This document shows, one piece after another, positions 1-35,267 of a stretch of 35,267 nt of DNA (position 1 is its first letter; every line of letters begins with the position of its first letter). The notes beneath the pieces are model-generated. The model saw nothing but the letters and a program-made list of their open reading frames with translations, was not told where the DNA came from and did not search any database. Position numbers and translations under genes: made by a program. Source of the DNA: Candidatus Dadabacteria bacterium (lineage in GTDB: Bacteria > Desulfobacterota_D > UBA1144 > Nemesobacterales > Nemesobacteraceae); NCBI GenBank assembly GCA_022826905.1, contig JAJDUA010000068.1:1-35267 (forward strand). Reading direction: 5' to 3'.

Positions 1-2
1 AT

Positions 3-83
3 CCCACTGCACTTCAGCAAAGAGCTTTTGAACTGCTTGATGTAGACAGGGGAGAATTTGTTCCCAGTACAGGTACAGGTTGA
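3..83 (+). CDS. C-terminal end of an unidentified protein (partial)
   Basis: An open frame enters from the left edge and stops at TGA 81-83. The 26 visible residues include LQQRAFELLDVDRGEFVPS and end in STGTG. They read like the tail of a real soluble protein, but too little is present to assign a family. The other two plus-strand frames also stop within the first 50 bases, so the coding call rests only on plausible composition. Confidence 0.3.
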   Translation, partial: PTALQQRAFELLDVDRGEFVPSTGTG

Positions 84-171
84 ATTTACGAATACCCCTG
101 TCGTTATTGGCTAATGTGCGTTTTTAGGAAATGAAGTTAGGTCTAAAACAAGCGGGAATCGGAAAGAAGTT

Positions 172-675
172 TTAAGCAACTAACTCTTTGTAGGTGATGT
201 TCTCGGTATTCATAATCCGCTTGAGCGTGTCTATGAAAATATGAGGGTTGTCAAGATTGTTGTAACGCCATTCAAGTTTTTCTATGTACTTGTCCATGTG
301 TTTAGCTGACATCTTGTGAAACGCCCCGATTATAGAGCGTTTGAACAGGCTCTACACGCCTTCGATGCTGTTTGTGTGAACATCTCCGTCAACCCATTCT
401 TCTTCAGAGTGGTTGACGGTTTCATGACGTGTGTTATGATCGGCAATTCCGATGTAGGACTTAAGTTCGTCCGTGTAGATAGCTTCGGCTTCATCTTTTA
501 CTGTCCTTCTGATAAAGTCATGGATGGTTTTCTTCTTGATGTTCGGAATCTTCTCAATACGGACTTTGCCACCTCGCTGGATGGCTCCCGCAACCCAGGT
601 CTTATTCCCTTTGTAGGCACGGCGTTTCTCCTTTGTCTTGCCGCCAACAAGCGTCCCGTGAATTCAATTAAACTT
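172..675 (-). pseudogene. IS1595 family (ISXO2-like) transposase remnant, truncated and interrupted
   Basis: The minus strand encodes the C-terminal DDE half of an ISXO2-like transposase. Readable blocks are GTLVGGKTKEKRRAYKGNK, AIYTDELKSYIG, RHETVNHSEEEWVDGDVHTN and SIIGAFHKMSAKHMDKY, ending in KELVA with TAA at 172-174. A TAG at about 340 replaces the Trp expected in the EGVWSLFKR block. Near 655-666 the frame breaks: the VE-D-ET block expected before LVGGK is only partly readable in another frame. No N-terminal zinc-ribbon or helical part is found before the G8 run at 728-735. This is a dead, 5'-truncated element. Terminal inverted repeats could not be identified convincingly. A 131-aa open frame on the plus strand here is only its antisense shadow. 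Confidence 0.85.
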
Positions 676-735
676 GTTTTTCTGCTTTTCGCTAGATATT
701 TAAATTCCTAGCTTCATAAAAGGTACTGGGGGGGG

Positions 736-1929
736 TCAGAGCAGGATTTTTACCGCCTCTTCGATTCTGTTTAAGCCTTCTTCTATGTTCTCCATGGATG
801 TCGCGTAGGATATCCTGAGGTAGTTTTCCTTTCCGAAGGCTATGCCAGGAACAACGGCTACTTTCGCTTCTTCGAGCAGGAACTCGGTAAACGTAACAGA
901 TCCGTCGATTCTCTTGTCTCCGTATGCCTTCCCCACGAAACCGCTTATGCTCGGGAACACGTAGAAGGCTCCCTTGGGGTCAAAGCACGTAAATCCCGGG
1001 ATCTCGTTAAGCCTTTTTACTATGAAGTTCTTCCTTCTCTCAAACTCCCTTGCCCTTTTTCCTAGCAGTTCCTGCGGTCCTCTAAGGGCCTCAAGGGCGG
1101 CCATCTGCGAGATTGAAGAGGGGTTTGAAGTTGACTGGCCCTGCAGCTTCGCCATCGCGCTTATTACTCTTTTGTCTCCGGCGGCGTATCCTATGCGCCA
1201 TCCGGTCATTGAGTAGGACTTGGATACTCCGTTTACGAGTATGGTGGATTCCTTAGCCTTGTCGCTGAGAGAGCAGACTGATATGTGCTCGGTGTCCGCA
1301 TAGATTATCTTTTCGTATATTTCATCTGAAATTATGATCAGGTCAGCATCCAGTGCGACTTTTACTATCTCCTCAAGTTCCCCGCGCGGATAAGTGGTTC
1401 CCGTTGGGTTCGAAGGATAGTTAAGAATAAGGGCGCGCGTCCTTTCGTTTATCTGCGCCTGAAGCTGCTCCGGGGTGATTTTGAAAAGCCCTCGTTCGTC
1501 TGTGTCCATGATTACCGGAGTCGCGCCCGTAAGCGCCACCTGATCAGGATAGGAAACCCAGTAGGGGGCTGGAATTATGACCTCGTCTCCGGGTTCGAAA
1601 AGCGCCTGGGTGATGTTGTATATCGAGTGCTTTGCCCCGCAGGAAACCAGTATTTCGTCCCTTGAGTACTCAAGGCCGTGATCTTTTTTCAAAGACTCCG
1701 CTATGGCGTCTTTTAGCTCGTCGATTCCACCCACGGCGGTGTACTTCGTAAAACCGCTTTTAATCGCGGCTACGCCTTCTTTTTTCACGTTCTCCGGGGT
1801 GTCGAAATCGGGTTCTCCTGCCCCGAATCCTATAATGTCGACTCCCTGGGCGCGAAGCGACTTGGCTTTTGCCGTTATGGTCAGAGTCGCAGAAGGCTTC
1901 AGATTGGTGACTCTTTCTGAAAGTCTCAC
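736..1929 (-). CDS. aspC: aspartate aminotransferase (class I, PLP-dependent)
   Basis: Cytoplasmic PLP enzyme that transfers the amino group between aspartate and 2-oxoglutarate; related substrates cannot be excluded. Seen from N to C: the substrate-site GFGAGEPDFDTP, NYPSNPTG, ISDEIYEKI, and the Schiff-base lysine in NGVSKSYSMTGWRIGYAAG (about Lys237), then a late LRISYA block with the carboxylate-binding Arg. The frame is open further upstream to a TTG at 1971. I chose GTG 1929 because GGAGGA lies just before it, the family normally begins near LSERV, and this avoids a long overlap with coaD. That gives 397 residues, normal for the I-gamma subgroup. The SD lies inside the end of coaD and only 4 bases separate stop and start, so translation is probably coupled. 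It is the last gene of rsmD-coaD-aspC. Confidence 0.9.
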   Translation of the reverse strand: MRLSERVTNLKPSATLTITAKAKSLRAQGVDIIGFGAGEPDFDTPENVKKEGVAAIKSGFTKYTAVGGIDELKDAIAESLKKDHGLEYSRDEILVSCGAKHSIYNITQALFEPGDEVIIPAPYWVSYPDQVALTGATPVIMDTDERGLFKITPEQLQAQINERTRALILNYPSNPTGTTYPRGELEEIVKVALDADLIIISDEIYEKIIYADTEHISVCSLSDKAKESTILVNGVSKSYSMTGWRIGYAAGDKRVISAMAKLQGQSTSNPSSISQMAALEALRGPQELLGKRAREFERRKNFIVKRLNEIPGFTCFDPKGAFYVFPSISGFVGKAYGDKRIDGSVTFTEFLLEEAKVAVVPGIAFGKENYLRISYATSMENIEEGLNRIEEAVKILL

Positions 1930-1933
1930 TTTA

Positions 1934-2437
1934 TCATTTCCTCCGTTTTTCGGTCGGGCGAAGTTTTTCAATCAGTTTTCCCTCAACCACTGCCGGCACA
2001 AAATCCTTTGCGGAACCTCCTAGGGAAATGATCTCCTTTATGAGGGAGGAGCTTATGTGAGAGAACTGGCTTTCGGTCACCATAAACAGTGTTTCCACCT
2101 CTTTATTCATAAGCTTGTTCGCCGTGGCCATCTGAAGTTCGTATTCAAAGTCCGAATGGCACCTCATTCCGCGCAATATGGTGTTTGTTTCCTTTTCTCT
2201 TATGTAGTCGGCCAGCAGCCCCTCGAAGCTTTCAACCTCGACATTGGGGAAATCCTTGGTCACCTCTGTGATCAGAGACACTCTTTCTTCGGTTGAGAGC
2301 GTCGTTTTCTTTGAAGTATTATGTCCGACCGAGATTATTATTTTCTCGAATATCCCCGCGGCCCGGGTGATTATGTTAAGGTGTCCGTTTGTGAAAGGGT
2401 CAAAGGAACCCGGATAGATTACAGTTTTGCCGTTCAA
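1934..2437 (-). CDS. coaD: phosphopantetheine adenylyltransferase
   Basis: Catalyses the fourth step of CoA synthesis, ATP plus 4'-phosphopantetheine to dephospho-CoA and pyrophosphate. The 167-residue length is typical. The nucleotidyltransferase signature GSFDPFTNGH is at residues 10-19 and the ISSSLIKEI block (family consensus ISSTxIRE) near residue 130. The start is an unusual TTG at 2437, supported by a near-perfect AAGGAGG five bases upstream. Its TTGA overlaps the rsmD stop by four bases, and the same rsmD-coaD pairing is common in bacteria. The stop overlaps the SD of aspC. A second CoA gene, coaX, is elsewhere in the window. Confidence 0.95.
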   Translation of the reverse strand: MNGKTVIYPGSFDPFTNGHLNIITRAAGIFEKIIISVGHNTSKKTTLSTEERVSLITEVTKDFPNVEVESFEGLLADYIREKETNTILRGMRCHSDFEYELQMATANKLMNKEVETLFMVTESQFSHISSSLIKEIISLGGSAKDFVPAVVEGKLIEKLRPTEKRRK

Positions 2438-2982
2438 TCTAACCTCCTTAGAAAACTTACGGAGGTACCTCCGTATTTTCTGGTTCTCACATTAAATCCT
2501 TCAGAATTAATCATGTTCCCCGACGGATGTTCAATAACCACCACTCCTTTTTCCCCGACGACGCTTCGTATATCGCAGGCAAGCTCATGAGACCCCGTCT
2601 TTTCGTAAAACTCATACGGGGGGTCGACGAAAACAAGATCAAACCCGCGATTTTCCGCACTTAACATACTCAATGCTTTTCTGAAATCAAAATCAAGTAT
2701 TCTCGATCGTTCCGTGTATCCCAAGGAACGCAGATTCTGAGAGATTATTCCCGCTGTGGCGGGGTTTTTCTCAACAAAGACGCAAGATGCGGCTCCCAGG
2801 CTTAGAGCCTCGATTCCCAGATTTCCTGAGCCCGCAAACAGGTCAAGCACCTTTGTTCCCAGCACTTCGGAACCCAGTATGTCGAATATGGACTTTTTTA
2901 TTCTGGCCGAGGTGGGCCTAAGCGATCTCCCTCGCGGGGTTTTCAGCTTTTTCCCCTTGGATTGTCCTGTAAGTATGCGCAT
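2434..2982 (-). CDS. rsmD: 16S rRNA (guanine(966)-N2)-methyltransferase
   Basis: SAM-dependent methylation of G966 in 16S rRNA. The protein has 182 residues, normal for RsmD. It starts MRILTGQSKG and carries RPTSARIKKSIFDIL at about 22-36, the SAM-binding DLFAGSGNLGIEAL at 47-60, and the catalytic FVDPPY at 118-123. ATG 2982 is the usual family start, though no strong SD is visible. It is first in the operon with coaD and aspC. The 152 bases upstream (2983-3134) contain a short GC-rich palindrome at about 2991-3006 but no clear promoter. Confidence 0.93.
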   Translation of the reverse strand: MRILTGQSKGKKLKTPRGRSLRPTSARIKKSIFDILGSEVLGTKVLDLFAGSGNLGIEALSLGAASCVFVEKNPATAGIISQNLRSLGYTERSRILDFDFRKALSMLSAENRGFDLVFVDPPYEFYEKTGSHELACDIRSVVGEKGVVVIEHPSGNMINSEGFNVRTRKYGGTSVSFLRRLD

Positions 2983-3134
2983 GTCGATTATGCCGCTGCG
3001 GCGGCAAATCTGGATCTGCCCGGCAATTTGCGGTCAAAATTGCAATTTCCTGCCAACAGCCAGGATATCAGAAGGTTTCCATCCCTCGTTTTCATTTCCT
3101 GTGATATACATTTTACTTGTTTCCTCATTTAATT

Positions 3135-4664
3135 TTATGTTTTGTCGCCGATCAGTTCGGCAAGAAATTCCGTAAAAGGCACGATGTTCCTCCCGACGCT
3201 TGCGCTCTCCAGCGCCTCCATGTAGGGGCAGCGTTTCTCTACCGGCACCACAAGCCAGGGATAACCGCCCGCAGCCAGCATCACGTTCATGAGAAACCGC
3301 GCCATCCTTCCGTTGCCGTCCACAAAGGGATGTATGTAAACGAAAACAAAATGCCCGAGAACCACCCTTGCTTCAGGACTTTTTTCATTTCGCAGCAGAT
3401 CAAAAAAAGCCGGCATCAGTTCCCGCACAGATTCGTGAGGGGGCGGCACATGCATTGACCCGCGTATATAAACCGGAACCCTCCGGTATCCCGCAAGCTC
3501 TGCCGCGCCGATAATTCCGGCCGCCACGCTCGGCCCGAACAGTTCCCGATACCATTTTCCGAAATCGTCCGAAACGGCTTCGCCGGGATTTTTTCCCTCA
3601 AGAACGTCAATTATGGTGAGTCTCGCGGCCTGAAAAGCCTGCCAGTATCCGCGCGCGGCGAGAGCGTTTCGGTTCTCTTTATCGGCTCCGTCCGGATCCC
3701 ACTTGCCCTCGCGCACGCGGTTTATAAGCTCAACATCGACGCGGTATCCTTCGATCGACAATGAATTGTACGCATCCACCGCGTAAATATCGTCTATTTG
3801 CCGAAGGTAGGTCTCAGTGTCGACGGCAGGCCGCGAAGCCTTCGGAAAATGCTCGATGACATCCTCGCGGAATCCGGCCCACATCATGCGCACGCGATTC
3901 ACGTGAGGCGAGACCTCGCGCGTCCCGAAGGAAACCGTTTTCTCTTCGAAGGGGTCAGATTCATGCACCGCGTGCCCGGCGCTTCTCATTGTATCGATAA
4001 TCGCGTCTGCGACCCCGTCGCGCCCGATATTCCGAAAAGCGCCGGCGAGACGGCCCGCGACTGTGCTTCGGCCGTCCACAAGCAGTCCGGGCAGAATGTC
4101 GGAGGCGTCGTTCATCATGGAGAGGGCCAGACGCAGCTCAAGCGGCCGCACGGCGAAAAGCGACGGCGCGCAGGCGATTAAAGCGGCGGGAAGAGTCATG
4201 ATCCTGAGACCCTTGAACTCTTCCCCGCTTATCTCGGTTATCTCGTCCTCCGCGGGCAGCTTCAGACGAAGGTCAAGGACCGAAGTGTCGTGAAGAAACC
4301 CCGTCGGCTTGTTGGAGCCCCTCGGGGAGCGCAGCACGAGCTGGCGGGGCACTGTCCAGTTTCCAGTATGCAGACTGAGGGACTGCTCGGGAGACAGGCA
4401 CCAGGAGCGCTTGAACCTTGTGTTCAGATAGTCGGCGCAGAACCCCCAGAAAGAGATATGCCAGGATGTGCTTTCTCCCGGCGCTTCGTCGGGCCGGGCC
4501 GAGATATACCAGCCTTTCATCACCTTCCGGATGAAACCGTGTTTAAGCAGCCGTTCCCGGTGGGTTCTGCTCATGTCGCCCGCGCGCAGGGCGATTTTTC
4601 CGCTGTCCTGGATTCCCTTCAGGACGGAAAGAGACTGAGCCAGTTTTTCAGAAGCGGTTGCCAT
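3135..4664 (-). CDS. Fic-domain AMP-transferase-type protein with N-terminal winged-helix-like region
   Basis: Fic enzymes transfer AMP, or sometimes another phosphate group, to target-protein hydroxyls. The C-terminal core has the full motif HPFVDGNGRMAR with catalytic His445 and Arg456. Just upstream, SLSIEG (301-306) matches the inhibitory helix signature (S/T)xxxE(G/N), here N-terminal to the core, as in class II Fic proteins that restrain themselves. The first 60 residues (LLKHGFIRKVMKGWYI at about 39-54) resemble the winged-helix start of AbiEi-type type IV antitoxins, so the 509-aa chain may regulate itself and its own gene; that is inference. It sits between two IS1595 remnants, is more GC-rich than its neighbours, and has no SD before ATG 4664. 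It looks acquired. The direct repeats at 4701-4751 may be its operator. Confidence 0.85.
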   Translation of the reverse strand: MATASEKLAQSLSVLKGIQDSGKIALRAGDMSRTHRERLLKHGFIRKVMKGWYISARPDEAPGESTSWHISFWGFCADYLNTRFKRSWCLSPEQSLSLHTGNWTVPRQLVLRSPRGSNKPTGFLHDTSVLDLRLKLPAEDEITEISGEEFKGLRIMTLPAALIACAPSLFAVRPLELRLALSMMNDASDILPGLLVDGRSTVAGRLAGAFRNIGRDGVADAIIDTMRSAGHAVHESDPFEEKTVSFGTREVSPHVNRVRMMWAGFREDVIEHFPKASRPAVDTETYLRQIDDIYAVDAYNSLSIEGYRVDVELINRVREGKWDPDGADKENRNALAARGYWQAFQAARLTIIDVLEGKNPGEAVSDDFGKWYRELFGPSVAAGIIGAAELAGYRRVPVYIRGSMHVPPPHESVRELMPAFFDLLRNEKSPEARVVLGHFVFVYIHPFVDGNGRMARFLMNVMLAAGGYPWLVVPVEKRCPYMEALESASVGRNIVPFTEFLAELIGDKT

Positions 4665-4700
4665 GGGTTTGATTTTGATTTGGCCTTTGGATATTCAGAC

Positions 4701-4751
4701 TGTCAAGCTTAATATATTTAGGCTATTATGTCAAGGTGTTTTTAGGTTATT
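4701..4751 (-). promoter_or_regulatory. pair of direct repeats upstream of the Fic gene, candidate operator
   Basis: Two similar blocks, 4701-4727 and 4729-4751, each have TGTCAAG followed after 5-7 bases by TTTAGG(C/T)TATT on the plus strand. Read on the Fic strand, each block ends in a perfect TTGACA. No good -10 lies 16-18 bases from either one. They stand 37-87 bases before the Fic start codon. Tandem direct repeats at this place suit a site for an autoregulatory winged-helix protein, but binding is inference. Confidence 0.45.
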
Positions 4752-4789
4752 GTGTTTGTTTCATTTGGATCTCTCGCTTCTTGAGATCA

Positions 4790-5011
4790 TCAAACCTGTT
4801 TCAAGTATTACTCTTCAAAACATGGTTCGAGGAACAGTCAAGGAAGGTATATACAGACCAGAATGCAGGGTACAGGGGACTTGTCAAGAAAAACTATAAG
4901 CATGAATCGGTGAATCATTCCGCAGGCGAGTACATAAAAGACCAAGCACACACTAAGAGGGTTGTTCTGGTCTATGATGAAGCGTGGCTAGCATTCTATG
5001 CTATTCCCTGA
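4790..5011 (+). pseudogene. IS1595 family (ISXO2-like) transposase fragment with two frameshifts and a stop
   Basis: Three frames in succession spell one ISXO2-like segment. SITLQNMVRGTVKEG runs to about 4846. KVYTDQNAGYRGLVKK and NYKHESVNHSAGEYIKD, then QAHT, are in the next frame to about 4955. GLFWSMMKRG is in the third, followed by TAG at 4989-4991 where a Tyr is expected, then HSMLF. The protein differs clearly from the remnant at 172-675, so these are two separate insertions. It is a fossil that borders the Fic gene on its upstream side and the gyrA promoter region on the other. The rest of the gene-free stretch 4665-5133 holds only the repeats noted upstream of Fic and a weak gyrA promoter candidate. 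Confidence 0.8.
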
Positions 5012-5041
5012 ATGATCTGTTGACAAAGTCTGCGTCGGCTC

Positions 5042-5070
5042 TGGAAGCCGCGGATTTATTCATGTAAAAT
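5042..5070 (+). promoter_or_regulatory. weak candidate promoter for gyrA
   Basis: A TAAAAT -10 box (5065-5070) lies 17 bases after a poor -35, TGGAAG (5042-5047), leaving a leader of about 60 bases. An isolated TTGACA at 5020-5025 has no -10 at proper spacing. Confidence 0.3.
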
Positions 5071-5133
5071 ACTTATCTAACCGGTTTATCTCACAACAAC
5101 TCTTTTTCTTTTCTCCGGAGGGCTTTTTCAGCA

Positions 5134-7566
5134 ATGGACACTTCATCAAGAGTGCAGACTGTAAACATTGAAGATGAGATGAAGGAGTCCTATCTCAGCT
5201 ACTCAATGAGCGTGATAGTTGGAAGGGCTCTTCCCGACGTACGCGACGGACTCAAGCCCGTTCACAGGAGAATTCTCTACGGGATGAACGAGGTTGGAAA
5301 CGTTTGGAATCGACCCTACAAGAAATCCGCCAGAGTGGTTGGGGATGTCATGGGTAAATACCATCCTCACGGAGACTCGGCTATCTACGACTCCCTTGTC
5401 CGCATGGCTCAGGATTTTTCCATGAGAATTCCGCTTGTCGACGGACAGGGCAACTTCGGTTCCGTTGACGGCGACAGTCCGGCGGCCATGCGCTACACGG
5501 AAGTAAGGCTCTCAAGAATCTCTTCAGAGATGCTTGAGGATCTGGATAAAGAAACAGTCGAGTTTTACCCGAACTACGACGGAGGAGAACTCGAGCCGAG
5601 CGTACTGCCGACCAAGGTGCCCAACCTGCTTCTAAACGGTTCTTCGGGAATCGCGGTGGGTATGTCAACCAATATCCCTCCTCACAACCTCGGGGAGCTT
5701 CTTGACGCCGTGGTGGCCCAGATACGCGACCCCAACATCACCGTGGACAGGCTTATTGAGATCATGCCGGGACCGGATTTTCCCACGGGAGGTTTCGTAA
5801 GCGGTAGGGATGATATTCGCACCGCCTATGCCACCGGCCGCGGAATAGTAAGAATGAGGGCCAGGGTTCGCATAGAGAAGCAGAAAAAAGGGGACAGGGA
5901 TGTGATAATCGTTACAGAGCTTCCCTACCAGGTTAACAAGGCGCGGCTGGCCCAGAAAATTGCAGAGCTCGTGAGGGAGGAGAAGATAAAGGGCATCTCC
6001 GATATAAGGGATGAATCTGACAGAGAGGGAATAAGGCTTGTTATTGACGTGAAAAGCGGAGAACACGCCCAGGTGGTTTTAAACCAGCTCTACAAGCATA
6101 CGCAGATGTATACCTCTTTCGGCATCATAATGCTCGCGCTTGTGAGAAACCAGCCGAAAGTCCTTAGCCTGAAGGAACTGCTTGCCCACTTCATAGAACA
6201 CAGAAAGGAAGTAATTACCCGAAGAACGCAGTATGAGCTTCGAAAGGCCGAGGAGCGGCTCCACATTCTTGAGGGGTTCAAGATCGCTCTTGATAACCTC
6301 GATGAAATCGTGGAACTCATAAAAGGCTCCGAGAGTCCGGCAGCCGCGAGGGCGGGCCTTGTTCAAATGTTTTCGCTTTCCGAGCGCCAGGCCCAGGCCA
6401 TTCTGGAGATGCGCCTTCAGAGACTTACGGCGCTTGAGAGGGACAAGATACTTGAGGAAAGACGAGAGCTTATAGCAACTGTTGCGAAACTGAGAGAGAT
6501 ACTCGGGAGCGAAAAGCTAATACTTGATCTTGCGGTCGAGGAACTCACCGAACTCAGGGAGAAATTCGGGGACGCTAGGAAAACCGAGATCGTCGAGGAT
6601 GTAGGGGAAATATCCATCGAGGATCTTATAACCGACGAGGAGATGGTGGTTACCGCCACCTACGGGGGCTACATAAAGAGCATCCCGCTTAGCGTTTACA
6701 GGAACCAGAGAAGAGGGGGCAGGGGAAGAACCGGAATGAGCACAAGGGATACCGATTTCGTTAACGACCTGTTCACGGCGTCAAGACACAACAGCATTCT
6801 GTTTTTCTCAAGCCTGGGAAGATGCTACTGGCTTAAGGTTTATCAGGTGCCGGAGTCTTCCCCGGCGGCGCGCGGAAGAGCCATGGTGAACCTGCTCAAC
6901 CTTGACAAGGGGGAGAAGGTGGCGGCCGTGCTGCCCGTAAAGGACTTCTCGGACGATGTCTCCATAGTCATGGCTACTCGAAACGGAATCGTCAAGAAAA
7001 CGAAGCTTAGGGCGTATTCAAATCCCCGCGTGGGAGGAATAATCGCCCTTAACATACGTGATGGCGACGAGCTTGTGGGGGCGGCGCTTGCTTCTGAGGA
7101 GGACGAGGTGCTTCTCACTTCAAAAAACGGCAAGGCGATCAGGTTCAAGGGCACTGACGTAAGAAACATGGGCAGGGTCTCGACTGGAGTCAAGGGCATA
7201 AATCTCAGGGAAGGCGACGAGGTGGTGAGCCTTGAGGTAATAAAGAACCAGAATGCGCAGATACTTACCATAACGGAAATGGGCTACGGCAAGCGCACCA
7301 GCATTTCTGAGTACAGGCTTGCGAAAAGGGGAGGAATGGGAGTAAAGACCGTCAATATAACCGAGAAAAACGGAGATGTAGTCGGAGCGTTTCAGGTGGA
7401 TGACGACACGGAAATCATGATTATAAGCGACCAGGCGGGGAAGCTGATAAGAACGAGCGTTTCCCAGATACGCAACACGGGGCGCAGCACCCAGGGTGTA
7501 AAAGTCATAAACCTTGAGGGCGAGGAACTCGTGGCCGCGGTCGCGAAAGTCGCAGAAGGGGACTAG
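5134..7566 (+). CDS. gyrA: DNA gyrase subunit A
   Basis: Breakage-reunion subunit of gyrase, which with GyrB introduces negative supercoils using ATP. The catalytic tyrosine is Tyr121 in [11 protein letters not shown]. The quinolone-determining region reads [17 protein letters not shown], with Ser82 and Asp86 in the wild-type, drug-sensitive form. The GyrA box QRRGGRG in the C-terminal beta-pinwheel separates it from ParC. The 810 residues lack the long acidic tail of the E. coli protein. GGAGGG precedes ATG 5134 at rather wide spacing. Three genes follow with gaps of 0, 1 and 15 bases, probably one transcript. Confidence 0.97.
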
Positions 7567-8061
7567 ATGATAAAGGAAGTAGAAAACGTGCTCTCCGGTT
7601 TTCCCGGCTATAACTGCTTTGCGTGCGGTCCGCACAACGAGCATGGCCTTCGCCTTAAGTTCTTTCATGACCAGGAAACCGACGAGGTTTTCACTACCGT
7701 CTCTGCCGAAGAGCACTTCTGCGGCTGGCCGGGGATAGTGCATGGGGGAGTTCAGTGCACCCTTGTCGACGAGGTTTCTTTCTGGGCCATGTTCAATGAA
7801 ACCCGCAAGATCGCTTTTACGGCGAAAATAGACATTGCTTACATGAAGAAGGTCCCAAGCGGCACAACGCTTGACGTGAGGGCCAAGGTAAAGGAGATCA
7901 GGGGAAGACGGGTCGAGGTCGATTCAGTCATAAGGGATGAGGACGGAACCAAGCTTGCGAGCGCCGCAGTAACCTACGTGTTTCCCCGAAAGGAAACTCT
8001 GCTCGAGATACTGGGACCTGAGCTCCTGAGCGAGGAATTTTTACAATACGTGAGGGATTAA
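7567..8061 (+). CDS. hotdog-fold thioesterase (PaaI/4HBT type)
   Basis: Probable acyl-CoA thioesterase of 164 residues, substrate unknown. CFACGPHNEHGLRLKF at 17-32 matches the C-x-x-C-G-x-x-N-x-x-G-L opening of the PaaI-like group. GWPGIVHGGVQCTLVDE is the hotdog helix with the HGG turn that forms the active site. A basic beta-strand block, IAYMKKVPSGTTLDV, follows. Translation begins directly after the gyrA stop with AAGGGG overlapping the gyrA end, so it is translationally linked to gyrA. Nothing in the sequence points to a supercoiling role; it is probably only co-transcribed. Confidence 0.85.
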   Translation: MIKEVENVLSGFPGYNCFACGPHNEHGLRLKFFHDQETDEVFTTVSAEEHFCGWPGIVHGGVQCTLVDEVSFWAMFNETRKIAFTAKIDIAYMKKVPSGTTLDVRAKVKEIRGRRVEVDSVIRDEDGTKLASAAVTYVFPRKETLLEILGPELLSEEFLQYVRD

Positions 8062-8062
8062 A

Positions 8063-8668
8063 ATGATAAAACTGTACGAACATCCGCTTTCTGGAAACGC
8101 TTACAAGGCGAAGCTTCTCCTGCACCAGATCTCAGTCGAATACGAGGGAGTAACCGTGGATATATTCGCGGGGGAGCATAAAAAGGAGGAGTTCTCCGCG
8201 CTTAACCCCAACTGCAAGATTCCGGTTCTTGCGGACGGGGACTTCGTCATGTGGGAATCAAACGCGATACTTTTCTATCTGGCAAAAAAGTTCTCCCCGA
8301 ACCCTTATCTCTCCGATGATCCGGAGACTTACGGTCTGATTGCCCAGTGGACTTTTTTCGGAAAGACAACTATAGATCCAAACCTGGCACTCGCGAGGTA
8401 CTTCGCGAAGTTTCTGCCCCCAGACCAGGTGCCGCCCGGGACGATGGAAAAGCTTCACGTGCAAGGAAACGCAGCGCTTGCGATCCTTGACGATCATCTC
8501 TCCCGAACCGAGTTTCTCTGCGGGGGTTACTCTATAGCTGACATTGCGTGTTATCCCTACACGATGCTTTGCGAGGAAGGGGGTTTTGACTTGGGGACGT
8601 ATCCGTCGGTCAGGAGATGGTGCGAAAGCGTCGAGGAAACTCCCAACTTCATTGCTTTTGCCGGTTAG
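8063..8668 (+). CDS. glutathione S-transferase family protein
   Basis: Cytosolic GST of 201 residues. The N-terminal thioredoxin fold holds KIPVL (cis-Pro54) and ESNAI at 65-69, the gamma-glutamyl binding turn. The all-alpha C-terminal half contains the N-capping box SIADIACYPY at about 157-166. The N-terminal catalytic region, LYEHPLSGNAYKAKLLL, has Ser10 as the likely thiol-activating residue. It starts one base after the thioesterase stop, and no independent SD is needed. The substrate cannot be told; detoxification or a glutathione-linked reaction is the family role. Confidence 0.88.
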   Translation: MIKLYEHPLSGNAYKAKLLLHQISVEYEGVTVDIFAGEHKKEEFSALNPNCKIPVLADGDFVMWESNAILFYLAKKFSPNPYLSDDPETYGLIAQWTFFGKTTIDPNLALARYFAKFLPPDQVPPGTMEKLHVQGNAALAILDDHLSRTEFLCGGYSIADIACYPYTMLCEEGGFDLGTYPSVRRWCESVEETPNFIAFAG

Positions 8669-8683
8669 TGCCGGGCGTACTTT

Positions 8684-9421
8684 ATGGAAAAGGAAGTCGA
8701 GCTTTTTTTGGAACTGCTGGAGAAGACCCAAAGAGGGGCTGCCTTCACGGGAGCCGGAATAAGCACCGAATCCGGAATACCCGACTACCGTTCTCCAGGG
8801 ACGGGCATGTGGGAGAAAATGGACCAGTCGGTGGTCTCGCTTTCCGGATTTTTGAGAAATCCCGAGAATTACTATTCGTACGCCATGGAGTCCTATCCTG
8901 TGAGGGCGGCTGCCGAACCCAACGCGGGCCATTACGCGCTTGCGCGTCTTGAGAAAAAGGGTTGGCTCAGTGGCGTTATAACGCAGAACGTGGACGGCCT
9001 CCACACAAAGGCGGGTTCTGAGGACGTGTTTGAGCTCCACGGTTCCGTAAGACGGGTCGTTTGTCTCCAGTGCCGGGAATACTATCCGATGGCTGACACG
9101 ATGAGCAGGGTTGCCGGAGGGGAAAATCCTCCTCTCTGCCTGCAGTGCGGGGGGATTCTGAAGCCAGACGCCGTTTTTTTCGGAGAAGCTCTTCCCGAAG
9201 AGCCATGGGAGAGATCGATCGATCTCGTATCAGACTCCGAAGTGCTCATCGTTATGGGTTCTTCCCTTCTGGTTGCTCCGGCAAGCGGACTTCCCCGTCT
9301 GGCTCTTTCCAAGGGGGCCGCACTTGTGATCATAAATCTGATGGAGACTCCTTTTGACGACGAGGCTGATATGGTGATCCGCCGGAAAATCGGCGAATTT
9401 TTCGAAGAAACCGGAATATGA
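8684..9421 (+). CDS. Sir2-family NAD-dependent protein deacylase (sirtuin)
   Basis: Removes acyl groups from lysines using NAD, giving O-acyl-ADP-ribose and nicotinamide. Motifs in order: GAGISTESGIPDYRSP (23-38) for NAD, TQNVDGLH (100-107), catalytic His119 in ELHG, and a zinc site with Cys127, Cys130, Cys152 and Cys155. The later GSSLLVAPASGLP and INL blocks complete the Rossmann fold. The 245-residue length is typical of bacterial CobB-type enzymes. It is last in the gyrA cluster, 15 bases after the GST. The SD is weak. The tRNA-Gly gene comes next on the other strand. Confidence 0.93.
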   Translation: MEKEVELFLELLEKTQRGAAFTGAGISTESGIPDYRSPGTGMWEKMDQSVVSLSGFLRNPENYYSYAMESYPVRAAAEPNAGHYALARLEKKGWLSGVITQNVDGLHTKAGSEDVFELHGSVRRVVCLQCREYYPMADTMSRVAGGENPPLCLQCGGILKPDAVFFGEALPEEPWERSIDLVSDSEVLIVMGSSLLVAPASGLPRLALSKGAALVIINLMETPFDDEADMVIRRKIGEFFEETGI

Positions 9422-9439
9422 ACGGAACAATGTGGGGAG

Positions 9440-9516
9440 TGGAGCGGGAAACGGGATTCGAACCCGCGACCTTCTCCTTGGCAAGGAGACGCTCTAGCCA
9501 ACTGAGCTATTCCCGC
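9440..9516 (-). tRNA. tRNA-Gly (anticodon GCC)
   Basis: The cloverleaf folds completely on the minus strand. The 7-bp acceptor is GCGGGAA with TTCCCGC, the D arm begins CTCAGTTGGCTAGAG, and the anticodon stem TCTCC/GGAGA encloses TTGCCAA with anticodon GCC. The T arm is GCGGG TTCGAAT CCCGT. The discriminator is T, followed by an encoded CCA at 9440-9442. A strong promoter lies directly upstream. Confidence 0.97.
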
Positions 9517-9533
9517 AATGAAAACGAAGTGAA

Positions 9534-9562
9534 AACATATCAAGAGCCTCCTTTGTTGTCAA
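9534..9562 (-). promoter_or_regulatory. promoter of tRNA-Gly
   Basis: Perfect -35 TTGACA (rc of 9557-9562), a 17-base spacer, and -10 TATGTT (rc of 9534-9539), ending 17 bases before the tRNA 5' end. Best promoter match in the window by -35 and spacing. Confidence 0.75.
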
Positions 9563-9601
9563 ATAGGATGGTTTTTCGTATTTGGGTAAAATAGAACCGC
9601 C

Positions 9602-10741
9602 ATGAGTGAGCAGGAGAGAGAAAATCTCATTAAAAAGGTAAAGACCGCCGTTGTCAAGATAGGAAGCAGTGTGCTTACCCACGACGACGGGTCTCTTAAC
9701 GAATCCGTTTTTAAGGAAATAGCAAAACAGGTCTTTAGCCTTAAGCAGAGGGGAGTGAGGACAATCATAGTTTCTTCGGGAGCCATAGCGTCGGGGATGA
9801 AGAAACTGGGTCTTTCGAGCAAACCCGTAGAGATAGACGTAAAACAGGCGATTTCCGCCTGCGGCCAGACCGAGCTTATCAGGAATTACGAAGAGGCTTT
9901 TTCCGAGTTCGGCCTTAATGTCGCGCAGATTCTGCTTACCCGTGACGGGTTCTCCGACAGGAAAAGGTTTCTTAACTCTAGAAAGACCATCCGGCGGCTG
10001 CTTGAGATGGAGATAATTCCCGTCATAAACGAAAATGACACAGTTGCTTTCGAGGAGATCATGTTCGGAGACAACGACAATCTCGCGGCGCTTGTGATTT
10101 CTCTTACGGAGGCGGATATTCTTGTGCTGCTAAGCAACGTGGAGGGTTTCTTTGACAAGGATCCGGCGAAAGACGAGAACGCCGAGTTGCTTTCCACAAT
10201 CACGGAGATAGATTCGAGAATAGAATCCTTTGCCGGAGATACTTTCGGCAAAACCACTTCCGGGGGAATGAGAACCAAGGTCCAGGCTGCAAGATCCGCC
10301 GCCGCCTTTGGGGTGCCCACTATAATTGCGAACGGGAAAAGAAAAGATTCTCTTCTGAGCATCTTTAACGGCCGCGAGTACGGAACCGTTATACTTCCGA
10401 CGAAAGAAAGACTCACAGGAAAAAAACACTGGATTGCCTATACGCTTAAGCCCCAGGGGAAACTTATACTGGACGAGGGTGCGGCCGATGCTATTACCAA
10501 AAAAGGCAGAAGCCTTCTTCCTTCGGGTATAAAGGAAGTTGAGGGGGAATTCGAGATAGGAGAGCTTGTGAGCTGTTTTAATTCCTCTGAGGTTGAGATA
10601 TCAAGAGGGCTTTGTTCCTACGGTTCTTCAGAGGTGAGGAAGATTCTCGGAAAGAAATCATCCGAAATAGAGAAGGTTCTCGGGTACAGATACAGCGACG
10701 AGATAATTCATCGAAACGAGATGGTGATACTTTCCAGATGA
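9602..10741 (+). CDS. proB: glutamate 5-kinase with PUA domain
   Basis: First step of proline synthesis: ATP plus glutamate to gamma-glutamyl phosphate. The amino-acid-kinase domain shows VVKIGSSVL (17-25), SSGAIASG (58-65), VINENDTVAF (141-150) and FGDNDNLAA (155-163). A C-terminal PUA-like region from about 280 to 370 contains GKLILDEGAADAI and the late GL-SYGSSEV block, as in E. coli ProB. The 379 residues match the two-domain form. No strong SD is visible before ATG 9602. The stop overlaps the mltG start (ATGA). proA is not in the window. Confidence 0.95.
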   Translation: MSEQERENLIKKVKTAVVKIGSSVLTHDDGSLNESVFKEIAKQVFSLKQRGVRTIIVSSGAIASGMKKLGLSSKPVEIDVKQAISACGQTELIRNYEEAFSEFGLNVAQILLTRDGFSDRKRFLNSRKTIRRLLEMEIIPVINENDTVAFEEIMFGDNDNLAALVISLTEADILVLLSNVEGFFDKDPAKDENAELLSTITEIDSRIESFAGDTFGKTTSGGMRTKVQAARSAAAFGVPTIIANGKRKDSLLSIFNGREYGTVILPTKERLTGKKHWIAYTLKPQGKLILDEGAADAITKKGRSLLPSGIKEVEGEFEIGELVSCFNSSEVEISRGLCSYGSSEVRKILGKKSSEIEKVLGYRYSDEIIHRNEMVILSR

Positions 10742-11739
10742 GTGAGACTCGTAGGTTTAACCGTTTCTCAAAGGGGCTAGCGGTTTCTGTTTTCATTCTG
10801 TTTGCTTTACCTGCCTGGTTTTATTTCCTAGACGGTTTTTTGACTGAGACAAAAATTGTCGACATACCGCAAGGCAGTGGCCTGTCCGCTATAGCGGAGA
10901 AGCTTGAAGGGGAGGGAGTGATAAGAAAGGCCGAGGCTCTTTTTCTTTCGGCTTTTTTAAGCGGAACCCATCGGAAGCTTAAGTACGGCGAATACGTGTT
11001 TTCGGCCGGCGAGGCGCCTTATACTGTTCATAGAAAACTGCGTCGCGGCGAAGTGTTTTTAAGGAAGGTTACTTTTCCCGAAGGGATTACTCTTGTGCAG
11101 ATGGCCGGGATTCTCGATGCCTCGCAGATAGTTTCCCGGGAAGAGTTTCTCGCGCTTGCGGAAAACAGTGAGTATTCCACAAAAAAACTTGGCGTGGACG
11201 TTTCGAGTCTTGAGGGATTTCTTTTTCCCGATACTTACTTCTTCGCGCGTGACTGCTCCGCGGAGAAAGTGATTGAGGCGATGCTCAATAGGTTTCGGGA
11301 AGCTTATGCGACGCTTGGTATCGCAAGTATGCAACCCGATATCAAGGAGATTGTGACCATTGCTTCGCTAATAGAGAAAGAAACGGCTTTTTCCTTGGAG
11401 AGGCCTCTTGTATCTGCCGTAATACGTAATCGGCTTGGCAGAGGGATGAGGCTTGAGTTCGACCCGACGGTGATTTACGCTCTTGGGGAAAAGTTTGACG
11501 GCAATATTAGAAAAAAAGACTTGAATTTTCCTTCTCCCTATAATACCTACTTGGTTTCGGGTCTCCCTCCGGGTCCGATAGCGGCTCCCGGTCTTGATTC
11601 AATCCGCGCTGCACTCGAGCCAGCGGATGTTGACTATCTTTACTTTGTTTCAACCGGAGACGGGGTCCATGTTTTCTCAAGCACGTATAGGGATCATCAG
11701 AGTGCCGTGAAAAGATTTCTAAAGAAGCAAAAACAGTGA
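10738..11739 (+). CDS. mltG: endolytic peptidoglycan transglycosylase MltG (YceG family)
   Basis: Inner-membrane enzyme that cuts nascent glycan strands and so helps set strand length. A single N-terminal membrane helix lies at about 12-31. A LysM-like segment (VDIPQGSGLSAIAEKL) follows, then the YceG core: FLFPDTYFF, VTIASLIEKET with probable catalytic Glu213, MRLEFDPTVIYALG, and a terminal YFVSTGDGVHVFSSTYRDH. Length is 333 residues. The frame is open further upstream inside proB, but ATG 10738 overlaps the proB stop as ATGA and gives the standard short cytoplasmic leader; I chose it. Confidence 0.93.
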   Translation: MSETRRFNRFSKGLAVSVFILFALPAWFYFLDGFLTETKIVDIPQGSGLSAIAEKLEGEGVIRKAEALFLSAFLSGTHRKLKYGEYVFSAGEAPYTVHRKLRRGEVFLRKVTFPEGITLVQMAGILDASQIVSREEFLALAENSEYSTKKLGVDVSSLEGFLFPDTYFFARDCSAEKVIEAMLNRFREAYATLGIASMQPDIKEIVTIASLIEKETAFSLERPLVSAVIRNRLGRGMRLEFDPTVIYALGEKFDGNIRKKDLNFPSPYNTYLVSGLPPGPIAAPGLDSIRAALEPADVDYLYFVSTGDGVHVFSSTYRDHQSAVKRFLKKQKQ

Positions 11740-11773
11740 TTTTATGCTTCCAGAGCACCTTTGACCGCGAGCA

Positions 11774-12928
11774 CTAGAATTCTCCTCTGAACGCCTTTGC
11801 GAAGCCGTCGTGCTGCGATCTGGCAATCTTTTCCTGCTCGGCCTGCAGGTAAGCCCGGTCCTTTCTCTCTATACGTATTATGTCGTCCCGGCCCTTGGAT
11901 GCCATGAACTGTGTTCCGACCGTTTCCTTTGAGATTATTTCAAGTATTGGCGGGTAGTTCTTCGATCCGATGAATATGGAGTGTATGCAGACGCCTATGC
12001 TCTTTGCGCGCACTCTCTGCACTTCGACATTGGGATCGCCGGAAGTTGGAATCCCGTCGGTTATAAAGAGTATGTGCTTGTTTCTAAGCCCTCTGCCTCG
12101 GAATTCCTTAAGGGCTTCTCCCAGCGCTTCTTCGTAATTTGTGTTTCCGGAGCAGTCCGTGCTCTCTGCCAGCCTTTCTATCCACCTATAGTCCCTAGTG
12201 AAAAAGCGAGAGTTTTTCGTGTGTTTTCTTGAACGGTGGTTAAATTCCAGATAACCGATTCTCATTCTCTTTTTTCTCGCAAGCTCTATTACTCCCTTCA
12301 CGACGGATGAAGACCACTCGCTGTACACTCCCATCATCGAAGTGCTTATGTCCCTGAGAATTGCGATTTCCCCTCCGAGTGTTTCCTTTTCGCGAAGGTG
12401 AACTCTGGGCAGCTTGGGGGAAGTGTGCTCGGACCATATGAACGCCTCAACGGGATCTATATCCTCAATCTCATCAAAAGAGGACATGCGCTTCCATTTC
12501 CTCGGGGACCCTCCAGGATGGGATGTTTTTTTGGCCATGCTTTTCTGGAAATTGCCTTCAAGCACTCTCATGATGCGTTTTATGTTCTCGGCGGTTTCCG
12601 TATTTCCTCTCCCCGGGATCACTGTTTCCTCGTCTTCTCCGGCCTTGGAAGACTTGCTGCTCATGTATGCGCGCGCGGATTTGTCTTCTCTCTCCGTATT
12701 CCCGCTGTCCTGTGGATTTCCGGTGGGGTCGCTCGGCACGTCCTGGCCTTCTGGAGGAGCCATTTCGCTCTGATTGTTATCGAGGTTCTGCTTAAGGTCC
12801 TTGAGCGCGTCAAAGAAGGTTTTCTGGGCCTCGGCGAGAGGATTCTCCGTCTCCTTGTCCGCTTCCTCATCGGGGATTTCCCCCTTGGGTTCCTGAGAGA
12901 AATCCTGGTCGAATTCCGAATCAGGCAT
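11774..12928 (-). CDS. VWA-domain protein (CoxE/ViaA-like partner of a MoxR ATPase)
   Basis: A 384-residue cytoplasmic protein. Residues 1-115 are acidic, low-complexity and probably disordered. From about 184 on there is a von Willebrand A domain with a complete MIDAS metal site: DISTS (193-197), Thr263 in SGNTNYEEAL, and Asp291 in FITDGIPT. Such proteins pair with MoxR-type AAA+ ATPases as metal-binding adaptors in protein or cofactor maturation. The gene for that ATPase lies 17 bases upstream. ATG 12928 has no SD, and the frame stays open without an ATG, GTG or TTG start back into an A10 run at the end of moxR. Translation may therefore depend on coupling or frameshifting. The mltG gene converges from the other side, 34 bases away, without an obvious terminator. 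Confidence 0.85.
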   Translation of the reverse strand: MPDSEFDQDFSQEPKGEIPDEEADKETENPLAEAQKTFFDALKDLKQNLDNNQSEMAPPEGQDVPSDPTGNPQDSGNTEREDKSARAYMSSKSSKAGEDEETVIPGRGNTETAENIKRIMRVLEGNFQKSMAKKTSHPGGSPRKWKRMSSFDEIEDIDPVEAFIWSEHTSPKLPRVHLREKETLGGEIAILRDISTSMMGVYSEWSSSVVKGVIELARKKRMRIGYLEFNHRSRKHTKNSRFFTRDYRWIERLAESTDCSGNTNYEEALGEALKEFRGRGLRNKHILFITDGIPTSGDPNVEVQRVRAKSIGVCIHSIFIGSKNYPPILEIISKETVGTQFMASKGRDDIIRIERKDRAYLQAEQEKIARSQHDGFAKAFRGEF

Positions 12929-12945
12929 CTGATCCGGGTCCGGGG

Positions 12946-13902
12946 TCAGCTTGTCATCTGGCTTTTTTTTTTATCCTGAACGATATTCCGAAGAATATTG
13001 TCCATCTGTTCGTAGACGTCGGGGGGAACCCGGAAGGCAGTCATGTATCTTAAGACGTCAAGGTCTTCTTTCGAGCATACATCCCTTTCGTTAAGAAGCG
13101 CGTGGGAACGGATCAGCTTGAGCGCTTTTACGAAAAACGTCCTGTCGGAGATAAGCGAGTTGGTTTCGTTAAGCCCGAAGTCCTCGATCATTATGGTCGC
13201 GAAATTCGCAAGACCTTCTTGCACCTCGGGTGGAATCAGGATTTTTTCAAGGGTTTTGTAGCTTTTGTCGAAAAGCTTTTTGCTTACCCTTTTCGGTATC
13301 TTTTCTTCAAACGGCCTTTCGGAGTAAAGCTCGATAACCTTTCTGGCCTCGTCCCATTTTCTTCCGTAGGAGATTCCCAAGGCCTTTACCTGAAGAATGA
13401 AACGGTCGAGATTGGCCGGATCAAGGGGCTCGTTGTAGTATTCGTCAGCCGTCGGATTGCTCGTCGCTATAGCGGTCAGGAGGGGAATGGGTTCGCTGAA
13501 GAATTTCCTTTCGTTAAGTATTCGAAGAAGTATGTTGAGGGATTCCCCGGGCGCGCGCGATATGTCGTCTAAAAGGCAGATCTCAGACGTCAGTATTCCG
13601 CCCTTTACGATATCCTGCTTTATCCTCTCTCCGAGTTCAGTCTCTTCCTTCACTATGGTCAGGTCTCCGACGAGTTCCGAGAGTCTGGTGTCTCTGTGAA
13701 GCTGGTAGAAAAAGAAATTGAGCTGGGCCGCCTTGGAAACGATCTCCGAAAGCATGGTCTTCGCCGTACCCGGAGGGCCTTCAATATAGATGTGTTCTCT
13801 TGAGATTATCCCGAGAAGAAGAGCGGTCTTTACCTCATCGTGTCCGACCACATGCTTATCCATTTCTTCCCGAAGGGACGCAAAAGGGTTAGCGGGGTTC
13901 AT
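12946..13902 (-). CDS. MoxR-family AAA+ ATPase
   Basis: A 318-residue AAA+ ATPase. The Walker A is GPPGTAKT (42-49) and the Walker B is ICLLDD (108-113). A later block, TAIATSNP, provides sensor 1, and the lid contains LDRFILQV. MoxR/RavA enzymes act as chaperone-like remodelers with a VWA partner, which is encoded immediately downstream. The gene is preceded by AGGAG six bases before ATG 13902. Its 3' end contains ten consecutive A residues coding for three lysines, shortly before the TGA at 12946-12948. The target cannot be named from context. Confidence 0.9.
   Translation of the reverse strand: MNPANPFASLREEMDKHVVGHDEVKTALLLGIISREHIYIEGPPGTAKTMLSEIVSKAAQLNFFFYQLHRDTRLSELVGDLTIVKEETELGERIKQDIVKGGILTSEICLLDDISRAPGESLNILLRILNERKFFSEPIPLLTAIATSNPTADEYYNEPLDPANLDRFILQVKALGISYGRKWDEARKVIELYSERPFEEKIPKRVSKKLFDKSYKTLEKILIPPEVQEGLANFATIMIEDFGLNETNSLISDRTFFVKALKLIRSHALLNERDVCSKEDLDVLRYMTAFRVPPDVYEQMDNILRNIVQDKKKSQMTS
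12963..12972 (-). other. A10 homopolymer at the moxR 3' end, possible -1 slippage site
   Basis: Ten A residues on the coding strand, read GAT AAA AAA AAA AGC, contain the slippery heptamer A-AAA-AAA. A -1 shift here bypasses the moxR stop and enters the VWA frame, adding about 11 residues (KPDDKLTPDPDQ) before the VWA ATG. RNA polymerase slippage or a sequence-length error would have the same effect. Confidence 0.4.
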
Positions 13903-13933
13903 TTATCCACTCCTGAAAAAGGCAATGAGCGTT

Positions 13934-13962
13934 ATTATTACATAAAGAGATGGTTTTTTCAA
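13934..13962 (-). promoter_or_regulatory. candidate promoter of the moxR-VWA pair
   Basis: -35 TTGAAA (rc of 13957-13962), 17-base spacer, and -10 AATAAT (rc of 13934-13939), preceded by the extended TG at 13941-13942. The start codon is about 30 bases downstream. Confidence 0.55.
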
Positions 13963-14007
13963 TTTGTTTCGGCAGTGTACGGCAAGTTTGTTAAGGCGAG
14001 AAACAGT

Positions 14008-14835
14008 TCAGAAGTACACAACCGCTTTTATCGAGAAGCTGGTTTCACTTCCGTCAAGCGATATGGGAACCTTGATGTTGGTCTCGTCAGAAAAAGTCTC
14101 CCGGTCTTCTTTCTTGTAGAGCGTGTGACGCACTTCGGTCCGGATTCCGGCTTTGCTGCCGATCATCTTCTCAATACCTCCTCCGAATACAAGCGCATCG
14201 GAAGTCTCGTCGTGGGAATCAGTGCCTCCCTCAAACTCATCGGGACCGCAAAGTCTGTCGCCGATAAAGCAGCCGTAATAGTCAATATTCAACTCTGAGT
14301 TCACGCGGCGTACCCCACCGAGAACATAAATGCCTCCACCCGTACCCAGAAGTGGAACCAAAGACTGGGGGCTTGCCCCGAGCAAAAGTGTCGCGCCGTA
14401 GCTGTTTTTCCTGTCAACGCTCCACTCATCAGGCCAGGCTTCCCCGCGCTGGTTCCGGCCCGAGGATTCTCCATCTCCGGGGAGTGTTCCGCTCACCGTG
14501 CCGTCATGGACCTGCCCATCAATCTCAACGCCTAGGTAGACGGTGCCGCTTGGGTCGAGATTAAGTCTGTAACCAACAAGAAGCCCGCCGCCAAAACCTG
14601 TCTTGCTTGCTGAATCACTGGTACTGTGAATATTTCCGCTCTGCAGAAAATCTTCGGGAGCGTCTGTGTTGTCAACCGTTTTAGCATGTTCCATATTTGT
14701 GTATTCAGCTCCACCCGAGACGCCGACGTAAAAGCTGCCGCTTTGGGCGGCCGCGCTGGTGGAGATGCCGAGAGCGGTTGCCACGGCAACTATGAAAATC
14801 AAAAAACCACTGTTCTGATTCTTAAGTATGTTCAT
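14008..14835 (-). CDS. outer-membrane beta-barrel protein (porin/opacity-like)
   Basis: A 275-residue exported protein of unknown specific role. A signal peptide covers about residues 1-30, with a basic start, a hydrophobic stretch and an AAAQ-type cleavage site. The mature part alternates polar and aromatic residues (GSFYVGVSGGAEYT, GGGLLVGYRLNLD, GGIYVLGGVRRV) and ends with SIKAVVYF, where the terminal Phe is the usual outer-membrane assembly signal. A Cys pair (C189 and C197 region) may form a loop disulfide. The SD AGGAGG sits well before ATG 14835. A separate promoter is visible upstream. It fits small 8-strand barrels such as OmpA or Opa N-domains; no enzyme motifs are visible. Confidence 0.8.
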   Translation of the reverse strand: MNILKNQNSGFLIFIVAVATALGISTSAAAQSGSFYVGVSGGAEYTNMEHAKTVDNTDAPEDFLQSGNIHSTSDSASKTGFGGGLLVGYRLNLDPSGTVYLGVEIDGQVHDGTVSGTLPGDGESSGRNQRGEAWPDEWSVDRKNSYGATLLLGASPQSLVPLLGTGGGIYVLGGVRRVNSELNIDYYGCFIGDRLCGPDEFEGGTDSHDETSDALVFGGGIEKMIGSKAGIRTEVRHTLYKKEDRETFSDETNIKVPISLDGSETSFSIKAVVYF

Positions 14836-14911
14836 AATGTCCTCCTGAATAAGTTGCCGCCTCCGCGGCTGAGTGCGGGGAGAAATCTGACGAATCCTTC
14901 CTCTTGATACT

Positions 14912-14940
14912 AATCTAGCCTTAAGAATTAGCGTTGTAAA
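14912..14940 (-). promoter_or_regulatory. candidate promoter of the beta-barrel gene
   Basis: -35 TTTACA (rc of 14935-14940), 17-base spacer, and -10 TAGATT (rc of 14912-14917). The expected leader is about 70 bases and includes a GC-rich stem near 14855-14870. Confidence 0.5.
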
Positions 14941-15081
14941 ATGAGGCGCTCAGAACACGCTTCGGGCCGCGGTTGCCTAGGAGAACTGTGTTTTGCGGGA
15001 AAGCGCATATTACGGTTATAATCTGCCTGCGAAGGTGACTTCCTGCAGTTTTACGGACTCTTTATCTACAGAGCACAACCT

Positions 15082-15654
15082 ATGGACGCGGAGAAGATAT
15101 TTTACGGGATAGATGAAGTAAAAAAGAGAAAGTACCCGCGCGGCGTTATCCTTATAGCAGTTGTTTTCGCACTTGGTCTGGGAGCCTTTAAATTCGGGGT
15201 TTTCCCCGAGTGGTGGTTCTGGGAAAGTGACGATATTTCCCATAAACTGATTGTGAGAAACACAGAGTCCCGATGGATAACCACTAAGAAAGGATATCTT
15301 TTTTTCGTTCGCGGGGAGGTCATGAACGAAAGCGATGTTCCTGTCAGCTACATAAAGCTCAGGAGCAGTTTCCAGGTGTCGGGGCGGACCGTTTACGTTC
15401 AGGATTTTTATTCGGGTAACACCCTTTCGATGCGGGACCTTAGAAACGCCGACACGGACCATCCTCTTCAGAAACTGAGCAGAAAAAGCGGAGATGACCT
15501 CTCCGGGATTGCCGGGACCAAGGCCTCGGCCAATTTCAACATAAAGCCCGGCAATACGGTTTTCTTCAATACTTTCTACCTCTCCGTGAGCAAGATACTT
15601 GGACTTAAGTACCAGATCGAGATTACGGATTTCGAAGTGATATCCGAGGGCTAA
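15082..15654 (+). CDS. single-pass membrane protein, DUF3426-like periplasmic domain
   Basis: A 190-residue protein. It begins with a charged cytoplasmic stretch, has one membrane helix at about 21-39, then an exposed domain. VRGEVMNESDVPVSYIKLRS is the G-x-V-x-N pattern of DUF3426, an immunoglobulin-like fold often found in delta-proteobacterial zinc-ribbon membrane proteins; the N-terminal zinc ribbon is absent. The end, LGLKYQIEITDFE, fits the last strands. No SD is seen before ATG 15082. The divergent neighbour is the beta-barrel gene. Function is unknown; a cell-envelope role is inferred from topology only. Confidence 0.65.
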   Translation: MDAEKIFYGIDEVKKRKYPRGVILIAVVFALGLGAFKFGVFPEWWFWESDDISHKLIVRNTESRWITTKKGYLFFVRGEVMNESDVPVSYIKLRSSFQVSGRTVYVQDFYSGNTLSMRDLRNADTDHPLQKLSRKSGDDLSGIAGTKASANFNIKPGNTVFFNTFYLSVSKILGLKYQIEITDFEVISEG

Positions 15655-15704
15655 GTGAACCGGTCGGGGTTTAGATGTCGGTGAGCAGTGGAGAACTTTA
15701 AAAA

Positions 15705-15733
15705 TTGCTTTATTAAGCCATTTTTAGTAAAAT
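15705..15733 (+). promoter_or_regulatory. promoter of the 125-aa gene and guaB
   Basis: -35 TTGCTT (15705-15710), 17-base spacer, and -10 TAAAAT (15728-15733), about 35 bases before the ATG at 15769. It lies after the stop of the preceding gene and probably drives the small gene and guaB together. Confidence 0.6.
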
Positions 15734-15768
15734 ACAACCCTTTTACAAAATAATCCGGTGGGTAAGCG

Positions 15769-16146
15769 ATGAAATCTACACGAATAAAAATAAGCATAAG
15801 TCAGGACGGTTCACTCTCCAAGGAATCCATCGAGACCGTTGATTTCGAATTTCCACTCATTCCGAGAAAGCTTCTAAAATCCATGGGATTTGAAAAAGTG
15901 GATGACACAACTTACGTGGGTATCGTGTCAGTTTTTCTGAATCTCTTGGACAAGGAGCAGGAGATAGAAATTGAACTGGGGGTGGAGGCTTCCGATGCGA
16001 GAAAGAAAATTCTGGATCTTTTTGCCAAGGGTTTTCAGAGTATGAGCGGGGGCGAGGCTCCTGACGCCGAGAGAAAACCAAAACCCGCCCCGAAAACAAG
16101 AAAACCGAGGGCAAGGAAAGTTTCCGCCGCGAAGAAGGCTGGCTAG
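15769..16146 (+). CDS. small protein with globular N-terminal part and Lys/Arg/Pro/Ala-rich tail
   Basis: A 125-residue protein without a recognised family. Residues 1-85 look folded: alternating strands ([25 protein letters not shown]) and an amphipathic segment ([21 protein letters not shown]). Residues 98-125 are dominated by Lys, Arg, Pro and Ala ([18 protein letters not shown]), like histone H1-type or ribosome-associated tails, suggesting nucleic-acid contact; that is inference. It is the first gene after a good promoter, with a purine-rich SD (GGTGGG), and guaB follows after five bases. Confidence 0.7.
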
Positions 16147-16151
16147 CTGCT

Positions 16152-17621
16152 ATGCAGGATTTTGTTTTTGAAGAAGCGCTTACCTTTGACGACGTAATAC
16201 TATCTCCATGCTACTCCGAAGTTCTGCCGAGCGAAGTTGACGTCTCGGTAAGGCTTACCCGCCGCATAAGCCTTAATATTCCCATACTGAGCGCGGCCAT
16301 GGATACCGTAACGGAGTTCCGCACGTCAATTGCCATGGCACAGGAAGGCGGTATAGGAATAATCCACAGAAATCTCTCCATCCCGGCACAGGCAGGCGAA
16401 GTCGAGAGGGTAAAGAAATATGAAAGTGGAATGATAGTTAATCCGCTGACCGTACGTCCCGGAACCCGGGTTAGCGAAGCCCTTGAGATAATGGTTGAAA
16501 ACGATATCTCGGGTCTTCCTGTCGTAAAGTCAGACAACACACTTCACGGAATAATCACCAACAGGGACATAAGGTTCGAAAAGAACATGGACCTTAAGAT
16601 CGACAAGGTCATGACTCCTAAAAAGGAGCTTGTTACCGTTAAGGAGGGCACCACTCTTCTTGAAGCCAAGGAACTTCTTCATAAGTTCAAGATAGAGAAA
16701 CTCCCGGTTGTTGATAACAGCTTCAAACTTCGTGGCCTTATAACCATGAAGGATATAGAGAAAATAGAAAAGTTTCCCAAGGCGTCTAAGGACGCGATGG
16801 GAAGGCTTCTCGTGGGAGCCGCAGTCGGGGTTGACAAGCACGGCCAGGAGCGGGTGGATCAACTTGTTGCAGCAGGTTGTGACGTAATAGTGGTCGATAC
16901 CGCACACGGACATTCGAAAAGGGTGCTCGACAGCTTGGCCCACATAAGAAAAAAGTACCCGGATATAGCTCTCGTGGCCGGCAACATAGCTACCTCCGAA
17001 GCAGCAGAGGACCTTATAAAAGCCGGTGCGGATTGTCTCAAAGTGGGGGTTGGTCCCGGATCGATATGCACGACGCGCGTGATAGCCGGTATAGGAGTGC
17101 CGCAGATAACCGCCATAAGAAAAGTCTGTTCCGTCGCGAAAAAGCACGACATACCCGTAATAGCCGATGGAGGGATAAAGTACTCGGGGGATATAACAAA
17201 GGCACTTGCTGCCGGAGCAGATTCTGTGATGATAGGAAACCTGCTCGCCGGGTCGGACGAAGCCCCTGGGGAGGTCGTTCTCTATCAGGGGAGAACCTAC
17301 AAAGTTTACCGTGGCATGGGTTCCATTGAAGCAATGAGGGCCGGAAGCAGGGACCGCTACGCTCAGGACGATGAGATGATGGAGGCCAAGCTCGTTCCCG
17401 AAGGAATAGAGGGAAGGGTTCCTTACAGGGGCAATATAGGGGCCATAATTTACCAGCTTGTCGGGGGACTTCGTGCGGGAATGGGCTACACCGGTTCCGC
17501 GACGATAAAGCAACTTCAGGAAAACGCGAAGTTCGTAAAGATTACCAATGCCGGGCTTCAGGAAAGTCACGTTCACGATATCGTAATTACCAAGGAATCT
17601 CCCAACTACAGGATCGGGTGA
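16152..17621 (+). CDS. guaB: IMP dehydrogenase
   Basis: Oxidises IMP to XMP with NAD, the committed step to GMP. The 489-residue chain has the catalytic barrel split by two CBS domains (about 95-205: [35 protein letters not shown]). The active-site loop [12 protein letters not shown] carries catalytic Cys306, and the substrate and flap blocks ([21 protein letters not shown]) are intact. ATG 16152 follows the 125-aa gene by five bases with no clear SD, suggesting coupling. guaA lies 96 bases downstream, so both GMP steps are neighbours. Confidence 0.97.
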
Positions 17622-17717
17622 TAACGGTTTTCTTATCTCGTAAAGTCAGCCTCAGAGAGCGTAGTTTACTTTTCAGGGTTTTTCGGATTTTATCGCAACT
17701 GGGGAGGCGGTCGTAAA

Positions 17718-19250
17718 ATGCGGGAAAAAGTTCTTGTTCTTGATTTCGGTTCCCAGTACACGCAGCTTATCGCTAGGCGCACCAGAGAACTCGGGGTTTA
17801 TTCCGAAATAAAACCCTATAACACTGCCACAGACGAAATAAAGAAAGACCCTCCGGCGGCCATAATACTCTCCGGTGGGCCCTCAAGCGTTTGGGAGGAT
17901 GGTTCTCCCAGGGTGGATGGGGAAATACTGTCTTTGGGGATGCCGGTTCTAGGTATCTGTTACGGGCTTCAGGTGCTGGTTTTCCAGCTCGGTGGGGAAG
18001 TTGAACGCTCTGAGAAGAGGGAATATGGTCCCGCCGTGTTGAACTTGGTAACGGAAGACCCGCTTTTCTCGGGTGTGGAGAAGACCTCGGGAGTCTGGAT
18101 GTCTCACGGAGACAGGGTTTTGAGGGTGCCTGAGGGCTTTACAGCGATAGCCAATACTGAGAACACGGAGTGCGCGGCGGTAAGAGACGCAGGCGGAAAC
18201 ATTTACGGGGTGCAGTTCCACCCGGAAGTCGTGCATACGGAGTTCGGAGCCAGGATACTTTCCAATTTCCTCTTTCAGGTTGCGGGGCTTGCCGGAAGCT
18301 GGACGGCGGGCTCGTTCATAGAGCATTCAATACACGATATAAGGGAAAGGGTCGGGGACGGCAAGATCATATGCGGGCTGTCTGGGGGAGTGGATTCCTC
18401 GGTTGTGGCGGCTCTTATTAACGAGGCAGTGGGTCGGAGGCTTTACTGTATTTTTGTTGATACGGGGTGCCTGAGGCTTGATGAGGCTCAGGAGGTCTGC
18501 GACGCTTTTTCCGAGTTTGAAATGAACTTCATCCATGTGGATGCTTCTGAAAGATTTCTTTCTCATCTTGAGGGCGTTGAGGATCCCGAAACGAAAAGAA
18601 AGGTTATGGGCGAGCAGTTCGTGAGGGTTTTTGAGGAAGAGGCTGAAAGGATATCCGATGTCCGTTTTCTCGCCCAGGGAACGCTTTATCCCGACGTTAT
18701 AGAGAGCGTGAGCGTCAAGGGTCCTTCGGCCGTCATAAAGTCCCACCACAACGTCGGAGGGCTGCCGGAAAAAATGAACCTAGAGATAGTAGAGCCTCTT
18801 CGGGAACTTTTCAAAGACGAGGTGAGAAGCGTTGGCAAGGCTCTCGGGCTTCCTTCCTCTCTCATAGGCCGCCATCCCTTTCCCGGTCCGGGTCTTGCGA
18901 TCAGGATAATGGGAGAAGTCACGCGCGAGAGACTCTTCATACTGAGTCATGCGGACAGCATTTTTATAGACGAGCTTAAGAAATCGGGGGCCTATGATGA
19001 GATATGGCAGGCCTTCTGCGTTTTTATCCCGGTAAAGACGGTGGGAGTGATGGGCGATGAGCGCACCTATGAAAACGTCTGTGCCCTGAGGGCTGTGAGT
19101 AGTACGGATGGAATGACCGCCGACTGGTCGAAGATATCCTATGATCTGCTCGGGAAAATCTCAGTAAGGATCATAAACGAGGTAAAGGGAATCAACCGGG
19201 TCGTATACGATATATCCACGAAACCTCCCGGCACCATAGAGTGGCAGTGA
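17718..19250 (+). CDS. guaA: GMP synthase (glutamine-hydrolysing)
   Basis: Converts XMP to GMP using ATP and glutamine. The N-terminal class I amidotransferase has nucleophile Cys81 in GICYGLQ and the partners His168 and Glu170 in QFHPEV. The ATP-pyrophosphatase P-loop SGGVDSS is at 222-228, followed by the C-terminal dimerisation domain ending [11 protein letters not shown], the universal GuaA tail. Length, 510 residues, is standard. GGGGAGG stands before ATG 17718. The 96-base gap after guaB shows no terminator, so read-through from guaB is likely. It converges with the DUF4177-like gene, only three bases between the stops. Confidence 0.97.
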
Positions 19251-19253
19251 AAC

Positions 19254-19466
19254 CTAGCAGACTCTCTTTTTGAATATGGCGAATTCACCCGTAATGGTGG
19301 CAAGTTCCCAGCCGTCCTTGCCAAGCGAGACAAGAGAATCTTCAAGGCTTCCCCTGGTATTCTCCCTTCTTGAATCAACCTCTTCCTTGTAGACCGCTAT
19401 ATCATGGTCCTGGGGCCTTTTAACAAGCACATCGGTCGAGACTACCTTGTATTCCCAGCGTTCCAT
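19254..19466 (-). CDS. DUF4177-like small protein
   Basis: A 70-residue protein starting MERWEYKVVSTD and containing GKDGWELATITGEFAIFKKR. This is the WEYKVV ... GWEL ... FKR pattern of the DUF4177 family, a small alpha-beta domain of unknown function. A charged middle (VDSRRENTRGSLEDSL) separates the two ends. The start codon overlaps the stop of the 57-aa gene (TAATG), so the two are translationally coupled. No other function can be read. Confidence 0.7.
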   Translation of the reverse strand: MERWEYKVVSTDVLVKRPQDHDIAVYKEEVDSRRENTRGSLEDSLVSLGKDGWELATITGEFAIFKKRVC

Positions 19467-19639
19467 TATTCTTCTTGTTCTCCGGTTTCCTCTTGTTCAT
19501 TGATGACAAGGGATGTCGCCTTGTCACTTACATCGGGCAAGGATTTTATGTGTTTTTCATAATCCTTCTGGGTGATATGCCCTTCCTTTATATATCTGTT
19601 GTAAATTCGTACATCAAAAAATTCTTCGTTATCTTGCAT
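19466..19639 (-). CDS. 57-aa conserved-looking small protein
   Basis: Too short for most gene finders but well supported. GGAGG lies seven bases before ATG 19639, a promoter candidate lies upstream, and TAA overlaps the next start as TAATG. The protein begins MQDNEEFFDVRIYNRYIKEG and continues HITQKDYEKHIKSLPDVSDKA. This resembles small delta-proteobacterial and myxobacterial proteins with a (I/L)xxxDYxKxLxxLPDVxxKA pattern (recollection, not a search). The tail is very acidic (NEQEETGEQEE). Function is unknown. Confidence 0.7.
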   Translation of the reverse strand: MQDNEEFFDVRIYNRYIKEGHITQKDYEKHIKSLPDVSDKATSLVINEQEETGEQEE

Positions 19640-19663
19640 TACCCATCCTCCGAAAGGAAAACA

Positions 19664-19691
19664 ATTCTAACCACGAGCGAGGTTTTTTCAA
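19664..19691 (-). promoter_or_regulatory. candidate promoter of the 57-aa/70-aa pair
   Basis: -35 TTGAAA (rc of 19686-19691), 16-base spacer, and -10 TAGAAT (rc of 19664-19669), 24 bases before the start codon. Confidence 0.5.
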
Positions 19692-19794
19692 AGACAGGGA
19701 TTTTTGTTTCCTTTTAATCTTTTCCCTGCGAAAATCAGTTTCACGTCCTAGAACCAACTGCAGATCCCCCCCCCCCAGAATTCATGCGGATATC

Positions 19795-20685
19795 TCAAAT
19801 GAATTTCCAAATATCCTCACAAAGCAGGTGATCTAAATTACGTATGTGATCTTTCAGTATATCTTCTGTGAGCATGTTTGGGCGAATATCGCAGTAATAA
19901 ACACCGTCGAGGGGGTTAAGCTTAATCGAGTAGCCGCGGAAATGCCCAGGAAGGAAAGTCGAGCCGACGCCGTATTTATTTTTCTGTCTGGTCTTTTTTC
20001 GCTGAACGTCATTTAAGAAGACCGCAATGTGGGGGATGTTCGTATCGGTGAGTTTGCTGTACAAGAACTTGTCAATGAAAATTTTGCCCAGACGGTCTTT
20101 GCTGGAAGTTTTTATTGAACCGATGAGTTTTACGTTTCCATCTTGCTCAACAATTAAATCGTGCTGATAGCTCATCTGGAACTGTTTTTTCCCCCGAAGT
20201 ACAAACGGAATTTTCACTACACCGGACTTGCAGTCGATACCGGTTCCTCTTATGACAAGATGAACCAAGTGTTCAAACAGATCTCCATTAATTTTTCTTG
20301 CTACATTGGATTTCCCTGCAGGCAAAGCGTCAAGAGTTGAACCGACGGCCATCTGCAAAGTATAAACCGTTTTGTTGATTGATTCTCTTTTCTTCTGGGA
20401 TCTTAGATTTTTAGCGTTGTTGAGGATTTTGGCAAAAGATTTTTTAACGGCGGGGAAATCATTGGCACTATGCATGAGTTTTGAGTTGATGGGGCGAGTA
20501 ATCTGGTAGTCGCCCTCAGAACCGTATTGATAAAAATGGTAATGATTCTCGTTCTGGGAAATTATGACTGCCTGCAATTCAGTAGCAACATACGTAAGAT
20601 ACCTCTCCGCGAAATCTAAAAAATCAGAAAGCGTTTTAAACTTTGTTTTGTCTGTCGCGATTTCAGCGAGTCGGGTAATTTTCAT
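19795..20685 (-). CDS. probable type II restriction endonuclease
   Basis: A 296-residue protein whose start overlaps the stop of a DNA methyltransferase by four bases (ATGA), the usual layout of a type II R-M pair. No family is recognised with certainty. A PD-(D/E)xK-like core can be proposed: Glu138 in NGDLFEHLVHLV, Asp176 in YQHDLIVE, and SIK (190-192) in GSIKTSSKDR, preceded by a hydrophobic strand. The rest is basic and mixed. The call rests on context plus this motif. The region is poorer in GC than its neighbours, fitting transfer. An unusual C11 run lies 19 bases after the stop. Confidence 0.65.
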   Translation of the reverse strand: MKITRLAEIATDKTKFKTLSDFLDFAERYLTYVATELQAVIISQNENHYHFYQYGSEGDYQITRPINSKLMHSANDFPAVKKSFAKILNNAKNLRSQKKRESINKTVYTLQMAVGSTLDALPAGKSNVARKINGDLFEHLVHLVIRGTGIDCKSGVVKIPFVLRGKKQFQMSYQHDLIVEQDGNVKLIGSIKTSSKDRLGKIFIDKFLYSKLTDTNIPHIAVFLNDVQRKKTRQKNKYGVGSTFLPGHFRGYSIKLNPLDGVYYCDIRPNMLTEDILKDHIRNLDHLLCEDIWKFI

Positions 20686-21647
20686 CGTATCGAATTTCTG
20701 CGTTTAAGATTTTCAAAATCATACTGCCTCCATTTTTCTATCGGCCAATCTTCAACCAGTTCAATACGTGCTGTTGCCCAATCAAGATACTCCCGAGACA
20801 AGTCACATCCTATCCATTTACGCTTGAGCTGCTCCGCGCAGACGGCGGTAGTGCCGGAACCGAGAAACGGGTCAAATACAATATCGTTTTCTTTTGATGA
20901 GGCAAGTATAATTTTACGCAGAAGTTCTTCCGGCTTTTGCGTGGGATGTGGAGTTTTTTCGTGCATTCCGTTGCATGTTGTCGGAATTTCAAGAACGTCT
21001 TTCGGCTTGGCTCCTTCAGGGTTGGGTTCCCAGTAATGCTGTTTGCCGTTTCCGTACTGACTTGTAGCGGCTTGCGGGTGCGAGGGATACTTCAGAGTAT
21101 GTTCTGAGTACGGGATTCTCACGGCATCAACATTTATCTTATGTTTTTTTGTTTTTCGAAAATGCAGAATGCTTTCATGTGATCTGCCCCAGTCATTTGC
21201 TAGGCTCGCCTTGTTTTTGTAGTGCCAGATTATCCAACGGCATTTATGGAAAAACTTCATTGCTGGGGATTTGATGTCAGCAACGATTTCCGAAAAACCA
21301 CAAACGTAAAGAGAGCCTGTAGGCTTGAGAATCCGTGCTGCTTGTTCTATCCAGGCACTTGACCAGTCAATATACTCCTCTTGCGAATCGAAACGGTCCC
21401 AGTCGGCTTTTTTGATATTGTATGGCGGGTCGGCAAAAACCAGATCGATGGATTCGCTCTCAAAATCTTTCATTACGCTTATGCAGTCCCCCATGTAAAA
21501 CTTTCCGTTTGGATGATCGTAGTAAGTATGGGGTAAGGAAGTTTTTTCTTGCGGCGGCATCAGGATATTGCCTTTGAGTTGTTTTCGGCCAAAGAACTCA
21601 TCTACATCTGTTTTGCGTTTAAAGGAATGTCCGGTGCTTTTTGCCAT
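20682..21647 (-). CDS. DNA adenine-N6 methyltransferase (beta class), R-M system
   Basis: A 321-residue SAM-dependent DNA methyltransferase. Catalytic DPPY (73-76) in FADPPYNIKKADWDRF comes first, and the SAM-binding FDPFLGSGTT (258-267) comes near the C-terminus: the beta-class order, which with DPPY points to N6-adenine. HPTQKPEELLRKII is the conserved block before it. The recognition sequence cannot be read. It precedes the endonuclease, so protection is made before cutting. No strong SD precedes ATG 21647; the leader is about 100 bases from the best promoter candidate. Confidence 0.9.
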   Translation of the reverse strand: MAKSTGHSFKRKTDVDEFFGRKQLKGNILMPPQEKTSLPHTYYDHPNGKFYMGDCISVMKDFESESIDLVFADPPYNIKKADWDRFDSQEEYIDWSSAWIEQAARILKPTGSLYVCGFSEIVADIKSPAMKFFHKCRWIIWHYKNKASLANDWGRSHESILHFRKTKKHKINVDAVRIPYSEHTLKYPSHPQAATSQYGNGKQHYWEPNPEGAKPKDVLEIPTTCNGMHEKTPHPTQKPEELLRKIILASSKENDIVFDPFLGSGTTAVCAEQLKRKWIGCDLSREYLDWATARIELVEDWPIEKWRQYDFENLKRRNSIR

Positions 21648-21753
21648 GCTCGTTCTATTGAACTGTTCACTGAATCTTCGGCATTTTGATGGTTGCTAAA
21701 AGCATTTCAGTGGTAATTTGGTTTACTTACATATCGCCAAACACTCTTAACAA

Positions 21754-21782
21754 AGTATAATCCAGATTTTATAGAATTTCTA
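21754..21782 (-). promoter_or_regulatory. weak candidate promoter of the R-M pair
   Basis: -10 TATACT (rc of 21754-21759) and -35 TAGAAA (rc of 21777-21782), 17-base spacer. The surrounding gene-free stretch 21648-21956 is AT-rich. I see no controller gene, repeat or RNA in the rest of it. Confidence 0.35.
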
Positions 21783-21956
21783 ACCATGGTTTCAACAATG
21801 CAAACTTACCCCAAAGCCAAGAGTTTCTCTGGTCGGTTGTTTAGTTTTAATCATATATGCGGAATCTGAATTTGTTCCAGAGCGGATTTGAGCGGAATTC
21901 AGCAAATTATGAATACGCACCTGTTTTTCTTAGAGAGTTTTGCGTAAAAACGGTTC

Positions 21957-22883
21957 TCAGCCTGCCTTCGCTGAAAACCAGTTCCATGTTCTAAAAAGGC
22001 CTTCGTGCAAGGTTACCTGCGCGCTCCATCCGAACTTCTCGACCGCCAGGGAGCAGTCAAGACTTATCCTTCTTACTTCCCCGGGACGCTCTTTTTTGTT
22101 GATGGTGGTGAATTCGGTTTTAGTTACTTCCTCCAGTATGCGCACTATGTCATTTACGGATATCTCGATTGAAGTTCCTATGTTGAAAGTTCCTTCTTCT
22201 TTTAGAGTTGCGGCGAGCAGGTTTGCCCGTGAGACATCGGAGACATGCACGTAATCCCTCGTCTGTTCTCCGTCTCCGAATATGAGGCAGGGTTTCCCGC
22301 TGATTATTTTCTCGCAGAAAATCCCTATTACGCCAGCTTCGCCCTCGGGATTCTGTCTTTCTCCGTACACGTTCGCGTATCTAAGGATAACGTGTCCGAA
22401 ACCATGGTTCTTGGAGTGATACCTTATGTAATTTTCTGTTGAGAGTTTCGAAATTCCATAGGGAGAAAGAGGAAGGGTGGGGGTCGATTCACCTGCGGGA
22501 AGTTTTTCCGGTTCTCCGTAAAGGGCGCCTCCGGTCGATGAAAAAATAAATTTCTCGGTTTTGTATTCCGCGCAGAGCCTGAGAACGTTGAGAGATCCGT
22601 TTATGTTTATTTCGGCGTCAAGAGAAGGGTCTTCTACCGAATCTCTTACGTTTATCTGCGCTGCGTGATGGTTAACGATTTGGGGATGGAATTGGCGAAA
22701 CGCCTTTTCAAGTCCGGCGGAATCCCTTACGTCGCACTCGATGAATTCGGCTTCGGGAGGAAGGTTGCCCTCAGACCCTGTTGAGAGGTTGTCGACCACG
22801 AGAACCTCGTGGCCCTCGGAGATATACGCTTCGCATACCCAGGAGCCTATGAAACCCGCTCCGCCTGTGACTATTACTCTCAC
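21957..22883 (-). CDS. NAD-dependent sugar-nucleotide epimerase/dehydratase (GalE-like)
   Basis: A 308-residue short-chain dehydrogenase of the extended type. The nucleotide fold is GGAGFIGS (7-14). The active-site triad is Ser/Thr in FSSTGGALYG (about 114-123), Tyr142 and Lys146 in SPYGISK. The C-terminal substrate part includes RYANVYGERQNPEGEAGV and FGDGEQTRDYVHVSDV, as in UDP-glucose 4-epimerase relatives. The real substrate is unknown. The start is GTG 22883 with GGAAGG six bases before it. It probably serves surface polysaccharide supply, but no glycosyltransferase is nearby. Confidence 0.85.
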   Translation of the reverse strand: MRVIVTGGAGFIGSWVCEAYISEGHEVLVVDNLSTGSEGNLPPEAEFIECDVRDSAGLEKAFRQFHPQIVNHHAAQINVRDSVEDPSLDAEININGSLNVLRLCAEYKTEKFIFSSTGGALYGEPEKLPAGESTPTLPLSPYGISKLSTENYIRYHSKNHGFGHVILRYANVYGERQNPEGEAGVIGIFCEKIISGKPCLIFGDGEQTRDYVHVSDVSRANLLAATLKEEGTFNIGTSIEISVNDIVRILEEVTKTEFTTINKKERPGEVRRISLDCSLAVEKFGWSAQVTLHEGLFRTWNWFSAKAG

Positions 22884-22990
22884 TTTTTTCCTTCCGGGTG
22901 CCGTGAAATCATAGTTTTCCCTTAGGGTTTTGTCAAAAAGCAGCTTAGTGCGAAGCTTAAAACTGGTTTTGGTTTAATCGTTCAGCGGAC

Positions 22991-23033
22991 AAAAAACGGG
23001 CATGCAGGGTTTGTTGTTAACCTGATGCCCGTT
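22991..23033 (-). terminator. rho-independent terminator after the poly-Asp lipoprotein gene
   Basis: On the minus strand AACGGGCAT (23025-23033) pairs with ATGCCCGTT (22995-23003). An inner CAGGTTA / AACCCTG pairing extends the stem and a T6 tract follows. It lies about 37 bases after the stop at 23070. Confidence 0.8.
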
Positions 23034-23069
23034 CCTAAAGTTATGATCTGCCGTTTCGTTGTATTCCAA

Positions 23070-23783
23070 TTACCGTTCCGTGGGAGACAATATGCCCTGA
23101 TTATCCAAAAGAGTGTGGCAATCCCTCAGGCCGTCATCGTCTGTGAGATATTTTGCCAATGCTGGGTGCACATCATCGCCTCCGCCTTCACCACAGTTGC
23201 CTGCTCCTATGTCCTCTAACTCAGCAGTCCCTGCTGGTACCATTACGTATGGACAAATTACCACAGGTTGATAGCCTGTGGCGTCCGCAGCGCGACGATA
23301 AGCATAGCCAGCCCAGTAACCGGTATATATCGTATCTGCCTCGATGTCAGAGTCGGTCTTGGCTACAAGAAAATATGCTCCGGGTCTGTCAAAATTTCCA
23401 TCCGTTTCACTTACGTAATAGGATGCAATAGTTTCGGCATTCGTAGCACTTTCACCTACCTTTACTCCTACCTGTATAAAGGCTGCATCTCCGAAGGCGA
23501 CACCACGTGCAGTGATCCTGACGTTAGGTTCGCTAAGATCTGTGGGTTCTTCTTCGCGCAGGTCGACGTTTTCATTCGTACAATCCGTTGTACCATCCGC
23601 ATTTACACTGGTATAAAAACCTCTCATCTGCACAGGCTCCGGTGCCATTTCATCATCGTCATCATCACAGGATGAAAGCACTAGCAATCCTGTAAGGCAA
23701 AATGCCACCGATAAGGCAAGAATCCCGAGACTGCGTATCCCTTGAAAACGGCGTAAAGCAAAGCTGTTGTAAAACTTCCACAT
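23070..23783 (-). CDS. lipoprotein of unknown function with poly-Asp after the lipid cysteine
   Basis: A 237-residue secreted lipoprotein. A basic start and hydrophobic segment end in the lipobox LVLSSC, with lipidated Cys39. Five Asp residues follow; in E. coli an Asp at +2 keeps a lipoprotein in the inner membrane, but the rule varies among phyla. The mature part has repeated beta-like stretches (ARGVAFGDAAFIQVGVKVG, IYTGYWAGYAYRRA) and several Cys. No family is recognised. GGAGGGG precedes ATG 23783, and an extended -10 promoter and a strong terminator enclose it as a single-gene unit. Confidence 0.75.
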   Translation of the reverse strand: MWKFYNSFALRRFQGIRSLGILALSVAFCLTGLLVLSSCDDDDDEMAPEPVQMRGFYTSVNADGTTDCTNENVDLREEEPTDLSEPNVRITARGVAFGDAAFIQVGVKVGESATNAETIASYYVSETDGNFDRPGAYFLVAKTDSDIEADTIYTGYWAGYAYRRAADATGYQPVVICPYVMVPAGTAELEDIGAGNCGEGGGDDVHPALAKYLTDDDGLRDCHTLLDNQGILSPTER

Positions 23784-23815
23784 AATAAAATCCCCTCCTT
23801 TAGACTAATAGTTTA

Positions 23816-23824
23816 ATTATAGCA
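23816..23824 (-). promoter_or_regulatory. extended -10 promoter of the poly-Asp lipoprotein gene
   Basis: TGCTATAAT: a perfect TATAAT (rc of 23816-23821) with the TGn extension (rc of 23822-23824). No convincing -35 is present, as expected for extended -10 promoters. Confidence 0.6.
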
Positions 23825-23925
23825 CAATTCGTATAGGAAAAGTTGTAGAATTCTTATTTTAGGGGCCTGTTTTCGTATCAATATCCAAGAAAGTTTTAGT
23901 GCTTCGATTTGTCCCGTTTTTAAGG

Positions 23926-23931
23926 TATACT
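23926..23931 (+). promoter_or_regulatory. isolated -10 box before coaX
   Basis: TATACT with no acceptable -35 at 16-18 bases. If used it gives a leader of about 105 bases for coaX. No known leader RNA is recognised in that leader. Confidence 0.25.
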
Positions 23932-24042
23932 CCCCTCGGAACCGGTTTACCTGCGTTCGGAATTGACGATATCTTGTTGTTCCGGAAGCGCCTGCACCTG
24001 TAAATCAATAAGTCAGATCACGATAACCGGACTTAATTAGCC

Positions 24043-24819
24043 ATGCTTCTCGCAATTGACGTCGGCAACACCAGCATAATGGTCGGAATATTTTCTGGAG
24101 AGGATCTCGTATACAGTTTCAGAATTGATACCGACAGAACCAAAAGTCCTGATGGCTACGGAATTATCTTATTCGGGAAGATGGACGAGAAAGACATATC
24201 TCCCTCTTCGTTCAGCGGTTCCATACTCTCCTGCGTGGTTGCCGAGATGGAGGAAGGGGTGGCGAAACTGGTGGAGAAATATTTTGGTCATCGTCCCATA
24301 ATCGTGGGTCCTGAGACAAGGACGGGAATGCCGATTCGGATTTATAATCCCGAAGAACTCGGGGCCGACAGAATAGCAAACGCCGTTGCGGCTTACCACC
24401 GCTTTGGCGGAAGCGTGATAGTGGTTGATCTGGGTACGGCGACCACTTTTGACTGCGTTTCTGAAAAAGGAGAATACTTGGGTGGAGCCATAGTTCCCGG
24501 AATCGAACTTTCCACGGTAGCGCTTTACCACGGAACTTCCAAGCTTCCTAAGGTCGATCCTGAGAAGCCCGAGCAGGTAGTCGGCAAAGACACTGTAGAG
24601 TGCATACAGTCAGGGTTGTTTTATGGTTACGCCTCGATGATTGACGGGCTTTGCGAGAAACTCAGGGAGGAGATGGGTTCTTCTCCTGAAATCGTGATGA
24701 CCGGGGGTTTCGCCGAAGCGATCTCCGAGGAGTGCGCCTGCACGAACCGGGTCGACAAGGACCTTGCTCTCCACGGCTTAAGACTGCTCCATGAACTCAA
24801 CTCTCAGATACTCTGTTAG
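24043..24819 (+). CDS. coaX: type III pantothenate kinase
   Basis: Phosphorylates pantothenate, the first step of CoA synthesis; type III enzymes are not feedback inhibited by CoA and need a monovalent cation. The ASKHA fold shows DVGNT (6-10), GADRIANAVAA (107-117) and DLGTATTFD (129-137), and a late MTGGFAEAI block. Length 258 is typical. ATG 24043 starts MLLAIDVGNTS, the family pattern; the SD is weak. No birA-like gene, its frequent partner, is visible upstream. The last 29 bases overlap a doubtful open frame. Confidence 0.94.
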   Translation: MLLAIDVGNTSIMVGIFSGEDLVYSFRIDTDRTKSPDGYGIILFGKMDEKDISPSSFSGSILSCVVAEMEEGVAKLVEKYFGHRPIIVGPETRTGMPIRIYNPEELGADRIANAVAAYHRFGGSVIVVDLGTATTFDCVSEKGEYLGGAIVPGIELSTVALYHGTSKLPKVDPEKPEQVVGKDTVECIQSGLFYGYASMIDGLCEKLREEMGSSPEIVMTGGFAEAISEECACTNRVDKDLALHGLRLLHELNSQILC

Positions 24820-25183
24820 GAAAATCGTCTCGGAAACCACCTGTTTTGTCCTTTCCCTCGAGCTCAAAGACGGTCATCGCCACTGGGTTTTTGCAAACGC
24901 GGAATGGATGAACAAGAGAAAAAAGGCTATCGGGATTGAGTTTGAAGAAAATGATATTTGGCTTTTTCTCTGCGGGCAGTGCTGCTCGGCAAAAGCCGAT
25001 TTTTTCGTTTCCGGGAGATACGTTTCGAGTTACGAAGCCCCATCCAGGCTCTCGTTTCATCTCAATGCATTGCCGCTTCTTTGGGGCAATTACGTTTTGC
25101 TCTCTCCCAGCTGGGGACGTCACTCGGAAAGAAAGATGTGGCTTCTAATCCCCTCTTCGGGACGGGACCGCGGTCAGCGGTAG
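24791..25183 (+). CDS. doubtful 130-aa open frame overlapping coaX
   Basis: Fills the gap between coaX and the converging 908-aa gene. It begins inside coaX (29-base overlap), has no SD, and is rich in Trp and aromatic residues (HRHWVFANAEWMN, IGIEFEENDIWLFLCG, YVLLSPSWGRH). The first 70 residues look like plausible protein; the end does not. An opposing 108-aa frame is less convincing. It could be a real small gene, a damaged gene or chance. Confidence 0.35.
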   Translation: MNSTLRYSVRKIVSETTCFVLSLELKDGHRHWVFANAEWMNKRKKAIGIEFEENDIWLFLCGQCCSAKADFFVSGRYVSSYEAPSRLSFHLNALPLLWGNYVLLSPSWGRHSERKMWLLIPSSGRDRGQR

Positions 25184-25192
25184 AGGACTATT

Positions 25193-27919
25193 TCAAGCTA
25201 GGTCGGAGGATGCTTGCGTATGGGTTTGCGTTTCTGGAGGAATTTTAATCCGCCCTCCAGATTCCTCGGGTCCGGGGTCGTAAAAAATCTCTTTTTCGTT
25301 TGCTAAAAACAACCCTTTCCATAACGCGTATCCTTTCCTGTTCATGTGAAGGCCGTCTTCAGTGAACAGTTCTTCTCTTATATCTCCATTCTCATTTAGC
25401 ATGTAGTCGTAGATATTGAGGTAAAAGGTGTTGGACTCTCTTGACAGGAACTGTCTTACGAGGTCGTTTGACGCCTTGATTCTGTCAAGAAAATGGAACC
25501 TTACGGGACTCGGTTTTATTGAAACGAAGGTAAATTTCGTGTGAGGGTAGAATTCTCTTAAGCGGTGGTAAAAATCCACAAAGAAATTCAGCACCTGCCT
25601 TGGGATGCATCCGTCCCCTATGTCGTTATCCCCCGCGTAGAAAACCAGGGATTTAACATCATTCGGTTTTATGAGCCGCTCGAAATAGTGCAGGCAGTAG
25701 GCGATCCTGGCTCCTCCGAAGCCAAGGTTCAAGACGTTATAATCAGAGAAATCCCTAGCCATGCCCCTCCAGAGGCGGAAACTTGAACTGCCGTAAAATA
25801 CCGTCGCGTCATTCTTTTTCCCGACATGACGTCTCTGAAGGATTCTTACGTCCTGTTCGAACAGGTTTTTATCGATTACCGGGAACTCTTTTTCGACCTG
25901 CTCGAAAGTTTTTAAGTTTATCTTGGTGGATTCCGCTCGCCTTGCAAATCCCGCCGCCTCTTCCACATATTTTCTGTATTCGTTTCCGTATTCCCTGACG
26001 AACTCAAACAGCCTGTCTTTGTTCTTCTCCGGGTTTTTTACGTGATCGGATACCTTGAAGGGTTTTTTTATCACCAAGGAAAACACGTTCTGGTTTATTC
26101 TTTTGTCGAAGTTCGCCACCGCTACGGGAACGATGTAGGGCTCAGGTGAAAGGGACGCGGCCAGAAGAAAAGCACCGAGCTTGAACGGACCGGGCGATTC
26201 CTCCGTCGTCATGCTGGTCCCCTCTGGGCTTATTACTATGTTAAATCCTTTTCCTAGATGCTCCTTGGCCGTTTCATAGAACTTTTTCCTCCAAGCTTTT
26301 CTCCGCTCAGGGGTTCCCTGGGAGAGATCGGATTCGTCTGTGTAAACATTTATGTGTCCAAGCCTTTCATAGTAGTATTCATGTCCGTATTCTTCCGCCC
26401 TTGGAACGCGTACGACGCGAATTCCTGCCTCGCCATACTTGGCGTAAAGAACCATTGAGCTTATGAAGTGGGAATCAAGCGTAATCTGAAAATGGTTGGG
26501 AAGGGTGTTATAGGGATGGTTCAGCAGATGGTTGTATATGAAAATGTGTCCCGGCTCATCTGGCAGATTCTCCCAGCCTTCAATTACGTAAGGAGTGCTA
26601 TTGAAGACTCCTGCGAACTGTTTGGCCGCCATGGTTCTTATTTCGCTCGGAGAAAGCGACTTGGGCGCGGCGGTCACGGACTGGTAGACATTTTTTAAAC
26701 CCTCGAAAAAATTGTATTCCTTGTAGATTTTTCCGAGAATATCGAGGCTGAGACGGGACAGTTCCCTCTCAAGGCTCTCGCCTTCTTTCTCCAGTCTGAA
26801 CAGAAGCCGGAAAGCGTCATCTAGCGTAAGCGGGCTGTTTAGCAGATGGGGAAGCTTATGAATTGGGGAGTTTACGCTTAACTGCATGGAGTTTTGCTCG
26901 ATAAGGTTGCTTATAGCCAGTATTTCTCGCTCGTATCTTTGCGATATTAGCCCCGCGCGGGCATTTCGAAGCCGGATCGACACCAGCCATAAAAGTCTTC
27001 TGGCCAGAGCTAGGGCCAAGTGAGGGTCCTGGCTCAGGATCTTGTGAAGATTGCGGGAGCTTATGTGGTAGATGACCGAATTCCTGCTCGCAACGGCGGT
27101 AACGTCATTTGACCCGGCCGGGGCGGCTCCCATCCAGCCGACCAGGTATCCGGGAAGGTTGATCAGGTGAAGCGCCACGGATTCCTCGATTCCTCCCTGC
27201 GCCCCGTCGGGAGAGAAGCACAGTGCCGCCTTTCCGTAAGCCAGTATGTCTATTCCTTTCGAAGCATCCCCTTGGTTGAATATGGGTTCGTTGTTTAGAT
27301 AGTATTTTTTCTGGGTTGCTTTTGCCAGCTGGCGCAGTGTCTTATCGGGAAAAACCTCGAAAAAAGGAGACTGCCTAAGAAGCTGAAGCGGGTTGGGTAC
27401 GGATATGTATTTTCCTTCCTGAGAAAGACCGCCTGTTTTTCCCGCCTCGATATCCCAGCTTAGGTTGTTGTATTCCGCAAGCTCTGCTCGGACATGCGTC
27501 AGGAGATTTATGCTTTTACTCAGAACGAAAAGCAGGAACTCACGTCCCAGAAGAGGCTCCTGGTCAAAGAATCTTTCAAGATTCTGGTGACTCCACTTTA
27601 GCAGGACACAGGGCTTCTCGCATGTAATTGTCGTGTAGTAGCGCTTGGGAAGACGAAAGCCTGACCAGCCTACGGGAGTGAATTTCTCACTGCTTTTCCC
27701 CACTGAGAACTCATCTGTCTTATCTTCGACGCTGATTGAGAAATTCACCTGGCCTTCGATAAGAAAATAGAAGGAATGGCTCGGTTCGAACTGTTTGGTG
27801 AGAACGTAGCGCTCGGGCACTTCTATCAGTTCGCCGATCTTAAGCAGAAAATCGGTTTTATCTTTCTCGAAATTCGAAACGAACGGAAGTTCGCTGAATA
27901 TCTCTTTTTTTTCCCACAT
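25193..27919 (-). CDS. four-domain protein: two cNMP-binding-like domains, PlsC-like acyltransferase, SGNH hydrolase
   Basis: A 908-residue protein with an unusual build. Residues about 20-135 and 182-310 each look like a Crp-type cyclic-nucleotide-binding beta-roll (SFYFLIEGQVNFSI; PIFNQGDASKGIDILAYGKAAL) with no DNA-binding part. Residues about 430-640 resemble a lysophosphatidate acyltransferase: IFIYNHLLNHPYNTLPNHF, then ISPEGTSMT. The usual HxxxxD is not met; a Pro follows at the Asp position. Residues about 704-875 form an SGNH/GDSL hydrolase: GSSSFRLW (Ser711 or 712), LGFGGA, AGDNDIGDG (Asn765) and DGLHMNRKGY (Asp855, His858). No signal peptide or clear membrane helix is seen. It may link a nucleotide or other ligand signal to acyl-lipid remodelling; that is inference. 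The start lies in an AT-rich leader without SD. Confidence 0.85.
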   Translation of the reverse strand: MWEKKEIFSELPFVSNFEKDKTDFLLKIGELIEVPERYVLTKQFEPSHSFYFLIEGQVNFSISVEDKTDEFSVGKSSEKFTPVGWSGFRLPKRYYTTITCEKPCVLLKWSHQNLERFFDQEPLLGREFLLFVLSKSINLLTHVRAELAEYNNLSWDIEAGKTGGLSQEGKYISVPNPLQLLRQSPFFEVFPDKTLRQLAKATQKKYYLNNEPIFNQGDASKGIDILAYGKAALCFSPDGAQGGIEESVALHLINLPGYLVGWMGAAPAGSNDVTAVASRNSVIYHISSRNLHKILSQDPHLALALARRLLWLVSIRLRNARAGLISQRYEREILAISNLIEQNSMQLSVNSPIHKLPHLLNSPLTLDDAFRLLFRLEKEGESLERELSRLSLDILGKIYKEYNFFEGLKNVYQSVTAAPKSLSPSEIRTMAAKQFAGVFNSTPYVIEGWENLPDEPGHIFIYNHLLNHPYNTLPNHFQITLDSHFISSMVLYAKYGEAGIRVVRVPRAEEYGHEYYYERLGHINVYTDESDLSQGTPERRKAWRKKFYETAKEHLGKGFNIVISPEGTSMTTEESPGPFKLGAFLLAASLSPEPYIVPVAVANFDKRINQNVFSLVIKKPFKVSDHVKNPEKNKDRLFEFVREYGNEYRKYVEEAAGFARRAESTKINLKTFEQVEKEFPVIDKNLFEQDVRILQRRHVGKKNDATVFYGSSSFRLWRGMARDFSDYNVLNLGFGGARIAYCLHYFERLIKPNDVKSLVFYAGDNDIGDGCIPRQVLNFFVDFYHRLREFYPHTKFTFVSIKPSPVRFHFLDRIKASNDLVRQFLSRESNTFYLNIYDYMLNENGDIREELFTEDGLHMNRKGYALWKGLFLANEKEIFYDPGPEESGGRIKIPPETQTHTQASSDLA

Positions 27920-28074
27920 AAAAATAAAATCATACCTTTTTTGTTGGCGTAATATACTTTATCGCCGGAAGTCGGCTGACTGCCCGGATAAGGCGAAGGG
28001 CTTTTTCGCAATTTTGTTAAAAATAATTTACGCTGTTTGAAAAAATCACAGAAACTTTTTCCAAGGAGGCTCAG

Positions 28075-28377
28075 GTGATAAAACGTATGGTGATGTGGAA
28101 ACTGAAGGATTCACACGAAGGAATGAGCAAGGATGAGCTTATTGCCAAGTTCGAACAGAAAGTAGAGACACTGAAAAGCGCCGTTCCGGAGATAAAGACT
28201 ATGGAGCTTGGCAAGAGTTTTAGCGAGCTTCCCGTCGCGTACGATGTATCCCTCTATTCTGAGTTCGACTCGAAGGAAAATTACGAAGTTTTCCTGAAGC
28301 ATCCCGAGCACGTAGAGGTCGGGAAGTTCATTCGGCAGATAAGAACGGACGCGGCTCTTGTAGAATACGAAACGTGA
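28075..28377 (+). CDS. Dabb-domain (stress-responsive A/B barrel) protein, copy 1
   Basis: A 100-residue dimeric alpha-beta-barrel protein. It starts MIKRMVMWKLKDS, then FEQKVETLKSAVPEIKTMELGKS, then YDVSLYSEFDSKENYEVFLKHPEH, and ends FIRQIRTDAALVEYET, the full Dabb pattern (helix, strand with DVSLYSEF, HPEH-x-E). The family role is unclear; members are stress proteins or small enzymes. GTG 28075 is supported by AAGGAGG six bases upstream. A close paralogue follows with a similar leader. Confidence 0.85.
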   Translation: MIKRMVMWKLKDSHEGMSKDELIAKFEQKVETLKSAVPEIKTMELGKSFSELPVAYDVSLYSEFDSKENYEVFLKHPEHVEVGKFIRQIRTDAALVEYET

Positions 28378-28396
28378 TTTTCTTGGTTTGCCCCGC

Positions 28397-28440
28397 TAGT
28401 TGAATAGGGGGATATATCAAACACGGACACCCAGTTTTAT
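28397..28440 (+). repeat. copy 1 of a short repeat matching the tsaD 3' end
   Basis: Thirty-two bases (28401-28432) match 30753-30784 at 29 positions, in the same orientation. The second copy is the coding end of tsaD. In the tsaD frame on the minus strand, copy 1 reads VSVFDISPYST against VSALDISPYST, so it looks like a stray piece of a tsaD-like 3' end rather than an unrelated repeat. It lies exactly between the two Dabb units. Confidence 0.7.
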
Positions 28441-28568
28441 CGGCATAAAATACTCTTTTGTCAGAAGCCGGATAATTGTCTGCATGGGGTGGAGATTTTT
28501 CGCAATTCCATGAAAAATAATTTATACTATTTAAAGAAGCTACGGACACTTTCTCTAAGGAGACCCAA

Positions 28569-28871
28569 GTGATAAAGCACATAGTGATGTGGAAAATCAA
28601 GGATTCGCACGAAGGAATGAGCAAGGAGGAACTCATGGACAAGATCAAGCAGGATCTTGAAGGTCTCAAAAGCGTCATTCCTGAGATAAAGGAGATGGAG
28701 ATCGGCAGGAATTCTAATGAGCTTCCCACCTCGTTTGATGTTGCTCTTTACTCCGAGTTCGAATCGAAGGAAGATCTTGCAATCTACCAAGAACATCCTG
28801 AGCACGTGAAGGTTGCGGAGTTCATCCGGCAGGTAAGGACGGATGCTGTTGTTGTAGACTACGAAACGTAA
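28569..28871 (+). CDS. Dabb-domain protein, copy 2
   Basis: A 100-residue paralogue of copy 1, with the same length and ends (MIKHIVMWKIKDSHEGMSKEE at the start, EFIRQVRTDA and DYET at the end). GTG 28569 has AAGGAGA upstream. About 130 bases of leader align with that of copy 1 (shared blocks TTTTTCGCAATT, AAAAATAATTTA and AAGGAG), so promoter and gene were duplicated together. Many substitutions show that the duplication is not recent. Confidence 0.85.
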   Translation: MIKHIVMWKIKDSHEGMSKEELMDKIKQDLEGLKSVIPEIKEMEIGRNSNELPTSFDVALYSEFESKEDLAIYQEHPEHVKVAEFIRQVRTDAVVVDYET

Positions 28872-28932
28872 CTCTTAGCCTCTCCTCAAACAAAATTTCT
28901 CAGGTTTTTGTGTCGGCAAGTCCGTTTTTGAT

Positions 28933-30198
28933 TTAATCAGCGTCCTCAATCCGAAAATCCGGGGACAGCATCTTCCAGTGTTCCTTTAGCTGTTTTTTGT
29001 GAGCGTGGTCTGCGGGCAGGTTTTCAAGAGATTTCGGCCAGAGAGCACGCGCTTTATCCAGCGTGTCGTCAAGATGCGGCTTAATGATTTTCCATGGAAT
29101 ACCGGCTTTATCCGCCCAAGCTCTGAAGTGACTGAAAGTGACTTTGTACCAGTCCTTGTTTCTGTCTAGATTTAACGCGTATTCCTTTTCGTCGCCCATA
29201 TAAACACGAGTAACCACGATATCGTAAGCGGGAGAAAGTTCTGGTGTAACCGTATCGGGATAGATCAGGGACCAGTTTTTCAAATGAGCGTCACCATTGG
29301 CTAGAAGAATGTTAACCAGCAGTCGTCGGGCGAATTGTTGGGTGTTTCCGAGGCTGTTGCCTGTGTACTGATAGATGATCTTGCCTATCTGTTCATAGTT
29401 CGGACCGTCATACTTTTGCTGTGGGTACCTCACCAGCACCTGGGCGAAGTCTTCGGCGTGAATGCGTTTCTCGCCCGCTCGGTCAAACCGCCGTATCGCA
29501 AAGGCGAATTCTTCATCGGGGAGATTAATAGCGGGGAGTTTATCCAGGCTGCCCATTTCAACTAACTTTATATCCGGTATATCGATGCCCGCTGTCTGCG
29601 CAAGCCGCATGGCGGTGAACTCGTTTAAGGGAACAAACTTGTGCACAGTGGACGGAGTTTTGATGATCCAGTTCCCGAGATCTCCGGATTCAGTGATCCG
29701 ATAGCGTCCATCCTGTTCCCGCATCGAGAATTTCATCTGTACGCCAGCTAGGGAAAAATGTTTCGCTTCATCCGGCAAACCGGTTTTAACGGCAGTCGCA
29801 CCGAGGGCTAATATATAGCCGGGAACGTCGTCAGGTTTTGCAGGAATTGCGATGAGAGCTCCGGGTAAATCCTCTCCAAGGCAGGTGAGCAGTCCGAATT
29901 CATTGTCAATATGGATTTTCAGATGCTGCGCCAGCAACTCTCTCAACGCTCCCTCTGGCAGCAGATTGGAGAGCGCCGGATGCAGTCGTTGTCTCCTTGA
30001 CCATGGTTTTGCAAGCACGTTTTTGACATTGGGGAATTCCGGGTGCGTTGTCAGGGTGAAAGTTGGACGTGAACTGTTTCCTGTAAACTCAGGCGTAAAA
30101 GTAAGGATATTTCGGCCGTCCTTGTAGCCCGTCAGATATCCGACCTTTGCGCCGTGCAGGATGAGTTCTAAGACGTTGACTTCTTCTGGATCGCTCAC
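28933..30198 (-). CDS. hipA: HipA-type toxin kinase
   Basis: Ser/Thr kinase toxin of the HipBA type; E. coli HipA phosphorylates glutamyl-tRNA synthetase and triggers dormancy, but the target here may differ. Visible: the N-terminal subdomain (LELILHGAKVGYLTGYKDGR), the nucleotide region FSLAGVQMK (148-156), FAIRRFDR, catalytic Asp303 in NGDAHLKNW, and the metal-binding SPAYDIV with Asp326. All key residues are present, so the toxin looks active. The frame is open to 30225, but GTG 30198 has GGAGGA at ideal spacing, two bases after the hipB stop, giving 421 residues. Confidence 0.9.
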   Translation of the reverse strand: MSDPEEVNVLELILHGAKVGYLTGYKDGRNILTFTPEFTGNSSRPTFTLTTHPEFPNVKNVLAKPWSRRQRLHPALSNLLPEGALRELLAQHLKIHIDNEFGLLTCLGEDLPGALIAIPAKPDDVPGYILALGATAVKTGLPDEAKHFSLAGVQMKFSMREQDGRYRITESGDLGNWIIKTPSTVHKFVPLNEFTAMRLAQTAGIDIPDIKLVEMGSLDKLPAINLPDEEFAFAIRRFDRAGEKRIHAEDFAQVLVRYPQQKYDGPNYEQIGKIIYQYTGNSLGNTQQFARRLLVNILLANGDAHLKNWSLIYPDTVTPELSPAYDIVVTRVYMGDEKEYALNLDRNKDWYKVTFSHFRAWADKAGIPWKIIKPHLDDTLDKARALWPKSLENLPADHAHKKQLKEHWKMLSPDFRIEDAD

Positions 30199-30200
30199 GA

Positions 30201-30518
30201 TTATTCCTCCAGCAGTCCTTCCCAAGGATCATCGGGAGGAGGCTCCACACTGAGAGTGAAGTCAGCTTTAATGCAGGAGCCTGTATCGGTTCTTCCTTCC
30301 AGAATGTCGCGAACTACGCGCAGTTTTTCCTGCGGTATAAGCAGAACTTCCATCCTGAGCCCCTTGGCAACCAGTTCAAGAGTTTCTAGGCGTGGGTTGC
30401 CTCTTGATTCCAGCCGTTGATACTGCTGTCTTGACATGCCGAAACGCAGCATCATATCTTTTTGTTTCAGGCCGAGTTCTTTTCTGCGGCCTTTAATTTG
30501 ATCGCGTATTTTGCTCAT
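30201..30518 (-). CDS. hipB: HipB-type XRE antitoxin
   Basis: A 105-residue antitoxin and repressor. An N-terminal helix-turn-helix (KELGLKQKDMMLRFGMSRQQ, then YQRLESRG) is followed by a longer tail (about 60 to 105) ending PWEGLLEE, probably the part that contacts HipA. The gene precedes hipA and ends two bases before it. GGAG lies before ATG 30518. Promoter and inverted repeats lie directly upstream. Confidence 0.88.
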   Translation of the reverse strand: MSKIRDQIKGRRKELGLKQKDMMLRFGMSRQQYQRLESRGNPRLETLELVAKGLRMEVLLIPQEKLRVVRDILEGRTDTGSCIKADFTLSVEPPPDDPWEGLLEE

Positions 30519-30580
30519 TTCAGTTTTTTCTCCAAGTTAATCTTGTAAACAGATAAAATGCTCTTAGCAGATATAACAAT

Positions 30581-30609
30581 ATATTAGCCTCTTTTTCAGC
30601 TAATTACAA
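30581..30609 (-). promoter_or_regulatory. hipBA promoter
   Basis: -35 TTGTAA (rc of 30604-30609), 17-base spacer, and -10 TAATAT (rc of 30581-30586). The start codon is about 63 bases downstream. Confidence 0.6.
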
Positions 30610-30637
30610 TAGATAAATTGTTTTTATCTGAAAAAGA
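30590..30637. promoter_or_regulatory. nested inverted repeats, candidate HipB operator
   Basis: Outer TCTTTTTCAG (30590-30599) pairs with CTGAAAAAGA (30628-30637). Inner AGATAAA (30611-30617) pairs with TTTATCT (30623-30629). They overlap the -35 and spacer of the hipBA promoter, where a repressor would act. Further AGATA sites lie at 30551 and 30570. Confidence 0.5.
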
Positions 30638-30728
30638 ATCATATATATTTTATTGCTGGCCAAAAAGCAACGCTACCAGCTAGAAGTTGTTCTGGAGATA
30701 AAGGCGCGTTTGTCAGTCCAAAACAGCC

Positions 30729-31736
30729 TTAAGAGACCTTGCGTCTAGCGGTTGAATAAGGGGATATATCAAGCGCGGACACCCTGTTATCTGAATACAT
30801 GTGGTAACCGAGCGTGGCTATCATGGCCGCGTTATCGGTGCAAAGAGCGGGTGAGGGCATAAAAACATTTATTCCTTCGCTTTTTATTCTCTCTTCGCTT
30901 AGCCGCCTTAGCCTTGAGTTGCAGGCTACCCCGCCTGCTAAAACGACGCTCTCCACTCCATTTTTTCTCGCGGCGTTAAGCGTCTTGTCAATAAGGGTTT
31001 CCACTATGGCTTCCTGATACCCGGCGCATACGTCAAAGAGATTTTCTTCGCTTTCGACCGGGTTTTTCCTTATGTGGTTAAGAAGAGCGGTTTTAAGCCC
31101 GCTGAAACTGAAATCAGGGGATTCATTGTTAAACGGTCTTGGGAAACTGATGGCGTCGGGATCGCCGTTTTTTGAAAGCCTGTCTATTTCGACTCCTCCG
31201 GGATACCCGAGCCCGAGCGCCTTCGCTCCTTTGTCAAAAGCCTCCCCCGCGGCATCGTCTCTTGTGCTTCCGAGCAGTTCGAAGTCAAGAAACCCCCTTA
31301 CCATGTAAAGGTTCGTGTGTCCTCCGGAAACTATGAGTGCGACAAACGGAAAATCAATTTTGTTTTCCAGATGCGCCACTGCTATGTGCGATTCCAGGTG
31401 GTTTACTCCCACAAGAGGTTTTCCGTGGGAGAACGCAAGCGCCTTCGCGGTTGAAATTCCGACCATAAGCGAACCTATAAGCCCAGGTCCCTGGGTTACC
31501 GCTATGGCATCAACTTCCCCCGCTGATGTCTCGGCAGTCTCGAGGGCCTGATTTATTACCTGCAGGATTATTTCCGTGTGCATGCGTGACGCTATCTCCG
31601 GAACGACCCCGCCGAAGGCGTTATGAACGTCGATCTGTGAGGAAACCACGTTTGAGAGCATCTGCTTTCCGTCTCTTACCACTGCTGCGGAAGTCTCGTC
31701 ACATGACGTCTCAATTCCCAGAATGAGATAAGACAT
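30729..31736 (-). CDS. tsaD: tRNA N6-adenosine threonylcarbamoyltransferase
   Basis: Catalytic subunit of the complex making t6A37 in tRNAs that read ANN codons. The ASKHA fold shows ILGIETSCDETSAA at the start, VVPEIASRMHTE, the metal-binding HxxxH in NHLESHI, IVSGGHTNL, GEAFDKGAKALGLGYPGG, and AGGVACNSRLR. Length 335 is standard. ATG 31736 has AAGAGG upstream. The 3' end (coding VSALDISPYST) is copied at 28397-28440. tsaB and tsaE are not in the window. Confidence 0.96.
   Translation of the reverse strand: MSYLILGIETSCDETSAAVVRDGKQMLSNVVSSQIDVHNAFGGVVPEIASRMHTEIILQVINQALETAETSAGEVDAIAVTQGPGLIGSLMVGISTAKALAFSHGKPLVGVNHLESHIAVAHLENKIDFPFVALIVSGGHTNLYMVRGFLDFELLGSTRDDAAGEAFDKGAKALGLGYPGGVEIDRLSKNGDPDAISFPRPFNNESPDFSFSGLKTALLNHIRKNPVESEENLFDVCAGYQEAIVETLIDKTLNAARKNGVESVVLAGGVACNSRLRRLSEERIKSEGINVFMPSPALCTDNAAMIATLGYHMYSDNRVSALDISPYSTARRKVS
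30746..30790 (+). repeat. copy 2 of the short repeat, inside tsaD
   Basis: The genuine coding end of tsaD; its core 30753-30784 matches 28401-28432 at 29 of 32 positions. Confidence 0.7.
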
Positions 31737-31896
31737 AAACCGAACCTCTTAAGTGAACTGGATAATAATTTTACACAAGTGCCCGATTTAGTGAACGGTG
31801 TGCAAGCAAGGGCTTTCGGTCCTGCCCGTTTCCATGCGAATATGTTCCGGTTAACATTCGGTGGGCCGTGAGTGTTTTTATATTTAGGAGGTTGTG

Positions 31897-33138
31897 ATGC
31901 CGAGGACTTTTAGTCTGCTGATTACATCTCTTTTTATTTTTCTGCTGTCTGCCTGTGGCTGCGGGGAAAAGACTGCCCCGGACGGGCGTGTTGAGGTCCC
32001 ATCAGGATCGATGCCCGAGGAAACTCCTGCGGAGCAGATACCTGCTGAAACTCCCGGGGAACCTGCGTCCCCGGAGATTCCTGCGGACCCAATGCTCTCG
32101 CGTATATCTCTTCCTGAGGTTTTCTTAATTTCCCTTTATTCAAACCAAGTGCCCGGTGCACGTTCGCTTGCCCTTGGAACCGATGGAACCTTGTTTGTTG
32201 GCACTAGATCCAGAACTGTGTATGCCCTTAGTGATACGGACGGCGACAACTACGCCGAAACTGTCCATATAATTGCGGATAACCTCAATACTCCAAACGG
32301 CGTTGCGTTTCGGGATGGGGCCCTTTATGTTGCGGAAATAAACCGGATTCTCCGCTATGACAGTATCGAAAGCCGTCTCTCATCTCCTCCTGCCCCCGTA
32401 GTTATAATTGATACTCTTCCCAGAGATAGGCATCATGGGTGGAAGTTCATCCGGTTCGGACCGGACGGAAAACTCTATGTTCCGGTCGGAGCGCCGTGCA
32501 ATGTCTGCAAGAGGGACGACGAGCGCTACGCGGCAATCCTGAGGATAAATCCCGACGGAACGAATCTCGAGGTTTTCGCCCATGGAGTGAGAAACACCGT
32601 GGGTTTTGACTGGCATCCGGAATCTGGTGTGCTCTGGTTTACTGATAACGGAAGGGACAACATCAGCAGGGACCAGCAAGTTAATGATAACAGCCCTCCG
32701 GATGAACTTAACCGTGCCGGGGAAGCAGGACTTAATTTCGGTTTTCCTTACTGCCACGGGGCGGATGTTCAGGATCCGCAGTTCGGCTTAGAGCGCGACT
32801 GCGACGAATTTACTCCTCCCCAATGGGAGTTTCCCGCACACGTTGCGGCACTCGGCATGCGGTTCTATACGGGTTCCATGTTTCCCGCGTCTTGGAAAAA
32901 CGTGATTTTTATCGCGGAGCACGGCTCATGGAACAGAAGCGAGCCCATAGGTTACAGGGTGACTTCAGTGCGCCTCGACGAATCGGGAAACGCGGCCTCA
33001 TACGATGTCTTCGCGCACGGCTGGCTTGGGAGTGACGGGGCAGCGTGGGGAAGGCCGGTTGACGTTCTAGTTGCACCCGACGGAGCACTGCTCGTATCCG
33101 ATGACTACAGGGGAGCCGTTTACAGGATTTCCCGCTGA
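31897..33138 (+). CDS. sorbosone/glucose-dehydrogenase-like beta-propeller lipoprotein
   Basis: A 413-residue exported lipoprotein. The signal peptide ends in LLSAC with lipid Cys20. A Pro/Glu/Ala-rich linker (about 30-66) leads to a six-bladed propeller of the PQQ sugar-dehydrogenase type: LALGTDGTLFVGTRS, TPNGVAFRDGALYVAE, HGWKFIRFGPDGKLYV, VFAHGVRNTVGFDWHP, LWFTDNGRDN and FIAEHGSWNRS. Family members oxidise aldoses with PQQ; some relatives lack the cofactor, and I cannot confirm binding. AGGAGG precedes ATG 31897 by five bases, better than GTG 31894. It diverges from tsaD. Confidence 0.88.
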   Translation: MPRTFSLLITSLFIFLLSACGCGEKTAPDGRVEVPSGSMPEETPAEQIPAETPGEPASPEIPADPMLSRISLPEVFLISLYSNQVPGARSLALGTDGTLFVGTRSRTVYALSDTDGDNYAETVHIIADNLNTPNGVAFRDGALYVAEINRILRYDSIESRLSSPPAPVVIIDTLPRDRHHGWKFIRFGPDGKLYVPVGAPCNVCKRDDERYAAILRINPDGTNLEVFAHGVRNTVGFDWHPESGVLWFTDNGRDNISRDQQVNDNSPPDELNRAGEAGLNFGFPYCHGADVQDPQFGLERDCDEFTPPQWEFPAHVAALGMRFYTGSMFPASWKNVIFIAEHGSWNRSEPIGYRVTSVRLDESGNAASYDVFAHGWLGSDGAAWGRPVDVLVAPDGALLVSDDYRGAVYRISR

Positions 33139-33193
33139 AAGATCAAGATATCGCCAGGGTGTTTTTGTTGTCCGAATTATTTGTAAAGGAACC

Positions 33194-33199
33194 TATAAT
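33194..33199 (+). promoter_or_regulatory. -10 box of thiC
   Basis: A perfect TATAAT with no good -35 at normal spacing. It stands only 16 bases before the first possible thiC start, or 52 before the second. Confidence 0.5.
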
Positions 33200-33211
33200 C
33201 CCCTAAACTAA

Positions 33212-35131
<1,920 letters not shown>

Positions 35132-35160
35132 TATAGCATCAGTTTAGTAGTGGCGGGTAT

Positions 35161-35189
35161 TTGGGGCAGATGAGAGATTGTGGTAGAAT
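35161..35189 (+). promoter_or_regulatory. candidate promoter pointing out of the window
   Basis: -35 TTGGGG (35161-35166), 17-base spacer, and -10 TAGAAT (35184-35189) with an extended TGG before it. A transcript would start near 35196 and leave the window. No gene start can be supported in the remaining 70 bases. Confidence 0.35.
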
Positions 35190-35267
35190 CGGAGGAAAAA
35201 ACAAGAGCTTGAGATTCGGCAGGCAATTCAAGGTGTCGTGTCTGCGCGTTGGTGGAACGATAGCGCA

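Follow-up and report, generated by a model that had tools for sequence, protein, structure and literature searches.

The mycobacterial acetyltransferase Pat consists of a cNMP-binding-like domain (CNBD) and a GNAT domain, and the OafA-like AT3-SGNH fusions carry a multi-pass AT3 membrane domain. The nearest functional analogue of the protein analysed here is neuropathy target esterase (NTE/PNPLA6, Swiss cheese), in which, according to the accessible part of the literature, CNBDs likewise precede a (lyso)phospholipase in one chain. In the accessible part of PMC6995513, no evidence is given of direct cAMP binding by NTE, and cAMP is described as affecting the lipid-droplet interaction of PNPLA7, an NTE paralogue, through the third CNBD. 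The accessible part of PMC12419801 reports fusions of CNBDs with VanZ-type lipocone domains as well as SGNH genes that share an operon with MBOAT, but not the CNBD-acyltransferase-SGNH build described below.

The window, i.e. the whole 35,267-nucleotide stretch of DNA analysed, belongs to a genome of 69 contigs and 1.78 Mb; the records nearest to it carry the title Candidatus Dadabacteria and stem from metagenome assemblies. The source bacterium is probably associated with marine sponges, to judge from isolate names and literature listings. On the minus strand of the window lies a single ORF of 908 codons with an ATG start, which has the following features:

25193..27919, minus strand: whole gene, 908 amino acids plus stop codon; orthologues are full length at 82–94% identity
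27560..27823, minus strand: cNMP-binding-like domain 1; PF00027 at 27.7 bits, barely over the cut-off; cassette GWSGF...R93-Y-Y-T
27026..27307, minus strand: cNMP-binding-like domain 2; PF00027 at 34.2 bits; cassette GWMGA...NDVT, without Arg at the cassette place
26600..26944, minus strand: conserved linker, residues 326–440; lowest dN/dS in the protein, no Pfam family
25940..26599, minus strand: PlsC-like acyltransferase, residues 441–660; PF01553, and hhalign with canonical PlsC profiles
26459..26542, minus strand: altered motif I, residues 460–487, F-I-x-N-H-x-x-N-(H/Y)-x(4)-L-P-N-x-F-x-x-T-L-D-(S/T)-H-F-x-S; counted by column in the 15-row alignment
26213..26227, minus strand: motif III P-E-G-(T/A)-S, residues 565–569; alignment columns, aligned with 5kym and PlsC loci
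25274..25894, minus strand: SGNH/GDSL hydrolase, residues 676–882, with S712, N765, D855 and H858; PF13472 and PDB 6njc

The ORF is intact, and Pfam-A bears out the domain order given in the preliminary description (cNMP_binding twice, Acyltransferase, Lipase_GDSL_2), with each family above its curated cut-off: 52.5 bits over two stretches for PF00027 (cut-off 27.5), 30.9 bits for PF01553 (cut-off 23; residues 516–601, covering profile positions 60–131 only) and 47.0 bits for PF13472 (cut-off 32.9; residues 709–866). In a single chain, the protein joins two cNMP-binding-like domains to a PlsC-like acyltransferase and an SGNH hydrolase, with a conserved linker ahead of the acyltransferase. The architecture is real, conserved and unusual, a variation on known kinds rather than a new kind. 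No characterised protein of this build had been known to the preliminary description, and a literature search, with most subscription papers and all preprints outside its scope, likewise found no paper describing the combination of CNBD, acyltransferase and SGNH.

Each of the described systems resembles the 908-residue protein in part. The hydrolase of NTE is a patatin, whereas that of the present protein is an SGNH domain and no patatin is matched in it by Pfam at E up to 1; furthermore, NTE lacks an acyltransferase domain and has a transmembrane segment, and here none is apparent (no hydrophobic stretch of transmembrane strength in the chain, the highest 19-residue mean being 1.44, and nothing signal-like at the N terminus as judged by eye). 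Pat also places a CNBD ahead of an acyl-transfer enzyme, but one of the GNAT fold; two relatives from a second phylum are matched in their CNBD part by the NCBIfam model ActPatMycb56, at 23–26 bits where the cut-off is 460, and the protein of the window is not among the matches of this model. Unlike the OafA-like fusions, the protein has neither a PF01757 match (E up to 1) nor a stretch of transmembrane strength. PlsC (PF01553, TIGR00530, 5kym) can be aligned with it at the NH of motif I, at PEGT and at the VP motif further on but differs in HX4D, which is missing from the 908-residue protein, its motif I being altered family-wide; TIGR00530 scores only 19.1 bits, its cut-off being 102.95. The lysophospholipase L1-like SGNH/GDSL enzymes (PF13472; 6njc) share the four blocks and the triad residues, but the SGNH domain is here the C-terminal part of a fusion, whereas the relative from Gemmatirosa stands alone with an N terminus that looks signal-like by eye.

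Purifying selection acts on every domain. Against eight orthologues, dN/dS is 0.05–0.08 for domain 1, 0.06–0.16 for domain 2, 0.00–0.06 for the linker, 0.04–0.09 for the acyltransferase and 0.04–0.10 for the SGNH domain, and residues 326–440 are the most conserved part of the protein; for residues 883–902 the range is 0.31–1.13. AlphaFold2 yielded low-confidence models, with a mean pLDDT of 41.3 for the full chain and 41.9 for residues 430–665, from 9 close rows (the window protein and the eight orthologues L001–L008).

Among the 60 relatives examined, 12 of the 13 genomes that represent the genus, counting that of the window, have the fusion at full length; one of these copies lies on a single-contig chromosome (OX638332.1), and the thirteenth genome (G004) retains remnants only, corresponding to residues 3–60 and 808–906. 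A fusion of 896 amino acids with a TTG start is found in a genome from another family of the same order (G019). In a sister genus within the window's family (G013), a 697-residue CNBD-CNBD-linker-acyltransferase is followed, 17 bases on, by a 199-residue SGNH gene, and in Persicobacter sp. JZB09 (Bacteroidota) the corresponding genes, of 655 and 209 amino acids, are 1 base apart. The concern that the fusion might be confined to this assembly and be replaced by adjacent genes elsewhere is accordingly half borne out: adjacent genes exist in the sister genus and Persicobacter, and the fusion is not limited to the assembly. Recurrent gene adjacency and fusion are a standard sign of joint function, so that the SGNH domain being adjacent in two of these lineages and fused in the others supports joint action of the two enzymes.

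The core extends further than the fusion. With a linker-acyltransferase profile at E up to 1e-10, 14 of 386 relatives were recovered (the 12 in the genus, G013 and G019), along with 2 of 396 genomes in the phylum of G138 and 12 of 162 genomes in the order of G590, the two from the former search included; none was found among 245 genomes in the phylum of G110, a search with no known positive. The second phylum, that of G138, G590 and G438, is possibly the phylum of Persicobacter. Ten genomes of its family f289 encode CNBD-CNBD-linker-acyltransferase proteins (662–755 amino acids as called), and in the two genomes of family f278 the first CNBD occupies its own frame ahead of a CNBD-linker-acyltransferase gene. 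Four SGNH queries (tblastn, 1e-3) found no SGNH gene in 12 second-phylum stretches of 9–20 kb, some of them ended by contig ends, which indicates that the acyltransferase does not need an SGNH neighbour everywhere. These gene structures show a modular unit: CNBDs, linker and acyltransferase make up the core, and Dadabacteria and Persicobacter add SGNH to it as a neighbour or by fusion.

The acyltransferase departs from the canonical form in motif I. The alignment comprises 15 rows, to which the second phylum contributes 9 of its 12 loci (all but L057, L061 and L063) and the genus 3 of its 12 genomes with a full-length copy; the others are G019, G013 and Persicobacter. PF01553 is matched in all of its members. 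No row has HX4D at the expected place: position 469, five past H464, where Asp would be expected, is Pro in 6 rows, including the window protein, Glu in 6, Phe in 2 and Arg in 1. The absence of HxxxxD at the expected place, reported in the preliminary description, is confirmed, and a canonical HX4D acyltransferase is rejected. Around this position, F460, I461, N463, H464, N467, L473, P474, N475, F477, T480, L481, D482, H484, F485 and S487 are invariant across all 15 rows, as are P565, E566, G567, S569 and P598, the last within a VP motif IV that aligns with 5kym and the PlsC loci; T568 is present in 13. When searched against the PDB, the domain profile reaches only the Thermotoga maritima PlsC 5kym, at a non-significant level (E 0.18, or 0.051 with the linker added), and in this non-significant match N463-H464 falls on NH and the PEGT motifs coincide. 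In hhalign comparisons with canonical PlsC, N463-H464 falls on their NH, which we take to be the catalytic NH, in all eight sequence sets, which overlap one another. The Asp column of these sets, which were chosen by the canonical motif and disagree on that column, is aligned with 469 in seven and with D482, at the cost of a 13-residue insertion, in one; most of the sets thus favour the Pro at the Asp place of the preliminary description. The sets were drawn from 8 (the first, one strand) or 20 of 28 PlsC loci; the remaining 8 loci lack the NH-x4-(D/E) pattern. Because N-H, D482, H484 and PEG(T/A)S are strictly conserved, the sequence pattern suggests an active site that is changed rather than dead, and defines a family of PlsC-like proteins with an altered motif I. 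Of the earlier suggestion that the chemistry may differ or be lost, the atypical motif stands, whereas loss is unlikely, given these invariant residues and the purifying selection.

The SGNH domain has its blocks in full: block I GSS (710–712), block II GFGG (733–736), block III GDND (763–766) and block V DGLH (855–858), whose Ser, Gly, Asn, Asp and His are invariant in 5 of 5 rows, so that the triad is intact, as had been described. SGNH enzymes hydrolyse many kinds of ester, and a lipid is therefore only a presumed substrate of this domain. Its top PDB match is 6njc (1.8e-8), named sialate O-acetylesterase / lysophospholipase L1.

The best explanation, which we hold tentatively and at somewhat less than even chances, is a cytosolic enzyme at the inner face of the membrane that couples acyl transfer with acyl-ester hydrolysis and carries a regulatory or scaffold module that does not respond to cAMP. 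The predicted enzyme would sit in the cytosol on the inner membrane face, where the PlsC-like domain would move an acyl group from acyl-CoA or acyl-ACP onto a lyso-lipid or a similar hydroxyl acceptor and the SGNH domain would free the acyl group from the same lipid class, so that a single polypeptide could carry out acyl-chain turnover or remodelling. The CNBD pair and the linker would regulate or organise both enzymes via a ligand other than cAMP, or through assembly alone, the cNMP-binding-like domains having presumably departed from canonical cyclic-nucleotide recognition, in a manner comparable to NTE. Starting from the domain order, the conservation, the split and fused forms, the missing cassette residues and the undetected class III cyclase (the last two presented below), we infer the enzyme activities, the lipid substrate, the ligand, the membrane location, the coupling, its direction and its regulation. 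If this explanation is right, the making and breaking of acyl bonds could be studied together with a sensor-like module in one compact protein, purifying selection would be maintaining a CNBD pair where neither a class III cyclase nor a further CNBD protein above the cut-off is detected in the genome, and the ligand question posed by non-canonical CNBDs of lipid enzymes such as NTE could be tested in a bacterial protein that does not span the membrane.

A possibility to which we give a distinctly minor but substantial weight is that the two enzymes form an acyl-editing pair, adding and removing an acyl group on a substrate other than membrane phospholipid, such as a specialised lipid, a sugar or a secondary product. 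The altered motif I is common to all 15 aligned rows, as expected with a changed acceptor, and the name of 6njc includes a sialate esterase. Additionally, the window's genome contains a separate canonical PlsC, which implies that the fusion protein there is probably an accessory rather than a housekeeping enzyme. This assignment becomes less certain given that, in a single-contig genome of the genus that is 91% complete (G007), the fusion gene is the sole PF01553 match, which also counts against a non-phospholipid substrate; each of the five further genomes of the genus covered there has two matches. Also against such a substrate, scans of 10 genes in the window and of neighbouring genes in four stretches from the second phylum gave no recognisable biosynthetic cluster. 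The flanking genes vary by lineage and indicate no pathway (the flanks in G013, Persicobacter and G019 were viewed as ORF lists).

A bolder version of the regulatory reading, which we consider unlikely, holds that the CNBD pair works independently of cyclic nucleotides, senses some other ligand, for instance a lipid or an acyl-thioester, and thereby tunes acylation against deacylation within the one chain, the catalytic dyad of the acyltransferase having been relocated to H464 and D482 (HX17D instead of HX4D). If it were true, the protein would be a self-contained lipid-remodelling switch kept by probable sponge symbionts without the usual cAMP genes that were searched for. Another reading, in which the acyltransferase fold is catalytically dead, binds acyl chains and serves to regulate or target the SGNH hydrolase, is improbable. 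It draws on the missing HX4D and on position 469, which is free to vary and is placed on the Asp in most hhalign sets, but it is at odds with the invariance of N-H, D482, H484 and PEG(T/A)S, with the low dN/dS of the domain and with the second-phylum core, which, with no SGNH gene found nearby, apparently has a role of its own.

Canonical phosphate-binding cassettes for cAMP or cGMP follow the pattern FGE(M/L)A...R-(S/T)-A, with a Glu and an Arg, and this combination is absent from both domains across the aligned rows. PF00027 is matched in all 15 aligned members at E up to 0.01; taken by itself, domain 1 scores under the cut-off in 4 of the 12 genus genomes whose copy is full length. In the 13 rows that have domain 1, its cassette is GWSGF...R-(Y/H)-x-T, with Glu replaced by Trp and R93 invariant, and the cassette of domain 2 lacks the Glu as well as a conserved Arg. 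As a control, canonical FGEM(A/S)...RSA was recovered in 4 of 5 CNBD stretches from other proteins of G013 and G019 (the pattern did not match L106), two of which also hold a class III cyclase; the pattern method therefore detects such cassettes where they occur.

The earlier reading, an acyltransferase/esterase switched by cAMP or cGMP, is weakened to the point of being very improbable. Both domains match PF00027, R93 is kept in all 13 rows, class III cyclases are present in four carriers beyond the genus (G013, G019, G438 and G824), and cAMP acts on PNPLA7 through a CNBD, as described in the accessible part of PMC6995513. Against this stand the Trp in place of Glu in domain 1 and the lack of a conserved Arg in domain 2, in a setting where other CNBD proteins of G013 and G019 have detectable canonical cassettes. 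Furthermore, no class III cyclase was found in any of the 13 genus genomes (89–97% complete) or the 10 f289 genomes, a count confined to class III that leaves room for other cyclase classes and for cAMP supplied by a host, and apart from the fusion protein no PF00027 match in the 13 genus genomes exceeds the cut-off (matches of 23.2 bits in G000 and 21.7 bits in G005 fall below it). A simple cAMP switch is unlikely, and a canonical cAMP sensor was set aside as the likeliest reading on the missing cassette residues and the lack of a class III cyclase in the genus.

That the fusion is an assembly artefact or a decaying gene, a notion to which only the remnants in G004 lend anything, is ruled out for practical purposes by the full-length copies across the genus, including that on the single-contig chromosome, by the fusion in G019 and by the low dN/dS.

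In the gene tree, the genus branches from G013 and G019 in an open trifurcation (support for the group 94/90), so that G013 may be a fission of a fused gene or the fusion may have arisen twice, and the placement of Persicobacter is weak (53/54). Among mobile elements, IMG/VR yielded no linker-acyltransferase relative (8 stretches fit the pattern, none confirmed), and phages gave a single weak SGNH match. Of the 51 plasmid records with a match, one has a single place that spans 80% of the query, and one of 72,556 plasmid records is matched by tblastn with the window's own linker-acyltransferase sequence; the former is that of Persicobacter sp. JZB09, whose gene pair resides on a 1.58-Mb plasmid.

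The fusion gene, which encodes two cNMP-binding-like domains (CNBDs), a linker, a PlsC-like acyltransferase and an SGNH hydrolase, has been lost in one lineage of the genus, that of genome G004. Only two remnants of it persist there (G004:C3; stretches L023, L025 and L068), corresponding to residues 3–60 and 808–906, and a search of this genome for cNMP_binding yielded no matches.

In G007, a single-contig genome of the same genus, the fusion gene is the sole match to the acyltransferase family PF01553; the same search detected a second match, with an E-value of the 1.5e-30 type, in each of the five other genomes of the genus that were searched. Either the canonical PlsC is absent from the G007 assembly, or the fusion gene may perform its function.

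Neither a class III cyclase nor, outside the fusion protein, a CNBD scoring above the cut-off was detected in the window's genus. In G013, from the same family, and G019, from another family of the same order, a small CNBD protein with the canonical FGEMA...RSA cassette and a class III cyclase are encoded within the same 2-kb stretch (L104 and L105).

Among the other genes of the window, the ORFs at 23073–23783 (237 aa) and 19798–20685 (296 aa) had no Pfam matches at 1e-3, and one gene encodes a kinase-like protein:

28933–30225, minus strand: HipA-like kinase with a TTG start (HipA_C, 162 bits; Couple_hipA, 55 bits)

In the second-phylum genome G438, two stretches contain relevant genes:

L064, 8507–11135: separate gene for the first CNBD (187 aa), followed by a CNBD-acyltransferase gene and an AAA_28 NTPase gene
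L043, 3111–3944: SGNH-looking protein (GHQSVGEN...GGHLN, recognized by eye), near the split CNBD and CNBD-acyltransferase genes of this genome

The latter protein showed no similarity to the four SGNH queries at 1e-3 (tblastn). In the second-phylum family f289, the genes for the CNBD-CNBD-linker-acyltransferase core in L054 and L061 share as neighbours a glyoxalase-family gene and a gene for a CarboxypepD_reg/Plug outer-membrane protein.
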